Of a DNA stretch of 64,000 nt, positions 1 to 64,000 are shown one piece after another. Under the pieces are notes generated by a model that had not been told where the DNA came from, ran no database searches, and saw only the letters and a program-made list of their open reading frames with translations. Source of the DNA: an uncultured Alphaproteobacteria bacterium (GTDB taxonomy: Bacteria; Pseudomonadota; Alphaproteobacteria; Caulobacterales; Hyphomonadaceae); NCBI GenBank assembly GCA_903831255.1, contig CAIKWZ010000013.1:1-64000 (forward strand), in the 5' to 3' direction. The translations under genes and the position numbers were made by a program. Position 1 is the stretch's first letter. Each line of letters begins with the position of its first letter.

Positions 1-114
1 CGCCGCATAGGTCAGCGCGTCGAGATTAAGGACGCTCCAGCCGGTCTCGCCGACCAGACGCCGGCAGAGCGCCGAACCGATGAACCCGGCCCCGCCCGTC
101 ACCAAGACCCTCAT
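1..114 (-). CDS. rfbB: dTDP-glucose 4,6-dehydratase, N-terminal fragment (runs off left edge)
   Basis: Only the first 38 codons are inside the window, starting at the ATG at 114. They encode an N-terminal Rossmann fold: [20 protein letters not shown], with the TGGxGFIG dinucleotide-binding loop of extended short-chain dehydrogenases, followed by the strand ending LNLDALTYA. Family knowledge: LDALTYA is characteristic of RfbB/RmlB, which converts dTDP-glucose to dTDP-4-keto-6-deoxyglucose in the dTDP-rhamnose pathway for cell-surface polysaccharide. An upstream in-frame GTG at 120 is a possible alternative start. The catalytic YxxxK region lies outside the window, so the exact subfamily (RfbB or another sugar-nucleotide epimerase) is inferred from the N-terminus only. 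Confidence 0.8.
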
Positions 115-764
115 CGCCACGGCCCTTTCTGTCCCATCCGAGCACACGACCCGGACCCGGCGTTCACCGCTCGCCTTCCGGCCGCAAGCGACCCGACGCA
201 GGCCTAAGCCTCGCTGCCGGCCCCGGTCAAGGCGCGCCTGCCGCTCCCGTCAGGCATCCAGAGGCCGTCGCGCTGTTTGATGCGCCGGGAGATCGCTCTC
301 GTCTCGTTCCGTAATGACGGGTGAAGGCGGATCCGTCCGCTCCAATGGGCCGAAGCGCCACCGGCGATGCCCGGCGTTGTAAACGACATCGACGGCCTCG
401 TTCCCGAACGTCTCCTGTCGGCGCGCTATGCGTGCTTCGCGAAATCGAGAGCCGCCCTTGGGGCAGTCCGTTCCGGTGTGGTCCGGGGCGCGGCCATTCG
501 GCAGTCCGCGCCTCCCGCGGGATGAGATCCTGCCGCCAGTCGAGCCTGTGGGCGCCACGCCTAAAGCCGTGACGAAAGATCCAGCCGCCCGGGTGTGGCT
601 GCGCCGACAGGATGCTTCCTCAAACGCTGTAACCCGTGATGATCAGGTCAGCGACGCTGCTTGCGTCTCTAAGAGCTGATCTCCATAATGATTGCGATGT
701 GGGTGGGGCCCTCTCGCTGCAGATATCGTCAACCGCCTGCCGGCGGTCCGCAGGAGACAGATCT
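115..764. other. Intergenic region without a convincing gene
   Basis: About 650 bases separate the divergent dehydratase and caspase genes. Short open frames exist on both strands, but they are Arg/Pro/Ser-rich, lack ribosome binding sites and overlap each other, as expected by chance in GC-rich DNA. The only structure I can support is the promoter-like pair near the right end, described separately. The 5' region and promoter of the dehydratase must also lie here, but no clear elements are visible. Confidence 0.6.
661..689 (+). promoter_or_regulatory. Putative sigma-70-type promoter of the tandem caspase gene
   Basis: A TTGCGT hexamer (661-666) is followed after exactly 17 bases by CATAAT (684-689). 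These match the -35 and -10 consensus at 4/6 and 5/6. Transcription from about position 696 would give a leader of about 70 nt before the ATG at 765. Seen by eye only. Confidence 0.4.
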
Positions 765-2408
765 ATGATTGGTCGTCGATTCGTGCTGGGAGCGGGAGCC
801 GCTTCGCTGGTCTGGCCAGGCGCGGCTTTTTCTCAGTCTCCTGGCGCCCGAATAGGGCTCGTGATCGGCAACGCCGATTATGGAGGCGCGCTCGACCAAC
901 TGGAAAATCCCATAAACGACGCAAGGGCGATGGCGAAGGCGCTGACCGCCTGCGGCTTCGAGATGATGGAGCCGGTGGAGAACGGCAACAGACAAACCAT
1001 GCTGGCGGCTCTCAACGCCTTCTCAAAAAAGCTGGCTGCTGCGCCGGCGGATGCGGTGGGTTTTCTCTACTACTCAGGACATGGGGCCGCAAACTCCAAG
1101 GGACGGAACTATCTGATCGGCAGCGGCCGCTACGCTGAGATGGATGAAAATGTCTGGACGCGATCTGTCTCCGTCGACGACATGCTCGCACAGCTCGCGG
1201 CCAGCGGCGACGATCGCCCTCAAATCATTTCCATCGACGCCTGTCGCACACCGCTCAACCCTTTGTTGTCCGCGACGCCATCGGCTACCCCCGCGCCGTC
1301 ACCCGTATCGCCGCAGTTAAGGTCTTTCTCGGGCATAAGGGGCGTCGATGTGGCGACCGCGCTGCCCGTCAATCAGTTCATCTCATTTTCCGCGTGGGAA
1401 GGGCAGTTTGCGCGCGACATCGGCAAGTCGAAGGTCCTGGGGCCGTATGCCGAAGCTCTGACCCAACGTCTGGTCGAAGGCGGTCGGCGCGTGCGCGACA
1501 TGTTTGATGAGGTACGGCTCGACGTCCTGGAATCGACCGTGCAGGAACAGGAGCCCATGGGGCTTGTCCGCCTGAAAAAGCCGTCGCGCGACCTGATAGT
1601 GGCCCCGCCTGGCAAGACCGCGCTCATAAAGAGGCAGCGCAGGTCCCTGCGCCAGGCTCTCGTCGTGTCCTGTTCTTACGGCGAGAGACTGCCCAAGACC
1701 CATGAAGACGGCGATCTTGTCGCCCGCGCGCTGGGATCCAGCGGCTTCGAGGTTGTTCGCGAACGAAACCTGCAGCGAAAGGGCCTCTACGATGCGATCG
1801 CACAGCTCCAGCAATCCCTGCGTGAGGCGGGCGAGGCGGCGGTCGGCGTCGTCTACTTTGCCGGCTACGGCGCCTCCAACGCGAAGGCAGCGGCCTCACC
1901 GCGCGAGACGAAGAACTACCTGATCCCGGAGGGCGGGCTCACAAGCCCGGACAAGCTGGAGAAGGAAGCCCTGTCGATCGAAAAAATCATCAGTGGGCTG
2001 CTCCCGGCCCAGGCCGCTGCGGTCGTTTTGCTGATCGATTGCGGGAGACTTTACGGTCCCGCCTCGGCAAGGGACAAGGAGGGAGGATTTCGTGATCAAT
2101 ACAGCGACGAGAAAGTCCTCGTCGCCTTCGCAACAGAAGCTAGACAAATACGCCCAGTCAGGTTTGACAGTGATATATCGCCCTATGCGGCCGCGCTTGC
2201 CGACGAAATCAGGAAACCGGAACGGCGCGGGCTCGAAGACATGCTGCGGGTGGTCGCCGAACGCGTAAAGGCCGCAACAGAGGGCCAGATGACGCCTCGT
2301 CTGATGTCGACGCTCAAGGATCAAAGCAACCCATCCGGGCTGCCTGTTCAGGCATCACCTATCTATTTTCGGGACCAGGAGGGCCTGGATCCTGAGGCTG
2401 AACGTTAA
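765..2408 (+). CDS. Exported caspase-family protein with two caspase-like domains, the second lacking the catalytic histidine
   Basis: 547-aa protein. I chose the ATG at 765 because AGGAGA lies 7 bases upstream and the N-terminus then reads as an exported signal: MIGRRFVLGAGAASL with twin arginines (Tat-like), hydrophobic stretch, and AFSQ as probable cleavage site. Domain 1 (about residues 29-280) is a peptidase C14-type fold: GLVIGNADY strand, catalytic SGHG with His106, and IDACR with Cys160. Domain 2 (about 295-540) repeats the layout, with LVVSCSYGE at its first strand, FAGYG where SGHG is expected (His replaced by Tyr368), and LIDCGR with Cys426. It should therefore be a non-cleaving or regulatory pseudo-caspase domain. 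A proline/alanine-rich linker follows domain 1's Cys (170-185). The gene is the first of three co-oriented genes and near a second caspase gene, suggesting an envelope proteolytic module. Substrate unknown; caspase-type (Arg/Lys or Asp) specificity cannot be read from the sequence. Confidence 0.85.
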   Translation: MIGRRFVLGAGAASLVWPGAAFSQSPGARIGLVIGNADYGGALDQLENPINDARAMAKALTACGFEMMEPVENGNRQTMLAALNAFSKKLAAAPADAVGFLYYSGHGAANSKGRNYLIGSGRYAEMDENVWTRSVSVDDMLAQLAASGDDRPQIISIDACRTPLNPLLSATPSATPAPSPVSPQLRSFSGIRGVDVATALPVNQFISFSAWEGQFARDIGKSKVLGPYAEALTQRLVEGGRRVRDMFDEVRLDVLESTVQEQEPMGLVRLKKPSRDLIVAPPGKTALIKRQRRSLRQALVVSCSYGERLPKTHEDGDLVARALGSSGFEVVRERNLQRKGLYDAIAQLQQSLREAGEAAVGVVYFAGYGASNAKAAASPRETKNYLIPEGGLTSPDKLEKEALSIEKIISGLLPAQAAAVVLLIDCGRLYGPASARDKEGGFRDQYSDEKVLVAFATEARQIRPVRFDSDISPYAAALADEIRKPERRGLEDMLRVVAERVKAATEGQMTPRLMSTLKDQSNPSGLPVQASPIYFRDQEGLDPEAER

Positions 2409-2663
2409 AGTCGGGAAGACCGTGACCTTCCTTGATCAATCCTCTGGCCATCCTCTCTGCTGGTTCAGGTCGTCAGGACCCTCTCACGCTGCCTTTTTTC
2501 TTTAGCCCGCTCGTCAGGCGCCCGGAACGGCCTCCCACGTCTGATATCCGGCCCTGCCGATTTCGTCCGACGCGCCCCCAGGCGGATCCCATCCCGTCCG
2601 GACGGCTCCCTTGCATGCACCCAGACCCAATGAGATGGTGTCGGTCAACTCATACCAGATGCG

Positions 2664-2704
2664 CGTTGCGCGCAGGGCCTTTCTGAGCCCCGCGCGCAAC
2701 GTTT
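2664..2704 (+). terminator. Strong stem-loop with short T-run just upstream of the trypsin-like gene
   Basis: CGTTGCGCGC (2664-2673) and its perfect complement GCGCGCAACG (2692-2701) form a 10-bp GC-rich stem. Inside it, after one A/C mismatch, GGGC (2675-2678) pairs with GCCC (2687-2690) around an 8-base loop. TTT follows directly at 2702. This has the architecture of an intrinsic terminator for plus-strand transcription coming from the caspase gene. It ends only 28 bases before the ATG at 2733, so it could also act as an attenuator or mRNA-stabilising leader hairpin. The remaining upstream gap (2409-2663) shows no gene. Confidence 0.6.
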
Positions 2705-2732
2705 CCTAGGATCCAACGAGCCCGGAGCCCCC

Positions 2733-4427
2733 ATGATCCCCTCCCGATCCATCGCCGCCAGCCTTCTTCCGATATTCCTTAGCCTTGCCCTGCCCGCATG
2801 CTCGCCGCGCAATGAAGAGGTGAAGTCGCTCTTCCCGCCCCAGGGGGCCGCAGCGCAGACGGCGATGATCGCTGCCGCTGAGGCTGCCCCTCCTTCATCC
2901 GTCTCAGCCGCCGCGCCCGCCCCTCAGACAGAGGTCGCCTGTCAGCCCCGCGGCCTGCCGGAATATGCCACGCGCATGGTGGGCGCGGAGCCCGCCTCAA
3001 TCACAAACTGGCCGGGCTTCGCCGCCATCGGCGCCGTGTCCCTCGATGGAACCGACAGCGTGTTCTTCTGCGGGGGCGTCCTGGTCGACCCGACGACCGT
3101 GATCACCGCTGCGCACTGCCTCGATAAAACACGGCGGCGCGCGGACGGAACCCTTGTGCTTACAAACTCAGATTATGCCGGCTACCGCCTCGCCGTGCTC
3201 GCCAATGAGGGCGATATCCGCAATGACGGTCCGCTGACGCGGGCTCGGGTCATTCGCGGCGATGTCTACCGGGAAGGCGATAAGGCCTACAACCCGACGA
3301 CCGTCGCCAATGACATCGCCTATCTCGTTCTCGAACGCCCCCTGCCGGGACCCTATGCGCGCCTCGCCGGATCGGACATCGCCAATCCGGGCCTGCCCGG
3401 CCACCTCCTGTGGGCCGCCGGGTTCGGACAGCTCGGCGAGACGCCCTCAGGTCAGCCCATTCCGGTGCGCTCCGGAGGCACCACACTTGCCCAGTCCACC
3501 ACTTTAAGGGATGCGGTCCTGCCGCGGGTTGAGCCCGCAGCGTGCGACACGGCCTATGACGGCGCCATCGACGATCGCCGGCAGATCTGCACGGGCTGGA
3601 AGCGCGGCGGGCGGGACACCTGTTATGGCGACAGCGGAGGTCCGCTGGTCGCGATCGGTGCTGACAGCTGTCCCTATGTGGTCGGCCTCACCAGCTTCGG
3701 ATCGCGCGCGGGATGCGGAGCGGCGAACGCCTTCGGGGTTTATACGCGCGTCTCCCACTATCGATCCTGGATCGCATCCCACGCGCCCGGCGCCCAGTTT
3801 ACGGACGCTGCGCCCCCGGCCATGGGAGCTGAAGCAACCTCCCGCTTTCTTGAACTTATGATCGACCAGTTCGCCAAACCCGCAGGCTCGGTGCGCGTCG
3901 AGATGATCGAGCGCTCAACCTCAAAACCCTTCCCGGTCGAAGGCGGCCGCATGGTGGTGAAGGCGGGCCAGGAGATCGTCTACAAAATCGCAGCCGCAGA
4001 GCCGGCCGAAGGCCAGCTCCTCCTCGTCGATCGCCGGCAGGCGCGCACGGCCGCCGACGGCCAGCTCTCGCGCGAATATGTGGTGCTCTATCCCAACGCC
4101 GCCCTCAGCGCGGGCAAGGCGCCTCAAAAAGTCTCCGCTCAGGGCCTGACGATAGGAGAGGGAGGCGTGCGCCTCCGGGCGAGCGTCGAGGACGCGCAAG
4201 CGGCAAGCGAGCGCGGAGAACTTATCGCCCTCGTCCTTCCCGCCAGCATCGACCTTTCCGGCCTCATTGCGCCCCCCGTCGCCACGAAAGGGTTCTCGCT
4301 CGAGGCAGGCGATAACGACGAGAAAGCCATCGAAGAGATCGAGACAGTCTCAGCGCTCATCAGGGCTGACGCCGCGAACGCCTCGAGCTTCGCCTCGGCC
4401 AGCCTGCCTTACGAGATCCGGCGATGA
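2733..4427 (+). CDS. Trypsin-like serine protease lipoprotein with C-terminal DUF4384-like domain
   Basis: 564 aa. The signal peptide ends in a lipobox, LPAC, giving lipidated Cys23 and placing the enzyme on the envelope. The S1 (chymotrypsin-fold) protease domain spans about residues 80-350, with the full triad: TAAHC (His128), NDIA (Asp194) and GDSGGP (Ser301). Asp295, six residues before the serine, is the S1-pocket aspartate typical of Arg/Lys-cutting trypsins. Paired cysteines (113/129, 271/286, 297/313/328) fit disulfides. The C-terminal part (about 365-545) reads like DUF4384: GQEIVYKI, VVLYPN and ELIALVLP in order. DUF4384 is usually found next to bacterial caspase domains, so this fusion links the trypsin to the neighbouring caspases. 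Residues 24-70 are an Ala/Pro-rich linker. Activation site and substrate are not evident. Confidence 0.85.
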   Translation: MIPSRSIAASLLPIFLSLALPACSPRNEEVKSLFPPQGAAAQTAMIAAAEAAPPSSVSAAAPAPQTEVACQPRGLPEYATRMVGAEPASITNWPGFAAIGAVSLDGTDSVFFCGGVLVDPTTVITAAHCLDKTRRRADGTLVLTNSDYAGYRLAVLANEGDIRNDGPLTRARVIRGDVYREGDKAYNPTTVANDIAYLVLERPLPGPYARLAGSDIANPGLPGHLLWAAGFGQLGETPSGQPIPVRSGGTTLAQSTTLRDAVLPRVEPAACDTAYDGAIDDRRQICTGWKRGGRDTCYGDSGGPLVAIGADSCPYVVGLTSFGSRAGCGAANAFGVYTRVSHYRSWIASHAPGAQFTDAAPPAMGAEATSRFLELMIDQFAKPAGSVRVEMIERSTSKPFPVEGGRMVVKAGQEIVYKIAAAEPAEGQLLLVDRRQARTAADGQLSREYVVLYPNAALSAGKAPQKVSAQGLTIGEGGVRLRASVEDAQAASERGELIALVLPASIDLSGLIAPPVATKGFSLEAGDNDEKAIEEIETVSALIRADAANASSFASASLPYEIRR

Positions 4428-4572
4428 GAACCGGAGTTTTCCTGATGCGGATCAAGGCCGGGACGTTTGCCTGCCCGCAGAGGGAACAGGATGGGACAGG
4501 CGGGGCAGGACATGACAGAGCTCCTTAAGGCGCTCGCCTCGTAAGGATGAAGCCTTAAAGACGGAGTACGAC

Positions 4573-5787
4573 ATGGCGCCGACCCCCTTGCGATCCGCCC
4601 TTCTGCTGAGCGCTCTCACAGCCGTCTCCGCCTGCGCCTCCTCCTCCCCGCGACGACCGGTTCCCGAGTTCCGCAACGGGCTTGGGCCTGACTTGCGGGT
4701 CTTCTCCGACAGCGCCTGCCTCAGCCCGACCGCCGTGCGCTCGGGCGGGCTCGGGGCCCTCGGCGTTCTGGTCAAGGGCGTCGCCGGCATAGCGGTCAAA
4801 TCGTTCGGACGGTTTCTTGAAGAGGCCGGATCGCCCGAAATTGAAACCGCCTCGAGCGTCCATCCCTCCCTCTTCTTCGAGACCTCGGTTACCGAACGCA
4901 ATCCCGCCCCGGAGCTCAACCCGGACCTGCGCTGCCTCTACATCATCCGGGACGGCTTCCAGCTCAGCGGTCTCGACGCCAAGGCGCCGCCCGATCTCAC
5001 GCAAACCTGGCGACGCCTCGGGGTCACCAGCACGCCGTCCCTCTACGCCATGGTCCGGCTCGATCCGGCTGAGGACGGCAGCGGTCATTTCAAGGGAAGC
5101 CTGCTCGACTTCACCGTGCAGCGCTTTGCGCGCCCCGGGGCGGAGGCCGGACGCGATCTCGTCATCATCCTTGAGTTCGCAATCCCGTCCGGCGGGCGGC
5201 AATACCGCGTCACCGCCAATGGCGAGATCATCTCCGACCCCATCGGACCGTTTGCGCGCGGGAGCCTGCTGCTGCCCGGCTCGCACGCCGGAGAGTATCT
5301 GCGCGAACCTGATCTCACCGGCATGGAGACCGGATGGATGACCGCGCCCGCCCCGCGCCCGGGAGACGGTCAGCGGGCGGTCAATGTCTATGTCGACGTC
5401 GTCGAGATGAAGAAGGGCAATCCCTTCCTCGCCGATATCGGACGGTTCATCCAGTCCGAGGCCATGGGCCGCGCGGTCCAGAGCGAGGCCGACAAGCTCG
5501 TCAATCCCGAAGAGAGCGAGGCGCTCCAGGCAGCCGAGACCGTTCAGGCGCGAAAGGCTCAGCTCAGCCTTGTCCAGAAGCTCGAAGTGTCCTCCCTCAA
5601 CGCGCGCGAAACCCTCGAGGACGCCGGAAGCCGTCCATCTGAACGTCTGACGGCCGCCCAGAGGCTCGAAACGGACATGCAGGCCATCGAACTCCGGCGC
5701 CTCGAAGAGGGATGGCGGGGCGATTATCCTGAAAGCGCGCTCGCCGCCGCAAAAGATCTCGCCAGCCGGCTAAGACAAACGCCCTGA
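4573..5787 (+). CDS. Lipoprotein of unknown function in the caspase/trypsin cluster
   Basis: 404 aa. The N-terminus has a lipoprotein signal with lipobox VSAC (Cys21). I do not recognise the rest. Residues about 30-260 alternate short beta strands and charged loops. Residues about 290-400 are helix-prone and Glu/Arg/Ala-rich (SEADKLVNPEESEALQ, then repeated RLE/LEE heptad-like runs), suggesting a coiled-coil tail. It starts 145 bases after the trypsin gene on the same strand. The gap contains CCTTAAGG and a longer TTAAGGC/GCCTTAA inverted repeat (4525-4531 and 4552-4558), so it may have its own control. It converges with the second caspase gene. Position suggests a structural partner or substrate of the envelope proteases; this is inference only. 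Confidence 0.7.
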   Translation: MAPTPLRSALLLSALTAVSACASSSPRRPVPEFRNGLGPDLRVFSDSACLSPTAVRSGGLGALGVLVKGVAGIAVKSFGRFLEEAGSPEIETASSVHPSLFFETSVTERNPAPELNPDLRCLYIIRDGFQLSGLDAKAPPDLTQTWRRLGVTSTPSLYAMVRLDPAEDGSGHFKGSLLDFTVQRFARPGAEAGRDLVIILEFAIPSGGRQYRVTANGEIISDPIGPFARGSLLLPGSHAGEYLREPDLTGMETGWMTAPAPRPGDGQRAVNVYVDVVEMKKGNPFLADIGRFIQSEAMGRAVQSEADKLVNPEESEALQAAETVQARKAQLSLVQKLEVSSLNARETLEDAGSRPSERLTAAQRLETDMQAIELRRLEEGWRGDYPESALAAAKDLASRLRQTP

Positions 5788-5826
5788 ACGCCCGGACCCC
5801 GCGTCTCCCGATATACGTTTCTCCCC

Positions 5827-5853
5827 CGGCCTTGCGATAACAGCGCGAGGCCG
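5827..5853. terminator. Hairpin between convergent genes, likely bidirectional terminator
   Basis: CGGCCTTGCG (5827-5836) pairs with CGCGAGGCCG (5844-5853) through ten positions with a single T-G wobble, closing a 7-base loop ATAACAG. It sits in the 77-base gap between the ends of the convergent lipoprotein and caspase genes. No long T-run follows on either side, so termination efficiency is uncertain. Confidence 0.5.
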
Positions 5854-5864
5854 CCTTCCCTCTC

Positions 5865-7694
5865 TCAGCGGGTTGCGGGACGAAGGGAGAAGCGGTCGGG
5901 CATGCGGTCGGTGAAATCCGGGATCTGCGCCTTGCCTGTCTCATCCGAGACCTGCCTCTGCACCTGATCGAGGATGGTCACCGCATCGGGATCGGGCGCC
6001 TCGCGGATCGCTTTCGAGAGGGTGCGGGCGTAGATCCCGTTATCCTTCGCCTTTTCTCCAAAGCGCGTCGCATAGGCGATGATGTCGTCTGCGGTCGTGC
6101 GCCAGGCGATGGCGCTGAACCCGCGATCGCCGCCGCCTTCCATCTTCAGCACGTCGCGACAGGCGTCGAAGATAAACACCAGACGCTCAGCCCCCGCGCT
6201 CGCCAGACCTCCGACAACCGCATCCACCGACACGCCCTGGCTCTCGACCAGCGAGACATTCGCCTGACGCAGGCTGATCGGGAGAAGATAGGTCTGGCCT
6301 TTCGACGGGGTCGCCACACCGTGCCCCGCATAATAGAAGACCGCCGAGGCCTCCCCTCCTGCAGCGCGAGCCTGCTTCAGACGCTCGCGAAACGCGCTGA
6401 GCGCCTCGGACAAGCCGTCCGTGCCGAGATTTTCGCAATAGGTCACCGAGAAACCCGAGGCGGCGAGCGCCTGGCTCATCTCCTCCCCATCGCGTCGCGC
6501 GAAGGTCAGCGCAGGGATCCCTGCGCCCGTATAACTCTCATTGGCGATCACCAGAGCCAGACGCCCCGGCCCGCCCGTGGCGGGCGTGGGCGGGCGGCAG
6601 AGCCCGATCTCTCCGGCGAGGGGCGCTCCCCGAGGCGCGGCGGTCGCAGCCCCCGGAGCTGAAACCGCCGGAGAGGCCGTTCGGCTCGCCTGTTCGCTGC
6701 TAAGGAAGATCGCTTCAGGGGTGCGGACATCAATCACCCGCGGAAAGGTCCGCACGGTCTGGTCGATCCGGCGACCGTTGATCTCGACGGTCCTTGAGAA
6801 GGTGAGCACGAGGGGCAGATTTCCTGAGGCGCGGGGCCTGACCGACCACAGCCAGCGCGTGGTCTCGCCAGGCTCGACCGCCTGCTCGCCCTCGGAGAGC
6901 TCCTCGATTGCGAAATCCCCCCCTGTGAGGGAGGCCTTCATGAACGGATAGACTTTGAGATCGGCCATCGCGATCTCGGCCGGATCGCTCATCGACAGCG
7001 TTTCCATGATGTCGGCGGCAAGACGGGAATCGAGGATGGATTTCGCCTCTCCGGCCACGATCGAACCCACCGCCGCAGACAGGAAATAAGGCTGATCGCT
7101 CACCATGACCCGCGGTGCGTGCCAGGCCATCCGTCCGTTGAGCGCCACCGTCTTAGGCGGGAGAGTCTGAGGCGGCGCCATCGACGGCGGCGGAGTTGGA
7201 GGGCCCGGAGGCCTGACGCCGGCTGCGATCGGTTCGCTTATGTCCTTATCCGGTGAGGGGTCGGGAGACGGACGATCTTCGACATCGTCCTCGCGTGCCT
7301 CGATCGCCCGAATGGGCTCAGGGGCCGGTAAAGGCGCGCCATCCACGCTAAACCCGATCGCGCCGCCTACGCCCCGACCCAGATAACGACTGTCGCGCGC
7401 CCCCGCCATCTCCTCGGCGACAGCGGCCAGGCGAGCTGCATCCGCCTGATACGTCTCCGCGAGCGCGCCAGCGCCCGCCTCATCGACGGGGGCCTCGCCC
7501 GCACCCGGAGGATCGACCTCCATCATCTCTGACGGATCCATCTCCGCAGGCGCCTCCACCGATGCCCCGGAGTAAGGAGAACAGGCGAGCGCGAGACACG
7601 CCAAAGACAAGGTCAGCATCCAGACCGCCGCATGTCTAACGACCGAACGGACAGGAGGCCGGCCGACAGGGACCGTTGAACAGGCCATGGTCAT
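5865..7694 (-). CDS. Caspase-family lipoprotein with N-terminal beta-rich domain
   Basis: 609 aa. The signal peptide ends at a lipobox, LALAC (Cys38). Residues 45-180 are an acidic, Pro/Ala-rich linker. Residues about 185-330 form a beta-rich domain of the kind found before caspase or TIR effectors (motifs DLKVYPFMKASLTG, EGEQAVEPG, TRWLWSVRP). Residues about 372-605 are a C14 caspase domain: LALVIANESY, catalytic AGHG (His458) and FDACRD (Cys512), all intact. It is encoded opposite to the tandem caspase and trypsin genes and converges on them. Two M residues precede the hydrophobic core; the start at 7694 is the longest reading and translation from codon 3 is equally possible. As an outer-membrane or inner-membrane lipoprotein it would act in the periplasm, unlike defence-type cytosolic caspases. 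Confidence 0.85.
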   Translation of the reverse strand: MTMACSTVPVGRPPVRSVVRHAAVWMLTLSLACLALACSPYSGASVEAPAEMDPSEMMEVDPPGAGEAPVDEAGAGALAETYQADAARLAAVAEEMAGARDSRYLGRGVGGAIGFSVDGAPLPAPEPIRAIEAREDDVEDRPSPDPSPDKDISEPIAAGVRPPGPPTPPPSMAPPQTLPPKTVALNGRMAWHAPRVMVSDQPYFLSAAVGSIVAGEAKSILDSRLAADIMETLSMSDPAEIAMADLKVYPFMKASLTGGDFAIEELSEGEQAVEPGETTRWLWSVRPRASGNLPLVLTFSRTVEINGRRIDQTVRTFPRVIDVRTPEAIFLSSEQASRTASPAVSAPGAATAAPRGAPLAGEIGLCRPPTPATGGPGRLALVIANESYTGAGIPALTFARRDGEEMSQALAASGFSVTYCENLGTDGLSEALSAFRERLKQARAAGGEASAVFYYAGHGVATPSKGQTYLLPISLRQANVSLVESQGVSVDAVVGGLASAGAERLVFIFDACRDVLKMEGGGDRGFSAIAWRTTADDIIAYATRFGEKAKDNGIYARTLSKAIREAPDPDAVTILDQVQRQVSDETGKAQIPDFTDRMPDRFSLRPATR

Positions 7695-8408
7695 AATCAG
7701 GATCCCCGAAACCTAAGCCGGAGCAGTATCGCAGATGCAGGTGGACCGCCGCAACGCTGTTCGCCTTTGTCCTGGGACAAGCGCGGGACAGAGATCGCTC
7801 GGTGTCGCCTCGACATCGAGCGCCAACCGATCCTGCCCGAGCTTCAACGCAGCCACATCGCACGCTCTGAACAGTATCTGGCGCGTGGCCAAAGCAAACG
7901 GACAGCGCCAGCATAGCGCGCATGGGCCGCCGCCCTGACCGCGCGACGGCGCAGCGCATCCAGCATAGTATCGTCGAGATGACGGATCAGAATTTGGCCC
8001 GTCGACAGGCCGTAAAATCGGATTGATATCAATAAAATCACAGACATGGATGCGCCAGACGTCATCGATGCGGTCGATCGGCGTCTCGACGCGGAGGCGG
8101 GGACGAGGCAGGCGTCCTCGAGAATGAGGGCGCCGAACCGGGCGGGAAGCTCGCTGTCCGATGCATCCCGTGCTTTTAGCAGGCCATGGCGAGGTCCGCC
8201 GAAGCTCGCCGACGCCGGGGAGCGTGAGACGGCGTCTGGCCGCTCAATCTGCGGAACCGATAAGGATCATGGGGTCCTGAAGCAGGGCTTTGAGACTTTC
8301 CGAACGGAAGCCTCCGCCAACCCGGGCCCGCGCCCGGATAACCTCTTGCAGAGGAGCGAATTTGACCCATATCAAAAGTCTTTGGACGTCGAGGACGCGG
8401 GGACGAAC
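7695..8408. other. Intergenic region with a perfect 12-bp palindrome
   Basis: The 714 bases separate the divergent caspase lipoprotein and AbgT genes. A reading frame extends upstream of the AbgT start, but its translation is low-complexity and unlike transporter sequence, so I see no gene here. The one clear structure is ATTGATATCAAT at 8022-8033, a perfect palindrome in an AT-rich patch (flanked by AAAATC on both sides). It could be a repressor or FNR-like operator (TTGAT and ATCAA halves without the usual 4-base spacer). It lies 376 bases from the AbgT ATG. Confidence 0.4.
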
Positions 8409-9983
8409 ATGGCCGATGCTGCTGCCTCGAAGGGCATGCTGGGGTGGATCGAGCGAACCGGCAATCGCCTGCCCGATCCAGTCTTCATCTTTTTCGGACT
8501 GATATTAGCCCTCATCGCCATCAGCGCCGCGGCCGCGGCCCTCGGATATTCCGCGCCTCACCCAAGCGAAGTCGGGGAAAACGGCGAACCTGTCATGGTG
8601 ACCGCCGCCAGCCTGCTGTCTGCGGAGAACATCCGCCGTCTGTGGGTCGAGATGCCTCAGACCTTCACCCATTTTCATCCTCTGGGATATGTCCTCGTGG
8701 TCATGCTCGGCGCCGGCGTCGCCGAGCGCTCGGGCCTCTTCGCCAGCGCCATGCGCTCAGGGGTGCGCGGTGCGCCGAAGTTTCTCCTGACCCCCGTCGT
8801 CGCCTTCGTGGCGATGATGGGCAATCTGGCGGCGGACGCCGCCTATGTCGTTCTCATCCCCCTGTCCGCTGTTCTGTTCGCCGCGGCGGGACGTCACCCA
8901 ATCGCCGGCATCGCCGCTTCCTTCGCCGGCGTCTCGGGCGGATTTTCGGCAAACCTCCTGCCCGGCCAGCTCGATGCGCTCCTGTTCGGGATCACTGAAG
9001 CGGCCGCCGAGCAGGTCGCTCCCGGCTGGAACGCCAACATTGCCGGCAACTGGTTCTTCATCGCCGCCATGCTGGTCGTCTTCCTGCCCGTGATCTGGGC
9101 GGTCACCGACCTCATCGTCGAACCGCGGCTCAAGCGGTTTACCCCGCCGGACGGCGGGGCCGCGGCCACTCTCGGAGGGATCGACGCCCCGCTGTCAAAA
9201 GACGAAGCGCGGGGCCTTGGCGCCGCCGGCCTCGCCTTGCTTCTTGTCTGCGGGCTCTGGGCCTTCTTTGTGTTCGGGCCCGGAACGCCCCTCGTGGATG
9301 AAGAGGCGGCCTCGGCGCCCGCGCGTCTCACGCCCTTCTATCAATCCCTGGTCGGAGGATTTTTCCTCCTCTTCCTCGCCGCCGGCTGGGCCTACGGGGC
9401 GGCCGCCGGAACCGTGAAAAGCCATCGCGACATCGTTCGCATGATGGCCGAGGCGATGGGCGATCTCAGCTACTATCTCATCCTCGCCTTCGCCGCCGCG
9501 CACTTCGTGGCGATGTTCAACTGGTCCAATCTCGGCCTCATCTTCGCCGTGCAGGGCGCCGAGGCGATCGAGCGATCCGGGCTGCCCATGCCCGTCCTCC
9601 TGTCGCTGATCGTCGTGTTCACCGCCTCAATCAACATCTTCATCGGCTCGGCGAGCGCCAAGTGGGCCCTCATCGCGCCGGTCCTTGTACCGATGATGAT
9701 GCTGCTTGGGATCAGTCCGGAGATGACGACCGCCGCCTATCGGGTCGGCGACGGGGTGACCAACATCATCTCCCCGCTGATGGTCTATTTCCCGCTGGTT
9801 CTGACCTTCGCCCAGCGCTGGCGGACGGATTTCGGCCTGGGGAGCCTCACGGCTCTGATGCTGCCCTATTCGATCTGGTTGCTCATCATCGGGCTCTGCC
9901 TCACCTTCGGATGGGTCTATCTCGACCTTCCGCTCGGTCCCGACGCCGGGGTGGGCTTCAGCCTGCCCCCGGAGGGCGGCTGA
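8409..9983 (+). CDS. AbgT-family transporter
   Basis: 524 aa, close to the about 510 aa of E. coli AbgT. I chose the ATG at 8409 because family similarity begins directly there (GWIERTGNRLPDPVFIFF is the standard AbgT opening) and the upstream extension is not protein-like. A large number of hydrophobic segments follow, with conserved features such as GNLAADAAYVVLIPL, SGGFSANLLPG and, near the C-terminus, GSASAKWALIAPVLVPM and RVGDGVTNIISP. Known members import p-aminobenzoyl-glutamate or export sulfonamides and p-aminobenzoate. Which applies here cannot be decided from sequence. The gene is monocistronic by layout, with a hairpin after its stop. Confidence 0.92.
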   Translation: MADAAASKGMLGWIERTGNRLPDPVFIFFGLILALIAISAAAAALGYSAPHPSEVGENGEPVMVTAASLLSAENIRRLWVEMPQTFTHFHPLGYVLVVMLGAGVAERSGLFASAMRSGVRGAPKFLLTPVVAFVAMMGNLAADAAYVVLIPLSAVLFAAAGRHPIAGIAASFAGVSGGFSANLLPGQLDALLFGITEAAAEQVAPGWNANIAGNWFFIAAMLVVFLPVIWAVTDLIVEPRLKRFTPPDGGAAATLGGIDAPLSKDEARGLGAAGLALLLVCGLWAFFVFGPGTPLVDEEAASAPARLTPFYQSLVGGFFLLFLAAGWAYGAAAGTVKSHRDIVRMMAEAMGDLSYYLILAFAAAHFVAMFNWSNLGLIFAVQGAEAIERSGLPMPVLLSLIVVFTASINIFIGSASAKWALIAPVLVPMMMLLGISPEMTTAAYRVGDGVTNIISPLMVYFPLVLTFAQRWRTDFGLGSLTALMLPYSIWLLIIGLCLTFGWVYLDLPLGPDAGVGFSLPPEGG

Positions 9984-9991
9984 GCCTCTGA

Positions 9992-10045
9992 GGCGCCGCC
10001 CGACCTCGCTCCCGGTCTGAACGGGGGCGGGACTTGCGGCGCCTT
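9992..10045 (+). terminator. Inverted repeat after the AbgT gene
   Basis: AGGCGCCGC (9992-10000) and GCGGCGCCT (10037-10045) are perfect 9-bp complements, starting 9 bases after the stop codon. The 36-base interval holds a second smaller hairpin (CCCG and CGGG around GTCTGAA). TTACG follows but there is no real T-run. It probably separates AbgT from the AIM24 gene. Confidence 0.4.
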
Positions 10046-10116
10046 ACGCCCTCGCCTACGCCGCATCATCGTCCGGACTTCGCCCCTCTATTCTTGTTCG
10101 ACAAGGAGTTGACCCC

Positions 10117-10959
10117 ATGAGCTGGACATCGGTTCCCGCCACCACCCGCAGCCATCAGCGGCGCGGCGACATCGCAGACGATATCGAGTTCGAAATCCGG
10201 GGACAGGAGCTGCAATTCCTCGAGATCGAGCTTGATCCGGGCGAGAGCGCGATCGCGGAAGCCGGCGCGATGGTGTGGAAGGATGCTCAGATCTCGATGA
10301 ACACCCTGTTCGGGGACGGATCGCAGGCGAGCCAGGGGCTGATGGGCAAACTCATGGGCGCCGGCAAGCGACTGCTGACCGGAGAAAGCCTGTTCACCAC
10401 GCTCTTCACCCACGAAGGACAGGGAAAGGCGCGCGTCGCCTTCGGAGCGCCGGTTCCCGGCACCATTCTGCCGCTCAAGCTCTCCGACTATGGCGGAACC
10501 CTGATCTGCCAGAAGGACGCCTTCCTCGCCGGCGCGCGAGGCGTTTCGATGGGTATCCATTTTCAGCAGCGGGTGATGACCGGCCTGTTTGGCGGCGAAG
10601 GGTTCATCATGCAGAAGCTCGAAGGCGACGGATGGGTGTTCGTCCAGATGGGCGGCATGGTGATCGAACGGGAGCTCAAGAGCGGCGAAGAGATCCATGT
10701 CGACACCGGATGCGTCGCTGCGCTCACCTCAAGCGTCGACATGGACATCATGATGGCCGGCAATGTGAAAAGCATGCTCTTTGGGGGAGAGGGCGTCTTC
10801 TTCGCCCGTCTTCGAGGCCCGGGTCATGTCTGGATCCAGTCCCTGCCCTTCGCGCGCCTCGCTGGACGCATGATGGCGAGCGCCATGGGCGGAGGCCCCT
10901 CTCGCGGGGAAGGATCCGTCCTCGGCGGCCTCGGGGACATCCTTCAGGGCAATCGCTGA
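10117..10959 (+). CDS. AIM24 / TIGR00266 family protein
   Basis: 280 aa. AAGGAG at 10103-10108 sits 8 bases before the ATG. The protein has the conserved pattern of the family: an acidic strand with LEIELDPGES, GAMVWKD, a Gly-rich central region (LMGKLMGAGKRLLTGESLF), and the C-terminal GEGVFFARLRGPG and VWIQSLPFARLA. The fold is a double-stranded beta helix. Bacterial members have no firmly assigned biochemical role; the yeast mitochondrial relative Aim24 supports inner-membrane (cristae) organisation. No signal peptide, so cytoplasmic. Standalone transcription unit by spacing. Confidence 0.88.
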   Translation: MSWTSVPATTRSHQRRGDIADDIEFEIRGQELQFLEIELDPGESAIAEAGAMVWKDAQISMNTLFGDGSQASQGLMGKLMGAGKRLLTGESLFTTLFTHEGQGKARVAFGAPVPGTILPLKLSDYGGTLICQKDAFLAGARGVSMGIHFQQRVMTGLFGGEGFIMQKLEGDGWVFVQMGGMVIERELKSGEEIHVDTGCVAALTSSVDMDIMMAGNVKSMLFGGEGVFFARLRGPGHVWIQSLPFARLAGRMMASAMGGGPSRGEGSVLGGLGDILQGNR

Positions 10960-11182
10960 GCGAGCGACATCAGGGGCGGCTGAATAGGCCTCCCCTGCTT
11001 GCTTCCACCCGGGCGTGATCGACCTCAGCCCAAGGACTGTCGCCCCGTACGCATCGCTCGCCGCGCTGATCCTCCTTCGCATTGGGAAGAAGGGACCCCC
11101 TCCTATGGGTGGTTCCCGCTCTTCCTCATCGAAACGGATATAGCGCATTCAGTGAGGTTTGGCCGTCCATCATCGCTGCAAA

Positions 11183-11199
11183 ATTGTCATAACATTGTC
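11183..11199 (+). promoter_or_regulatory. Direct repeats upstream of the toxin-antitoxin pair, possible TacA operator
   Basis: ATTGTC occurs twice (11183-11188 and 11194-11199), 11 bases apart, one helical turn, in an AT-richer patch 43 bases before the antitoxin start. Ribbon-helix-helix antitoxins autoregulate through short spaced repeats, so this is a reasonable operator candidate. No other evidence. Confidence 0.35.
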
Positions 11200-11241
11200 T
11201 GGCATCTGGTGCTGTCGTTGCAATCGGAGCGTTTTAGACTC

Positions 11242-11523
11242 ATGACGTCCACGACCCGATCCGAGAAACTGGACTTACGCCTCACACCGGGCGAGAAGAG
11301 GACGGTGCAGGCGGCGGCCGCGCAGAGCTGGTCCGTGAGTGAGTTCGTACTCGAAAGCGCTCTTGCGAAGGCCGCAGAGACACTCCCCGACAGGCAGCAC
11401 TTCGGTCTCGACGCCGAGCGGTGGACAGCCTTTGTCATAGCCCTCGATGCGTCGCCACGCCCATTGTCACGTTTGGCAAAGTTGCTCAGTGAACCCGGCC
11501 CCTTCGACACCGGCAAGCGATGA
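11242..11523 (+). CDS. tacA: DUF1778-family antitoxin (TacA-like)
   Basis: 93 aa. The ATG at 11242 begins the recognisable family sequence; GGAG at 11226-11229 is a distant but usable ribosome binding site. The N-terminus (KLDLRLTPGEKRTVQAAAA) is the ribbon-helix-helix pattern of DUF1778, which binds DNA and autoregulates. The C-terminal half (ERWTAFVIALDASPRP through LLSEPGPF) is the toxin-wrapping segment. It overlaps the next gene by the ATGA at 11520-11523, giving translational coupling. The pair neutralises and controls the adjacent acetyltransferase toxin. Confidence 0.85.
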   Translation: MTSTTRSEKLDLRLTPGEKRTVQAAAAQSWSVSEFVLESALAKAAETLPDRQHFGLDAERWTAFVIALDASPRPLSRLAKLLSEPGPFDTGKR

Positions 11524-12020
11524 CAGCGGGCCTCTCGATAGAGAAGGTCGCGCGCAGGCATCGTCTTGAGGCCTTCGACTGCGGGAAGGAAGCGCTCAAC
11601 ACGTTATTGAGTCGCTTTGCCTTTGGAAACCAGCAAGCCAACGCGTCGCAAACTTATCTCGCCTGTGAAGGTGAGGGTGTGGTCGGATACTACACGCTCG
11701 TCTTCGGCCAGGTTACGTTTGAGGATGCACCGGAGCGCCTGGTCAAAGACCTCGCACGCCATCCTATGCCCATTATGCTTCTCGCGCGCCTCGCGATCGC
11801 CAACGACATGCAGGGACGGGGGCTCGGCGCAGGTCTCTTGAAGGATGCGCCAGGCCGCACATTGCAGGCCGCAGAAATCGCCGGACTTCGAGTTTTCCCC
11901 GTTCATGCGAAAGATGAGGAGACACGCGCCTTTTATGAGCGCTTTGATTTCATCGCGTCCCCTGCCGACCCATTTCATTTATTTGTTCTGCTCAAAGATA
12001 TCAAAGCGATGCTGGGCTGA
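11520..12020 (+). CDS. tacT: GNAT acetyltransferase toxin (TacT-like)
   Basis: 166 aa, the usual size for TacT. Family enzymes acetylate the aminoacyl group of charged tRNA and stop translation. Visible features: acetyl-CoA pyrophosphate loop QGRGLG (residues 98-103) preceded by ARLAI; and the C-terminal FYERFDF with Tyr139 at the position of the catalytic tyrosine. One difference from the usual DAL in the helix after the loop is DAP (residues 109-111), placing a proline there. The gene is coupled to the antitoxin by a 4-base overlap. Nearby sequence is less GC-rich than its neighbours, consistent with transfer of the pair as a unit, but no mobility gene is visible. Confidence 0.87.
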   Translation: MTAGLSIEKVARRHRLEAFDCGKEALNTLLSRFAFGNQQANASQTYLACEGEGVVGYYTLVFGQVTFEDAPERLVKDLARHPMPIMLLARLAIANDMQGRGLGAGLLKDAPGRTLQAAEIAGLRVFPVHAKDEETRAFYERFDFIASPADPFHLFVLLKDIKAMLG

Positions 12021-12137
12021 TGGCTGATCTTTTCATGTCCTATGCCGGCTCCAACCTCGAGCCAGTCCCCTGGACGATCATGGAGACTTTTTACGGAGAG
12101 CCCAAACCGGGCCTTCGCCGCACCCGCCTCGGCGTAT

Positions 12138-12695
12138 CTAAACGATCCGATCGAGCGCTGAGGCGAGAACAGCGGCATGAGCGGCATGGACGAACTCAGG
12201 AGCGGACAACAGCTCACGCACGCGCGCCCGCGGCCAGAGGACAACCTCGATGCGCTCGGCCGGATCGTTGAGCCGCCCCCCAGTGACGACCGCATCGCGA
12301 ACCAGCACCGCATGCAGGCGCGCGGTATATCGCGGCGGGTTGATCGACCAGCTGCGAAGGCGCTCGATGCGCCCGCCGCCATAGCCGGTCTCCTCGCGAA
12401 GCTCGCGCAGACCGGCAGCCTCCGGATCCTCGCCGGGATCCATCCCACCCGCCGGGAGCTCGAGCGTCGCCATCCCATAACCGTGACGATACTGCCGGAC
12501 GAGAACGATCTCATCCTCCGTCGTCACCACCAGAGCGATAACCACGTCCGGGCTCTCAATGACGTAATAGGGATCTAGCCGCGCGCCATCGACCGTTTCA
12601 CAGACATCGGCGCGAAGGCTGAGGCGCGGATCGCTGTGAAGCTGCCTCGAGGACAGCACGCGCCATGGCAGTATCTCAGATGGACCGGACGTCAT
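12138..12695 (-). CDS. Nudix hydrolase, ADP-ribose pyrophosphatase-like
   Basis: 185 aa. The Nudix box (G-x5-E-x7-REUxEExGU) spans residues about 84-106: GGMDPGED then AAGLRELREETGY, with all metal-binding glutamates present. The upstream strand VLVRQYRHGYG and ELPAGG are typical of ADP-sugar pyrophosphatases (NudF-like), which use a QYR substrate contact. The expected role is hydrolysis of ADP-ribose or a related nucleoside diphosphate sugar in the cytoplasm. It lies 57 bases downstream of a TetR-family gene on the same strand, so the two may be co-transcribed. Substrate not assigned. Confidence 0.85.
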   Translation of the reverse strand: MTSGPSEILPWRVLSSRQLHSDPRLSLRADVCETVDGARLDPYYVIESPDVVIALVVTTEDEIVLVRQYRHGYGMATLELPAGGMDPGEDPEAAGLRELREETGYGGGRIERLRSWSINPPRYTARLHAVLVRDAVVTGGRLNDPAERIEVVLWPRARVRELLSAPEFVHAAHAAVLASALDRIV

Positions 12696-12752
12696 GATCT
12701 CGTCTCCTCGCAGAGGCCGGCGCGATGTGGGCGCCGGAGATCCGAGCCGGTC

Positions 12753-13376
12753 TCACCGCCCGGCGATCAGCTTGTCGACAGTCAGACGCACAACCGCCTC
12801 AGCGCGATCAGCGGACAGACGCTGATCCTGACGCAGACGCCGCCAGGCCTCGAAGGAGGTGGTCATCTCCAGCGCCGGGTAGAGCGCCGGTTCGGAGACG
12901 ATGGCGGACGGGAGAACTGCGCGCAGGCTTGCACGCTCTTCCTTGAGGAAGCGATTATGGTCCTCCATCAGAAATTCCGACTGATAGCGGCGCAGGGCGC
13001 CGGCCAGCTTGAGCGGCATCACCCGTTCATAAACCCGCGCCCGACGGGTGATGAGTTCGGACAGCTGTCCCTTCCAGGATTTAGACAGGTAAGGCTCGAG
13101 CAACAGGGGCGCGATCTCGACTTCGACCGCCTCGGACATCTCGCGGAACAGCCCGTCCATCTCCTCGAAATGACGAAACACGGTCCGAAGCGACACCCCG
13201 GCCACTTCCGCCACACGAGCGGCCGCCGGCGCCATATCCCCGCTGCGAACCAGCTCAATCACGGCGGATACGATCTGAGCCCGCGAGCGGCCTGACCGGA
13301 GACGGCGTCCATCCTGAAGGCCCTCGTCCGCCTCTTCGAGCGCCTCGCCTCCCTGTCTCAACGCCGCAACACCCAC
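12753..13376 (-). CDS. TetR-family transcriptional regulator
   Basis: 207 aa starting at GTG 13376, with AAGGAG 6 bases upstream, which decides this start. The first about 30 residues are a charged leader. The helix-turn-helix follows (about residues 48-75: AAARVAEVAGVSLRTVFRHF then EEMDGLF), in the normal TetR arrangement with recognition helix VSLRTVFRHF. The rest is helical ligand-binding domain. Family members repress adjacent genes in response to a small molecule. No obvious inverted-repeat operator is visible at its own start. Candidate target is the downstream Nudix gene or itself. The gap of 251 bases to the next gene (13377-13627) contains no supported gene. Confidence 0.85.
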   Translation of the reverse strand: MGVAALRQGGEALEEADEGLQDGRRLRSGRSRAQIVSAVIELVRSGDMAPAAARVAEVAGVSLRTVFRHFEEMDGLFREMSEAVEVEIAPLLLEPYLSKSWKGQLSELITRRARVYERVMPLKLAGALRRYQSEFLMEDHNRFLKEERASLRAVLPSAIVSEPALYPALEMTTSFEAWRRLRQDQRLSADRAEAVVRLTVDKLIAGR

Positions 13377-13627
13377 GCTTCGCTCCTTCCAGTCTCATCC
13401 CCCGGGACGCCCGATCGACGCGCGACCATGTCAGATTCAAGTTCCTCTTAACCCGACCGCTCCTCCAGCGCTACGGGCGCATCCTGCCAAATCAGCGCGC
13501 CCTGCCTGATGGGATGTCCTTGCGCCTCAGACCGAGCCGCCTCTCCATCCTCCGGTTCGTCGTGACGATCCCTCCCAGCCTCCCTTATTCCCAGGGTCTA
13601 AGGGCGTCTGCGGGACGGAAAAAGCCA

Positions 13628-14716
13628 TCACCGGATCATCCGGCGATCCAGCTCGTCCGAGCCCGCCGGCAGGGACAGACGCATGCCGTCCTCACCCACC
13701 ACGATCGGCCCGTCGAAGATCTTTCCGGCATCGCCGAGGAAGAGCGGATAGAGCAAGGCGACCGGAAGAGGGGGAACAATATGATAGAACACCAGCGCTC
13801 CTGCGCCCGCCTCCTTCGCCGCACGGGCGGCGTCCTCAGGCGTTGCGTGGTAGTTCTGAATATCCGTGAGGACCGTCGAGAGGTTCGCCTGACCGCTTGA
13901 GGCGGCCGCTGCCGCCATGTCCTTCACCATGGCCGGCGCCAGCGCCTCATGGAGGAGAACATCCGTCCCCTTCGCCTCCCGGACCAGAACGGGCGAATAA
14001 ATCGTATCCCCGCTGAGGACGACCGAGCGGCCGCCATACTCGATCCGATAGCCATAGGCCGGCTCGATCGGACCATGATTGACGCGCACCGCCGTGATCC
14101 GGACGCCTCCGTCGTCGAGCACCACGATCGCCTCTCCTGCGGGTCCTATCGGCGCCTGGATCGGTGTGGCCACCCCTCCAAAGCCTGCGGGATTGGCGAC
14201 GGCGGCGCCGTGATGGGCCGTGCGGTACCCGCTGTCGATGCGATAGGCCGCGTTGAAACCCGCCACCACCTCCTCGACGCCGACAGGCCCGGAAATCGGA
14301 AGAGGGCTCGATCGGCTCCCGCCCACCCAGGCCTGAAGGAGGATTTCGCCCAGACCGTCGAAATGATCGGAATGAAGATGCGAGAGATAGACCCGTTCCA
14401 GTTGTCCCACCGGGAAGCCCATCCGGGCCAGGCGCCGAGCTCCGCCCGATCCGATGTCGAACAGAAAGGCTCGCTTGCCCGCCAGAACGCCCACGCAGGG
14501 CCCCGCACGCTGGGGATCGGGCATCGGCGATCCGGTTCCGCACAGATAGACATGAAGACCGTCCGCAAGATCCGCGGTCCGATCCCGGCCGATCGTGTCG
14601 GCGACCACGCTTCGGAAGACGCGCTCCGCCAGGGGCTTGCGAAGTGTGTAGGCGGCCGCCCCCAGAGCGATCGCCAGAACCGCAATGACGCCCAGAGCGA
14701 TGCGCAGCGCCTTCAT
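13628..14716 (-). CDS. Membrane-anchored MBL-fold metallo-hydrolase
   Basis: 362 aa. Residues 5-24 are a single hydrophobic anchor or uncleaved signal. The metallo-beta-lactamase domain follows with YLCGTGSPMPD (RNase Z/arylsulfatase-like opening), the metal motif SHLHSDHFDGL (His113, His115, Asp117, His118), a later HHGAA and SGDT, and the final FYHIVPP. These features match periplasmic MBL hydrolases of the arylsulfatase/phosphodiesterase type. The substrate cannot be read. The ATG overlaps the stop of the upstream DsbA-fold gene (14713-14716), so the two are translationally coupled and probably act in the same process. Confidence 0.8.
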   Translation of the reverse strand: MKALRIALGVIAVLAIALGAAAYTLRKPLAERVFRSVVADTIGRDRTADLADGLHVYLCGTGSPMPDPQRAGPCVGVLAGKRAFLFDIGSGGARRLARMGFPVGQLERVYLSHLHSDHFDGLGEILLQAWVGGSRSSPLPISGPVGVEEVVAGFNAAYRIDSGYRTAHHGAAVANPAGFGGVATPIQAPIGPAGEAIVVLDDGGVRITAVRVNHGPIEPAYGYRIEYGGRSVVLSGDTIYSPVLVREAKGTDVLLHEALAPAMVKDMAAAAASSGQANLSTVLTDIQNYHATPEDAARAAKEAGAGALVFYHIVPPLPVALLYPLFLGDAGKIFDGPIVVGEDGMRLSLPAGSDELDRRMIR

Positions 14717-16056
14717 GTCTCTCTCTCCGCTTTCAATTCAGCCATTGCGTTCCCATCCGCCGAAGGCTCAAAACCCCGACCGGCGTTGAGCGCATCCTGC
14801 ATCACCCAGAGGCGGTCCTGCCCCCACGCGAAGACAGACCCAACCCGAAACGAAGGCACCCCCCACAGACCGAGCCCGAGCATCTCCGTGCGATTGACCT
14901 CAGCCGTGCGGCGCCAGGCGTCATCCGCGAGATGACCCTGCGCCTCGCGCCAGTCCAGGCCTGAGGCGGCGACAATCCGCTTCAGTCCGGCGTCTTCGCC
15001 CGCATCAATACCCTCGGCCCAGACGCCGCGCATGAACGCCTCGGCGAACTCAAACCCCCGTCCCCGGGAAATCGCCCAGTGCAAGAGGGCGTAGCCCCGC
15101 TCGACGGGCCGGCCGACCGGATCGACAATACGCCCGAAGGGAATGCGCAGACGCCGCGCCTCGCGCGCCGCGTCCAGCGCGATATAGCGCCCCTTGGAGG
15201 CGGGAACCGGCAGACCGCGCATCACCATGGGCAGAACAAACCGCAATCTCAGCTCGGCCCGCGCTCCATCCGCCAGAGCCTTCGCCCGCTTCAGGGCCAG
15301 ATAGGTGTAGGGACTGCGGAAGGACAGATAGATGTGCAGGACCTGACCCGACGGAGCGGCCCCGACCTCCGGGGTCGCGGGCTGATCGTAGATCAGGGCA
15401 GCCGGCGCCTGGGGGCGGCGGCGTCCGAGGTCCGCCAGGCGCTGCTCAAGATAACCCAGACGATCAACGCCCCAATACCACTCGCCCTCATAGTGAAACA
15501 TGCCGCCCAGATAGTGCCCGAGACGCGCCCGCAGCGCGTCGCCCTTCGCGAGCCATGTCGATGCATCCGACCCTGAGGCTTCCTCCCGTCCTCCCTCTCC
15601 CCGCCACAGATCAAGGGAAAGGGAACCCGCGCGTTCCACAAAGGCGAGCGGATCAGGATGCGCCAGGAGCGCCGCCAGGGAGCGCTGCTGCCGGATGATC
15701 CGTTCTGGCGCCGGATCCTGCCCAGGATCCGAAAACCGCAGGCCGGCCCTCGCCGCAAGGCGAAACGCGTCAAGCCGGGACCAGGACCTCAAACGCTCAG
15801 CGTCCGGCGCCGCGCCCGCCGCAGGAGGGCTGACAAGATGACAGCGCAGGAGAATATCGTAACGCTCGAGAAGCGTTGGCAGACACTGCGCCGCCAGACA
15901 GGAATAAGGGTCGTCCGCCTGGTGAAAGTAATCCACCTGATGGGGCCGCCCCTGCCTGCTGCGGCGACGCTCCGAGGCGGCGCGCCGTCGGCCCTGAGAC
16001 GCGCCGTCGAGGACGGTCGCAATGATCCTCGAGAGCACAAGCGACTTCAGCGACAT
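14713..16056 (-). CDS. Tandem DsbA/thioredoxin-fold protein (2-hydroxychromene-2-carboxylate isomerase-like)
   Basis: 447 aa. The ATG at 16056 has AAGGAG 10 bases upstream; an ATG at 16107 without one is rejected. The protein repeats the same fold twice: first copy opens VDYFHQADDPYSCLAAQ (about residues 42-58), second opens HIYLSFRSPYTYLALKRAK (about 240-260). Both have D/S-P-Y in place of the CxxC redox pair, as in HCCA isomerase and kappa-class glutathione transferases. The second copy also has WGVPSFRVG, the cis-Pro loop of this family. A glutathione-dependent or thiol-dependent isomerase or reductase is likely, but the doubled architecture is uncommon. It is coupled to the MBL hydrolase gene downstream. 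Confidence 0.75.
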   Translation of the reverse strand: MSLKSLVLSRIIATVLDGASQGRRRAASERRRSRQGRPHQVDYFHQADDPYSCLAAQCLPTLLERYDILLRCHLVSPPAAGAAPDAERLRSWSRLDAFRLAARAGLRFSDPGQDPAPERIIRQQRSLAALLAHPDPLAFVERAGSLSLDLWRGEGGREEASGSDASTWLAKGDALRARLGHYLGGMFHYEGEWYWGVDRLGYLEQRLADLGRRRPQAPAALIYDQPATPEVGAAPSGQVLHIYLSFRSPYTYLALKRAKALADGARAELRLRFVLPMVMRGLPVPASKGRYIALDAAREARRLRIPFGRIVDPVGRPVERGYALLHWAISRGRGFEFAEAFMRGVWAEGIDAGEDAGLKRIVAASGLDWREAQGHLADDAWRRTAEVNRTEMLGLGLWGVPSFRVGSVFAWGQDRLWVMQDALNAGRGFEPSADGNAMAELKAERET

Positions 16057-16076
16057 CAGCGTGCAGCTCCTTAGGC

Positions 16077-16361
16077 TCAGGATCCGTTGTTCAGCTTCAG
16101 AAGGCACGCGCCGGCCGCCTCAGCACGCGCCTCAGCGCCCTCTCGCGGCAGCTTCCCCGACATCACAAGCCCGCGGGTCTTCGCCCGAATGACCCCGGCA
16201 GGCTTCTCACCGGGTTTTACCTCAGGGGCGGCCGCCTCATAGATGAGCCGGCTCTCCGCAGAGAGCGCATCAGCGCACGCCCTGGCCTCAGCCGGTCCCG
16301 CCAGCGCCTGACCACCCGAAAAAGCCGCAAGACCGAGGAAGGCCGCGATCATCACACGCAT
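16077..16361 (-). CDS. Small exported protein, conserved hypothetical
   Basis: 94 aa with a clear signal peptide: hydrophobic core from residue 4, then ALA-G as cleavage site near residue 22. The mature part is about 70 residues with two cysteines (29 and 86 approx.) that could form one disulfide, and a central KTRGLVMSGKLPREGA. Similar short proteins occur across alphaproteobacteria without assigned function. It precedes the DsbA-fold gene by 20 bases on the same strand and may share its transcript. Upstream bases 16362-16533 hold its promoter region and no other gene. Confidence 0.7.
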   Translation of the reverse strand: MRVMIAAFLGLAAFSGGQALAGPAEARACADALSAESRLIYEAAAPEVKPGEKPAGVIRAKTRGLVMSGKLPREGAEARAEAAGACLLKLNNGS

Positions 16362-16533
16362 GAGGATGTCTCCGATCCGCCTGCCCTGTCCCCGCTACGT
16401 CCGATCTCGCGGCCTGCAGGCCTCAGGTCGCAAGGAGATCCCACCGGCATTCGCCGTGTAGTGTCACGATGACTGTCATTAAATGCACATCGGGTCAATC
16501 TGCCGGACCCCTGCGCCGGCGCAGTGGCCGGCG

Positions 16534-18198
16534 TCAGCGGACCTCGTTCTCGGCGATGCTGACATCCTGAGGCGCCAGCGGCGAGCGCCCCAGCAGGAGA
16601 TCGGCCGCCTTTTCTCCGATCATGATCGAAGCTGCATTGGTATTGCCGCCAATCTGGGAGGGCATGACGGACGCATCCGCCACCCGCAGTCCCTTCACCC
16701 CGCGCACCCGCAGCTCGGCATCAAGAACCGAGGCTGGATCAGCCCCCATCCGGCACGACCCGACAGGATGATAGATGGTCTCAGCCGTCTCACGGATCCA
16801 GGCGTTGATCTCATCGTCGCTCCGAACGCCGGGCCCCGGGCGCTCTTCCGCCCCGCGGAACACATCCAGAGGGGACTGCCCGACCACCCGGCGCACAATT
16901 CCCACCGCATCGCGCAGAGTTCGCAGATCGCCCTCGGTCGCAAGATAGTTGGGATCGATCAGCGGATCATCGAACGGATCGGCGGATCTCAGGGAAACCT
17001 CGCCCCGGCTCTCAGGACGCAGCTGACAGACATGGACGGCGAAGCCGTCCTTCTGGGGGCGGGACCGGGCATGATCGAAGAAGTTGGCGTCGAACATGTG
17101 GAGCTGAATGTCGGGCAGCTCGAGTTCGGGACGCGTTCTCAGGAAGGCGCCCGCCTCAATGTGATTCGACCTCGCCGGCCCGGATCGATCGATCAGATAG
17201 CGCAGGCCCACAAGGGCGCGTCGCAAACCCTTGGTCTGGGAGTAAACCGTCACTGGCAGGGGACAATCCCACACCAGACCCAGATCGAGATGGTCCTGAA
17301 GATGGCGCCCGACGTCCGGGGATGGCGCAAGAACGGGCACGCCGGCCCGCTGCAGGGCCGCGCCCGGACCGATCCCAGAGAGCATCAGGATCTGCGGGGA
17401 CTGAAAGGCGCCGGCGCATACGACAACCTCACGCGAGGCGCGGATGATGCGGCGCTGAGCGCCCCGATCCGCCGCGATCTCAACGCCGACCGCCCGACCC
17501 TCCTCGATCAGGACACGCTGGACATGCGCCCGGGTGAAGATTTCAAGATTCTTCCGCGAAGCCGCTTCTCCGCGCAAATAGGCGGCCGAGGAGGACGCCC
17601 GGGCGCCGTCGCGAATGGTAGTCTGAAACAGACCGAACCCTTCCTGACTGCGCCCGTTAAAGTCCTCGGTCAGGGGGTATCCGGCCGCCTGACCGGCGCT
17701 GAGAAAGGCCTGATAAAGCTCGCTCGTCTCATCGGGCGTCGAAACCGTCACAGGGCCTTCGGTTCCATGATAGGCGTCGGAAAAGCGTTCATTGCGCTCC
17801 GACCTGCGGAAATAGGGCAACACATCGCGATAGCCCCACCCTGTAAGGCCCAGCTGACGCCAGTGATCGAAATCCCGCGCATGACCGCGAATATAGATCA
17901 TGCCGTTGATCGAAGAGGACCCGCCCAGACCCCGCCCGCGCGGCTGATAGGTCTCCCGGCCCATCAGATGGGACTGAGGCGCTGAGGAAAAGCCCCAGTT
18001 ATGGGGGCCCTTTTCCGGGAGGATATTGCCGGATCCCGACGGCATTTTAAGCAGCAGGGCCTTGTCCTCGGGCCCCGCCTCCAGAAGAGCCACAGTGACA
18101 GAGGGATCCTCGCTCAGCCGAGCCGCCAGAGCGCACCCGGCGCTCCCGGCGCCGACCACCACAAAGTCGAACCTCGCCTCGTCCTTTGCCTGCGCCAT
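16534..18198 (-). CDS. GMC-family FAD oxidoreductase (choline/alcohol dehydrogenase type)
   Basis: 554 aa, normal for the family. FAD-binding Rossmann motif VVVGAGSAGCALAARLSE (residues 13-30), GMC signature 1 GRGLGGSSSINGMIYIRGH (about 88-106), signature 2 GAFQSPQILMLSGIGP, and the C-terminal YHPVGSCRMG with the active-site His and later Asn-Asn region (GGNTNAAS). These enzymes oxidise alcohols such as choline or long-chain alcohols with a flavin and pass electrons to quinone or another acceptor. Substrate cannot be assigned here: no betaine genes are adjacent. The signal sequence is absent, so cytoplasmic. The 280 bases beyond its start to the next gene (18199-18478) contain only a hairpin. 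Confidence 0.9.
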   Translation of the reverse strand: MAQAKDEARFDFVVVGAGSAGCALAARLSEDPSVTVALLEAGPEDKALLLKMPSGSGNILPEKGPHNWGFSSAPQSHLMGRETYQPRGRGLGGSSSINGMIYIRGHARDFDHWRQLGLTGWGYRDVLPYFRRSERNERFSDAYHGTEGPVTVSTPDETSELYQAFLSAGQAAGYPLTEDFNGRSQEGFGLFQTTIRDGARASSSAAYLRGEAASRKNLEIFTRAHVQRVLIEEGRAVGVEIAADRGAQRRIIRASREVVVCAGAFQSPQILMLSGIGPGAALQRAGVPVLAPSPDVGRHLQDHLDLGLVWDCPLPVTVYSQTKGLRRALVGLRYLIDRSGPARSNHIEAGAFLRTRPELELPDIQLHMFDANFFDHARSRPQKDGFAVHVCQLRPESRGEVSLRSADPFDDPLIDPNYLATEGDLRTLRDAVGIVRRVVGQSPLDVFRGAEERPGPGVRSDDEINAWIRETAETIYHPVGSCRMGADPASVLDAELRVRGVKGLRVADASVMPSQIGGNTNAASIMIGEKAADLLLGRSPLAPQDVSIAENEVR

Positions 18199-18433
18199 GG
18201 AACGCCTCCGCTTGCCCGCAGCCCTCGCGCGGACCCGATTATCCGTTGGGTTATGGCGCTCTCATGAGACGAGGACAATGGCGGAACAGACATCTTGCGC
18301 GGGAGCGGCCTCGGCCGAACACTCGATCAGGACCCGCAAAATCGCAAACCGTCCTGACACGATCCGACCCCGAACTCCCCGGGCCAGGAACCGGCTGGAC
18401 CCTGATCCTGCCGCGGCTATGTCGTCCTTTTCC

Positions 18434-18451
18434 TGAGACGAGCGCGTCTCA
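18434..18451 (-). terminator. Hairpin downstream of the first cysteine-motif paralog
   Basis: TGAGACG (18434-18440) and CGTCTCA (18445-18451) are a perfect 7-bp stem with a 4-base loop, 28 bases past the stop of the adjacent minus-strand gene. No T-run follows on that strand, so this is a weak terminator or RNA 3'-end structure. Confidence 0.35.
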
Positions 18452-18478
18452 TGGATGGAGACCGCCTCGGAAGATCGG

Positions 18479-18940
18479 TCACTCCTCGACCCTTGCGCCC
18501 ATGACAGCCAGAGCGCAGCGATCGTTCGCGCACTCCTTCATGACGACCTCCAGGATGAACGCACCGTCCTCCTTCGGAACGACCTCCACCGCCGGAGCCG
18601 CGTCGGCAAACCGATCCCACTGAACGTCGACACCGTCCGGACCCCGAACCGTCATGTCGATATCGGAGCATGCCTCATCGCAAACGGCTGCGAATTGGTA
18701 TATCTGCCCCTTCTCTAAAGTGATCTCTGTGGCTCCCGCTTCGCCAGCCGAGAGCAATCCGGTCGTGATTTCGTACGCGATGTCATTGGCTTCAGCTATC
18801 TGAACATACTCAGACAGCTTTTGTTCAAGCTGACGGATCTGATCCTCGTTCAGATCACCGGAAGACGGCTCCTGCGCGCCAGCGAGCCCCCCGAACACAC
18901 ACAAACCCAGAGGAACAATCCACCGAAGCGCGCGCACCAT
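18479..18940 (-). CDS. Exported four-cysteine protein, tandem paralog 1
   Basis: 153 aa, start ATG 18940 with GGAGG upstream. Signal peptide with cleavage after GAQ near residue 23. The mature protein has a Glu/Gln-rich helix (residues 30-55), then the family core: GLLSAGE, YQFAAVCDEACSDIDMTV and, near the end, ECANDRCALAV. Cysteines are at 87, 91, 137 and 142 (C-x3-C and C-x4-C), suiting two disulfides. The DID next to the second Cys and the strand pattern resemble PPC-type beta sandwiches, which suggests a metal- or ligand-binding domain; this is inference. Three paralogs follow upstream in the same orientation. Function unknown. Confidence 0.75.
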   Translation of the reverse strand: MVRALRWIVPLGLCVFGGLAGAQEPSSGDLNEDQIRQLEQKLSEYVQIAEANDIAYEITTGLLSAGEAGATEITLEKGQIYQFAAVCDEACSDIDMTVRGPDGVDVQWDRFADAAPAVEVVPKEDGAFILEVVMKECANDRCALAVMGARVEE

Positions 18941-19000
18941 GATCGCATCATCCCTCCAATAGGCGCCCGAGGGTTCGGAGCCGCCTTCTCGGCAATCCTG

Positions 19001-19029
19001 ATCATGGCAGGCGCTTTTGTCACTCGGAA
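19001..19029 (-). promoter_or_regulatory. Putative promoter of paralog 1 (shared architecture)
   Basis: On the minus strand TTCCGA (19029-19024) precedes CATGAT (19006-19001) by 17 bases. CATGATCA here begins the same element found at the same distance from the start codon in paralogs 2 and 3: the TGATCA palindrome lies at 18999-19004, 59 bases before the ATG. The -10-like hexamer matches the consensus at 4/6. Confidence 0.45.
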
Positions 19030-19196
19030 TGACGAACCCGACCTGCAGTATCACCGCTGATCGTCCCAACGCTTACTTCGGTCAATGCAACGCCTCCCGG
19101 GCGATCGGTCGTCATGCATTCCAGCCTGAACTGAGGGGTCCGTTCTTAAACTCTCCTCGCCTGCGAGCGCCTCAGCGGTCGGCCCCACACCCTCAG

Positions 19197-19211
19197 AGGC
19201 TGACGCAGCCT
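19197..19211 (-). terminator. Hairpin downstream of paralog 2
   Basis: AGGCTG (19197-19202) and CAGCCT (19206-19211) form a perfect 6-bp stem with a 3-base loop, 16 bases past the stop of paralog 2. No T-run follows on the minus strand, so this is a weak terminator or 3'-end structure at best. Confidence 0.3.
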
Positions 19212-19226
19212 GCCCCGGAGGCTCGA

Positions 19227-19688
19227 TCACTCACGCGGCTGGGCGATGACGAGCGCCAGCGCACAGGGATTGCTCTCGCACTCCGCCATAAATACCTGGA
19301 CGGTGTAAACGCCGTCCGCCTCAGGAAACACATTCACCGCCGGAACATCGTCATTCGAGAGATCCTCCTCCACGATCCCACCGCCCGGATCCGACACCGA
19401 GATATCGATGTCGGAACACGAATCGTCGCAGACCCCCATAATGGCGTAGCCGCGCCCCTTCCGCAGTGTCACGTCCATCGAGCCCGTTTCGTCCGATGAG
19501 AGAAGCCCGACCATTGTTTCGTAGCCCAGTCCCTCGGCATCGATCTTTTCAATAATCTCAGCCGCTTCTCTCGTGATAGCTGCAATCTGAGCATCGCTAA
19601 GACCCAACTCGGACGTCTCCTGGGCTGAGACGTAGCCCGCGGACAGACACAGACTGAGCACGACAAGAACCCGAACCAGCCGAAGCAT
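19227..19688 (-). CDS. Exported four-cysteine protein, tandem paralog 2
   Basis: 153 aa, start ATG 19688 with GGAGG four bases upstream. Signal peptide ends SAQ near residue 23. The mature protein aligns without gaps to paralog 1 through the core: GLLSSDETGSMDVTL, MGVCDDSCSDIDISV and MAECESNPCALAL. Cysteines are at 87, 91, 137 and 142, identical to paralog 1. Mature protein is acidic. The long 461-base gap to the next paralog (19689-20149) carries a promoter near this gene and otherwise no supported gene. Confidence 0.75.
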   Translation of the reverse strand: MLRLVRVLVVLSLCLSAGYVSAQETSELGLSDAQIAAITREAAEIIEKIDAEGLGYETMVGLLSSDETGSMDVTLRKGRGYAIMGVCDDSCSDIDISVSDPGGGIVEEDLSNDDVPAVNVFPEADGVYTVQVFMAECESNPCALALVIAQPRE

Positions 19689-19748
19689 GAGACCTCCATC
19701 CATCAGGATGTCGCTCTGCAATCGAACGCAACCTGTCCGCCCCTATTG

Positions 19749-19778
19749 ATCATGACCGTCGGGAATTCGTCATTCGAA
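19749..19778 (-). promoter_or_regulatory. Putative promoter of paralog 2 (shared architecture)
   Basis: Minus-strand TTCGAA (19778-19773), 18-base spacer, CATGAT (19754-19749). The TGATCA palindrome at 19747-19752 lies 59 bases before the ATG at 19688, exactly as in paralogs 1 and 3. Between this element and the gene, the stretch GGGCGGACAGGT and the later GATGGATGGAG are also shared with paralog 3. Confidence 0.45.
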
Positions 19779-20149
19779 AAGTTGAGAGCGCGCTGCAGGT
19801 CGCGAGCGGAAGTCAATGTCGGGGACTTATCGCGACGGACGCATTTGAGAGACCTGAAGCAGGACGGTCAGGAGAACGAGAGGCGTCCGAGCCCATCCCA
19901 TGTCTCCTCCCAATGGCTCCACGAACCCGCCTCTGCCCTTTGACGATCCGGACGAAGAGGCCCCTATTTCGGGAAAGCGTTGACATAGGCCTGCCTATCT
20001 GGGGCCAGGTCTCGCTCTCTCCGATGACTTCCCCTCATCCGATCGCGGCGTTCGGAAACGCAACACCCGAGACATCCCCTCAGCGGGAGAGCCCGCAAGC
20101 GACCCGCCGAAGCGGTCAGACCTCAACCGGAGTGCCCTCTGACGACGGC

Positions 20150-20614
20150 TCATTCCTCCGATGCAAAAACGAGGATGGCTACAGCGCAGGGATCCTCTGC
20201 GCAGTCCGCCATGTCCACTTCAATGGTGAACTCGCCGTCCATCTCGGAAAAAATGGCCACAACCGGCATGTCGTCGGTTTCCATGTCCGCATCGAGGACG
20301 TCCCCGGCCGGATCGTAGACGGTGAAATCTATGTCGGAGCAGGCATCGTCGCAGATACCCACAATGGCGTATTCGCGCCCCCCCTCAAGACTGATGTCCA
20401 TCGTCCCGGTTTCGCCGGATGACAGAAGTCCGCCCATCGAGTCATAGACCTCCGCCCCGTCGGCTTCGGCCATCTCCTGAAGCTCCTCTATCTGACGTTC
20501 GAGCGCGCGGATCTGCTCACTGCTCAGGTCGGTCGCCGGCGCCTCCTGGGCTGATGCGTAACCTGCTGTGAGACAGAAACTCAGCGCGACAAGAACACGA
20601 CCTGCCCGAACCAT
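20150..20614 (-). CDS. Exported four-cysteine protein, tandem paralog 3
   Basis: 154 aa, start ATG 20614 with GGAG upstream. The signal peptide is nearly identical to that of paralog 2 (RVLVALSFCLTAGYASAQ). Core: GLLSSGETGTMDISL, VGICDDACSDIDFTV, MADCAEDPCAVAI, with cysteines at 88, 92, 138 and 143 (same spacing as paralogs 1 and 2). The signal, core and promoter similarity to paralog 2 suggest this is the most recent duplication pair. Exported, function unknown; mature protein strongly acidic (many Glu/Asp). Confidence 0.75.
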   Translation of the reverse strand: MVRAGRVLVALSFCLTAGYASAQEAPATDLSSEQIRALERQIEELQEMAEADGAEVYDSMGGLLSSGETGTMDISLEGGREYAIVGICDDACSDIDFTVYDPAGDVLDADMETDDMPVVAIFSEMDGEFTIEVDMADCAEDPCAVAILVFASEE

Positions 20615-20674
20615 GACCGCTCCATCCATCAAGGCGACACTCGGAGATCGGGCGCGACCTGTCCGCCCATACTG

Positions 20675-20703
20675 ATCATGTCGAGGCGCCTGTCGTCACG
20701 CAA
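20675..20703 (-). promoter_or_regulatory. Putative promoter of paralog 3 (shared architecture)
   Basis: Minus-strand TTGCGT (20703-20698), 17-base spacer, CATGAT (20680-20675); TGATCA at 20673-20678 is 59 bases upstream of the ATG. This is the best -35 of the three shared promoters. Confidence 0.5.
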
Positions 20704-20802
20704 AATTCCCACCCCCTGCTGATGGTCTTCGCCAGAGGCAGGCCTCAACGTGATCTCGATCCGGGCGAACAGCGACCAATCCCTCCCAAGGACAAAGACG
20801 CC

Positions 20803-21285
20803 TCACGACCCTTCCACCAGCAGGACGACCGCAACCGCGCATCTCTCAAAAGCGCATCGACGCATATCCACATGCAGCAGCCTTGTTGCGCTGTGAGGGG
20901 AGGTGACGATGGCGATCGGCATGCTGTCCTCAATGGCCTCAATCTCCACGCCCTCGATGCGATAGCCGTCGCTATCCGACACCTCGAAGTCGATCTCAAA
21001 ACAGCCAAAGTCGCACACGCCCGCAAGGGCGTACGTCCGGCCTGCTTCCACACTGAACTCAAGGACGCCTCTCTCGTCCTCGGGAAGGGTGAGGACAAGC
21101 GGTCCGTCGAGAAACTCGAACGGCGCGTCCGCCAGCACCTCCATCAGGTTCGTCAGCCGTTCATCCAGAGCCTCGGCCTGCTCTGGGGTGAGGTCATCCT
21201 CCGCCGCCGGCGGCGCCTGCGCCGAGGCGCCCAACGCCAACACGCAGACCGCTCCAAGAAGGGCGGCCAGACAGTAGCGGACCAT
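20803..21285 (-). CDS. Exported four-cysteine protein, divergent tandem paralog 4
   Basis: 160 aa, start ATG 21285 with GGGAGA upstream. Signal peptide ends SAQ near residue 23. The family core is preserved in divergent form: LEFSVEAGRTYALAGVCDFG then CFEIDFEV, and MRRCAFERCAVAV at the end. Cysteines at 91, 95, 144 and 149 keep C-x3-C and C-x4-C with a slightly longer interval between pairs. It lacks the shared TGATCA promoter and follows the 67-aa gene by 82 bases, so it may be read from the DUF1499 transcript. Function unknown. Confidence 0.72.
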   Translation of the reverse strand: MVRYCLAALLGAVCVLALGASAQAPPAAEDDLTPEQAEALDERLTNLMEVLADAPFEFLDGPLVLTLPEDERGVLEFSVEAGRTYALAGVCDFGCFEIDFEVSDSDGYRIEGVEIEAIEDSMPIAIVTSPHSATRLLHVDMRRCAFERCAVAVVLLVEGS

Positions 21286-21367
21286 GACGGCTATCTCCCA
21301 ATCGGGCCCTAAACGACCCGCACGACCCTCCGACCGAGGGGCCCGTTGTCGGCAGCTCTGCGTCCGC

Positions 21368-21571
21368 TCAGCGGCGGGGCGCCTTCAGCGTCTCTTCATA
21401 AAGAGCCTGAACTTCATGGCGACGGATCGCCTTCTCAAGATCAGCCAGCGCCCGCTCGCGCAGCGAGTTTTCGAAATGCGCCGCCGTCTCCGCACGCAGC
21501 TCCTCATAGATCGCCGCCCGGGCGGCGGCGTCCGGAGATCCGGCCTCCGCCAGACGACGAAAAACCCGCAT
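21368..21571 (-). CDS. Small helical protein of unknown function
   Basis: 67 aa, no signal peptide, no cysteine. The sequence is almost wholly helix-prone and charged (AIYEELRAETAAHFENSLRE, then a KAIRRHEVQALYEE helix). It starts 14 bases after the DUF1499 stop on the same strand, which supports it as a real downstream gene, though its ribosome binding site is weak. Cytoplasmic. I do not recognise the family with confidence. Confidence 0.5.
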   Translation of the reverse strand: MRVFRRLAEAGSPDAAARAAIYEELRAETAAHFENSLRERALADLEKAIRRHEVQALYEETLKAPRR

Positions 21572-21585
21572 GAACGGATCGCTCG

Positions 21586-22353
21586 TCAGGACCCAGCCTC
21601 CGCCTTCCCGTAGGCCGCGGCGAAGTCCCTTATGCGCTTTGCGTTCGCGCCGAGATCAGAAAGGCCGACGCGGGACTTCGAACGAATGTCGATGCGGGAG
21701 CGGCCCTCGCCCGTCTCGCTGACCCGCACCACGAAGTCGTCCTTGAACCCGAACCAGAAGGAGGTCGCAACCGCCTCAACCGTTTGGATACCCAGCTCGT
21801 CGCCCTCCCCGATTACGGTCATTCCCATCTCTTCGATCACCGCCTTCGCGCGCGCGGCGACATCGAGGCTGGAGCCCTTAACGTCCAGGGGCGCGATGTC
21901 CGGGTAGGCGAGCGTCTGCGCCTCGGAGATCAGCATGGGAGGGGTCGAGCCCGGAGCGGGATCGCGACCGACATAGTCGGCCGGATTGGCGCGCTCAGCG
22001 AGGGCGCCGGCGACAATCCGGGGCGGATTGGAGGCATCTGTCGTGATGTCGTGAATGGAAGGAACCTTGCTGGCCGCAGAGGCCATCAGGATCGGAACGA
22101 GAGAGGCGCCTCCCGACATCGCAAAGGCGATGGCGGCGATGGGCAGATGGGACTTCTTCTTAAAGAAAGCCGTCGCCAGGGCGATCAGCGACAAGAGGGC
22201 CAGGACCACTACAGGAATCGCGGCTCCCAGAAGCACCCCCAGTCCGGCTGTCACGCTCCAGAGCCCGAAGCGCACGCCCGGGCCCGCCAGAAAAATCGCA
22301 AGCGCCGCGGCGATCGCCGCAAGGGACACCCCCGTTATGATCCGTCCGAGCAT
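21586..22353 (-). CDS. DUF1499 membrane protein
   Basis: 255 aa. ATG 22353 with GAAGGGA nine bases upstream is preferred over ATG 22404. Residues about 1-110 contain three to four hydrophobic segments (starting GRIITGVSLAAIAAALAIFL). The C-terminal part (about 125-250) is DUF1499: PPRIVAGALA, ISEAQTLAYPDI, FWFGFKDDFVVRV, RIDIRSKSRVGLSDLGANAKRIRDF. The RSKSRVGxSDLGxNxxRI pattern is the family signature. DUF1499 proteins are widespread but uncharacterised. First gene of a likely small operon with the 67-aa protein and perhaps paralog 4. Confidence 0.82.
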   Translation of the reverse strand: MLGRIITGVSLAAIAAALAIFLAGPGVRFGLWSVTAGLGVLLGAAIPVVVLALLSLIALATAFFKKKSHLPIAAIAFAMSGGASLVPILMASAASKVPSIHDITTDASNPPRIVAGALAERANPADYVGRDPAPGSTPPMLISEAQTLAYPDIAPLDVKGSSLDVAARAKAVIEEMGMTVIGEGDELGIQTVEAVATSFWFGFKDDFVVRVSETGEGRSRIDIRSKSRVGLSDLGANAKRIRDFAAAYGKAEAGS

Positions 22354-22574
22354 GCTTTTTTCCCTTCGCGGCGTCTTTTCGAACCTCACGCTAACGTGAA
22401 ACATCCTTCCCCGAAAGGGTATCCGTGAAACCAGCGATATGACGGGACTTCAACCCGGGGTCACATGCGCCAGACCATTGGACTGTCCGGCTGCGGCATG
22501 CGAGAGAGCCTGATCGTATGCCGACCTTACCCCCTCCGTTGGGGCAAGGCCGGTCCGAGATGGGAGAAGCGGGC

Positions 22575-23294
22575 ATGACCGGGGTCCTGAAACGCGCAGC
22601 GCCGCTGCTCATTCTCCTCGCCGTCATCGTCCTTGTCATCGCCTCCGGGGCGGGGCGCTATCTCAGCCTCGATGCGCTCGCAGAAAATGAAGCGCGCCTG
22701 CAGCAGGCCGTCGCCGCTCAACCTGTCCTCGCTTTCGGCGCCTTCGTACTTGTCTATGCGCTCGCCACCGCCGTCAGCCTGCCAGGCGGCAGCCTGCTCA
22801 CGCTGGCGGGCGGTCTGATGTTCGGAACGTGGATCGGCGGAAGCGCCACCGCCATCGGCGCCACGATCGGGGCCGTCGGGGTCTTCCTCGCCGTGCGCAC
22901 CTCTTTCGGCGCAGCCCTGCGGCGAAAGGCGGAGGCCTCCGGCGGACGGCTCAAAAGCCTGATGGATGGACTTCAGCAAGGCGCTTTCGGCTATATCCTG
23001 ACCCTGCGCCTCATTCCGCTTTTTCCCTTCTGGCTGGTGAACATCGCCTGCGCGCTCGCCCATGCGCCGCTGCGCGCCTATACGCTCGCCACCTTGCTCG
23101 GCATCCTGCCCGCCACCTTCATTTACAGCGGCATCGGCGCCGGCCTCGGCGCCGTGATCCGGCAGGGCGGCCAGCCTGATCTGGGCATCATCCTCAAACC
23201 CGAGATCTTCGGCCCGCTCCTCGGCCTCGGCCTCCTGTCGCTGGGCGGAACCCTCTATCAGCGCTGGTCGGCAGGAAAGACCCCCAGGCCATGA
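22575..23294 (+). CDS. TVP38/TMEM64 (VTT-domain) membrane protein
   Basis: 239 aa. ATG 22575 is favoured: GGGAGAAG at 22562-22569 is well placed, while the upstream ATGs at 22518 and 22560 are not. One N-terminal hydrophobic segment is followed by the VTT core: SLPGGSLLTLAGGLMFG, SFGAALRRKAE, GYILTLRLIPLFPFWLVN and LGILPATFIYSGIGAGLG. DedA/VTT proteins are membrane scramblase-like or transporter-like proteins. It overlaps the following FAD reductase by ATGA (23291-23294). In other bacteria the same two modules are often adjacent or fused, so they probably form one membrane redox unit; the substrate is unknown. Confidence 0.88.
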   Translation: MTGVLKRAAPLLILLAVIVLVIASGAGRYLSLDALAENEARLQQAVAAQPVLAFGAFVLVYALATAVSLPGGSLLTLAGGLMFGTWIGGSATAIGATIGAVGVFLAVRTSFGAALRRKAEASGGRLKSLMDGLQQGAFGYILTLRLIPLFPFWLVNIACALAHAPLRAYTLATLLGILPATFIYSGIGAGLGAVIRQGGQPDLGIILKPEIFGPLLGLGLLSLGGTLYQRWSAGKTPRP

Positions 23295-24712
23295 CACGAA
23301 AGCCACTGTCCGCCGACATGATCGTGATTGGGGCCGGATCCGCCGGCCTCTCCGTCGCCGCCGGCGCCGCCCAGCTCGGTCTCAAGGTGATCCTGTTCGA
23401 AAAGGGCGAGATGGGCGGGGACTGCCTCAATGCAGGATGCGTCCCCTCGAAGGCTCTCCTGTCCGCCGCCCGAGCGGCAAAGGCCGCACGCGGCGCGCCC
23501 GCCATGGGGGTGACCGGCGCCCCGGCGCAGGTCGACTTCGCCGCAGTATCCGATCATGTCCGGCGCGTCATCGCCGGGATCGCGCCTCATGACAGCCAGG
23601 AACGCTTCGAAGGCCTCGGGGTCCGCGTTGTGCGCGAAGCGGCCCGGTTCACGGATCGACGGACCGTCGCAGGCGACACCCTCACCGCTACGGCGCGAAC
23701 CTTCGTCATCGCTACAGGCTCGCGCGCCCTTATCCCGAACATCCCCGGCCTTGCGGACGCCAATCCTCTCACCAACGAGACGATCTTTGACTTAACCGAG
23801 GCGCCGAAGCGCCTCCTGATCATCGGCGGCGGGCCGATCGGATGCGAACTCGGACAGGCCTTCCGCCGACTGGGGTCGGAGGTGGCTCTGATCGACGCCG
23901 GCGTCATCCTGCCTCGGGAGGAAAGATCGGCCGCCGCCCTGGTCGAGGCGGAACTCCGGGCCGACGGGGTTGAACTCTTTCCCGGAACTCCGGTTCTGAG
24001 GGTCCGGCCAGGCCCTGAGGTCGATATCGTCATCGGCGGACAGGTCCATACGCTGAAGGGTTCGCACCTTCTGGTCGCCGCGGGACGCCGACCGGTTCTC
24101 GAGGGTCTCAACCTCGAAGCCGCCGGGGTCGCGTTCGGCCCTGACGGCATTACGACAGACCGCTTCCTCAGATCCTCCAACCGACGCATCTACGCCGCCG
24201 GAGATGTCGCCGGTCGGGGACAGTTCACTCACCTCGCCGGGGCTCACGCTTCGCTTATCGTGCGCCGGTCGCTTTTCGCCATGCCCGTCAATGCGGACGC
24301 CCTGATTGTCCCGCGCGTGACCTATACGGATCCGGAGATCGCCTCCATCGGCCTCACCTCCGAGCAGGCCCGTGACCTCTACGGGACGCGTATCCGGATC
24401 CTATCAGCGCCTATGTCCGGTAACGACCGCGCGCAGGCCGAAGGCGATGTCCGGGGGTTCGGACAGATCATCGTCGGCCCTGGCGGGCGCGTGCTCGGCG
24501 CCTGCCTTGTGGGGCGGGGCGCAGGCGAACAGATCCTCTTCTGGTCGCTGGTCATGTCCGCCGGCACGCCCCTCTCGAAGGTCGCCAGCTCCATCGCGCC
24601 CTATCCGACCCGAAGCGAGATCAATAAACGCCTCGCCGGCCTCAATTTTACAGATGCGCTGTTCTCGCCGCGCACACGGGCCCTTGTTTCGGTTCTGAAA
24701 CGCCTGTCATGA
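23291..24712 (+). CDS. Dihydrolipoamide-dehydrogenase-like FAD reductase (mercuric-reductase-like subgroup)
   Basis: 473 aa. FAD loop VIGAGSAGLSVAAGAA (residues 12-27), redox disulfide GGDCLNAGCVPSK (Cys45, Cys50), NAD(P) loop LLIIGGGPIGCELGQAF, and the C-terminal dimerisation domain. At the position of the E3 catalytic His-x4-Glu the sequence is PYPTRSE: Tyr instead of His, as in mercuric reductases. It lacks an N-terminal metal-binding domain and the C-terminal Cys-Cys of true MerA, so mercury reduction is not supported. It is translationally coupled to the VTT-domain membrane protein and probably reduces a quinone or disulfide substrate at the membrane. Confidence 0.88.
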   Translation: MTRKPLSADMIVIGAGSAGLSVAAGAAQLGLKVILFEKGEMGGDCLNAGCVPSKALLSAARAAKAARGAPAMGVTGAPAQVDFAAVSDHVRRVIAGIAPHDSQERFEGLGVRVVREAARFTDRRTVAGDTLTATARTFVIATGSRALIPNIPGLADANPLTNETIFDLTEAPKRLLIIGGGPIGCELGQAFRRLGSEVALIDAGVILPREERSAAALVEAELRADGVELFPGTPVLRVRPGPEVDIVIGGQVHTLKGSHLLVAAGRRPVLEGLNLEAAGVAFGPDGITTDRFLRSSNRRIYAAGDVAGRGQFTHLAGAHASLIVRRSLFAMPVNADALIVPRVTYTDPEIASIGLTSEQARDLYGTRIRILSAPMSGNDRAQAEGDVRGFGQIIVGPGGRVLGACLVGRGAGEQILFWSLVMSAGTPLSKVASSIAPYPTRSEINKRLAGLNFTDALFSPRTRALVSVLKRLS

Positions 24713-24757
24713 TTGTCAGGGCCCGCGGCTGAGACGCGGCTCATGCAAGGAGACCTC

Positions 24758-25123
24758 ATGCGCCCAAGCCTCCTCGCCTTGATGATCTTTGTCCCTCTCG
24801 CTGCCGCCTGTTCCGTTCCACCGCCGCCGGCGGAGGTCGTGAAAGTGCGCGAAGAGGCGCCGATCACGGCCGAAGCCTGCGCGAAGCTCGGCGGCGCTCT
24901 TGAACGGGCCGGGATGCTCGGTCGGGAGATGTGTATTCGCCCCTATGCTGACGCAGGTCGGACCTGCCGAGATGACGCGGACTGCGAAGGCGCCTGCTGG
25001 GGTGAGCCCGGATCGTTTCCGAATGAAGCCGTGACCGGCCGCTGCCAGCCGACCAATTCCCCCTTCGGCTGTCACGCCGTGATCACAGGCGGCCGCGCAG
25101 GCCCCAGGATCTGCGTCGACTAA
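24758..25123 (+). CDS. Cysteine-rich lipoprotein, conserved hypothetical
   Basis: 121 aa. ATG 24758 has AAGGAG upstream, which decides the start. Lipobox AAAC after a short hydrophobic segment. The mature region has eight further cysteines in a regular pattern (ACAKLGG, MCIRPY, TCRDDADCEGAC, GRC, GCHAV, ICVD), consistent with four disulfides. The DADCEGAC motif is a recurrent small-domain signature in alphaproteobacterial secreted proteins. It follows the FAD reductase by 45 bases on the same strand. Function unknown. Confidence 0.75.
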   Translation: MRPSLLALMIFVPLAAACSVPPPPAEVVKVREEAPITAEACAKLGGALERAGMLGREMCIRPYADAGRTCRDDADCEGACWGEPGSFPNEAVTGRCQPTNSPFGCHAVITGGRAGPRICVD

Positions 25124-25176
25124 CCGTCCCGACTTCGCTTCCATTCGATGCGCCGCCTGGCCTCGAGCCTGGCCGG

Positions 25177-26304
25177 TCAGCTCTCCAGACGACGCATGCG
25201 ATTGAGAAAGCCCTCATCAAGGCGACGCTTCAGCCACAGGGCCGCGCGTCCGCGACGGGCGTGGGATCCGTAAAGGGCGAGACCGGAGCCGTCTCCAAGA
25301 TCCAGGATCGACAGATACCGGCTCTGGGGCAGATAGGGACGCGCCGGCGGCCCGCCCGCGCGCGCCTGAAGAGCGGCAAGAAGAAAAGGCGCTGCGCGAA
25401 CGCCGAAGACGCCCAGAGGCGGACGCTCATGCCCCTCGATCACTGCGCAGTCGCCCACGCCGAAAATCTGCTCATCGCCCATGGAGACGAGCCCCGTCGA
25501 GACAATCATCCGGCCGTCCGGATCGAGCGGCAGGCCCGAGCTCAAGAGCAGCTCCGGCCCGACGAGCCCGGTCGCGAGCACCAGCGCATCGCACGCCAAC
25601 TCCTCTCCCGCCTCCAGGCGACAGGATCCGGGCGAAGTTGCGCAAACCCGACCTCGCCTTCGGACCAGGCCCCGGCGATCCAGACCGGCCAGCAGACGAT
25701 CCCGCGCCCGCGCCGATACGAAGCCCGCCTCAGGATCGGGTCCGACCAGGGTCACATTTGAGCGCCCCCACAGCCTGCGGCTCAGAGCCTCGAGTACGGC
25801 TGCAATCTCGAACCCGCCCGGACCGGTCCCTGCGACAACGAGCGCGGGCGCGCGGGCCCATCCCTCAGCGCAGAGCGTCTCCAGACGGACCCGTAACCTC
25901 GCCAGAGACGACAAGGGCTTGGCCGGATACACATCCGCCGCCTGCGCCAGGGACAGCGGATCGCGGATGCGGCTGCCGATGTTGAGGGACAGTATGTCAT
26001 AGTCGAGGATCTCTCCCTCTCCAGTCTCGACACATCGGTCCGGGGCCAGGATCCGAGCGGCCTCGCCGGCCCGAAAGGCGACGCCGGCTGACCCGGCGAT
26101 CCGGGCGACGTCCAGACGATTGGCGAGCGGGGAGACCGCCCCCGAGAGAACGCCGGTTGCCAGCCCCGAATAATCGAAACCTGGCGGCGCAAGGAGCCTC
26201 GCCTCAATCCCCGCCCGCCTGAGTTCGTCAGCCCGGGTCATGAGCAGGAGATGCGCATGACCCGCGCCCACCAGCAGCAGCCTCCGGCGGCCAGCTCCGC
26301 TCAC
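25177..26304 (-). CDS. NDH-2-like pyridine nucleotide-disulfide oxidoreductase
   Basis: 375 aa starting at GTG 26304, which overlaps the previous stop as GTGA (26301-26304), with GGAAAGG upstream; an upstream extension lies inside the neighbouring gene. FAD loop LLLVGAGHAHLLLM (GxGHAH is typical of the SelD-associated/NDH-like branch), then GFDYSGLATGVLSG, LNIGSRIRDP, a second dinucleotide region GTGPGGFEIAAVLEAL and the FAD-contacting FGVGDCAVIEG. No redox CxxxxC pair. Likely oxidises NAD(P)H with a membrane quinone or another acceptor. Coupled to the CDP-alcohol transferase gene. The exact substrate is not determined. Confidence 0.82.
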   Translation of the reverse strand: MSGAGRRRLLLVGAGHAHLLLMTRADELRRAGIEARLLAPPGFDYSGLATGVLSGAVSPLANRLDVARIAGSAGVAFRAGEAARILAPDRCVETGEGEILDYDILSLNIGSRIRDPLSLAQAADVYPAKPLSSLARLRVRLETLCAEGWARAPALVVAGTGPGGFEIAAVLEALSRRLWGRSNVTLVGPDPEAGFVSARARDRLLAGLDRRGLVRRRGRVCATSPGSCRLEAGEELACDALVLATGLVGPELLLSSGLPLDPDGRMIVSTGLVSMGDEQIFGVGDCAVIEGHERPPLGVFGVRAAPFLLAALQARAGGPPARPYLPQSRYLSILDLGDGSGLALYGSHARRGRAALWLKRRLDEGFLNRMRRLES

Positions 26305-26918
26305 CGATCGCGCCTTTCCGAAAAACTCCGACGAGCCTCGAGGCTGCGAAGGATCACGGTCAGAACGCACAACCCGGCGAACACCGATGCGATCCACGGA
26401 AAGGCCGCGGGCCAGAGACACATGGCGACGAAGGCGAGAATGGTTTCCGTCCCTTCCGCCAGTCCCGGAGAATAGACGAAGCCCTTGGCGCCGCGCCGGA
26501 TCTCATCGCTCCCACGTTTCTCGGCAATGGCCGCGAAGGCGAGAAAGCTGACCCCCGTCAGGGTGAAGGAGGCGACCAGGGCGAGAGCGAAGGGAAGATT
26601 TGCCGGATCAAGAGCGGCAAACCCCAGAGGCACGGCGAGGTAGAACAGAAAATCACAAAGCGTATCGAGATAGGCTCCAAGATCGGTTGGCTTCGAGGCG
26701 CGCGCCACGGCGCCGTCGAGCCCATCGAGAAGACGGCTGAGACCGATCAGGACAAGACCCGCAAGCGGTCTGCCCGAGGCGATGACAAGACCCGCGCAGA
26801 CGCCGATACCAGCCCCGGCCAGAGTGAGATGATCCGCCCTCACCCCCCAGCCGGCGAGCGCTCGTCCCATCCTGTCGAGGACGGGGTCGATGCGGGAGCG
26901 GATCCGTCTGTCGAACAT
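26301..26918 (-). CDS. CDP-alcohol phosphatidyltransferase family protein
   Basis: 205 aa with five or six hydrophobic segments. The catalytic signature D-x2-DG-x2-AR-x7-G-x3-D-x3-D is complete: Asp65, Asp68-Gly69, Ala72-Arg73, Gly81, Asp85, Asp89. These enzymes join CDP-diacylglycerol (or another CDP-alcohol) to an alcohol such as glycerol phosphate, serine or inositol in the membrane. Product specificity is not visible. It sits 6 bases after the nucleoside transporter stop and overlaps the NDH-like gene, so the three form an operon. Confidence 0.88.
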   Translation of the reverse strand: MFDRRIRSRIDPVLDRMGRALAGWGVRADHLTLAGAGIGVCAGLVIASGRPLAGLVLIGLSRLLDGLDGAVARASKPTDLGAYLDTLCDFLFYLAVPLGFAALDPANLPFALALVASFTLTGVSFLAFAAIAEKRGSDEIRRGAKGFVYSPGLAEGTETILAFVAMCLWPAAFPWIASVFAGLCVLTVILRSLEARRSFSERRDR

Positions 26919-26924
26919 GCCCCC

Positions 26925-28184
26925 TCACCCGATCGGCGTCACGAGGCCGATCACCGCGCCGGTCATGGCCGATGCGAAATTGCCTGCAATCCAGGAACGA
27001 ACGCCCAGGGCGGACGCCTCGGCCCGCCTTGAAGGCGCAAGCGTCCCGATGGTCGAGACGAGAAGGCCGATGCTCGCGAGATTGGCCACCCCGCACAGCG
27101 CGTAGGTCACGATCAGACGGGAGCGCAGGTCGAACGTGTCGGCCGGAAGAGCCGACAGATCGAGATAGGCGACATACTCGTTGAGCACCGCCTTGGTTCC
27201 CATAAGGGCCCCGGCCGCAGGCGCATCCTCCCACGGCACTCCCAGCATCCACATGAAAGGAGAGAGAGCCCATCCGAGGCATCCCCTCAAAGTGAGATCC
27301 TGTCCGCCGACAGGGGGCAAAAGCGCCAGCGCGGAATCCACCAGCGCAACGAGGGCGAAGACCACGATGATGATCCCGATGACCGCCAGAAACAGCTGAA
27401 CGCCGTCCATCGTTCCTTTCACCACAGCGTCGATGCTGCTTTCATAGCGAAGACCTGAGGCGTCGGCGTCGGTCGAGGCCCGTCCATCTCCGGGGATGAG
27501 GATCCGCGCTACAAGAATGGCCGCCGGAAGGGACAGAAGAGACGCCGAGATCATGTGGCCGACCGCATCGGGGAGTGTCTTCGACAGGGTCTGCGCATAG
27601 AGGATGAGAATGGCGCCGGAGATCGTCGCCATGGCGAGCGTCATCACCGAAAACAGCTCGGCGCGGCTCATGCGCTCAAAATAGGCGCGCACCACGAGCG
27701 GCGATTCGACCACGCCGAGGAACATGTTGGCGCCGGCGCTCAACCCCACGACGCCGCTCACTCCCAGCGTCCGCCTCAGGGCGAAGGAGAGGCCGCGCAC
27801 CATCCACCCCAGAACGCCCCAGCGCCAGAGAAGCGCAGACAACGCCGAAAAAACGATGACCAGAGGCAGAATCTGGAAGGCGATGAGGACAGGCGGAGCG
27901 ACCCCCTCTTTCAGAACGAAGGGGAGCTCAGCCCCGCCGGTATAGCCGAACATGTAGGACGAGCCCTTGAGCGTGGCCGCCTCGATCGCCGAAACAGCGC
28001 CGTTCGCAAGCTCTATCACGTCCCAGACAAACGGGGCGCGCGTCACCAGAAGCGCAAGGCCGACCTGCATCGCCAGGGCGCCTGCAATCCAGAGGCGCTT
28101 GGGGCACTGTTTGCGGTCCTCCGAGAGCACGAAGCACACCGCGAGAATGAAGACGATCCCGGTCAGCCCCTGAAACTGCTCCAT
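26925..28184 (-). CDS. Concentrative nucleoside transporter (NupC/CNT family)
   Basis: 419 aa, usual for CNT. Multiple membrane segments and family motifs: GYTGGAELPFVL, ALRRTLGVSGVVGLSAGANMF with GVVESPLVVRAYF, and TMATISG-like MATISGAILILYA, then GTKAVLNEYVAYLDL near the C-terminus. The GAN..GxxESPL block is the nucleoside-binding region. Family members import nucleosides with protons or sodium. First gene of an operon with the CDP-alcohol transferase and NDH-like genes, a combination with no obvious functional logic. Confidence 0.9.
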   Translation of the reverse strand: MEQFQGLTGIVFILAVCFVLSEDRKQCPKRLWIAGALAMQVGLALLVTRAPFVWDVIELANGAVSAIEAATLKGSSYMFGYTGGAELPFVLKEGVAPPVLIAFQILPLVIVFSALSALLWRWGVLGWMVRGLSFALRRTLGVSGVVGLSAGANMFLGVVESPLVVRAYFERMSRAELFSVMTLAMATISGAILILYAQTLSKTLPDAVGHMISASLLSLPAAILVARILIPGDGRASTDADASGLRYESSIDAVVKGTMDGVQLFLAVIGIIIVVFALVALVDSALALLPPVGGQDLTLRGCLGWALSPFMWMLGVPWEDAPAAGALMGTKAVLNEYVAYLDLSALPADTFDLRSRLIVTYALCGVANLASIGLLVSTIGTLAPSRRAEASALGVRSWIAGNFASAMTGAVIGLVTPIG

Positions 28185-28293
28185 ATCGACCGCCCTCTCT
28201 GTCCGCCCGCCTCATCCCGATACGGATCCGGCCGGAGGCGAGAACCCACACTCCGCGCGCCGACGCAAGCCCCTTAGACCAACCCTTTCGGGC

Positions 28294-29889
28294 TCAGCCA
28301 CCCCGCCGGGGCGATCGCGCGCTCAGCGTCCGCCGCCCCACCTCCCGCATCGAGGTCAGGGTCGTCATCTTATCCCCCCGCGCCAGGGCGCGCGCCACCA
28401 GCGCCAGTTCGCGCCAGAGTACGGTGCGCGGATCCGCCTCCTTCAGCGCCGCCGCCGTCCAGACGAGGATCTCGATCCATCGGTCCCGGCGGGCGGGAAG
28501 AACGCTCTCCAGCAGGACCGCCCGCCGCTTCGCCTCCGACTTCAGCGGTCGTAGCTCCGCTTCGATATCCGCTCCTGCCTCGAACCATGTGCTGATCGTG
28601 GACAGCCGCCGTTCCCAGTCCGGAGAGGCGGCGTCCGCACGGCGCAGCGCCTCCTCGTCCGCCTGACCGGGAGGCAGGCCAGCGAGAAGGTCCTCGCACA
28701 TCTCCGCCGGGTCGATGGTCTGAGGACCGATGACGCCAGCCCCCATCTCCTCAAGAACCTGGATGAGGGCAAAAGGCGGAGGGACGGATGCCTGATTGAC
28801 GCGAAGAGCATGGGAGATGCGCCGCTCAAAATACGCCCGCGAGACCTTGTTTCCGTCGGCCTCCGCCCGGACCTCGGCAAGCATGTCATCAACCTCGACA
28901 CGCATCAGACCCGAGCCCAGCCATGCATCGCTCACACCTGAGCGCGCCTTCGCCAGAACCGATCCAAGAGCCCACTTTTTGCTGGAGCGGGTGACGACAA
29001 AGAGGCTCTGCGCGCCGGCGCCGTCGATCGGCGTGGCCGCAAAGCGATCGCAGACCGCAGACGGCAAGGCGCCCGGAGGACCGGAATGCCGCCGACAGGC
29101 GAGAAGGACCTGATCGAGCCGGACCTGGCGGGACGCCGATAGCCAGGGCCGCATCCGACCGAGACGCGCGACCGTGGCGCTGTCGACCGGACGAGACGGG
29201 GCGAGGTCTGACAGAAAACGACCGACCGCCTCGGCGACGCCTTCATCCGGATCCAGCAGAAACCCTGCGCCGGCCTCCCGAATGCACGCCTCCATCGAGG
29301 AGAACATGGCGGCGACCACAGGCGGACGCTTCTCGGCAGGAAGGCTCGCAAGCTGGGTCGCCATCTCCTTGTGAACCCTGTAGGGATCATGTCTCAGTTC
29401 ACGCGCCATTCCCGAGAAGAAGCGCTCGCCGAGACTGTCGCCCGCGTCGGAGGCGGACAGTCCGGAAGATGTGTCGAGATCACGGGATATCGCCTCCTGA
29501 AGCGCCCTCGGCGGGTCGAGGCCGGCGTCAGAATAGGCGCGCGCCACCATCATCCGCGACCCCTCGCCGATCTCGTCTGCGCCCATGCGCTCAGAGGTCA
29601 TGATCCGCAGAAGGCGCAGATCCTCAGCAGCGGAGATCGATCCGCCGTTCGCCGACAGCCTCAGCTCATCGAGCACCACGGTCAGAATCACGCAGAAGCC
29701 GACCATGCGGGCCTGCGACTGAGAGGGCTTGCGCGCTTCCGTGATCAGCAGCGCGACCAGTTCGGCGCCGCCTCCATTGCGCGCGACCAGTTCACCCAGG
29801 GCTCGAAAATCCCCCATAGCCGCGCCGTCGCCGACCGCGCGACCGACAAGGTCGGCCAGCTCCAGAAGTCCCTTCTGCGCCCTGGCCAT
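28294..29889 (-). CDS. Large conserved-looking protein of unknown function
   Basis: 531 aa, no signal peptide and no hydrophobic segment long enough to span a membrane. It is helix-rich throughout with recurring short helices (LVALLITEARKPSQ, GSRMMVARAYSDAG, WERRLSTISTWFEAG), like an alpha-solenoid of HEAT/ARM-like or TPR-like repeats, but I see no exact period. Three regions stand out: a Met/Arg-rich RRISHALRVNQASVPPPFA, an EMGAGVIGPQTIDPAEMCED loop, and a basic C-terminus ending RSPRRGG. Codon use matches the neighbours, and it has a well separated transcription unit divergent from the hot-dog gene. Function not assigned. Confidence 0.65.
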   Translation of the reverse strand: MARAQKGLLELADLVGRAVGDGAAMGDFRALGELVARNGGGAELVALLITEARKPSQSQARMVGFCVILTVVLDELRLSANGGSISAAEDLRLLRIMTSERMGADEIGEGSRMMVARAYSDAGLDPPRALQEAISRDLDTSSGLSASDAGDSLGERFFSGMARELRHDPYRVHKEMATQLASLPAEKRPPVVAAMFSSMEACIREAGAGFLLDPDEGVAEAVGRFLSDLAPSRPVDSATVARLGRMRPWLSASRQVRLDQVLLACRRHSGPPGALPSAVCDRFAATPIDGAGAQSLFVVTRSSKKWALGSVLAKARSGVSDAWLGSGLMRVEVDDMLAEVRAEADGNKVSRAYFERRISHALRVNQASVPPPFALIQVLEEMGAGVIGPQTIDPAEMCEDLLAGLPPGQADEEALRRADAASPDWERRLSTISTWFEAGADIEAELRPLKSEAKRRAVLLESVLPARRDRWIEILVWTAAALKEADPRTVLWRELALVARALARGDKMTTLTSMREVGRRTLSARSPRRGG

Positions 29890-30036
29890 TCGCCGGCATC
29901 CCTGAGATCAGCGCCCTGAGGTCGGCAGAATGCGCAGAAAATCCGTATCAGGGAAACCCGTTTCGAGACCCTCCGCCCGTTGTGATGAAGAACGTCCCCT
30001 CTCGACCATGAGGATCGCCTCGGTTAGGAAACAATC

Positions 30037-30834
30037 ATGACCCATGCACGCAGCCTTATCGCCTTCAACACCGCCACCGAGAGCGAGAACCGGATCCACG
30101 ACGACACCGTCGCGAGCCGGTTCGGATTTTCAGGGGGGCTTGTTCCGGGCGTCGACGTTTTCGGCTATCTCGCCCACATGCCCGTCGCCCTCTGGGGACA
30201 GGACTGGCTCGCCTCTGGCGCCCTTGAGGCGCGCTTCTTCAAGCCAGTCTATGACGGCGATGAAGTTCTCACCAGCGCATCGGATCGTCCGGATGGCGGA
30301 CTAGACCTCGACATCTCTGCGCGCGGCGTCTCCTGCGCGAAAGGATCAGCCTCGCGGCTAAGGCCCCCGGCGCCAGGCGCCCGGCTTCCCCGATCCGCGC
30401 GGATCGCTGCGGATCAGCGCCCTCCCGCCTCGCCCTCCGCCCTGCCGATCGGACGCGTTCTGGGAACTCTTGAGGAAACCTACACGCGAGAGGACGGACT
30501 TCAGCACCTTCATGATATCCGGGACGACGCCTCGCTCTTTGACGACGGGCGGATCGCCAACCCGGCCTGGCTGTTGCGACGATGCAATCACGTTCTGATG
30601 GAGACGGTGAACCTCGGCCCCTGGATCCACGTTGAAAGCCGGATCCTCCTGCACTCTCTCGCAAGGGACGGAGATGCGATCGAGACGCGCGCCGTGGTTG
30701 TCGACAACCGAGAGACCAAGGGTCATCTCCTCGTCGAACTCGACGTGCAGATCCTTTCGGGCGACCGGTTCATCCTCTCCGGCCGGCACATCGCCATCTA
30801 CGAGCCCAGGCAAGTGCGCGAGGGGGCGCGCTAA
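30037..30834 (+). CDS. MaoC-like double hot-dog protein
   Basis: 265 aa. AGGA lies upstream of the ATG. The N-terminal half has SRFGFSGGLVPGVDVFGYLAH, which matches the active-site loop of MaoC-type dehydratases (G-x-VPG), and ARFFKPVYDGDEV, the following strand. The C-terminal half is a second, more divergent hot dog (LMETVNLGPWIHVESRILLH, ETRAVVVDNRETKGHLLVEL, SGRHIAIY). The expected reaction is hydration or thioester hydrolysis of an acyl-CoA. The catalytic His of the usual hydratase-2 motif (H-x-DP) is not evident, so activity may differ. Convergent with the M48 gene. Confidence 0.7.
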   Translation: MTHARSLIAFNTATESENRIHDDTVASRFGFSGGLVPGVDVFGYLAHMPVALWGQDWLASGALEARFFKPVYDGDEVLTSASDRPDGGLDLDISARGVSCAKGSASRLRPPAPGARLPRSARIAADQRPPASPSALPIGRVLGTLEETYTREDGLQHLHDIRDDASLFDDGRIANPAWLLRRCNHVLMETVNLGPWIHVESRILLHSLARDGDAIETRAVVVDNRETKGHLLVELDVQILSGDRFILSGRHIAIYEPRQVREGAR

Positions 30835-30858
30835 GGCCGCCCCTTCGCCAATGCCGCT

Positions 30859-31689
30859 CTAAAGGCGGGCATATCCCTTGGCGTTGATGTACTCGCGAAG
30901 CTCCGCAATGCGGGTCTGCGGGCTCGGGTGGGTCGAGAGCCACTCCCCGGGACCCGGGTCGGAGTTCTGACCCATCTTCTCCCAGAGACGAACGGACTGG
31001 CGCACGTCGTAGCCGGCGGCGTGCATGTAATCCACCCCGAGACGGTCCGCATCGAGCTCGTTGTTCCGGCTGAACGGCAGGAGAATGCCGACGACGGCGC
31101 CGGCGCCGGCGATCGCCATGATCGCATTCTTCTGATCTTCGGGAAGTTTCGTGCTCGAGCCCAGGATCGCCCCGCCGATGGCGAGGCCGAGGGACGTGGC
31201 CTGCTGCTGACCCATGCGCTGGGCGGCATGCCTGGCCGTCACATGACCGACTTCGTGACCCAGAACCGCAGCGACCTGATCGTCATTATCGCTGAAGTCG
31301 AGAAGCCCCTTGTAAAATCCCACCTTGCCCCCGGGCAGGACGAAGGCGTTCTTGTCGGGAGAATCGAAGACCACAAACTCCCAGGCGTCGTTCGGCCGGT
31401 TGGCGACCGCCGCGATCTTGGGCCCGATCGTCTGCAGGCGCCGGTTGGCGCGAGCGTCCTTCGAGACCGGGGTTTCCTTCTTGGTCTGCTCCCAGGCCTC
31501 GGCGGACATCATGATGAGCTGGTCATCAGTCGGCGCGAAAAACTCGCCTGCGCTCTCGCAGCCCCCGGCCCCTGCGACGCCGAGAACGAGCGACCCGGTC
31601 CAGAGACCGCGCACGATATCCCGCCGATGCAGCCGGAACTCGCCCCCGGGTCCGGCGGCTCTCTGCAACGCATGATGATGATCGCACAT
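30859..31689 (-). CDS. M48-family zinc metalloprotease lipoprotein (LoiP/YcaL type)
   Basis: 276 aa. ATG 31689 has GGGAGA 7 bases upstream; an in-frame GTG at 31707 is less likely. The N-terminus is basic and His-rich, followed by a hydrophobic stretch and a lipobox-like AGGC. Zinc motif HEVGH in LGHEVGHVTARHAAQRM, third ligand in ELDADRLGVDYM, and the Arg-rich LSTHPSPQTRI close the family pattern. Members degrade misfolded outer-membrane proteins in the periplasm. It is alone on its strand between the convergent hot-dog gene and HMG-CoA lyase. Confidence 0.88.
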   Translation of the reverse strand: MCDHHHALQRAAGPGGEFRLHRRDIVRGLWTGSLVLGVAGAGGCESAGEFFAPTDDQLIMMSAEAWEQTKKETPVSKDARANRRLQTIGPKIAAVANRPNDAWEFVVFDSPDKNAFVLPGGKVGFYKGLLDFSDNDDQVAAVLGHEVGHVTARHAAQRMGQQQATSLGLAIGGAILGSSTKLPEDQKNAIMAIAGAGAVVGILLPFSRNNELDADRLGVDYMHAAGYDVRQSVRLWEKMGQNSDPGPGEWLSTHPSPQTRIAELREYINAKGYARL

Positions 31690-31792
31690 GATCCCGTCTC
31701 CCAACACAGACGCTCCGTCTGTCGGCGAGGATCATAGCGCACCGGAGGGGGGAGGAAAGCGCCGAAATCAGACGACCCGGGCCCGAAAGACG

Positions 31793-32710
31793 TCAATCCG
31801 GCCGCGAAGCCTGGGGAAAGGGTCCCGCACGGCTCACCAGACCCGGAAGAGGACGACCCATGCGCCCGGACAGCCAGCGCGCGGTCTCGATGAGCGCCTC
31901 GAGCCGCACGCCGGTTGCGACCCCTGAGCGATCCAGCAGGTACTGAACATCCTCGCTCGCCACGTTTCCCGTGGCGGCCGGCGCGAAGGGACAGCCCCCG
32001 ATGCCCCCGATTGAGGCGTCGATTGTTCGCGCGCCCGCCTCAAGACCCGCCCAGACATTGGCGACAGCGGTATTGCGGGTGTCGTGGAAGTGGAGACGAA
32101 CAGGCAGGCCGGGAGCCGCGGAGGAGACCTCCTCCATCACCCGCCTCACCTGGGCGGGGACCGCCACGCCGATCGTATCGCCGAGGCCGATCTCGTGGGC
32201 GCCGGAATCCGCCAGACGGCGGGCGATCGCCCCGATGCGCGAGGGCGCCGTCTCGCCGTCGAAGGGACACCCGAAGGCCGTCGAGATCACCGCCTGGGCG
32301 CGACGGCCCGCGGAGCGCGCGAGGCGAATGATCTCCAGAGCGTCCTCCACCGTCTCCTCGGAGGTGCGGCCCTGGTTGCGCGTGGCGAACCCGTCGCTGG
32401 CGGCGATGACCGCGCCCAGCTCATGAACCTGCGTCTCCAGCGCCCGCAGAGCCCCGCGCTTGTTCAGCACAAGCCCGATATAGCAGACCTCTGAAACATC
32501 CCGGGGCTTAAGACCGGCGCAGACCGCCTCGGCGTCGGCCATCTGAGGGACGCGCGCTGGCGAGACGAAGCTCGCAACCTCAATTCGCCTGACGCCCGCG
32601 CCGACCGCTCTCTCGATGAGCTCGATCTTGTCGGAGGTCGCAAAGACGCCTGGCTCGTTCTGCAGCCCATCCCGGGCCGAGACCTCGACCAGCTCCACAT
32701 GTCCGATCAT
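31793..32710 (-). CDS. mvaB: Hydroxymethylglutaryl-CoA lyase
   Basis: 305 aa from ATG 32710, with GAGGGAAA upstream; an ATG at 32764 lacks a ribosome binding site. Opening VELVEVSARDGLQNEPG is the HMG-CoA lyase signature, followed by LHFHDTRNTAVANV with metal-binding His residues and the active-site GIGGCPFAPAATGNVASED (catalytic Cys in GGCPFA). The enzyme cleaves HMG-CoA to acetoacetate and acetyl-CoA in leucine degradation. No other leucine-pathway gene is in the window, but the downstream-adjacent order with glycerol kinase (62-base gap, same strand) allows co-transcription. Confidence 0.93.
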   Translation of the reverse strand: MIGHVELVEVSARDGLQNEPGVFATSDKIELIERAVGAGVRRIEVASFVSPARVPQMADAEAVCAGLKPRDVSEVCYIGLVLNKRGALRALETQVHELGAVIAASDGFATRNQGRTSEETVEDALEIIRLARSAGRRAQAVISTAFGCPFDGETAPSRIGAIARRLADSGAHEIGLGDTIGVAVPAQVRRVMEEVSSAAPGLPVRLHFHDTRNTAVANVWAGLEAGARTIDASIGGIGGCPFAPAATGNVASEDVQYLLDRSGVATGVRLEALIETARWLSGRMGRPLPGLVSRAGPFPQASRPD

Positions 32711-32772
32711 GGCGTTTCCCTCATGCCTGACCGACGCCCGCCAGATCGGGCGCCGAGCGTTCATTCGTCCCC

Positions 32773-34248
32773 TCAGAGACGGCTCGATATGCGACGGACC
32801 GCGTCGCTCCAGAGAGCCAGACGACGCTCCCGCTCATTGGAGGCCATCACAGGATGGAAGGCGCGCTCGGCGCTCCACAGCGATGCGGCCTCCTCAAGCC
32901 GCGCCACAGCCCCGGATCCGACCGAGGCAAGCATGGCCGCTCCGAGGGCTGTCGTCTCCGTCATCGCAGGACGGACCACCTCAAGATCGAGAATGTCGGC
33001 CATGAACTGCATCAGGAAATCATTGCGCGTCATACCGCCGTCAACTTTAAGCCGTCGGGGGCGCACCCCGTCCTCGGCCATCGCCGTCAGAAGCTCCGCC
33101 GTCTGAAAGGCGACGCTCTCCAGGGCCGCACGCGCAATCTCGGCGATCGAGGTCCCGCGCTGGAGACCCAGGATCGCGCCGCGCGCCTCAGGATCCCAGC
33201 GCGGCGCACCCAGACCCACAAAAGCAGGCGCCAGATGAACCCCGCCCGTGTCCGGGATAGAGGCGGCCATCTCGCCCGCTTCGGCGCCGTCGCGGATGAT
33301 ACGCAGATTGTCCCGAAGCCACTGGATGGTCGATCCGGCCGAGAGGATCGATCCCTCGAGGGCGTAGACGGTCTCGCCGTTCAGACGATAGGCGATGGTG
33401 CTGAGAAGACCCGAGCGGGACGCGATCAGGCGATCGCCGGTGTTGAGAACCAGAAACGCCCCTGTGCCGTAGGTGGACTTGACCTCGCCCGCCGAGAAGC
33501 ACGCCTGCCCGACAAGCGCCGCCTGCTGATCGCCCGCCACGCCCGTGATACGAACCCCCGGCAGGAGCGCCTCAGCCACGCCATAGTCGGCCGCCGAATC
33601 CCTGACCTCGGGAAGCAGCGAGAGCGGGACCCTGAAAAGGTCGCACAGCTCCTCGTCCCAGACACCCTTGCGAATGTCGAACAGGGACGTGCGCGAGGCG
33701 TTGGTGGCGTCGGTTGCATGAACGCGCCCGCCCGTCAGACGCCAGATCAGGAAGCAGTCAACCGTGCCGGCGGCCAGCTCGCCCCGGGCCGCCCTCTGCC
33801 TCGCTCCGGGAACCGCATCGAGAATGAAGGCGATCTTCGAAGCCGAAAAATAGGGGTCGAGAACCAGGCCCGTGCGCTCAGCCACCATCGGCCCCCAGCC
33901 GGCGCGCGCCAGAGCGTCCGTCGCCGGCGCCGTGCGACGGTCCTGCCAGACAATGGCGTTGTGAATGGGCGCCCCGGTCGAACGCTCCCAGACGATCACG
34001 GTCTCACGCTGATTGGCGAGGCCGATGGCGCTGAAGGCCCCGGCGCCGAGGCGTTCAATGACGGCGCGGGCGGTCGCCATCTGCGTGCGCCAGATCTCCT
34101 CAGGGTCGTGTTCGACCCATCCGGACTGCGGAAAGATCTGGGCGAAGGCCTCCTGCGCCATCGCCGCCACCTCGCCGCTTGCGGTCACAGCCAGGGCCCG
34201 GCTGGAGGTCGTCCCCTGATCTAGAGCCAGAACCGCGCCTGTCGTCAT
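32773..34248 (-). CDS. glpK: Glycerol kinase
   Basis: 491 aa, close to the 502 aa of E. coli GlpK. FGGY-family features: ALDQGTTSSRALAV (phosphate 1 motif at the N-terminus), SGWVEHDPEEIW, NAIVWQDRRTAPA, GVAGDQQAALVGQ, STYGTGAFLVLNTG and LKVDGGMTRNDFLMQF. The enzyme phosphorylates glycerol with ATP in the cytoplasm. No GlpF or GlpD gene is adjacent, so uptake and the next oxidation step are encoded elsewhere. It is divergent from the efflux transporter gene. Confidence 0.95.
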   Translation of the reverse strand: MTTGAVLALDQGTTSSRALAVTASGEVAAMAQEAFAQIFPQSGWVEHDPEEIWRTQMATARAVIERLGAGAFSAIGLANQRETVIVWERSTGAPIHNAIVWQDRRTAPATDALARAGWGPMVAERTGLVLDPYFSASKIAFILDAVPGARQRAARGELAAGTVDCFLIWRLTGGRVHATDATNASRTSLFDIRKGVWDEELCDLFRVPLSLLPEVRDSAADYGVAEALLPGVRITGVAGDQQAALVGQACFSAGEVKSTYGTGAFLVLNTGDRLIASRSGLLSTIAYRLNGETVYALEGSILSAGSTIQWLRDNLRIIRDGAEAGEMAASIPDTGGVHLAPAFVGLGAPRWDPEARGAILGLQRGTSIAEIARAALESVAFQTAELLTAMAEDGVRPRRLKVDGGMTRNDFLMQFMADILDLEVVRPAMTETTALGAAMLASVGSGAVARLEEAASLWSAERAFHPVMASNERERRLALWSDAVRRISSRL

Positions 34249-34342
34249 GGGATCCCACCGCTCGCCGTTTTGCGTCTGCAGACTGTGATAGCCCCACGCT
34301 GAGGGAATTCAAAACACGTCCCCTCACGCGGATACGCCGGCG

Positions 34343-34358
34343 TGTAAGGATCATTACA
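34343..34358. promoter_or_regulatory. 16-bp inverted repeat, possible operator for the efflux pump or glpK
   Basis: TGTAAGGATCATTACA: TGTAA (34343-34347) and TTACA (34354-34358) are perfect complements around a 6-base centre that includes GATC. TetR- and GntR-type regulators bind palindromes of this shape. It lies between the divergent glpK (start 34248) and the efflux gene (start 34474), 115 bases before the latter. No regulator gene is adjacent. Confidence 0.45.
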
Positions 34359-34473
34359 TTTCTGTTGGCAGAGCCCGAAACCGGGGCGATAAGGAGCCGC
34401 GCGCCGATCAGGGGCGGACAATTCTCCCCCCTTGTGAGCGACCCGACCCTTTCAGGCGCCAGGAGCCGTACCG

Positions 34474-36087
34474 ATGGAAGCCTCCCAACCCGCGAGCCCG
34501 TCGATCCAGACCGAGGCGACGCCTGAACAGAAGCGCATGACCCTGATTGCGCTTATGATCGTCTTCCTTCTGAGCGCGCTCGACCAGACGATCGTCTCGA
34601 CGGCGATGCCGACCATCGTCTCCGAGCTGCAGGGCCTCGACCTCTACGCCTGGGTCACCACCAGCTATCTCCTGACCTCCACCGTCATGGTCCCGATCTG
34701 GGGCAAGCTCGGAGACCTCTACGGGCGCAAGCCGATCCTGATCATCGGTATCGTCATCTTCGTCATCGGATCCTGGCTCTGCGGCATCGCCGGAGAGTTC
34801 GGAGACATGCCGGTGATCGGAGGCGGAATGATGCAGCTCATCGTCTTCCGCGGCATTCAGGGCATAGGCGGGGGCGCGCTGTTCACCACCGCCTTCGCCA
34901 CCATCGCCGATCTCTTTCCGCCCCGGGAGCGCGGAAAATACGCCGGTCTGTTCGGCGCCGTCTTCGGGCTCGCCAGCGTGCTTGGCCCCATCATCGGAGG
35001 CTATTTCACCGATCATGGAAGCGTCGACATTCTGGGGCTTCACGTGGCGGGCTGGCGCTGGGTCTTCTATATCAACCTTCCGACATCCGTTCTCGCCATG
35101 GCCCTCATCGGTCTCAAAATGCCCAATCTCGGCCATACGGGCGGCGGCCGGATCGACTACTGGGGCGCCATCTTCGTCGTCCTCGCCATCGGCAGCCTGA
35201 TGCTCGCCCTGTCCTGGGGACCTGAGAAGGGATGGACCTCGCCGAGCGTGCTTGGGCTGTTCATCCTCGCTCTGGCCACCGGCGCAGTGTTCCTGATCAT
35301 AGAGAGCCGGGAGAAAGAGCCCCTCCTTCCCCTGACCCTGTTCGGGATCAGGGCCTTCTCCACAGCGACCCTCTCCTCATTCGTGATCTCGATGGCGTTC
35401 ATGGGGACCATCGTCTACCTGCCGCTCTATCTCCAGCTCGGTCTCGGCGTTCATGCGACCAATTCGGGGCTCCTTCTTCTGCCCCTCATGGCAGGCCTCC
35501 TCATCTCATCCATGGCCTGCGGCCGCTACGTCACCCAGACCGGCCGCTACAAGCCGGTCATGTTCGGCGGAGCGGTGATCCAGATGATCGGCATCCTTTT
35601 GATGGCCCAGCTCACAAAAGACTCCTCGCAGATGGACGTGATCTGGCGCCTGTTCACGGTCGGCGTCGGGCTTGGCCCCTCGCAAAGCCTGTTCAACATG
35701 GTCTCTCAAAGCGCCGCGCCGCCGCATCAGATCGGCGTGGCGACCTCCACAGGCATGTTCCTGCGTCAGATGGGCGGCATGATCGGCGTGTCGATCTTCG
35801 GCGCCATGCTCACCTCGCGCCTGACCGAATCCCTCGCCGGAATGATGCCGGCCGGAGCCAAGATCGATATGGGCCAGATGGAACGCTTCGCCCTCGCCGC
35901 AAAGGCCTCGGGCGGCGGGGCGGCAAGCATTCCGGCGCCTGTGGCGACCGCGTTTTCCGACGCGATGAGCTACATCTTCACCGGCAGCGTTGTGATCATC
36001 CTCATCGCCCTCGTCTCGATCGCTTTCATCCCGCATATCACCCTGCGCGGGCGCGAGCCGGTCGGAGCGCTCAAGCCGGCGGAATGA
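34474..36087 (+). CDS. DHA2-family (EmrB/QacA-like) MFS efflux transporter
   Basis: 537 aa with 14 predicted membrane segments. CAGGAG precedes the ATG. Family motifs: LDQTIVSTAMPTIV in TM1, GKLGDLYGRKPIL (motif A) between TM2 and TM3, RGIQGIGGGALF (motif B), and FGLASVLGPIIGGYFTD (motif C of antiporters). These export drugs or other hydrophobic compounds with proton antiport. No periplasmic adaptor (EmrA) gene is adjacent. A perfect inverted repeat upstream may be its operator. Confidence 0.92.
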   Translation: MEASQPASPSIQTEATPEQKRMTLIALMIVFLLSALDQTIVSTAMPTIVSELQGLDLYAWVTTSYLLTSTVMVPIWGKLGDLYGRKPILIIGIVIFVIGSWLCGIAGEFGDMPVIGGGMMQLIVFRGIQGIGGGALFTTAFATIADLFPPRERGKYAGLFGAVFGLASVLGPIIGGYFTDHGSVDILGLHVAGWRWVFYINLPTSVLAMALIGLKMPNLGHTGGGRIDYWGAIFVVLAIGSLMLALSWGPEKGWTSPSVLGLFILALATGAVFLIIESREKEPLLPLTLFGIRAFSTATLSSFVISMAFMGTIVYLPLYLQLGLGVHATNSGLLLLPLMAGLLISSMACGRYVTQTGRYKPVMFGGAVIQMIGILLMAQLTKDSSQMDVIWRLFTVGVGLGPSQSLFNMVSQSAAPPHQIGVATSTGMFLRQMGGMIGVSIFGAMLTSRLTESLAGMMPAGAKIDMGQMERFALAAKASGGGAASIPAPVATAFSDAMSYIFTGSVVIILIALVSIAFIPHITLRGREPVGALKPAE

Positions 36088-36210
36088 TCCGGACCCGGAT
36101 GCCCGGACAAAGTGTCCCGAATCGAAACAGACAGGGTTTAAATCCCTGCAGAACTCTATAGGCATGGGAGATCAGCGCGCCCCGTCCTCGCGGCGAGCAA
36201 CGAGGTCGAG

Positions 36211-38835
36211 ATGAAAACCGACACCCCGCCCCAGGTCAGGCTGACCGATTACGTCCCCTTTCCCTACCGTATTCGGCAGGTCAGCCTGTTTTTTCGTCTC
36301 GACCCCGAGGAGACGACCGTCGTCTCACGACTGGAGATGGAGCGCGCCTCAGAGACACGGGCGCCGCTTCGCCTCGAAGGAGAAAAGCTGACCCTCCTGC
36401 GTCTTCTTCTCAATGGTCGGGAGCTCGAAAACGAGGCCTACGCCGTGGACGCCGAGGGGCTCACCGTCCACGATCCCGGCGAACGTTTCGAGCTTGAGAT
36501 CGAAACGATCATCCATCCGATGGCGAACACCGAGCTCTCCGGGCTGTACATGTCGGGAGGACGCTTCTGCACCCAGTGCGAAGCGGAAGGGTTCCGACGG
36601 ATCACCTATTATCCGGACCGCCCCGACGTCCTCGCACCGTTCTTCGTGCGCATCGAGGCGGACGCGGTCCGCTATCCCTATCTCCTGTCGAACGGAAATC
36701 CCGGCGCTGCAGGCGACCTGCCAGGCGCCCGACACTACCGGGAATGGACCGATCCGCACCCCAAACCCTCCTACCTGTTCGCTCTGGTGGGCGGACGCTT
36801 CGACGTTCTGGAGGAGACCTTCGTCACAGCATCCGGGCGTGAGGTGCGCCTCGCCATCCACGTCGAGGACGGCGATGCGCCGCGGGCCGCCTACGCAATG
36901 GATTCTCTTCGTCGCTCCATGCGCTGGGATGAGGAGGTCTGGGGGCGAGAGTATGATCTCGACGTGTTCCAGATCGTCGCCGTGAGGGACTTCAATTTCG
37001 GGGCGATGGAGAACAAGGGACTGAACATCTTCAACTCCGCCTATGTCCTCGCCGACGGAGACAGCGCCACAGACGCCGACTTCGAGGCCATAGAAAGCAT
37101 CGTGGCCCATGAGTATTTCCACAACTGGACCGGAAACCGCATCACCTGCCGCGACTGGTTTCAGCTGTGCCTGAAGGAAGGCCTCACCGTCTATCGGGAC
37201 CAGGAGTTCTCACGCTCCATGCGCTCGGCCGCCGTCACCCGGATCAAGGACGTCATCCGTCTGCGAAGCCGGCAATTCCCCGAGGACGCAGGCCCCCTGG
37301 CGCATGCCGTCCGGCCGACGACCTACGGCCGGATCGATAATCTCTACACCGCGACCGTCTATGAAAAGGGCGCGGAGCTGATCCGTATGCTCCGCCTGAT
37401 CATCGGCGACAGCGCCTTCTGGCAGGGCGTCCAGCGATATTTCGACACCCAGGACGGACAGGCGGCGACCATCGAGGATTTCGTCAACAGCTTCCGGCCC
37501 TTCACATCGGTCAATCTCGACGCCTTCTCTCTCTGGTACGCTCAGGCCGGAACCCCCGAGGTGACGGCCTCCGGCCGCTTCGAGCCCAAAGAGGGAACCT
37601 ATCGGCTTCGCCTGACGCAAAGCACAGGGCCGACCCCGGGCCAGCCGCTCAAGGCGGCGCTCATGATCCCGATCCGCGCCGCCCTGTTCGATTCAAACGG
37701 GGTCAAGCTCACCACGCGCCTCAAAGGACAGACCCGCGACGATCACGTGCTGGTGCTCGGTCGCGATGAGGAGGAGTTCGTCTTCTCCGAGGTCTCCTCC
37801 GCCCCGCGCGCCTCTCTCAATCGCGGATTTTCCGCGCCCGTGCGCCTGGTCGACGCCTTAAGCGAGGACGACCGGGCCGCGCTTGCAGGGTGCGACGACG
37901 ATCCCTTCGCCCAGTGGGAAGCGCTGCAGTCGATCGCCCGGAGCCTCATACTCAAGCCGGAAACGGCAGGATCCAAGCGGCTTGACGATTATGTCGACGC
38001 CGTCGCCGTCTCCCTGTCCCGCGCCGCAGGGGATCCCGCCTATGGGGCCGTCCTGCTCTTCACGCCAAGCGTCGGCGAACTCATCGCCGGGATGAAGGAT
38101 GCCGATCCCGACGCCCTGCATGCGCGACGCACCGCCCTGCGCCAGGGCCTTGCGCGAACGCTCGAGGAGCGCCTCCTGGCCGTCCTCGACCTGCCCGAAG
38201 AGGACACGTTCGATCCCTCCGCTCCCGCAGCCGGCCAGCGCGCCCTGCGCGCCGGCGCCCTTTCGCTTCTCTCAACTCTCGGGGCAATCCACGGGGATCG
38301 TCTGTCGCGCGCCTTCCACAACGCCCGGACCATGACGACGCGCCTTGCCGCCCTCACCGCCCTGTCTAACCTCGAGGGAGACAGGTTCGACGAAGCGCTC
38401 GCGACCTTCGAGGGGACCTGGTCCCACTCCCCGCTGGTCATGGACAAATGGTACGGGGTCCAGGCCATGGCCGTCCGCAGCGACCTTCGCAGCCGTCTTG
38501 TCTCCCTCGCCCAGCGAGAGGATTTCGATCGGCGCAATCCCAACCGCGTCCGGGCCCTTGCCGCGTCCTTCGCCATGAGCAACCCGGTCGCTTTTCACAA
38601 GCCCGACGGCTGGGGCTATCGCTTCCTCGGCGACATGATCCTGGAGATCGATCCGCTCAATCCCGCCCTTTCCGCCCGCCTCGCCTCAGCGTTCGAAAGC
38701 TGGCGATCCTTCGACGCCCCGAGACGGTCGGCAGCCCAGACCGAACTCGAACGGCTGGCCGGCCGCCCGCTGTCGAAAAATGCGCTCGACATTCTCGGAC
38801 GCGCCCTCGCCGAGGGCCCCGATCCGGCAGGGTGA
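36211..38835 (+). CDS. pepN: Aminopeptidase N
   Basis: 874 aa, matching the 870 aa of E. coli PepN. The substrate-binding GAMEN motif is at residues 264-268, the zinc site HEYFH at 300-304 (catalytic Glu301) with the third ligand Glu in GLTVYRDQEFSRSM. The N-terminal beta domain (TGLYMS-like SGLYMSGGRFCTQCEAEGFRRITYY) and the C-terminal helical domain are both complete. It removes N-terminal residues from peptides in the cytoplasm. Monocistronic by spacing. The 122-base gap upstream holds a short hairpin (36132-36148). Confidence 0.95.
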   Translation: MKTDTPPQVRLTDYVPFPYRIRQVSLFFRLDPEETTVVSRLEMERASETRAPLRLEGEKLTLLRLLLNGRELENEAYAVDAEGLTVHDPGERFELEIETIIHPMANTELSGLYMSGGRFCTQCEAEGFRRITYYPDRPDVLAPFFVRIEADAVRYPYLLSNGNPGAAGDLPGARHYREWTDPHPKPSYLFALVGGRFDVLEETFVTASGREVRLAIHVEDGDAPRAAYAMDSLRRSMRWDEEVWGREYDLDVFQIVAVRDFNFGAMENKGLNIFNSAYVLADGDSATDADFEAIESIVAHEYFHNWTGNRITCRDWFQLCLKEGLTVYRDQEFSRSMRSAAVTRIKDVIRLRSRQFPEDAGPLAHAVRPTTYGRIDNLYTATVYEKGAELIRMLRLIIGDSAFWQGVQRYFDTQDGQAATIEDFVNSFRPFTSVNLDAFSLWYAQAGTPEVTASGRFEPKEGTYRLRLTQSTGPTPGQPLKAALMIPIRAALFDSNGVKLTTRLKGQTRDDHVLVLGRDEEEFVFSEVSSAPRASLNRGFSAPVRLVDALSEDDRAALAGCDDDPFAQWEALQSIARSLILKPETAGSKRLDDYVDAVAVSLSRAAGDPAYGAVLLFTPSVGELIAGMKDADPDALHARRTALRQGLARTLEERLLAVLDLPEEDTFDPSAPAAGQRALRAGALSLLSTLGAIHGDRLSRAFHNARTMTTRLAALTALSNLEGDRFDEALATFEGTWSHSPLVMDKWYGVQAMAVRSDLRSRLVSLAQREDFDRRNPNRVRALAASFAMSNPVAFHKPDGWGYRFLGDMILEIDPLNPALSARLASAFESWRSFDAPRRSAAQTELERLAGRPLSKNALDILGRALAEGPDPAG

Positions 38836-38903
38836 ATTTCCATTAACCTTGCGGTCACCTAAACCCCCTAGGTCGTAAGAGGTGTTTGTCCCGGATCTCC
38901 GAC

Positions 38904-40031
38904 ATGTCGGTTGCTGACCCTGACCTTGCGTCGCTGACCGGCTTTGCGCTGGCCGCAGGCGACCTCCTGGTGGAGGCGGACGGGTTTGCGATCATCCTCT
39001 CGGCCGTGGGCGAGGCCCACCTGCTCCATCATCCCACCTGCGACCGGCTTATCGGCAAGAATATCGTCGAGCTGATCTCGGAAGCCGAACGCGGCCGGCT
39101 CCGCGAGGATCTGTGGTCTCTCGCCCCGGGACGTCGTCTGTGCTGGGAGGATCAGGGAGGCCTCGAGGGCGGCCGCCGGATCCTCGTGCAGCGCAACCCC
39201 TCCGATCCGGATCGCTTTCGGGTCATCCTCTCACGCACCCCGCCTCTCATTCCGGTCAACGGAGACCGGATCGAAGACATCCTGGCCGAGCGGTTTCGCG
39301 ATGCGGTCACGGGCGGCGAGCTGTCGATCGCCCGCCAGCCGGTCGTCGACACCCGGACCGGGGCGATCAGCCATTTCGAGATCCTCGCCCGCTTCGAAGC
39401 CGAACGATCTCCAGCCGACCTCATCGCAGCCGCTGAACGGAGCGGGCAGATCTGCCAGCTCGACTACATCATGGTGCGGGCCGCCGCCGACCGACTGGCC
39501 ACAGTCGGCGACCCCGCCTTCCGTCTGGCCGTCAACATTTCAGGGGATTCGATCCAGCGACCCGACGTGACCGACGAACTCTGCGCCCTGGTTCGCGGCT
39601 ACAGGATCGATCCGGGCCGGCTGATCGTCGAGATCACCGAATCCTCCCGGATCGCCGACATCGACGCCGCCGCCCGAGGCGTGCGCCGGCTGCGCCAGGC
39701 CGGCCTCAGCGTCTCCCTCGACGATTTCGGATCGGGCGCCGCCTCCTTCGGCTATCTGCGCGCACTCGATGTCGACAGCCTCAAGTTCGACGGAAGCTTT
39801 CTGGAAGACTCAGGCAGTTCCGTTCGGGGTCTCGCCCTGATCCGGCATCTGGCCCGCATGTGCGAGGAGCTCGGGGTCGCCTCCGTCGGCGAGCGGGTGG
39901 AGACGGAGGCCGACCGCGCCCTGCTCATGGAAGCCGGCGTGCGCTACGCTCAGGGGTATCTCTTCGGCCGTCCGGTGATCGACCGCTCCTTCCGGGTCGG
40001 CGGCCGCTCCAGCCTGTCGGCCGTCGCCTGA
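38904..40031 (+). CDS. EAL-domain protein with N-terminal PAS-like domain (c-di-GMP phosphodiesterase candidate)
   Basis: 375 aa from ATG 38904. A TTG at 38886 with AAGAGG just upstream is an alternative start adding six residues; I cannot decide. The N-terminal part (about 15-115) looks like a PAS domain. The EAL domain (about 130-365) has EIL instead of EAL, but the catalytic set is present: FEILARF (Glu), AVNIS (Asn), VEITE (Glu), LDDFGSG (Asp pair), LKFDGSF (Lys), ERVETE (Glu) and YAQGYLFGRP (Gln). It should bind and probably hydrolyse c-di-GMP. No GGDEF domain is attached. It lies just before the CtrA-box histidine kinase gene. Confidence 0.85.
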   Translation: MSVADPDLASLTGFALAAGDLLVEADGFAIILSAVGEAHLLHHPTCDRLIGKNIVELISEAERGRLREDLWSLAPGRRLCWEDQGGLEGGRRILVQRNPSDPDRFRVILSRTPPLIPVNGDRIEDILAERFRDAVTGGELSIARQPVVDTRTGAISHFEILARFEAERSPADLIAAAERSGQICQLDYIMVRAAADRLATVGDPAFRLAVNISGDSIQRPDVTDELCALVRGYRIDPGRLIVEITESSRIADIDAAARGVRRLRQAGLSVSLDDFGSGAASFGYLRALDVDSLKFDGSFLEDSGSSVRGLALIRHLARMCEELGVASVGERVETEADRALLMEAGVRYAQGYLFGRPVIDRSFRVGGRSSLSAVA

Positions 40032-40112
40032 CCCCCAATCCGTCCGAATTGATGGCGAGGGCGCCACACCCGCCTGCTCCGCGACGCCAGTTCATTCACA
40101 ACCAAGATCCCG

Positions 40113-40128
40113 TTAACCTGCCGTTAAC
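40113..40128 (+). promoter_or_regulatory. CtrA-type binding box upstream of the PleC-like kinase
   Basis: TTAA (40113-40116), seven bases, TTAAC (40124-40128): a perfect match to the TTAA-N7-TTAAC full site of the cell-cycle regulator CtrA known from Caulobacter. It lies 31 bases before the GTG start at 40160, so a CtrA-regulated promoter with a short leader is plausible. This is the only exact match I found in the window. Confidence 0.55.
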
Positions 40129-40159
40129 CCTTTCGCCGCCTTTCGAATCCGGGGCTTAA

Positions 40160-42496
40160 GTGAGCTCACGACCCGGAGACGCGCCGTTGCCTTCCCTCTT
40201 CGCCCGACAGGTCCGCACAACGCCGACCCGGTCCGTCCGCAGGACGGTCCCCGTCGGACTGCTGGCCGCGCTGATGACCGCTTTCGCGCTGGCTCTCGTC
40301 CTCAAGGCGGCCGAAGAGCGCTCCACCGCGGACACCGCCCTGCTCGAGCAGCAGGCCCGGGAATCGATCGCGCTCGCCGCTCAGGTCCGAGCCGAACTCA
40401 CCGAAGTGCATTCCCGCATGGAAGGGCTCATCCTGACCGGCGCAAGCCAGGAAGAGATCCGGGACGGCGCCCCGTTCAGGATGACCGGCCGGGCGGCCCC
40501 GGACAGCGAGGGATGGGCTGAACTCGCCGAGGATGGCGTGAAGATCTTCGCCCTCGACCCGGATGCCGGCTGGGTATGGGGCCTTATCCCCGCCGAAGAA
40601 TACCTGCCGCCCCAGGATGAGGGGCGCACCTTCACCATCACCCGCATCGAGGGCACGCAGCTCACAGCGCGCTTCGTCTCTCTGGGCGGAGAGCGCGGTG
40701 TCCTCGCCTGCTCGCGCCTCGGAGATACCGGGCTCGCTGCCTGCGTGACCCGCATGACGCCCTGGATGACCTCGGCCGATCTCGTGCGCCTCCTCATCTA
40801 CGCGCTCCTCATCGCCGCCCCCGCCCTTGCGATCGCCGGTCTTACCCGGGCTCTTATGCGCATCCAGGGCGGGCTCAGCTCCGCACCTGGCTCGTCCCCC
40901 TCCGGAGAGGTTCAGGGTCTCATCGGCCGATGGCGGTATGTTCCGGCGCGCCAGAAGGTCCATCTCAGCCCCGAGGCCGCCGCCCTCCTCGGCTCGGAAC
41001 AATCCGGAGACCTGCCCCTCAGCGCCTTCCTCCGCCTGATCACGGAGGAAGATCATCGCAAGTTTCTCGCGCAGTTTCCCCCGGCCTCGAAGGCGCAGGC
41101 CGTAAGCTGCATCCTTCAGGCGGCCGGTCCGGCCGCCGGAACCTATGTCGAACTCACCGGCGGGGCGGAGGGCGACGGGTTCTCAGGCGGTCTCCTCAAC
41201 GTCACAGACCGTATTCTCGCCCTTCACCGGACACGGCGCGCCGACGCCGTCGCCCGGGCCGTCCTCGAGGCGCATCCGGGGCCCGTCGCGCTCTGGGACG
41301 CCCGCCGTCGGCTCACGCACTGGAACCGCATGTTCGAGACCGTCTTCGGTCTCGACAGCGAGGTGGTCCACGCCGGCGCCTCGCATGATTTCATCATGTC
41401 CGAGATCGCCCGCCGGATCCGGGCGGAAAAGCCCGCGTCAGAAGAAAGCGCCGGTCGCGAGATCATGCTTCCAGGCGATATCTGGATCACCCTCAGCGAG
41501 CGTCGAACAGCGCATGACGGATGCCTCACCATCGGGATCGACATCACAGCGCGACGATCGCAGGAGGCCCTGAACAGCCGCTCTGAGCAACGCTTTGCAA
41601 CGCTGAACGCTGAGCTCGAGACCGCCCGCAGCGAGGTGCGCGAGCTTGCCCGCCGCCTGAGGGAGGAGACCGATCGCGCCGACAGGGCGAGCCGCCACAA
41701 GTCAAGCTTCCTCGCCAATATGAGCCACGAGCTGAGAACCCCTCTCAACGCCATCAACGGCTTTTCCGAGATGCTCGTCCATGAAGTCTACGGTCCGCTG
41801 GGGGACGCCCGATATCAGGTCTATGCGAGCGATATCCTCAAATCGGGACAGACCCTGCTCGACATGATCAACGACATACTCGACATGACCAAGGTCGAGG
41901 CCGGCCGAATGCAGATCACGCCGCGTCTGATCGATTGCGCCGACGCGGTCGACGCCGCCCTGCGCCTCATCCGGCGTCAGGCGGAAGACAAGCAGATCCA
42001 CCTCTCCTTCGAGCCTGAGGACGACCTTCCAAGGATCGTCGCCGACCACCGGGCGGTCAAGCAGATGACCCTCAATCTGCTGTCCAACGCCATCAACTTC
42101 ACCGACGTCGGCGGCGAGGTGCGCGTGGGCGTCCTGCGTGACGGTGACTGGCTGGTGATCCGTGTGGCGGACACAGGCGTTGGCATACCTGAGGAAGATC
42201 TCCCGCGACTGGGAGAACCTTTCGAACAGGGCTCGCAACGCGGCGGCCGGACGGCTGCCGGCGCAGGTCTCGGGCTTGCCCTGACGAAGTCGTTCGTCGA
42301 TATGCATGGCGGCTATCTGCGCCTCGAGAGCGAAGTCGGCGTCGGGACCACCGCCTCGATCCGGCTGCCGATCTCCCTCTCCGAGCGACCTGCCGCGCCA
42401 GCTCCCGTCCCGCCAGCTCCAGAGGCGCAGACCGCGCCGCAGGAGCTCGAAGCCGAGACAGACCAGGAAGGCCTCCTGACCTCAGACCTCTTCTGA
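40160..42496 (+). CDS. Membrane sensor histidine kinase, PleC/DivJ-like
   Basis: 778 aa. Start GTG 40160, immediately after TAA-rich DNA; the next ATG (codon 39) would delete most of the first membrane segment. Layout: TM1 (about residues 28-48), periplasmic sensor region (50-210), TM2 (about 213-230), two PAS-like regions (about 255-360 and 365-480), coiled coil, then the HisKA domain with SHELRTPLNAINGF (His523) and HATPase (N box LLSNAINF, DTGVGIPEEDLP, GAGLGLALTKSFV). The sequence after the H box (EMLVHEVYGPLGD, INDILDMTKVEAGRM) is highly like PleC/DivJ polarity kinases, which act through DivK and PleD to control cell cycle and stalk/flagellar development. It is preceded by a CtrA box. 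Confidence 0.85.
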   Translation: MSSRPGDAPLPSLFARQVRTTPTRSVRRTVPVGLLAALMTAFALALVLKAAEERSTADTALLEQQARESIALAAQVRAELTEVHSRMEGLILTGASQEEIRDGAPFRMTGRAAPDSEGWAELAEDGVKIFALDPDAGWVWGLIPAEEYLPPQDEGRTFTITRIEGTQLTARFVSLGGERGVLACSRLGDTGLAACVTRMTPWMTSADLVRLLIYALLIAAPALAIAGLTRALMRIQGGLSSAPGSSPSGEVQGLIGRWRYVPARQKVHLSPEAAALLGSEQSGDLPLSAFLRLITEEDHRKFLAQFPPASKAQAVSCILQAAGPAAGTYVELTGGAEGDGFSGGLLNVTDRILALHRTRRADAVARAVLEAHPGPVALWDARRRLTHWNRMFETVFGLDSEVVHAGASHDFIMSEIARRIRAEKPASEESAGREIMLPGDIWITLSERRTAHDGCLTIGIDITARRSQEALNSRSEQRFATLNAELETARSEVRELARRLREETDRADRASRHKSSFLANMSHELRTPLNAINGFSEMLVHEVYGPLGDARYQVYASDILKSGQTLLDMINDILDMTKVEAGRMQITPRLIDCADAVDAALRLIRRQAEDKQIHLSFEPEDDLPRIVADHRAVKQMTLNLLSNAINFTDVGGEVRVGVLRDGDWLVIRVADTGVGIPEEDLPRLGEPFEQGSQRGGRTAAGAGLGLALTKSFVDMHGGYLRLESEVGVGTTASIRLPISLSERPAAPAPVPPAPEAQTAPQELEAETDQEGLLTSDLF

Positions 42497-42517
42497 CCGG
42501 TCGCCTCCGCCGACCTT

Positions 42518-43054
42518 TCAGTCCGCCCGCTCGGGCGGCTTCACATCGGACGCCTCAGGGGGTCGATCGGCCGACCGTCGGCCTCCTCGCCCTTGACGCT
42601 CCAGGCGCATATTCGCCGGCGTCAGCAGCCCTTCAGCCGCCGTCGCACGCGCCTCGGGAGGCATGCGGCCCAGATGACTGATGAGGACGTCCTCCGCGCG
42701 CATACGCACCATCTGCTCGCGCTGCTGGAAGACGATGAGGGCGTTGCGCAGACGCGTCTCGTCAAAGGGCTCGATCAGCGCCGCATCGCGCACTGCGCGG
42801 CCGGCGGCCCCCAGCCGCTCCCGATCCGGAGCCATGGTCCGCCATTGCTCCCGCAACTCCGCGCGAAGAGCGGTCCTGTCGGCCTCCGGCAGCTGAGCCC
42901 ACGCCGCCCGTACGACATCCGAGGCCGGGCGTTCGGCTCTCGCCTCGCGGCCGGCCGGCCCGTCAGGCCTCAGGAAGCGCGCGCCGACAACTCCGAGCAG
43001 GGCGACATTCGCAAGGGCGGAGATCGCCAGAAGCGTCTTAAGCGTGCGGGCCAT
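42518..43054 (-). CDS. Periplasmic Spy/Metal_resist-like protein
   Basis: 178 aa. N-terminal hydrophobic segment (residues 8-24) anchors or exports it. The mature part is a helical, Arg/Glu-rich protein of the Metal_resist/periplasmic heavy-metal-sensor family (REARAERP, WAQLPEADRTALRAELREQW, FDETRLRNALIVFQQREQM). Related Spy/CpxP/ZraP/CnrX proteins sense metals or damaged envelope proteins. It ends a three-gene sigma/anti-sigma operon, 4 bases after the anti-sigma stop, and probably feeds the periplasmic signal into that switch. Confidence 0.75.
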   Translation of the reverse strand: MARTLKTLLAISALANVALLGVVGARFLRPDGPAGREARAERPASDVVRAAWAQLPEADRTALRAELREQWRTMAPDRERLGAAGRAVRDAALIEPFDETRLRNALIVFQQREQMVRMRAEDVLISHLGRMPPEARATAAEGLLTPANMRLERQGRGGRRSADRPPEASDVKPPERAD

Positions 43055-43058
43055 GATG

Positions 43059-43529
43059 TCAGCGCTCCGTCTCGCCGAGCGCCGTCAGAAGAACGCTCAC
43101 GCCGGCAGAGTCCGACAGCGTGAACAGATCCTCCTCCTGCTCGTCACTGGCTCCAGCCTCGATGATCCACGCCTCAAGAACCCCGCCAGCGACAAGGCCG
43201 AAGAGCAGGCAAGCGGCGATCGCCCCACCCGTGCGCCAGCCGCCGGATCGCGAGAGGACTGAGAGAGACTGACGCCGGTCGGGCGCACGAAAGGAGGCGC
43301 TGACCCGACGCACCAGATCTTCAGACGCGGGAGGACATGACGCGTCCTGAAGAAGCGCATCAAACATCCCCTCGCTCTCCCACAGGTCGCGCAGACGATG
43401 AGATCCCGTCTCGAGGCGCCGGCGAGCCGCCTCACGCTCGTCCTGCGGCCAGCGCGACAGGTCGGCCCCGTAGACCGACAACCGTTCGATAAATCGCTCC
43501 TCGGTCATGATCCGTCGTTCAGTCGCCAT
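43059..43529 (-). CDS. Membrane anti-sigma-factor-like protein
   Basis: 156 aa, start ATG 43529 overlapping the sigma gene end by 11 bases, with GGGAGCG upstream. One transmembrane segment (about residues 100-120, IAACLLFGLVAGGVL) separates a cytosolic N-terminal region (with ADLSRWPQDER, common in alphaproteobacterial ECF anti-sigma proteins) from a short periplasmic tail. No zinc-binding HxxxCxxC is present. Expected to hold the ECF sigma factor at the membrane until a signal arrives. Confidence 0.72.
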   Translation of the reverse strand: MATERRIMTEERFIERLSVYGADLSRWPQDEREAARRRLETGSHRLRDLWESEGMFDALLQDASCPPASEDLVRRVSASFRAPDRRQSLSVLSRSGGWRTGGAIAACLLFGLVAGGVLEAWIIEAGASDEQEEDLFTLSDSAGVSVLLTALGETER

Positions 43530-44085
43530 CCAGCGCTCCCATCAGCTCACCCCGCTCCGCCGCCAGCTCCCGCTTCAGACCCCGTCTCGCCCGGGCCAGC
43601 AGGCTTTCGAGAGCCTCCACGCTCACCCCCAGATGCCGGGAGGCCTCGATGTTGGAGCACTCGTCAAAATAACACAGCACCAGCGCCGCCCGCTGACGTT
43701 CGGGCAGACGATCCAGAGCCGCCTGGACGCGCGCGCGTCGTTCCGCATCCTCCATCGGCCGAGTGGCTGAAGCGGCCGGATCGACAAGATCGGAAGGCGG
43801 CTCGCCGACGGTCCGGCGACGACGCCGCAGACGATCAAGACACAGGTTCAGAGCGACCCGATAGATCCAGGTCTCGAACTTCGCCTGGCCCGGCCGCCAG
43901 ACCGGCGCCTGGCGCCAGACCTTCAGAAACACCTCCTGAGAGACATCTTCCGCCTCGCTCGGGTCGCTCAGCATCCGCCGGGACAGCGCGAGAATGCGGG
44001 ACAGGTGCCGACGTACAAGGCTGGCGGCGGCGCCGGCGTCGCCGGCCCCGATCCTGACGAGCAGATCCTCATCGGGATCCCTCAT
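43519..44085 (-). CDS. ECF-family RNA polymerase sigma factor
   Basis: 188 aa. Region 2 (AEDVSQEVFLKVWRQAPVW then FETWIYRVALNLCLDRLRRR) recognises the -10 element, and region 4 (LPERQRAALVLCYFDECSNIEASRHLGVSVEALESLLARAR) the -35. Typical ECF size and layout without regions 1 and 3. It starts an operon with the membrane anti-sigma protein and the Spy-like protein. The 202 bases upstream (44086-44287) have no gene; a GGAAAC motif near 44200 is too close to the following CGTT to be a convincing autoregulated ECF promoter. Confidence 0.88.
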   Translation of the reverse strand: MRDPDEDLLVRIGAGDAGAAASLVRRHLSRILALSRRMLSDPSEAEDVSQEVFLKVWRQAPVWRPGQAKFETWIYRVALNLCLDRLRRRRRTVGEPPSDLVDPAASATRPMEDAERRARVQAALDRLPERQRAALVLCYFDECSNIEASRHLGVSVEALESLLARARRGLKRELAAERGELMGALDGD

Positions 44086-44287
44086 GACCGCTTCAGCTCC
44101 CCTGCAACGTCCTCAGCCCGCTGGCGCTCAGGCCCCCCCACCATGAGGGAGGGCCGCGCCCCACCATATTCTTGTCATCTAACGCCGGAACAAGGGTGTT
44201 TCCGTCGCGACATACCGCTGTTGTATCGTCCTGCGGCGCTTTCGCCGCGGCTTCCGGCGGCCGCCGCACCCTTCGCCGGGAGGCGCC

Positions 44288-47140
44288 TTAAGCGATCGGA
44301 GGGCCTTCCGGGGCCGCGGTCTCCCCGCCAAGGGCGCCGACGCGTCGCGACCGAAGGTCGGAGACGGCCTTCTGCCGGGCCAGCAGATCCGCCTCCAGCT
44401 GCTCGAAGCTCGCCTCCCCGAGATGAGCGGCGAGCCAGGCCTTCAGGGCCGGCGACGCCGTCGCCGGATCAAAACCGTCCCCGGCTGCGATCCGAAGGGC
44501 CTGCTGAAGGTCCAGCTGCAGAACCAGACCCCGCTCGAGAATGCCCGCCTCCTCAGCGGTGAGGCGTCCTGCGGCGCGCAGAGCGTGAATCGCCCACAGA
44601 GAGGCCGGGTCGCTGACCTCAGGAGCCTCGCCCGCCGCTCTCAGGATTTCGCACTGGATGACAAATTCAACGTCGACCAGCCCGCCCGGGGCAAGCTTGA
44701 GGTCCCAGTGCGAGCGCGCCGGGCGTTCACGCGCCATGCGTCTGCGCATGTCGGCGACGTCATCGACAATGGCCGGATCGGCGCTCTTTCGCTTCAGGGC
44801 GCGGCGAACCGCATCGTTGATGCGATGGCGCAGCGCCGGATCGCCCGCCACCGGCCGCAGGCGCGTCAGCGCCATGAACTCCCACGTCCACGCCTCACCC
44901 TCATAGTAACGCTCAAAGGACGAGAACTGGACCGCCACAGGTCCGGCCCGACCCGATGGTCGAAGCTGAGTGTCGACCTCGTAAAGAAGGCCCTCTTCGG
45001 TCGGCGCGGAGAGAGCGGCGATCAGACGCTGAACAAAACGCGGAGCGAGACTGTCGCCGGGCGCGGTCTCGTCACGCTCATAGATAAGCATGAGGTCGAG
45101 ATCCGAGGATGCGGAAAGCTCGCGCCCGCCAAACTTACCCAGAGCGCAAACCGCCCACCGACCAATGGTTCCCTCGAACCGCGCCAGCACCTCCGCCTCC
45201 GCCGCATCCGCGAGCGCGGAGACGCACGCATCGGCGAGATCGGCATAGGCTGCGCCGGCTTCATTGGCGCGGATCGTTCCGCGCAGAAGCTGATAGCCGA
45301 TGCGGAACGTCTCCTCGCGATGAAAGCGCCGGGCGATGTTGAGCTGTCCTTCGAAGTCCTCGCCCCGCGCAATCAGCGCCCGCAGCATGGTCTCGCGCTG
45401 CCCGTCCGGCTCGCGCGAAACGGGGACGGAAAAACGCGGCTCCAGCATCGCATCCAGAAGCGCCGGACGACGCGCAAGATCTGTCGCCAGCTTCGGGGCA
45501 AACGCCATCGTCGCGATAAGATCGCGCGTCAACGCCGGCTCGGCGAGCATCATCGACAGGGTCTGCACGCCCGCCGGCAAGGCCTCGAAAAACGATGTGA
45601 ACCTTTCAAAGGCAAGGTCCGGCTGACCGATCTCCGACATGGTCGTCAGAAGACGGGGGCCCAGCGTCGTCAGCAGCTGCCGGCCGCGGGCGGACCGCGT
45701 GGCGGGGGTGCCGCCCCGATGCCAGGCCTGAATGGTCCGGATAACCCGGGAAGGATCGGAAAAGCCCATCTCCCTCAGCGTCTCGACGGTTCCAGGGTCC
45801 TCGTCGACACCCGTGAACATGAGGTTCCCGCCCTTTCCGGCGAGCTGCTCTTCCTGGGCGAACAGATCGGAATAGGCGCCATGAACCCGATTGCGCACCC
45901 GGGCGATGTCGACTTCGAAGTCCTCCTCCCGGACATATCCCGCCAGACGAGCGATCCTTGATCGCTTCTCGGGAATGTCAGGGAGGTGATGGGTCTGCTC
46001 GTCATTGACCATCTGGATGCGATGTTCGACCGCCCGCAGAAAATCATAGGCCGTGAGCAACTCGTCGCGCATCTCGCGAGGGGTCATGCCCGCTTCGGTC
46101 AGAGCCGCAAGCGCCGCCTTGGTGCCGGAGGCCCGTATGGCGGGTTTGCGGCCGCCCATGATCAGCTGCTGGACCTGAGTGAAGAACTCAATCTCCCTGA
46201 TCCCGCCGCGCCCGAGCTTCACCTCAAAATCCGCCGATGTGAGAGCGGCGTGGCGGCCATGGGCATGAATCTGGCGCTTGATCGAATGAATGTCGGCGAT
46301 CGCCGCATAGTCGAGATAGCGACGCCAGATGAAGGGCGCGATCGCATCGAGGTAGGCGGCCCCCGCTTTGCGATCGCCGGCGCACACACGGGCCTTGATA
46401 TGGGCCATGCGCTCCCAGTTCTGGCCGACGCTCTCATAATATGACAGGGCGAACTGGACCGAAATCGCCGGCGCCGTGGAAGACGGATCGGGACGCAGAC
46501 GCAGATCCGTCCTGAAAACGTAACCGTCCGCCGTGCGCTCCTCGAGAATACGGACGATATCCTTCGTCAGACGAACCATCGCCTCCTTCACGCGCGCCCT
46601 TGGGATAGGAACCACATCCAGATCGAAAAGCACGATCAGATCGATGTCGCTTGAGTAATTGAGCTCACGGGCGCCCATCTTGCCCATGGCCAGAATAAAC
46701 AGGCCCGGCAGCTCGTCGCTGTCGCGCACCTCCCCGAAGCGGCCTGAGGCCCAGGCGGCGCGTAACGCGATTTTCAGGGCGGTCTGAACGGCCGCATCCG
46801 CCAGATAGGTGAGGCTCGCAACCACCTGATCCAGCGTCCAGACGCCCGACAGGTCGGCGCCGGCGACCACGAGATGCGCGCCTTCCTTGAGGCGCCTCAT
46901 CCGGCTCATGGCCGCCTCAACGCTAGGCTCCTCAAGAGGCCCCATACGCATCGAGGCCTGAATGGCGCCGAGAGCGGAATCCGGACCGCTCGCGGCGAGA
47001 GCGGAGAGAACCGCTTCCTGCTGCCGGAAGAGACGCGCGAGATAGGGAGACTCAGCGCCCGCCAGTTCGAGTGCGCGCACCGGATCGCCCGCCGCCGCCG
47101 GCAGGGGCCCCAGTCCCAGTCGTGCGATTCGTCTCACCAT
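44288..47140 (-). CDS. glnE: Bifunctional glutamine synthetase adenylyltransferase/adenylyl-removing enzyme
   Basis: 950 aa, essentially the same length as E. coli GlnE (946). Two nucleotidyltransferase domains are visible, each with the catalytic G-x-D-x-D layout: N-terminal GKMGARELNYSSDIDLIVLFD and C-terminal GKFGGRELSASSDLDLMLIYE. The N-terminal domain removes AMP from glutamine synthetase and the C-terminal domain adds it, controlled by PII and glutamine. Last gene of the minus-strand run containing degP and a two-component pair, an arrangement shared with rhizobia; the 84-base gap upstream suggests partly independent expression. Confidence 0.95.
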   Translation of the reverse strand: MVRRIARLGLGPLPAAAGDPVRALELAGAESPYLARLFRQQEAVLSALAASGPDSALGAIQASMRMGPLEEPSVEAAMSRMRRLKEGAHLVVAGADLSGVWTLDQVVASLTYLADAAVQTALKIALRAAWASGRFGEVRDSDELPGLFILAMGKMGARELNYSSDIDLIVLFDLDVVPIPRARVKEAMVRLTKDIVRILEERTADGYVFRTDLRLRPDPSSTAPAISVQFALSYYESVGQNWERMAHIKARVCAGDRKAGAAYLDAIAPFIWRRYLDYAAIADIHSIKRQIHAHGRHAALTSADFEVKLGRGGIREIEFFTQVQQLIMGGRKPAIRASGTKAALAALTEAGMTPREMRDELLTAYDFLRAVEHRIQMVNDEQTHHLPDIPEKRSRIARLAGYVREEDFEVDIARVRNRVHGAYSDLFAQEEQLAGKGGNLMFTGVDEDPGTVETLREMGFSDPSRVIRTIQAWHRGGTPATRSARGRQLLTTLGPRLLTTMSEIGQPDLAFERFTSFFEALPAGVQTLSMMLAEPALTRDLIATMAFAPKLATDLARRPALLDAMLEPRFSVPVSREPDGQRETMLRALIARGEDFEGQLNIARRFHREETFRIGYQLLRGTIRANEAGAAYADLADACVSALADAAEAEVLARFEGTIGRWAVCALGKFGGRELSASSDLDLMLIYERDETAPGDSLAPRFVQRLIAALSAPTEEGLLYEVDTQLRPSGRAGPVAVQFSSFERYYEGEAWTWEFMALTRLRPVAGDPALRHRINDAVRRALKRKSADPAIVDDVADMRRRMARERPARSHWDLKLAPGGLVDVEFVIQCEILRAAGEAPEVSDPASLWAIHALRAAGRLTAEEAGILERGLVLQLDLQQALRIAAGDGFDPATASPALKAWLAAHLGEASFEQLEADLLARQKAVSDLRSRRVGALGGETAAPEGPPIA

Positions 47141-47224
47141 GGCGCAAACCTAGCCCAATCAACCGCGCCGTCCACCCGAGGGATCGGGCTCGTCTGTCCG
47201 GAACGAAAAGCCCCTCGGGAGAGC

Positions 47225-48622
47225 TCACGCACCAGGAAGAATCAAAGACGCCGTAAGACCCGGCGCATCCGGTCCGCCATCCCCATCCGAGAGGGAGAGC
47301 CGCCCGCGATGAGCCTCAGCGACCGCAGCGGCGAGGGACAGGCCAAGGCCGCTTCCCGGCAGAGTTCTCGACTGCTCGAGCCGCACAAAGCGCTCAATCA
47401 CACGCTCCCGATCCTCAGGAGGAACGCCGGGGCCGGAGTTCACGACCGCCAGCTCAACCTCACCCAGAGATGTGCGCCGAACCAGAAGGCGGACCGTGCC
47501 GGGAACGGGCGTGTACTTGACGGCGTTGTCCAGAAGATTCGCCAGCGCCTGGGCGATCAGATCCCGGTCGGCAGAGATAAAAAGCTGCGGGGAGGATGCA
47601 TAATCGAACGTCAGGCCCGCCTCCTCGCACACCGGTTCGTAGAGCTCGGCCAGCTCGTCGGTGATCGAGGCGGCGGCCAGTCGTCGGAACGATCCGGAAG
47701 CGCCGGCCTGAACGCGCGACAGGCGCAGGATGGCGCTGAAGGTGTCGAGAACGCCGTCGACATCGCCGATCGAACGTTCAAGCGCTGCGCGCTGGGCCTC
47801 GGGCGCGGTCTCCTTCAGACCGCCCTCGAGGCGGTTGCGAAGCCGGGTCAGCGGAGAGCGCAGATCGTGAGCGATCGAATCTCCCGCGGACCGGGAAGAA
47901 ATCACCAGACGCTCGAGCTTGGCGAGCATGGCGTTGATCTGCTCTGAGAGGCGATCGAACTCATCGCCCGACCCCAGAACCGGCGCGCGCCGCGAGAGGT
48001 CCCCGGTCATCACGTCTTCGGTCGTGCGGGCAAGAAGCTCCGCCCTTCGAGCGGCTGAACGGGAGATCACCACCCCGCCGATCAGAGACAGCACGAAGCC
48101 GACCGCCGCCGAACGCCACACGACCGTCGTGACGCGCCGGTTCACCTCTCCCAGCTCGCCGACATCATAGGCGACCAGAAGAACCCCTCCTCCGGACAGA
48201 CGGGAGATCCGTCCTTCTGCGGATCGACGGCTCGCCTCTCCCTCAGGCGTGCGGGCGACATACTCGAACCCGACATCGACCACCTGGGCGGCCGACGGCG
48301 CGGCCGCCGGAAGAACGTCGAAATCCCCGGAGATTTTGTCCCCGTCGGCATTCTGCAGAAGGTAGAAAAACTTGCCCCTGGCGGAGGAGCGTTCGGTCAC
48401 CGCCTGGTTCAGACGATCGAGACCGCCGCCGCGATAGGCGGCCGAAAGCTCCTGAAACTCAGCGTTGAGCTCGCTGTCAGCCTGCCGGGCGAGATAGCCG
48501 GCGGTCTCGGAGTAGAGATAGGCGAGCAGCACGCCTGCGAAGAGGATAAAAACCGAGGAATAAAGCAACGCCAGACGAAAGGTCGTCGTGCGCACCAGCG
48601 CCGGCAACCTTTTGATCCTCAT
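47225..48622 (-). CDS. Membrane sensor histidine kinase, partner of the adjacent OmpR-type regulator
   Basis: 465 aa. Two membrane segments (about residues 15-37 and 170-188) bracket a 130-residue periplasmic domain. HAMP region, then HisKA with DSIAHDLRSPLTRLR (His252) and HATPase (LANLLDNAVKY, NSGPGVPPED, PGSGLGLSLAAAV). ATG overlaps the response-regulator stop by 4 bases. The pair lies between degP and glnE as in rhizobia and Caulobacter-type genomes. Signal unknown; proximity to degP suggests envelope stress. Confidence 0.88.
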   Translation of the reverse strand: MRIKRLPALVRTTTFRLALLYSSVFILFAGVLLAYLYSETAGYLARQADSELNAEFQELSAAYRGGGLDRLNQAVTERSSARGKFFYLLQNADGDKISGDFDVLPAAAPSAAQVVDVGFEYVARTPEGEASRRSAEGRISRLSGGGVLLVAYDVGELGEVNRRVTTVVWRSAAVGFVLSLIGGVVISRSAARRAELLARTTEDVMTGDLSRRAPVLGSGDEFDRLSEQINAMLAKLERLVISSRSAGDSIAHDLRSPLTRLRNRLEGGLKETAPEAQRAALERSIGDVDGVLDTFSAILRLSRVQAGASGSFRRLAAASITDELAELYEPVCEEAGLTFDYASSPQLFISADRDLIAQALANLLDNAVKYTPVPGTVRLLVRRTSLGEVELAVVNSGPGVPPEDRERVIERFVRLEQSRTLPGSGLGLSLAAAVAEAHRGRLSLSDGDGGPDAPGLTASLILPGA

Positions 48623-49290
48623 GCCTCAAGACGGTATCCCGCCCCCCGCACGGTGTGCAGAAGCGGACGGTTGAAGTCCTTGTCGATCTTGCCCCGCAGT
48701 CGGGAGATGTGAACGTCGATGACGTTCGTCTGAGGATCGAAATGATAGTCCCAGACCTTCTCGAGAAGCATGGTCCGGGTCACGACCTGCCCGGCATGCC
48801 GCATCAGAAACTCCAGCAGGCGGAACTCCCGCGGCTGAAGATCGATCTTCACCCCGTCGCGCAGCACGGTTCGCGAGAGAAGGTCCATCTCGAGGCCGCC
48901 CACGCTCAGACGGGTCGCAGGCGCTTCGCCCTGACCGCGCCGGCCCAGCGCCTCGACACGCGCAACCAGCTCTGTCGGCGCATAAGGCTTGATCAGATAG
49001 TCGTCGCCTCCGGCCTGAAGCCCCTCCACGCGGTGGTCCACCTCACCCAGGGCTGAGAGGAACAACGCCGGGGCGCGTCCCCCGCCCTCGCGATAGCTCC
49101 TGAGCAGCCGCAAACCATCCATGCCAGGCAGCATGCGGTCGACCACAAGGGCGTCGTAATCGCCGTCCCTCGCCTGATGAAGCCCGGCCTCCCCATCGCC
49201 GCGGATATCAACCGCATGGCCGGCCTCCACGAGAACGCGCTTCACGAACGCGGCGGCGTCCGCATCATCCTCGATGACCAGAACCTTCAT
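48619..49290 (-). CDS. OmpR-family response regulator
   Basis: 223 aa. Receiver domain with acidic pair EDD (residues 7-9), phosphoacceptor Asp51 in VVDRMLPGMDG, and Lys in LIKPYAP. C-terminal winged-helix DNA-binding domain (REFRLLEFLMRHAGQVVTRTMLLEKVW, then NVIDVHISRLRGKID and HTVRGAGYRL). It starts 12 bases after degP and overlaps the kinase gene. Likely targets envelope genes including degP; not shown by the sequence. Confidence 0.92.
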   Translation of the reverse strand: MKVLVIEDDADAAAFVKRVLVEAGHAVDIRGDGEAGLHQARDGDYDALVVDRMLPGMDGLRLLRSYREGGGRAPALFLSALGEVDHRVEGLQAGGDDYLIKPYAPTELVARVEALGRRGQGEAPATRLSVGGLEMDLLSRTVLRDGVKIDLQPREFRLLEFLMRHAGQVVTRTMLLEKVWDYHFDPQTNVIDVHISRLRGKIDKDFNRPLLHTVRGAGYRLEA

Positions 49291-49302
49291 GGATGGACGG
49301 AC

Positions 49303-50835
49303 CTATTCCGGCTTGATCTCGATGGGCAGAAGGGTCGTCGTCTCGCCGCGTCCGATGGACAGGGCGATGTTCTCCTTGCCCTCCTTCAGCGACTGGGCAA
49401 TCAGATCTTCCAGATCCTTCGGCGTCTTAAGAGGCTTGTTGTTGGCGGCGAGAAGCGCATCTCCCGGAAGGATCTGGGCGCGCCCGAGGGGGCCGCGACG
49501 CTCGACAGTGACAACAATCAGACCCGTTCCCGAAGCTGCAGGCTGGAAGCGCTGAGCTTCCGTCGCCGACAGGGGACGAACCGTCGCGCCAAGGACGCTC
49601 ACATCGCCCGGAGCGGATTTCGGCGGCTCGACCTCAACCCGGGGCTGAGGAATGGCGGGAACCTGACCGAGCTTGGGATCACGCTCCTTCACGGTCACCA
49701 TGACGATCTGTTCCTTGCCGTCGCGAATGATCTTGAAGGCGTTGCGTGATCCGGCGAGCAGGCTGCCCACACGCTGCGTGAGGTCGCGGCTGTCCTTCAC
49801 AGCATCTTCGTTGACAGCGATGATGATGTCGTCGCGACGGATACCGCTCTGCTCAGCCGGGCCGTCAGCCGTCAGCTTGCGGACGATGGCGCCCTTGTCG
49901 GACTTGAGGTCGAGAGCCTCCGCCAGACGGCGATCGAGGCTCTGAATCTCCACGCCGAGCCAGCCGCGAACCACTTTGCCGTTCTTGATCAGGGTGTCGG
50001 TGATCTTCTGGGCGGCGCCCGCCTCGATCGCAAAGCCGATGCCGACGCTTCCCCCGCCCGTGTCGGAGAAGATGGCCGTGTTCACGCCGATGACCTGGCC
50101 CTGAAGATTGAAGGTGGGGCCGCCGGAGTTACCGCGATTGATGGGCGCGTCGACCTGGATGAAGTCGTTATAGTTGCCGCCGGTCAGCTCCCGTCCGTCC
50201 GCCGAGACGATGCCCGCGGTCGCCGTGCCGCCAAGGCCGAACGGGTTGCCGAGCGCCACCACCCAGTCGCCCACGCGAGGCTTCGAACGCGTGGCGAACT
50301 GAACATAGGGATAGACCCCGGTCTTCTTGACCTTCAGCACAGCAAGATCCGTCTGCTCGTCCTTGCCGATGATCTCGGTCTCAAGCTCTTCGCCGTCCTT
50401 GAGAATGACGATCACCTCACGAGCGTTTTCAACAACGTGATTGTTGGTGACGATGTGGCCGGTCGCCGAAATGAAGAAGCCCGATCCGAGCGAGCGGCCT
50501 TCCGAGTCCTGCTCCGGCTCGCTACCTTCCTCCTCGCCGCCCTTGTCCTTGCCGAACTGATCCTCGTACTCGTCAAATCCAGGCAGACCGCGGAACGGAT
50601 TGAACTGCTTCTCCAGCTTCGAGGTCTTGACCTCTGTGGTCACCACGACGCTCACCACCGCCGGGCTCACCCGGTCGATGAGCTCGGCGAAACTCATGGG
50701 CGCTCCGGCCGGAGGGGCCACGCTGATCGGCTTGGGCGCCTGAGCGAAGGCGACAGGGGCGGCCGCCGTCAACGCTGCGGCGAGACCCGCGGTGAGAAGC
50801 ATCCCGGACAGGCGGACAGATTTGACCATCTTCAT
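49303..50835 (-). CDS. degP: Do-family periplasmic serine endoprotease
   Basis: 510 aa. ATG 50835 with GAGAGAAG upstream is preferred over longer readings. Signal peptide ends AFAQ near residue 32. The protease domain has the triad VTNNHVV (His), QTDLAVLKV (Asp) and RGNSGGPTF (Ser), followed by two PDZ domains (RGWLGVEIQS and the C-terminal SGTGLIVVTVERRGPLG). Residues about 85-115 are an acidic insertion (GKDKGGEEEGSEPEQDSEG) in the place of the LA loop. It degrades or refolds damaged envelope proteins. A promoter-like pair lies upstream; the RR/HK pair follows. Confidence 0.92.
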   Translation of the reverse strand: MKMVKSVRLSGMLLTAGLAAALTAAAPVAFAQAPKPISVAPPAGAPMSFAELIDRVSPAVVSVVVTTEVKTSKLEKQFNPFRGLPGFDEYEDQFGKDKGGEEEGSEPEQDSEGRSLGSGFFISATGHIVTNNHVVENAREVIVILKDGEELETEIIGKDEQTDLAVLKVKKTGVYPYVQFATRSKPRVGDWVVALGNPFGLGGTATAGIVSADGRELTGGNYNDFIQVDAPINRGNSGGPTFNLQGQVIGVNTAIFSDTGGGSVGIGFAIEAGAAQKITDTLIKNGKVVRGWLGVEIQSLDRRLAEALDLKSDKGAIVRKLTADGPAEQSGIRRDDIIIAVNEDAVKDSRDLTQRVGSLLAGSRNAFKIIRDGKEQIVMVTVKERDPKLGQVPAIPQPRVEVEPPKSAPGDVSVLGATVRPLSATEAQRFQPAASGTGLIVVTVERRGPLGRAQILPGDALLAANNKPLKTPKDLEDLIAQSLKEGKENIALSIGRGETTTLLPIEIKPE

Positions 50836-50876
50836 TCGACTTCTCTCACTGCACCCGCGACAAGCGGACATGACCC

Positions 50877-50904
50877 ATACTAGACGCGATCGAGGTTCGC
50901 ACAA
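50877..50904 (-). promoter_or_regulatory. Putative promoter of the degP operon
   Basis: On the minus strand TTGTGC (50904-50899), 16-base spacer, TAGTAT (50882-50877). Leader of about 35 nt to the ATG at 50835. It lies in the 223-base gap between ccmH and degP, which has no gene. A GAACC just after the -35 is reminiscent of envelope-stress (sigma-E-like) -35 elements, but the spacing to TCTAGT is too short for that class. Confidence 0.35.
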
Positions 50905-51058
50905 CCGTATCGCCCGAAGAGAGGCGCCGATCCCTGATCGCTCCCCTCATCGCCCGAAACCAGAGCCTACAATACGGCAAAGTTGGGGCGTGACCAGCAT
51001 CTCCGGACGCCGCCCCTCCCTCACCCCGCCGAGCCCATAACCCTCGCGCCGTCACCGG

Positions 51059-51469
51059 TCATGCGTCGCGCCCCACCTCGCCCTCATCGGCCAGAGGGGG
51101 CAGGTTACGCGTGCGGGAGCGGGCGATCCGCGCCGAGATCATGGCCCCCACACCAATCAGGAGTGTGAAGGGGAACAGCCAGATGAGCATCCCGAAGCCG
51201 TCAAGCGGCGGCCGAAAGAGCACAAACGTCCCGTAGCGGTCCGAAAAGAACTGCCGAACCTCCGAATCGCTCGAGCCTTCGGCGATCTGGGAGCGGATGG
51301 TCCGACGCATGTCGACGGCGATATCGGCGGTCGACTGGGAGACAGGCTCGTTCTCGCAAACCACGCAGCGGATCTCCCGCATCAGCGCCTGAGCCCTCGC
51401 CTCCCGGAGAGGATCCTCGAGAGGCGCATCAGGCCCCGCTGCAATCATCAGGGCAAGTGCGAGGATCAC
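51059..51469 (-). CDS. ccmH: Cytochrome c maturation protein CcmH (CycL)
   Basis: 136 aa. Short signal, then the redox motif RCVVCENEP (Cys35, Cys38) corresponding to the LRCxxC of CcmH, SQSTADIAVDMRRTIRSQIAEG, SDRYGTFVLFRPP, and one membrane segment near residue 105. It reduces the apocytochrome CXXCH and works with CcmF in haem ligation. Overlaps the ccmF stop by 4 bases. Confidence 0.92.
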   Translation of the reverse strand: MILALALMIAAGPDAPLEDPLREARAQALMREIRCVVCENEPVSQSTADIAVDMRRTIRSQIAEGSSDSEVRQFFSDRYGTFVLFRPPLDGFGMLIWLFPFTLLIGVGAMISARIARSRTRNLPPLADEGEVGRDA

Positions 51470-53427
51470 GCCGGCGCCTCCGCTCCTGACTGAACATCCG
51501 TAACGGGCGAGGCTGGGGCCGCCTCAGGGGCAGAGACCGGAACGTCTCGCCGGCGACGGCTGACCAGAGACAGGAAGCCGCCCAGCGCAATGAGGATCGC
51601 ACCCCCAAACACCCAGTCGATCAGGGGATGATGGGACAGACGGACCCGCCAGGCCCCTGGCGTCTCGCGCACCTGGTCGCCGAGAGCGACATAGACGTCC
51701 CCACCCAGCGTCTTGCGAATGGCCACTTCCGTCGTCGGCGTACCCGCGGCGGGATAGAAACGCTTCTGAGGCGTCATGACCTCCTCAACGCCGCCCCGGG
51801 TGACCACGATCTGCGCCTCGGTCGCGTAATAGTTCGCTCCCTCAATCTCCCTCACGCCCTCGAAGCGAAAGGTACGCCCGCGCATCTCGGCGCTCTCGCC
51901 CGGCGAGAGCACAAAGGTCTGATCGCGCCGCGCGGCTGTCTCGACCGCAGCGCCCACCACGAACAGACCCAATCCGACATGAGCGATCGTCATCCCCCAG
52001 ACGGAGGCCGACAACCCCAGAGCACGCACCCAGCCGCCCGGCGAGATGCGACGGGAAAGGTCCATCAGGGCGCCGGCGACGACCCAGGCGCCGATCGCCA
52101 CCCCTGGCAGGATCCAGGGAGACTGACGATAAAAGCCGAAGGCGACCCCTGCGGCCAGAAGCGACAGGGCCCCGGCCACAGCGAAGCGCGGCAGCATCGG
52201 AGCGAGCTCGGCCCGGCGCCAGGTCGCCGCCTGGGCGAAGGGCAGAAACAGGAACAGAATGCCCATCATCGGCGCCAGAGTGAGCTGGAAATAGGGCTCG
52301 CCGATCGACATCGACGCGCCCACAGCCTGCCCGAACAGGGGCAGAACGGTGCCGAACAGCACCAGGGCGGCCGCCACCGACAGGAAGAGATTGTTCAGAA
52401 CCAGCGCCCCTTCCCGACTGACCGGATCAAACTCCGGCCCCGCCAGAAGCTTGGGGGCCCGCCAGGCGTAAAGGGTGAAGGCCCCGCCGCCCGCCGCCGC
52501 CAGCCCGGCCAGAAGAAGAAGACCCCGCTCCGGGTCCACCGCAAAGGCGTGAACCGAGGTCAGGACGCCCGAGCGCACGAGAAACGCGCCCAGTATGGAC
52601 AGGCAGAACGCCAGAACAGCGAGAAAGGCCGTCCATGCGCTCATGCCGCCCCGCTTCTGGGTGACGATCAGGGAGTGAACCAGAGCCGCCCCGACGAGCC
52701 AGGGCATGAAGGAGGCGTTTTCAACCGGATCCCAGAACCACCAGCCGCCCCAGCCGAGCTCATAATAGGCCCAGATGGCGCCGAGCGAGATGCCGACCGA
52801 CAGGAAGCTCCAGGCGGCCAGAGCCCAGGGACGCGTCCGACGCGCCCAGTCGCGATCAATGCGTCCGAGAATAAGCCCGGCCGCCGCAATCGAAAACACG
52901 AAGGAAAAGCCGACATAGCCCAGATAAAGGAAGGGCGGATGAAGGGCGAGAGCGGGATCCTGAAGCAGGGGATTGAGACCGCCGCCGTCCAGCGGCGCGG
53001 GATCAAGCCGGGTGAAGGGGCTGGAGGCGAAGACCAGATAGGCGAGCGAGGCGGCCGTCAGCAGACCCTGAACGCCCAGCGCCCGATCGCGGAGCGCATC
53101 GGCCCGCATGGTCAGAGCCGCCGCCGCGCCATAGCCCGCCATGATCACGCACCAGAGGAGCATGGAGCCCTCGTGATTGCCCCAGGCGCCCGCGACCCGA
53201 TAGAGCATGGGCTTCAGGGAGTGCGAGTTGCCTGCGACCAGCGCCAGGGAGAAATCGAGGGTCACAAAAGAGACGATGAGCGCCCCGAAGGCGCCGATCG
53301 ATGTGAGGCTGGTGACGAGAGCCAGACGCCTCGCCGGCTCTCCGCCCGAGGTGAGGCCGATCAGGCTCTGAGCAAGAGCGGAGGCGAGGGCCAGAAACGC
53401 CAGAAGATGCCCGATTTCCGCGATCAC
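51466..53427 (-). CDS. ccmF: Cytochrome c-type haem ligase subunit CcmF (CycK)
   Basis: 653 aa, usual length, with many membrane segments. The tryptophan-rich haem-binding WWD region reads WGGWWFWDPVENASFMPWL, preceded by AIWAYYELG; conserved His residues in the flanking loops include HNGS-like NHEGSMLLW. It attaches haem to apocytochrome c at the periplasmic face. Overlaps both neighbours by 4 bases (ccmE upstream, ccmH downstream), so translation of the three is coupled. Confidence 0.95.
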   Translation of the reverse strand: MIAEIGHLLAFLALASALAQSLIGLTSGGEPARRLALVTSLTSIGAFGALIVSFVTLDFSLALVAGNSHSLKPMLYRVAGAWGNHEGSMLLWCVIMAGYGAAAALTMRADALRDRALGVQGLLTAASLAYLVFASSPFTRLDPAPLDGGGLNPLLQDPALALHPPFLYLGYVGFSFVFSIAAAGLILGRIDRDWARRTRPWALAAWSFLSVGISLGAIWAYYELGWGGWWFWDPVENASFMPWLVGAALVHSLIVTQKRGGMSAWTAFLAVLAFCLSILGAFLVRSGVLTSVHAFAVDPERGLLLLAGLAAAGGGAFTLYAWRAPKLLAGPEFDPVSREGALVLNNLFLSVAAALVLFGTVLPLFGQAVGASMSIGEPYFQLTLAPMMGILFLFLPFAQAATWRRAELAPMLPRFAVAGALSLLAAGVAFGFYRQSPWILPGVAIGAWVVAGALMDLSRRISPGGWVRALGLSASVWGMTIAHVGLGLFVVGAAVETAARRDQTFVLSPGESAEMRGRTFRFEGVREIEGANYYATEAQIVVTRGGVEEVMTPQKRFYPAAGTPTTEVAIRKTLGGDVYVALGDQVRETPGAWRVRLSHHPLIDWVFGGAILIALGGFLSLVSRRRRDVPVSAPEAAPASPVTDVQSGAEAPA

Positions 53428-53906
53428 GTCGCAGGCGCTCCCGCCGGACGGGTCTCATAGGAGGCGGGCGTTGCCGCCCCCGCCTTGTCCTTCAGGGCCT
53501 CATAGACCTCCTTCGGCATGTAATTTTCATCATGCTTGGCGAGAACGCGCTCGGCCACCAGACGCCCCGAGCCGTCAAAGCGGCCCTCCGCCACGATCCC
53601 CTGCCCCTCCTCGAAGAGATCAGGGAGAAGTCCGTCAAAACTGACCTCAGCCACGTGAGAGCCGTCGGTAATGCGAAACTCCACTGCAGCCCCCTCGCCG
53701 CGGCGAACGCTGCCGGCCTCGACGAGGCCGCCGACCCGGGCGCTTCGTCCGACCTGAGCCGCATTCTTCTCAACGAGATCCGAAGGCGAGTAGAAATACG
53801 CCACCGTATCCTTCAGCGCGGTCGCCGCCAGGGCCACCCCGCTCGCCACCAGGAGGCCGGCGGCGCCGATCAACCAAAGCCGCTGCGAACGCTTTCTCAT
53901 CGACAC
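53424..53906 (-). CDS. ccmE: Cytochrome c haem chaperone CcmE (CycJ)
   Basis: 160 aa. N-terminal membrane anchor, OB-fold beta domain (VGGLVEAGSVRRG, VEFRITDGSHVAEVSFDGLLPDLF), and the haem-binding LAKHDENYMP with His125 covalently holding haem and Tyr129 as axial ligand. It carries haem from CcmC to CcmF. The Ala/Pro-rich tail after 140 is normal. The 115 bases upstream to ccmI hold an AT-rich CATATATG patch that may carry a promoter. Confidence 0.95.
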   Translation of the reverse strand: MSMRKRSQRLWLIGAAGLLVASGVALAATALKDTVAYFYSPSDLVEKNAAQVGRSARVGGLVEAGSVRRGEGAAVEFRITDGSHVAEVSFDGLLPDLFEEGQGIVAEGRFDGSGRLVAERVLAKHDENYMPKEVYEALKDKAGAATPASYETRPAGAPAT

Positions 53907-54021
53907 GTTCTCCCCGGAAGGACCGCCGCATCCCCGAACCGGGACCCGCTCTCCCTACATATATGAAACAGGCCCGAGATCCGCCAGCGTCACAATGGCG
54001 CGAGGTGCGGTCATTTTACCG

Positions 54022-54687
54022 TCAGGGGGCCCCTTCAGGCTCCCCCTGAGACGGCTGGGGTTTAGTGTAAACCTCCCGGAACGCCTTGAACATCTGCCGA
54101 CGCGGGTCGTCCGCGGCGAGGGGCTCTTCGAGACGGGCCCATTCGGCCTCCGCCTCCTCCTTAAGACCCGCCTGCCAGTCCCCCAGACCGGCCATGAAGC
54201 CGAGCCGGACATCGGACGGATCGAGCTCGAAGGCCGCGCGATAGAGATCCCGGGTCAGAGCGTCGACCATGCCCGAGCGCTTGAAGAGAAGGTCGGCGAG
54301 AGATTTAAGAGCCGGCTGAAAGGCCGGCTCCCGCCTCAGGGCGGACTGATAAGCCATCACCGCCTCATCGATCCGGCCGGCGCCCTGCAGCAAATCCCCC
54401 ATGAACTTGTGAGGGTTCGGATCGTCCGGGGCTTCAAGCGCGCGCTTCTGAAGGAGCGCCATCAGCTGATCCGGGGACATTGTGTCCGCGTCCTCGCGGG
54501 CCTGGGTCTCAAGCTCCTCGAGACGACCGGCGAGAGGCTGGTCGGGCATGCCGGGGGAGCCCACCAGAAGGTATAGTCCGACCCCTAAAGCCGCCGCGCC
54601 AACGAGCAGAAGCCGGGTGCGAAGACTGTCGCCCAGGACAAAGGCGCACCCAAGGGCGATCAGAGCAAGAGCGGCGATCCAGATCAC
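54022..54687 (-). CDS. ccmI: Cytochrome c biogenesis protein CcmI (CycH)
   Basis: 221 aa. Two N-terminal hydrophobic segments (residues 1-18 and about 25-45) and a C-terminal TPR-like region (LMALLQKRALEAPDDPNPHKFMGDLLQGAGRIDEAVMAYQSAL). This shape, together with the neighbours, identifies CcmI, which presents apocytochrome to the CcmFH ligase. It is shorter than E. coli-type fusions but typical for alphaproteobacteria. The ATG overlaps the feuQ-like stop by 4 bases. Confidence 0.85.
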   Translation of the reverse strand: MIWIAALALIALGCAFVLGDSLRTRLLLVGAAALGVGLYLLVGSPGMPDQPLAGRLEELETQAREDADTMSPDQLMALLQKRALEAPDDPNPHKFMGDLLQGAGRIDEAVMAYQSALRREPAFQPALKSLADLLFKRSGMVDALTRDLYRAAFELDPSDVRLGFMAGLGDWQAGLKEEAEAEWARLEEPLAADDPRRQMFKAFREVYTKPQPSQGEPEGAP

Positions 54688-56099
54688 AGCGGCGCCGCCG
54701 GAAGCTCAAGACGCACCCGCAGACCCCCGAGGGGACTGTCCTCAAGGCTCAGCCGGCCGCCATAGATCTCCGTCAGGTCGCTCACGATCGAAAGCCCCAA
54801 TCCTGTTCCAGGTTCCGATTCATCCAGCCGTCCGCCGCGCTCGAGAGCCCGGCGGCGATCGTCCGGCGCAAGCCCCGGGCCGTCGTCGTCGACCCGGATC
54901 TCCACCCCATCCTCGGTCCGTTCCACGCAAACCTTCACCCGGCGTTTGCACCATTTGGCGGCGTTTTCCAACACGTTGCCGACAAGTTCATCAAGGTCGC
55001 CGCGCTCCCCGCGGAAGACCGCCCGCGGATCAGCTTCAACCTCGATGCTGACGCCCTTGTCCCGATGCAGACGCTCCAGCATACGCGCGATCGGCTCGAT
55101 CGCCTCGGCCACATCCGATCTCACCCCCAGAACTTCAGCCTGGGCCGCAGCGCGGGCGCGCCGCAAATAGTGATTAACGCTCGCCGTCATCGCCTCGGTC
55201 TGCCGGCGAACGAGATCATTCAGGCGCCCCGGCCCGCCGGCCTCGTTCATCAGAACCGCAAGGGGCGTCTTGAGCGCATGGGCGAGATTGCCGACATGGG
55301 TGCGCGCCCGCTCCACGATCTTCCGGTTGTGCCCGATCAGGGTGTTGATTTCCCGCACAAGCGAGGCCAGCTCGCGGGGATAGACGCCCTCGAGACGATC
55401 CCGCCGGCCCGACCGGATCTCCTCAAGCTTGCCCTCGATGTCGTTGAGCGGGCGCAGACCGAACCGGATGACGCCGAACACGCCCGCCACCAGTCCGATG
55501 GCGAGCACGCCCAGAGCCAGAGCGAGGCGGGCGGTGAAACGCCCGACTTCCTCGTTGACCGAGGAGCGATCGATGGCCGCATAGAGCAGGATCGGAGGCG
55601 AACGCTCGGGCAGGCGGATCGCCCGCATTCCGACACGGAGGCGCGCCCCGTCCGGACCGTCCGTCTCGGCGCGGACGACCTCCCCCGGCCTTGCGACCGC
55701 CGCGCGGATCATCTCCGGCTCGAGGATCGGCTCGACGTCGAAAAAGCTGCGCGAGCGGTTGGCGTGAACAACCGACTGATCGGAGGCGAGAACGACGAAG
55801 GCCCAGTATCGCCCTGAAAACACCCGCTGGAAGCGCTCGTCATTGGGCCTCAGGGACGGGGTGAAGATAAGCCCGCCCTGATCGTCGGAATCGACCGCGG
55901 AGATCAGGGTGAGGAGCGTGGCGTCGATATCGGCGTCCAGCCTCTGCAGGGTCTCGCTGCGATAAAGACCCTGAAGCGACGCCCCGCCCGCCAGCAGCAC
56001 CAGCACCGTCCAGATCGCCGCCGCCGTCATCAGACGACGCGCGATCGAGACGCCCACTTTCAGAGGCGGCTCCTGTCCCTCCTCAACCAAGGGCGACAT
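54684..56099 (-). CDS. feuQ: FeuQ-like sensor histidine kinase
   Basis: 471 aa. Two membrane segments (about residues 22-46 and 190-212) around a periplasmic sensor domain, HAMP-like region, then the divergent H box NLAHALKTPLAVL (His274) and HATPase (VGNVLENAAKWCKRRVKV, DDDGPGLAPDDR, GTGLGLSIVSDL). The H box and order (periplasmic inhibitor gene, regulator, kinase, cycH) match the rhizobial FeuNPQ system, which controls osmoadaptation and cyclic-glucan export. It overlaps the regulator frame by 17 bases and appears intact, although the regulator reading frame is interrupted. Confidence 0.8.
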   Translation of the reverse strand: MSPLVEEGQEPPLKVGVSIARRLMTAAAIWTVLVLLAGGASLQGLYRSETLQRLDADIDATLLTLISAVDSDDQGGLIFTPSLRPNDERFQRVFSGRYWAFVVLASDQSVVHANRSRSFFDVEPILEPEMIRAAVARPGEVVRAETDGPDGARLRVGMRAIRLPERSPPILLYAAIDRSSVNEEVGRFTARLALALGVLAIGLVAGVFGVIRFGLRPLNDIEGKLEEIRSGRRDRLEGVYPRELASLVREINTLIGHNRKIVERARTHVGNLAHALKTPLAVLMNEAGGPGRLNDLVRRQTEAMTASVNHYLRRARAAAQAEVLGVRSDVAEAIEPIARMLERLHRDKGVSIEVEADPRAVFRGERGDLDELVGNVLENAAKWCKRRVKVCVERTEDGVEIRVDDDGPGLAPDDRRRALERGGRLDESEPGTGLGLSIVSDLTEIYGGRLSLEDSPLGGLRVRLELPAAPL

Positions 56100-56763
56100 C
56101 CGATCGCGGATCGACGAGACGGTAGCCGAGCCCCCGCTCCGTCAGGATCCGTCCGGCGCCGACCTTGCGGCGAAGACGACCGATAAAAACCTCGATCGTG
56201 TTGGAATCGCGGTCGAAGTCCTGGTCGTAAATGTGCTCGACCAGTTCCGTGCGCGGGACGATGCGACCCTGATGATGCATCAGATAGCTGAGCACCCGAT
56301 ACTCCAGAGCCGTCAGCTTGACCGGCTCCCCATTGACCGAGGCACGCCCTGCGCGGGTGTCCAGACGAAGATCGCCCAGCTCGATGGTCGCACTGGCGTG
56401 ACCGGCCGAACGGCGAAGGAGAGCCCGGAGCCGGGCGAGCAACTCCTCGGTATAGAAGGGCTTGGTGAGATAGTCGTCCGCGCCCGCGTCGAAGCCAGCG
56501 ACCTTCTCGCTCCAGCGATCCCGGGCGGTCAGAATGAGCACGGGCATGCCCCGTCCGGACGACCGCCATCGCTCGAGCACGCGAACGCCGTCCATCTTCG
56601 GCAGCCCCAGATCGAGAACGGCCGCATCGTAAGGCTCGCTCTCGCCGAGGTAATGTCCCTACTCGCCGTCCGGGGCGAGATCACCGGCGTAACCGGCCTG
56701 GGTCAGGGCCTGGGTCAGCTGACGACCCAGATCGGGATCATCCTCAACCACCAGAATGCGCAT
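56083..56763 (-). pseudogene. feuP: FeuP-like OmpR-family response regulator interrupted by an in-frame TAG
   Basis: Reading from ATG 56763, the frame encodes a standard receiver start, MRILVVEDDPDLGRQL, continuing through PDGE, then codon 35 is TAG (56661-56659), after which the same frame continues GHYLGESEPYDAAVLDLGLP without a shift. Homologues have Glu here (DGEEGHYLG), so a single GAG-to-TAG change explains it. The phosphoacceptor Asp51 lies after the stop, but the next usable ATG (56595, codon 57) lies after the Asp, so a restart product would be a 170-aa fragment with the end of the receiver and the whole winged-helix domain but no phosphorylation site. Either a real loss or uncoupling of the regulator, or a base-calling error. 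Both flanking genes are intact. Confidence 0.8.
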
Positions 56764-56766
56764 CGC

Positions 56767-57102
56767 TTATCCTCTCACCGACACGGACCGTCCGGTCGCC
56801 GCGTCGACCTCGATCATCAGCCGCCGCCCGTCTTCGGTCAGCCAGGAGATGCGATAGAGCGAGCCTACGCGCGAGGCGTCCAGGTGCTGACCGCCATAGC
56901 GCGCCCTCAGGGACCTCAGAATGTCGGGAAGAGCTGCTTCGCGACCCGACGCATCCTCTCCCGCCTGAGGCCCGGCAAGCCCCCTCACGCCTCTCTCGCC
57001 GGCTCCGCCGGGGGCCCAGCCCGAGCCCAGGCCCTCCTGAGCCAGAGCGCACGGAGACAGGAGAAGAGACAGACACATGACACTCACCGCGCGCATCGAC
57101 AT
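56767..57102 (-). CDS. feuN: Exported PepSY-like protein, probable FeuN-type kinase inhibitor
   Basis: 111 aa from ATG 57102 with AAGGGTGG upstream. Signal peptide ends ALAQ near residue 22. A Gly/Ala-rich linker is followed by a PepSY-like half domain (LPDILRSLRARYGGQHL, YRISWLTEDGRRLMIEVDAATGRS). It stops 3 bases before the regulator ATG. In Sinorhizobium the small periplasmic FeuN directly inhibits FeuQ; position and fold suggest the same here. Gene name assigned by synteny, not by close sequence identity. Confidence 0.65.
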   Translation of the reverse strand: MSMRAVSVMCLSLLLSPCALAQEGLGSGWAPGGAGERGVRGLAGPQAGEDASGREAALPDILRSLRARYGGQHLDASRVGSLYRISWLTEDGRRLMIEVDAATGRSVSVRG

Positions 57103-57194
57103 GTCGCCACCCTTGGCGCCGGCGGCCTGAACGCCGGCTGAACGTAATCGCGCCGGCGAGGCGAGGCGCTCCTCCTCGTGGATGTTCCGCCGTC

Positions 57195-58082
57195 TCAACG
57201 CTGGATCTCCGCACCCCGACCCGGCCAGGACTTAAGAAACTCCCGGAGCTCGCCCGCATCGGTCTCCGGCAGGACGATCAGCAGACGGACCAGCAGATCG
57301 CCCGCCTGGGGACGGGACTGAACGCCTTTGCCCCTTAATCTCATCACATCCCCCGAATTGGAGCCCTCGGGAATGTTCAGCGTGACGCGCCCGGAGGGTA
57401 TGGCCACCTGGACCTTGCCGCCCTCGACGGCCTCTGCAAGGGAGATACGCAGATCCATGCGGATGTCCTCGCCCTCCCGACGAAAGACCGGGTGCGATCC
57501 GACGGTGACCTCCACAAGCGCGTCTCCGCCCGGGCCGCCGCCGGGACCTGGATGACCCTGCCCCTTGAGCCTCAGGGTCTGACCCGAGACCAGGCCCGGG
57601 GGGATGGCGAGGTCGAGGGAGCGTCCGTCCGACATGGCCACACGCCGCCGACCGCCGTTTACAGCATCCAGGAAGTCCACCTCCATCCTGTAGCGAACAT
57701 CCTCGCCCTTCTGAGGGCCGGCGGATCGCGCTCCGCCGCCCCGGGAGAACAGGCCGTCGAAAATATCCTCGAACACGTCCGGTCCCCGGCCCGGACGGCC
57801 GCGCGCACCTCCCGCGAAGCCGCCGAACCCGGCGCCTGGATGAAACGCCTGGCGTTCATTGCCCTCCGCATCGATCTCTCCGCGGTCGTAACGGGCTCTC
57901 GAGGCCTCATCGCTCAACAGCTGAAAGGCGGCCGAGACGCGCTTGAAGCGCTCCTCAGCGGATTTGTCGTTGGGACGCACATCCGGATGCAGCTCCTTGG
58001 CGAGCCTGCGGTAGTTTTTCCGGATTTCCTCAGCGCTCGCGGATTTCGAGACGCCCAGCACGGCATAGGGGTCCCAGCTCAC
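57195..58082 (-). CDS. J-domain (DnaJ/CbpA-like) co-chaperone
   Basis: 295 aa. GTG 58082 is chosen: AGGGAAG lies a few bases upstream and the family homology begins there (VSWDPYAVLGVSKSASAEEI), whereas the upstream extension is not protein-like. J domain with HPD (His32-Pro33-Asp34), a Gly/Phe-rich linker (GFGGFAGGARG), then the two-part DnaJ C-terminal domain (EVDFLDAVNGG, LDLAIPPGLVSGQTLRLKGQG, VTLNIPEGSNSGDVMRLRGKGV). No zinc-finger cysteines, so a CbpA-type rather than full DnaJ. Stimulates DnaK ATPase. Confidence 0.9.
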   Translation of the reverse strand: MSWDPYAVLGVSKSASAEEIRKNYRRLAKELHPDVRPNDKSAEERFKRVSAAFQLLSDEASRARYDRGEIDAEGNERQAFHPGAGFGGFAGGARGRPGRGPDVFEDIFDGLFSRGGGARSAGPQKGEDVRYRMEVDFLDAVNGGRRRVAMSDGRSLDLAIPPGLVSGQTLRLKGQGHPGPGGGPGGDALVEVTVGSHPVFRREGEDIRMDLRISLAEAVEGGKVQVAIPSGRVTLNIPEGSNSGDVMRLRGKGVQSRPQAGDLLVRLLIVLPETDAGELREFLKSWPGRGAEIQR

Positions 58083-58320
58083 ATTCAGCTTCCCTGTCAG
58101 CGGTCCTTGCGTCAGCCTTTGCGGCCGGCGGCCAGGACATCGCCCGGCCCCGGGACATTCCGGAGACCCGATGGACCGTTTGATAGGCCCGTTCGGCCCG
58201 CCTATCAACGCCCGGGAGCGCCTCAAAGGCGCAACCGGCAGGAGGCTTCGGGATAGCGGCGCCCTGCCGGGCCTGCTAGTCTTTCGCCTCTTTATTGATC
58301 CTAATCAGGCAGGACTGCTC

Positions 58321-59103
58321 ATGAAACTCGACGCATCGATCTCCGCCATCGTCACCGGCGGCGCCTCCGGTCTCGGCGAGGCGACCGTGCGCGCCTTGCG
58401 CGCCCACGGGGTGAAAGTGGCCATCTTCGACATGAACGAGGCCACCGGCGAGGCGACAGCCGCAGCCACAGGCGCCGTCTTCTGCAAGACGAACGTGACT
58501 GATGAGGCCTCCGTCGACGCCGCCTTCGCCAAGGCGCGCGCCGCCAACGGGCAGGAGCGCATTCTGGTGAACTGCGCCGGCACCGGCAATGCGTTCAAAA
58601 CCGCCGGTCGGAACAAGGACAGCGGAGAGATCAAACATTTCCCGCTCAGCCAGTTTGACCTCATCATCCAGATCAACCTGGTGGGAACCTTCCGCTGCAT
58701 CGCGAAATCAGCCGCCGGCATGCTCACCCTGCCGCCGACCGAAAGCGGAGACCGGGGCGCCATCGTCAACACCGCATCCGTTGCGGCCGTGGACGGACAA
58801 ATGGGCCAGGCCGCCTATTCGGCCTCCAAAGGCGGCATTGTCGGCATGACGCTGCCGATCGCCCGCGACCTGTCGTCTGAAGGCATCCGCGTCAACACCA
58901 TCCTGCCGGGCATCTTCAACACCCCGCTCATGAACGGCGCCCCCCAGGCGGTCAAGGATGCGCTCGCCGCCAGCGTGCCCTTCCCCAAACGCCTTGGAAA
59001 TCCCGATGAGTATGCAAGCCTTGCTCTCGAAATGATCGGCAACGGATACTTCAACGGGGAATGCGTGCGCCTCGACGGCTCGATCCGAATGGCGCCGCGC
59101 TGA
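58321..59103 (+). CDS. Short-chain dehydrogenase, 3-hydroxyacyl-CoA dehydrogenase type 2-like
   Basis: 260 aa from ATG 58321 (AGGA upstream). NAD loop TGGASGLGEATVRAL, NCAGTGNAF, catalytic Ser region NTASVAAVDG and YSASKGG (Tyr and Lys). The closest shape is the HSD17B10-like group that oxidises 3-hydroxyacyl-CoA. Divergent from the J-domain gene and part of the acyl-CoA gene set around 58-62 kb. Confidence 0.88.
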   Translation: MKLDASISAIVTGGASGLGEATVRALRAHGVKVAIFDMNEATGEATAAATGAVFCKTNVTDEASVDAAFAKARAANGQERILVNCAGTGNAFKTAGRNKDSGEIKHFPLSQFDLIIQINLVGTFRCIAKSAAGMLTLPPTESGDRGAIVNTASVAAVDGQMGQAAYSASKGGIVGMTLPIARDLSSEGIRVNTILPGIFNTPLMNGAPQAVKDALAASVPFPKRLGNPDEYASLALEMIGNGYFNGECVRLDGSIRMAPR

Positions 59104-59423
59104 TAGATTTGCCGGACGGGGCCTGACCTTTCCCGATCGTCCCGCCAGGGCGACGGACGGAAGGAAGACGGTCCCGGCCGGCGATTAACCCTGCAGGCCG
59201 CACGGAATTGGGCCCTGACGCCAACACAAATTGATACATCAAGCATCTGAATTGACTGGATAATTCTTCCTTCACCCGCAACGATTCAAAATACACACAT
59301 CAATTAAGGACTTAATTAACCAGTTTGAGTTAGGCTGCAAAATATCTCCAAGATAAATTGCGCTTTTACCTTTTCTTTACGGCCTCAGCGTAAACTCTCC
59401 AAAGAGGTTGGAAAGAATGTGTC
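59104..59423. promoter_or_regulatory. AT-rich regulatory region with a perfect TTTACG-N7-CGTAAA inverted repeat
   Basis: This 320-base gap contains the most AT-rich stretch of the window (about 59220-59400). It carries TTTACG (59376-59381) and CGTAAA (59389-59394) as a perfect 6-bp inverted repeat with a 7-base spacer, centred 39 bases before the next ATG, like an operator or activator site. TTAA (twice) and TTAAC near 59305-59322 resemble CtrA half sites but at the wrong spacing (N8). GGAAAG at 59410-59415 is the ribosome binding site of the following gene. Confidence 0.5.
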
Positions 59424-59756
59424 ATGAGCTCCATTCAAAGCTATGAGGCTATGGGGATCTCGGGTCGCTACGCAGCCCAGATCCGCAATCTTCTTGCGAC
59501 TCAGGCCCTCCAGCGCGCGGCGGTCCAGCAGCAGGCCGCGCGGGCCGATGCGGAAACACGCACGCCGCCGCCCCAGACGCCAAGGTCTGGATCAGGGGTC
59601 TCGGGGGTCGGTTATGGACTGGCGACTGCCGACAGGCCGAGGCCGGCGCCGGAGGCCCGAGCAAGCGACGCCCGCTCGGCGGCGTCCATGGACCTGAGCC
59701 TCGGAAGCGGGCCATCCGAGGGCGTCAGGAAGCCGATCTTCGACCTCAAGGTCTGA
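59424..59756 (+). CDS. Small protein of unknown function behind an AT-rich promoter region
   Basis: 110 aa, no signal peptide. N-terminal half is helical (YAAQIRNLLATQALQRAAVQQQ, a polar coiled-coil-like segment), C-terminal half is Pro/Gly/Ser/Ala-rich and probably disordered, ending KPIFDLKV. I do not recognise the family. Its strong upstream region suggests it is expressed under specific control. Confidence 0.5.
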   Translation: MSSIQSYEAMGISGRYAAQIRNLLATQALQRAAVQQQAARADAETRTPPPQTPRSGSGVSGVGYGLATADRPRPAPEARASDARSAASMDLSLGSGPSEGVRKPIFDLKV

Positions 59757-59847
59757 GGCATCCCTCAAGGCGCGCCTGACTGGAGCGTCCAGGCCCATTG
59801 CCCCTAAGCGCTATTAAGTCCAGTCTCCGCGCCGCGGAGGGGCGAAC

Positions 59848-60198
59848 ATGCTTGCGACATTGCTCAAGGCGCTGGCGACGGCGGGTTTCATCGCCGTTCT
59901 GTCGGAAGTCGCCAAACGCTCCACCTGGCTTGCGGCCGTGATGGTCGCCCTGCCGCTCGCAACCATGCTCACCGTGGGGTTCACTTACTGGTCGTCACGC
60001 GACGCCGACCTCGCCAACCGCTTCGCCGCCTCAACCTTCCTGCTGATCTGGCCAGGGCTCACCTTCTTCCTTCTTCTCCCCCTCACCCAGCGGCTCGGCC
60101 TCAGCTTCTGGCCGTCCTTCGCCATCTCCGTCGTCGCCACATTCGCCGCGACCTGGGGGTTCACGCTGGTGCTGAAGGCGGCCGGGGTCAAACTCTGA
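59848..60198 (+). CDS. DUF3147-like four-helix membrane protein
   Basis: 116 aa with four hydrophobic segments (starting LLKALATAGFIAVLSEVAKR, then WLAAVMVALPLATMLTVGF, FLLIWPGLTFFLLLPL and FAISVVATFAATWGFTLVL). The size and spacing match DUF3147. Function of the family is not established. It converges with the aldehyde dehydrogenase gene across 19 bases. Confidence 0.78.
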   Translation: MLATLLKALATAGFIAVLSEVAKRSTWLAAVMVALPLATMLTVGFTYWSSRDADLANRFAASTFLLIWPGLTFFLLLPLTQRLGLSFWPSFAISVVATFAATWGFTLVLKAAGVKL

Positions 60199-60217
60199 AC
60201 CGCTCCCCCGCGCCGCC

Positions 60218-61570
60218 TCAGGCCCGCGTCACCGTCTTTGCGTTCAGAAACTCCTTCATCCCGAGATCGGCGAGCTCACGCCCGAAACCCGACGCCTTGA
60301 CCCCGCCGAAAGGCAGACGGGGATCGGACGCCGTCATGCCGTTGATCGCGGTGAAACCAGCCTCGATCCTGTCGATAAACAGGGCCTTTTCGTCCTCGTC
60401 ACGGGTCCATACGGCCGAGCCCAGACCAAAGCGCGTGACATTGGCCAGAGCGATCGCCTCGCTCGCGCTGGCGACCCGAAACAGGCAGGCGACGGGTCCG
60501 AACAGCTCCTCGCCATAAGCAGGGGCTGAGACAGGAACATCCGTCAAAAGACCCGGCCGGTAGAAATACCCGGGCCCGTCGAGGGGTCGGGCGCCCTCCG
60601 AAACCTTCGCCCCGGACGCCAGAGTGTCGGCGACCTGACGTATCAGATCGTCGCGAATGCGGGAGGTCGCCAGCGGCCCCATGTCGGTCGCCGGATCGAG
60701 AGGGTCGCCGACACGCAGGGCCGCGATCTCTGAGCGGCAGGCCTCGTGAAAGTCCCCATAGACATCGGCATGAACGATGAACCGCTTGGCGGCGATGCAG
60801 GACTGACCGGCGTTCTGCATGCGCGAGCGCACCGCAACTGCAGCCGCGGCGGAGACATCCGCGCTCGGCATGACGATGAAGGGATCCGATCCGCCGAGCT
60901 CGAGCACCGACTTCTTGAGGTGACGGCCGGCCTCGATCGCGCAGCTCACGCCCGCCGCCTCGCTGCCTGTGAGGGTGAGAGCGCGGATCCTCGGATCGGC
61001 GATGACCCCGGCGACGGCCCCCGAAGGGATCAGCAGCGTCTGAAAGGCGCCTTCCGGGAAGCCCGCCTCGCGAAAAATCTCCTCGATCGCCAGCGCGGAA
61101 CCGGGAACGTTCGAGGCGTGCTTGAGCAAGCCCACATTCCCAGCCGCCAGCGCCGGGGCGGCGAACCTGAAGACCTGCCAGAACGGAAAGTTCCAGGGCA
61201 TCACGGCCAGTACGGGCCCCAGGGGAAGCCAGCGCACATAGGCGCCCCCGCCCCGGTCCTCGTCAGCGAGCATGTCGCCGGCGCGCTCCGCATAATACCT
61301 GCAGACGGATGCGCATTTGGCGACCTCGGCGCGCGACTGCGAGATCGGCTTTCCCATCTCGAGGGTGATGAGCTGGGCCCAGCGATCGGCTTCAGCCTCA
61401 AGGATCCCGGCCGCCCGTCTCAGGCAGGCCAGACGATCCTCAAGACGCGACCGGTCCGCGAACGCCGGAAAGACGGCGGCGGCCGAGGCGAGGCGCGCCT
61501 CCAGCTGAACGGAGGTGAGCTCCTCATAAGATGCGAGCGCCTCGCCTGTGGCCGGATTGATCGATCTCAT
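60218..61570 (-). CDS. NAD(P)-dependent aldehyde dehydrogenase, succinate-semialdehyde type
   Basis: 450 aa from ATG 61570 with GAGGATGG upstream. Features: VMPWNFPFWQVFRFAAPAL (conserved N-terminal motif), TLTGSEAAG (cofactor loop), general base in LELGGSDPF, nucleophile in NAGQSCIAAKRF. Opening SINPATGEALASYEEL is typical of the succinate-semialdehyde dehydrogenase branch. It oxidises a short-chain semialdehyde to the acid. Divergent from the crotonase gene. Confidence 0.88.
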   Translation of the reverse strand: MRSINPATGEALASYEELTSVQLEARLASAAAVFPAFADRSRLEDRLACLRRAAGILEAEADRWAQLITLEMGKPISQSRAEVAKCASVCRYYAERAGDMLADEDRGGGAYVRWLPLGPVLAVMPWNFPFWQVFRFAAPALAAGNVGLLKHASNVPGSALAIEEIFREAGFPEGAFQTLLIPSGAVAGVIADPRIRALTLTGSEAAGVSCAIEAGRHLKKSVLELGGSDPFIVMPSADVSAAAAVAVRSRMQNAGQSCIAAKRFIVHADVYGDFHEACRSEIAALRVGDPLDPATDMGPLATSRIRDDLIRQVADTLASGAKVSEGARPLDGPGYFYRPGLLTDVPVSAPAYGEELFGPVACLFRVASASEAIALANVTRFGLGSAVWTRDEDEKALFIDRIEAGFTAINGMTASDPRLPFGGVKASGFGRELADLGMKEFLNAKTVTRA

Positions 61571-61704
61571 GAACCATCCTCGCGTTCTCATCGATACGGT
61601 TTCCTTGAACCCTATCCGGGCTTCGGGCAACTCCGCCCCTCCCAAACGCCGGCGGCTGGTCTAAAGTGAACGAACACGCAGACTTGACCAGGGAGATCGC
61701 GCTC

Positions 61705-62523
61705 ATGGCCTATCAGGACATTCTCTACACCGCCGAAGACGGCGTCGCCGTCGTCCGCCTCAACCGACCCGATCGCCTGAACGCCTGGCGCTCCCAGATG
61801 GATCAAGAGGTCCGGGCCGCCATGAGACAGGCGGCGGACGATCCGGCTGTGCGGGTCATCATTCTCACCGGCGCCGGACGCGGGTTCTGCGCAGGCGCGG
61901 ACATGACGACGCTGCAGGGCATTCAGTCGGGCGATGGAGCGAGCGCTCCGGCCGCTCCCCCCCCGCCGTTCGATGCGGAGGCTAGGGAGGATTTCAAAAA
62001 ACTCTATTCCTGGCTTCCCTCCGTCCCCAAGCCGATCCTGTGCGCTATCAACGGGGCCTGCGCCGGCCTGGGTCTGGTTCTGTCGCTTTACGCCGATATC
62101 CGCTTCGCATCCGACGCCGCGAAGTTCACGACCGCCTTCTCACGCCGCGGCCTCATCGCCGAGCACGGCGTTTCCTGGCTTCTGCCGCGCCTTGTGGGAT
62201 TTGCGAACGCCGCCGATCTTCTCTACTCGGCCCGCGTCATCACAGCCGCCGACGCTCTCGCCATGGGACTGGTGAGTCGGGTCATTCCCGCCGCCGATTT
62301 CGAGGCCGAGGTCATGGCCTATGCGAAAATGCTCGCGAGCGAGGTCTCGCCCCGTTCGCTCCGCGAGATGAAGCGCGAACTGTGGAACGCCCAGTTCCAG
62401 TCTCTCGGAGACGCGATCGAGAGCGCTAACGCGGACATGCCGGCCAGCTTTGTTTCGGAAGATTTCCGGGAAGGGGTCGCACACTTCCTCGAGAAGCGAC
62501 CGCCCCGGTTCACGGGGCGCTGA
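61705..62523 (+). CDS. Enoyl-CoA hydratase/isomerase family protein
   Basis: 272 aa from ATG 61705 (AGGGAG 9 bases upstream); an upstream GTG at 61666 is less likely. Crotonase fold with oxyanion-hole strands RVIILTGAGRGFCAGADM (residues about 50-67) and ICAINGACAGLGLVLSLY-type PKPILCAINGACAGLG, then RRGLIAEHGVSWLLPRLVG with the usual catalytic Glu. Expected to hydrate an enoyl-CoA in fatty acid or branched-chain catabolism. Confidence 0.88.
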   Translation: MAYQDILYTAEDGVAVVRLNRPDRLNAWRSQMDQEVRAAMRQAADDPAVRVIILTGAGRGFCAGADMTTLQGIQSGDGASAPAAPPPPFDAEAREDFKKLYSWLPSVPKPILCAINGACAGLGLVLSLYADIRFASDAAKFTTAFSRRGLIAEHGVSWLLPRLVGFANAADLLYSARVITAADALAMGLVSRVIPAADFEAEVMAYAKMLASEVSPRSLREMKRELWNAQFQSLGDAIESANADMPASFVSEDFREGVAHFLEKRPPRFTGR

Positions 62524-62613
62524 GTTATAAGGGCGGCAAGGGAACAAGCGCCCCAACCTGTTCCGTCGCCGTTCATGTTGGCGGCGTAGGGTCGTCATCA
62601 GGGAGATTAAACC

Positions 62614-64000
62614 ATGACCCGATCGATCCACGCCGCCTCCGCCTTCCGCTCCAGCCTCGCGGCCGTCAGCCTTCTGGCGCTCGCCGCCGGATGCGTCTCC
62701 GGCCCCAGTGCGGAAGAGATACTCGACCGCGACTGGCGTATCGCCTCTCAGGCCGACGCCCCGCCCGCTTACGACACCTTCATCCGCCAGCATCCCGAAA
62801 GCGCCAACGCCATGACGGCGCGCAACCGGATCGACGCCCTCCGCGCTCAGGAGGTTCGGGATTTTGCAGAGGCGCGACGTCTGGGGACGGAACAGGCCTA
62901 TCTCGACTATCTCTATCGCTACTCGACCTGGGGACCCAACGCCGCAGAGGCCGAACGTCTCCGGGAGGCAGCGGCCCGCCCCAGACTGATCGCCGAGGAG
63001 CTGGCGGAGTGGACGGCGCTCAAGGGCGGCTCCACCATCGAACCTCTCGAGGACTTCCTTGAACGCTGGCCCAGAGGCGCGCATGCGAGCGAGGCGCAGC
63101 GCGCCCTCGACGCCTTGTGGAAAACAGACGAGGGGGCGTTCATTCGCGCCGTCCGCTCGGGCTCGCCGCGGGCGGTTGAGGACTTCCTTCGCATCTGGCC
63201 ACGATCGGAACGGCGCACGGATGCGCGGGACTGGCTGGAGGACTTCCGTCTGAGGGACGACGAGGCGTGGAGGACGGCGATCCGTCGGAACACGCTCTCA
63301 TCCTATGGCGACTATCTGGATCAGAACCCCTACGGCTCATGGAGATCCGAGGCGCAGCGCGCCATCGACGATCTGCGGCGACGGGATTACGACGCCTGGC
63401 TGTTCGCCCGCAGGCTCGACACCTACTGGGCCTATGAAAGCTACCGTAACTCCTATCCCTGGGGTTTCTACTCCTCAGACGCGTGGCGCCGCATGGACGA
63501 GCTGCGCCGCCGCGACCGGGAGCGGGAGCGCTACGACGATCGGGAACGGGAGCGGGAGCGGGATCGGAACAGAGACCGCGACCCCAGGGGCGGCGCACCC
63601 GGCGGCGGCGGCCAGGGCTCGGTCGCCCCTCCCAGTCCACCCCAGCCGCCTGCTGCCGGAGGAGGCGCGCCTCCCTCCGGGCCGCCTCCCGCCTCCCCGC
63701 CCGTCGCGCCGCGCCCCCGCGAGGCGGACCGGGACCGCCCGCCGATCAGCGAGCCTCCCAGACCCGAACCCGGACTGGGCGAGGATCGCAGGCCGGAGCC
63801 GCGCGAACCCGAGGTCCGTCCAGACCGGCGCCGGGACCGCCCGCCGGGCCCGGGAAGCTCGGCTGCTCCGCCCCAGGAGTTCGCTCCGGACACCCCGCGC
63901 GAGCGGATAGGTCGCGAGCTTTCTCGTCCGACGGAGTTCGGCCCGGTCAGCGAACCGCCTCCGGAGAGGCAACCGCTCGCCCCGCCGCCGCCGCCGCCGC
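62614..64000 (+). CDS. Lipoprotein with six 'Y-x2-YL-x2-YP-x-G' repeats and a Pro/Arg-rich tail (runs off right edge)
   Basis: Start ATG 62614 with AGGGAG 8 bases upstream; frame open to the window end. Signal with lipobox LAAGC (Cys27). Six units of about 45-50 residues follow (to about residue 300). Each has a W/F-x2-A opening, a Y/F-x2-Y/F-L/I core, W/Y-P-x-G turn and an E-A-x3-I/L closing helix; examples are AYDTFIRQHPESANAMTARN, AYLDYLYRYSTWGPNAAEAE, PLEDFLERWPRGAHASEAQ and SYGDYLDQNPYGSWRSEAQ. This resembles SEL1/TPR-like alpha repeats often attached to bacterial caspase proteins. The tail is a low-complexity region of Arg/Asp/Glu blocks (RERERYDDRERERER) and proline-rich runs. The C-terminus is beyond the window. 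Confidence 0.78.
   Translation, partial: MTRSIHAASAFRSSLAAVSLLALAAGCVSGPSAEEILDRDWRIASQADAPPAYDTFIRQHPESANAMTARNRIDALRAQEVRDFAEARRLGTEQAYLDYLYRYSTWGPNAAEAERLREAAARPRLIAEELAEWTALKGGSTIEPLEDFLERWPRGAHASEAQRALDALWKTDEGAFIRAVRSGSPRAVEDFLRIWPRSERRTDARDWLEDFRLRDDEAWRTAIRRNTLSSYGDYLDQNPYGSWRSEAQRAIDDLRRRDYDAWLFARRLDTYWAYESYRNSYPWGFYSSDAWRRMDELRRRDRERERYDDRERERERDRNRDRDPRGGAPGGGGQGSVAPPSPPQPPAAGGGAPPSGPPPASPPVAPRPREADRDRPPISEPPRPEPGLGEDRRPEPREPEVRPDRRRDRPPGPGSSAAPPQEFAPDTPRERIGRELSRPTEFGPVSEPPPERQPLAPPPPPP

Follow-up and report, generated by a model that had tools for sequence, protein, structure and literature searches.

Tandem genes for four exported alphaproteobacterial proteins with a predicted PPC-type fold, and their relatives in TIR membrane proteins

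Four neighbouring genes in a 64,000-nucleotide stretch of alphaproteobacterial DNA (hereafter the window) encode small exported proteins within a wider, unnamed PPC-like family, some members of which are fused to TIR domains in membrane proteins of other bacteria. This link between the family and TIR membrane proteins is new. On balance, the window proteins are likely to be single-domain PPC-type modules, probably with two disulfides, that would serve in binding or recognition outside the cytoplasm rather than as catalysts, and the array would then be a diversified soluble set of such modules.

The array comprises four neighbouring same-strand genes on the minus strand, at positions 18479-21285. 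Paralog 4 (20803..21285) encodes 160 amino acids (aa), with a signal peptide at approximately residues 1-22 and cysteines at positions 91/95 and 144/149. Paralog 3 (20150..20614; 154 aa) has a signal peptide of the same approximate extent (1-22), followed by a predicted helix (32-51) and a seven-strand beta-sandwich (54-152). Paralog 2 (19227..19688) and paralog 1 (18479..18940) each encode 153 aa, the start of paralog 1 being placed at the ATG at 18940 and not at an upstream TTG because of its alignment with the other paralogs. N-terminal signal peptides are present in all four proteins, and by eye they are of the A-x-A type, ending in GASA, YASA, YVSA or LAGA directly before Q. When one paralog was searched against the whole genome, exactly the three other paralogs were returned and nothing else (E 1e-32 to 3e-14), and the resemblance within the array is therefore not due to chance. 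In the numbering of the 154-aa protein, C88, D89, C92, I95, D96, C138, C143 and A144 are invariant in all four paralogs. Beyond residue 24, each window protein has exactly four cysteines, as does each of the four sister-species orthologs, and the alignment of paralogs 1 and 2 is gap-free across these cysteines. Thus, the first-pass annotation of this DNA, which had described four tandem exported paralogs of 153-160 aa with a C-D-x2-C-x2-I-D motif, a closing C-x4-C-A block and identical cysteine positions in paralogs 1 and 2, is upheld on each of these points by the open reading frames, signal peptides, alignment, whole-genome search and tree.

The conserved cysteines form two closely spaced pairs. 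In paralog 3, the model puts the C-x3-C motif (C88-D-D-A-C92; 20339..20353, minus strand) in the turn that links strands 3 and 4 and the C-x4-C motif (C138...C143; 20186..20203, minus strand) in the one that links strands 6 and 7. Among the 65 family domains in the fetched loci, 64 have all four cysteines, and the third and fourth are kept in every one. The lone exception (L101:5857-6384) has alanine at both the first and the second position, and this joint loss favours pairing of the first cysteine with the second and of the third with the fourth. Sequence and model together suggest that two local disulfides, one in each motif, probably close two hairpin turns. The same arrangement, two close pairs each at a beta-turn, is zinc-ribbon-like on paper, and the four cysteines could instead make up one metal site or redox centre. 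This is highly improbable: the proteins are exported, one relative is without the first pair yet has the second, and one pair would be at each end of the sandwich if, as the model implies, the strands alternate in direction. Separately, a neighbouring gene (14713-16107) encodes a DSBA-family protein, which was discarded as a candidate disulfide partner because, by eye, it resembles a member of the HCCA-isomerase type.

Whole-library scans of Pfam and NCBIfam with the four window proteins returned only noise (Endonuclea_NS_2, MerR and PsbQ), and the PPC model PF04151 had no match to these proteins and none in the window's own genome. Across the family, seven of 66 members matched PF04151 at E <= 0.1, and none passes the Pfam cut-off of 25.9 bits, the best (L087) scoring 25.2. 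Similarly, a sequence search of solved structures gave nothing significant, with the protease Tk-SP appearing at E ~1. The proteins had been described as no known enzyme, and this still holds, as no Pfam or NCBIfam model covers the four; a profile assignment to any well characterised family was searched for in these two libraries, and no model matched. Kinship with PPC domains emerged from profile-profile comparison. When the 66 family domains were aligned by hhalign with 30 PF04151 domains of related genomes, the match had a probability of 95.7% (P 9.7e-9, 77 columns), whereas reversed and column-shuffled controls gave 0.1-0.5%; the window and sister paralogs alone reached 89.5% (P 2e-6) against the PF04151 domains. 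Therefore, the family is a divergent relative of PPC domains.

AlphaFold2 models, built on the eight window and sister sequences, point in the same direction. Paralog 3 is predicted to form a seven-strand beta-sandwich preceded by a helix (pLDDT 75.5), and paralog 4 to consist of the same elements plus one short strand (pLDDT 79.5). In Foldseek searches, the top PDB match of paralog 3 was Tk-SP (3afg; E 2.6e-5), along with KP-43, GOLD domains and the collagen-binding domain of ColH; paralog 4 matched the same set with weaker E-values and GOLD first. SubHal was also among the matches of the two models, and TM-scores, normalised by query, were 0.4-0.55. A search of a viral structure library gave matches of high rmsd, which were considered uninformative. 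Sequence and model thus support a divergent PPC-type beta-sandwich for all four proteins, and the PPC-type sandwich proposed in the first-pass annotation is supported at the level of profile alignment and of models that match the PPC jelly roll.

The likeness to PPC domains covers the order of the beta-sandwich and the pattern L..G...Y...D.DL.v.D..G...D...P.v...p..G.y.i.v, in register over the 77 columns, and it extends to export. The window proteins differ in that they stand alone instead of forming the C-terminus of a secreted peptidase, in their extra N-terminal helix, and in the two cysteine pairs conserved in the family, which are absent from the local PPC domains. Jelly-roll-like sandwiches are also found in the GOLD domains of p24/TMED cargo receptors, likewise luminal parts of single-pass membrane proteins, and in the collagen-binding domains of clostridial collagenases (Foldseek 5azw, 7rrm and 3jqw); however, these are eukaryotic or clostridial proteins, and the likeness is structural, without demonstrated sequence kinship. 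In clostridial collagenases, PPC domains function in collagen binding, and collagen is likewise bound by the PPC-containing C-terminal segment of the Grimontia enzyme (PMC6168687). Because binding is the known role of such domains, the window proteins are read here as binding modules.

A small exported beta-sandwich with predicted disulfides could also recall a periplasmic inhibitor of hostile enzymes, of the lysozyme- or protease-inhibitor kind, with the array broadening the range of enzymes bound. For instance, PliG, the periplasmic inhibitor of g-type lysozymes and itself a small beta-sandwich, matches the fold of paralog 3 (4dzg; Foldseek E 1.4e-3), and one family member weakly touches the Pfam MliC model (E 0.08). 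However, PPC and GOLD domains are better matches than PliG, whose match to paralog 4 falls to 1.8e-2, and at E values up to 1 the window proteins match none of the PliI, PliG and MliC families in either Pfam or NCBIfam. Furthermore, the fusions to TIR domains found among the relatives would not be expected of an inhibitor. This explanation is therefore considered quite unlikely, and a PPC-type binding or recognition module is preferred.

The family reaches well beyond the array. Of 398 genomes of the order searched with its profile, 82 (approximately 20%), from 15 of 59 genera, have a member; for the taxonomic family, the figure is 18 out of 105 genomes. In two even samples of 385 genomes of the class, the only carriers were the window's genome and one other genome of the order, and a sample of 399 genomes of the phylum added two more genomes, both from one other family of the class. 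Among plasmids, tblastn gave a single clear member, from the cyanobacterium Stanieria cyanosphaera PCC 7437 (28% identity over 95%), which scores 119 bits against the family profile. No family match was found in phages, and viral contigs scanned with the Stanieria protein contained no relative. A match in Limoniibacter (L006), spanning residues 6-63 only, was set aside as doubtful.

The relatives are mostly stand-alone exported proteins, along with some double-domain proteins (L087, L114) and a lipoprotein-like relative with a TonB_C end (L080). In addition, 19 relatives have a TIR_2 domain, then one hydrophobic transmembrane helix, then the family domain; the TIR assignment rests on Pfam for the three that were run (TIR_2 E 8e-26 in one tested) and on the TIR start motif for the rest. 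Over these 19 fusions, lysines and arginines flanking the helix number 43 on the N-terminal side versus 5 on the C-terminal side, which places the TIR domain inside the cell and the family domain outside. Every one of the 19 ectodomains has exactly four cysteines, and every fusion keeps a (W/S)-V-x-x-E motif, whose glutamate occupies the place of what we take, from knowledge of the family, to be the catalytic glutamate of bacterial TIR domains. Thus, the earlier view that the proteins had no recognisable connections is not sustained. Eighteen of the fusions fall in one clade (98/88) together with stand-alone copies of the same genomes, located 5-10 kb away, while L116 lies on a long branch outside this clade; therefore, the fusion may have arisen twice.

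At the one fusion locus that was scanned (L083), a TIR-DUF805 gene adjoins the fusion and the remaining genes are housekeeping (UvrD, PrmA, M24 peptidase and fumarase-type lyase); the other fusion loci have many gene clusters in common with it. The fusions share their cytoplasmic TIR domain with bacterial TIR_2 proteins (PF13676), including those like ThsB of Thoeris, and ThsB and SAVED-TIR models of PADLOC-DB 2.0.0 match the relatives in the TIR part only. However, the gene adjoining the scanned fusion is TIR-DUF805 and no Thoeris partner is evident near it, and the window proteins differ in having no TIR domain; neither such a domain nor a transmembrane helix was detected in any of the four, and PADLOC-DB 2.0.0 matched no family in window protein P0003. 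The window's genome has a single TIR_2 protein (C13:79117), on the same contig at approximately 79.1 kb, with MORN matches and a PG_binding_1 match just under cut-off. The family domain is absent from this protein, and no TIR fusion of the kind seen in the 19 relatives occurs in this genome. Because its only TIR_2 protein is without the domain, no connection of the window's own copies to TIR proteins is claimed here. A literature search of incomplete coverage found no PPC-TIR link, what matched concerning plant NAC factors, and no TIR-DUF805 link.

The fusions also bear on whether the window proteins might be structural or adhesive components of the envelope or matrix with no part in signalling, their PPC-type fold serving to stabilise or to stick, possibly with calcium. 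Peptidase PPC domains stabilise their own protein and bind calcium, the jelly-roll domain of Tk-SP having two bound Ca2+ (PMC3599501), and aspartates are conserved at D89, D96 and D114. However, this domain is the sole outside domain of the TIR proteins, which fits sensing better, and the cysteine motifs are not part of the ordinary PPC domains compared. A purely structural role is thus regarded as unlikely. In contrast, a recognition role is supported by the use of the domain as the ectodomain of 19 TIR proteins, and by the fast evolution of paralogs 3 and 4, as is often the case for recognition proteins.

Comparison with a sister genome (G014; contig JAGWYJ010000010.1 of the metagenome-assembled genome Alphaproteobacteria REEB488) provides the evidence on rates. 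The same array is present there, with synteny on both sides, and the four window paralogs and the sister genes form one clade (98/90) of one-to-one orthologs. As each paralog groups with its own sister ortholog, the duplications are older than the divergence of the two genomes; within the array clade, paralog 4 branches off first and is the most divergent member. Values of dN/dS relative to the sister genome are 0.25, 0.23, 0.43 and 0.19 for paralogs 4, 3, 2 and 1, respectively, and thus all four genes are coding and constrained. Yet paralogs 3 and 4 change faster than their neighbours, with dN of 0.20 and 0.135 versus 0.015-0.054 for the flanking genes. Among the paralogs, dS ranges from 0.15 to 0.89, and gene conversion or recombination is possible. 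The sequences support an expansion confined to two closely related genomes, and in this sense the label "lineage-specific" given in the first-pass annotation applies to the array; it does not apply to the family, which extends to 82 genomes of the order, another alphaproteobacterial family and a cyanobacterium.

The upstream region of paralog 3 (20615..20700, minus strand; TGACGA ... CATGATCA ... GGACAGGTCGCG) resembles those of paralog 2 (19689..19780, minus strand) and, in more diverged form, paralog 1 (18941..19030, minus strand), as judged from an alignment of the upstream regions of the window and sister genes. The likeness spans approximately 80 bases, which suggests that control regions were probably copied along with the genes, and the matching stretches may constitute a putative shared control region. 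No sigma-70-type promoter was found in the paralog 3 upstream region, promoters and terminators at the array were no more frequent than by chance, and an Rfam scan matched no family. The array is flanked by genes for a choline-dehydrogenase-like GMC oxidoreductase and a DUF1499 membrane protein; no partner enzyme or conserved partner gene adjoining it is evident, in agreement with what had been noted before.

Neighbourhoods of two relatives provide further leads. Downstream of the Stanieria family gene, and in the same orientation, come a DUF1822 piece, then a small gene, then a gene of 1738 aa with nSTAND1 and WD40 that carries a caspase-family annotation. A distant PPC-like protein without the first cysteine pair (L161; E 6e-8) ends directly before a CHAT gene, and by eye L153 and L162 are arranged in a like manner. 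An eLife survey from 2021 reports DUF1822 beside caspase systems and does not mention PPC (PMC8195603). The Stanieria gene run and the position of L161 thus resemble the caspase/CHAT conflict systems with DUF1822 described there. However, this amounts to one clear-cut and one distant case, and no gene of this kind adjoins the window array; these neighbourhoods are leads, not proof.

In the favoured account, the window copies would be exported by their signal peptides to the periplasm or beyond the cell. The mature protein would be a short helix and a divergent PPC-type beta-sandwich with hairpin turns closed by two disulfides, and it would bind a putative ligand outside the cytoplasm, the array providing diversified soluble versions. 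In the TIR relatives, the domain would be displayed outside the inner membrane, where it would sense a ligand or a change in the envelope and thereby cluster or activate the cytoplasmic TIR domain. A bolder proposal, put forward tentatively and with low confidence, is that stand-alone copies are ligand-capturing co-receptors or decoys for envelope sensing (of damage, phage contact or rival effectors) that is wired to cell-death-type effectors of the TIR and caspase/CHAT kinds. The membrane form would then be receptor-like, with a disulfide-stapled PPC-type ectodomain, one membrane span and a probably NAD-cleaving cytoplasmic TIR domain.

The bacterial TIR proteins studied mostly sense events inside the cell. 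If the proposed role is correct, these proteins would represent a receptor-like architecture in bacteria, with one and the same domain found free and exported as well as on the outside of a single-pass TIR protein, and with an ectodomain that is small and tractable. It would also offer a lead on function for a family that has no Pfam or NCBIfam model, and that occurs in a cyanobacterium as well as in about one-fifth of the genomes sampled from one alphaproteobacterial order.

Synonymous divergence is uneven along the array of four exported PPC-like paralogs (window 18479-21285, minus strand). Relative to the orthologs at locus L119, dS is 0.15, 0.15, 0.89, and 0.53 for paralogs 1 to 4, respectively, a wider spread than in the genes on either side (0.19-0.47), possibly reflecting recombination or conversion. 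Between paralog 4 and the DUF1499 gene, also on the minus strand, is a 67-aa ORF (MRVFRRLAEAGSPD...; window 21368-21571) that is under the size of the ORF lists compiled in the analysis. It encodes a small conserved protein that is 92% identical to its counterpart in the sister genome (dN 0.046, dS 0.36) and has no evident signal peptide. A 464-aa protein (window 14713-16107, minus strand) matches the DSBA family (PF01323) at its C-terminus with E 1.9e-15; by eye it looks more like the HCCA-isomerase/kappa-GST type than like a disulfide oxidoreductase.

Several genomes of family f2 carry an exported PPC-like protein encoded directly upstream of a CHAT-domain gene (L161:1102-1764; by eye also loci L153 and L162), which is a distant relative of the array proteins. 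In relatives encoding TIR-TM-PPC-like proteins, the gene can adjoin one for a TIR_2-DUF805 protein (L083:7531-8523, minus strand; similar loci also); this neighbourhood is chromosomal, and the gene clusters recur across many family f3 genomes. Domain matches identify a sole TIR_2 protein in the window's own genome, outside the window (L156; G000:C13:79117-79428). Because its TIR domain is followed by a hydrophobic stretch and then by a PG_binding_1-like part (just under the cut-off) and MORN repeats, it probably represents a further case of a TIR protein of which one portion faces the envelope.

In one array-family member (L101:5857-6384, genome G013), both cysteines of the C-x3-C motif are gone (ADDDA), and this loss of the pair offers a natural test of disulfide pairing.
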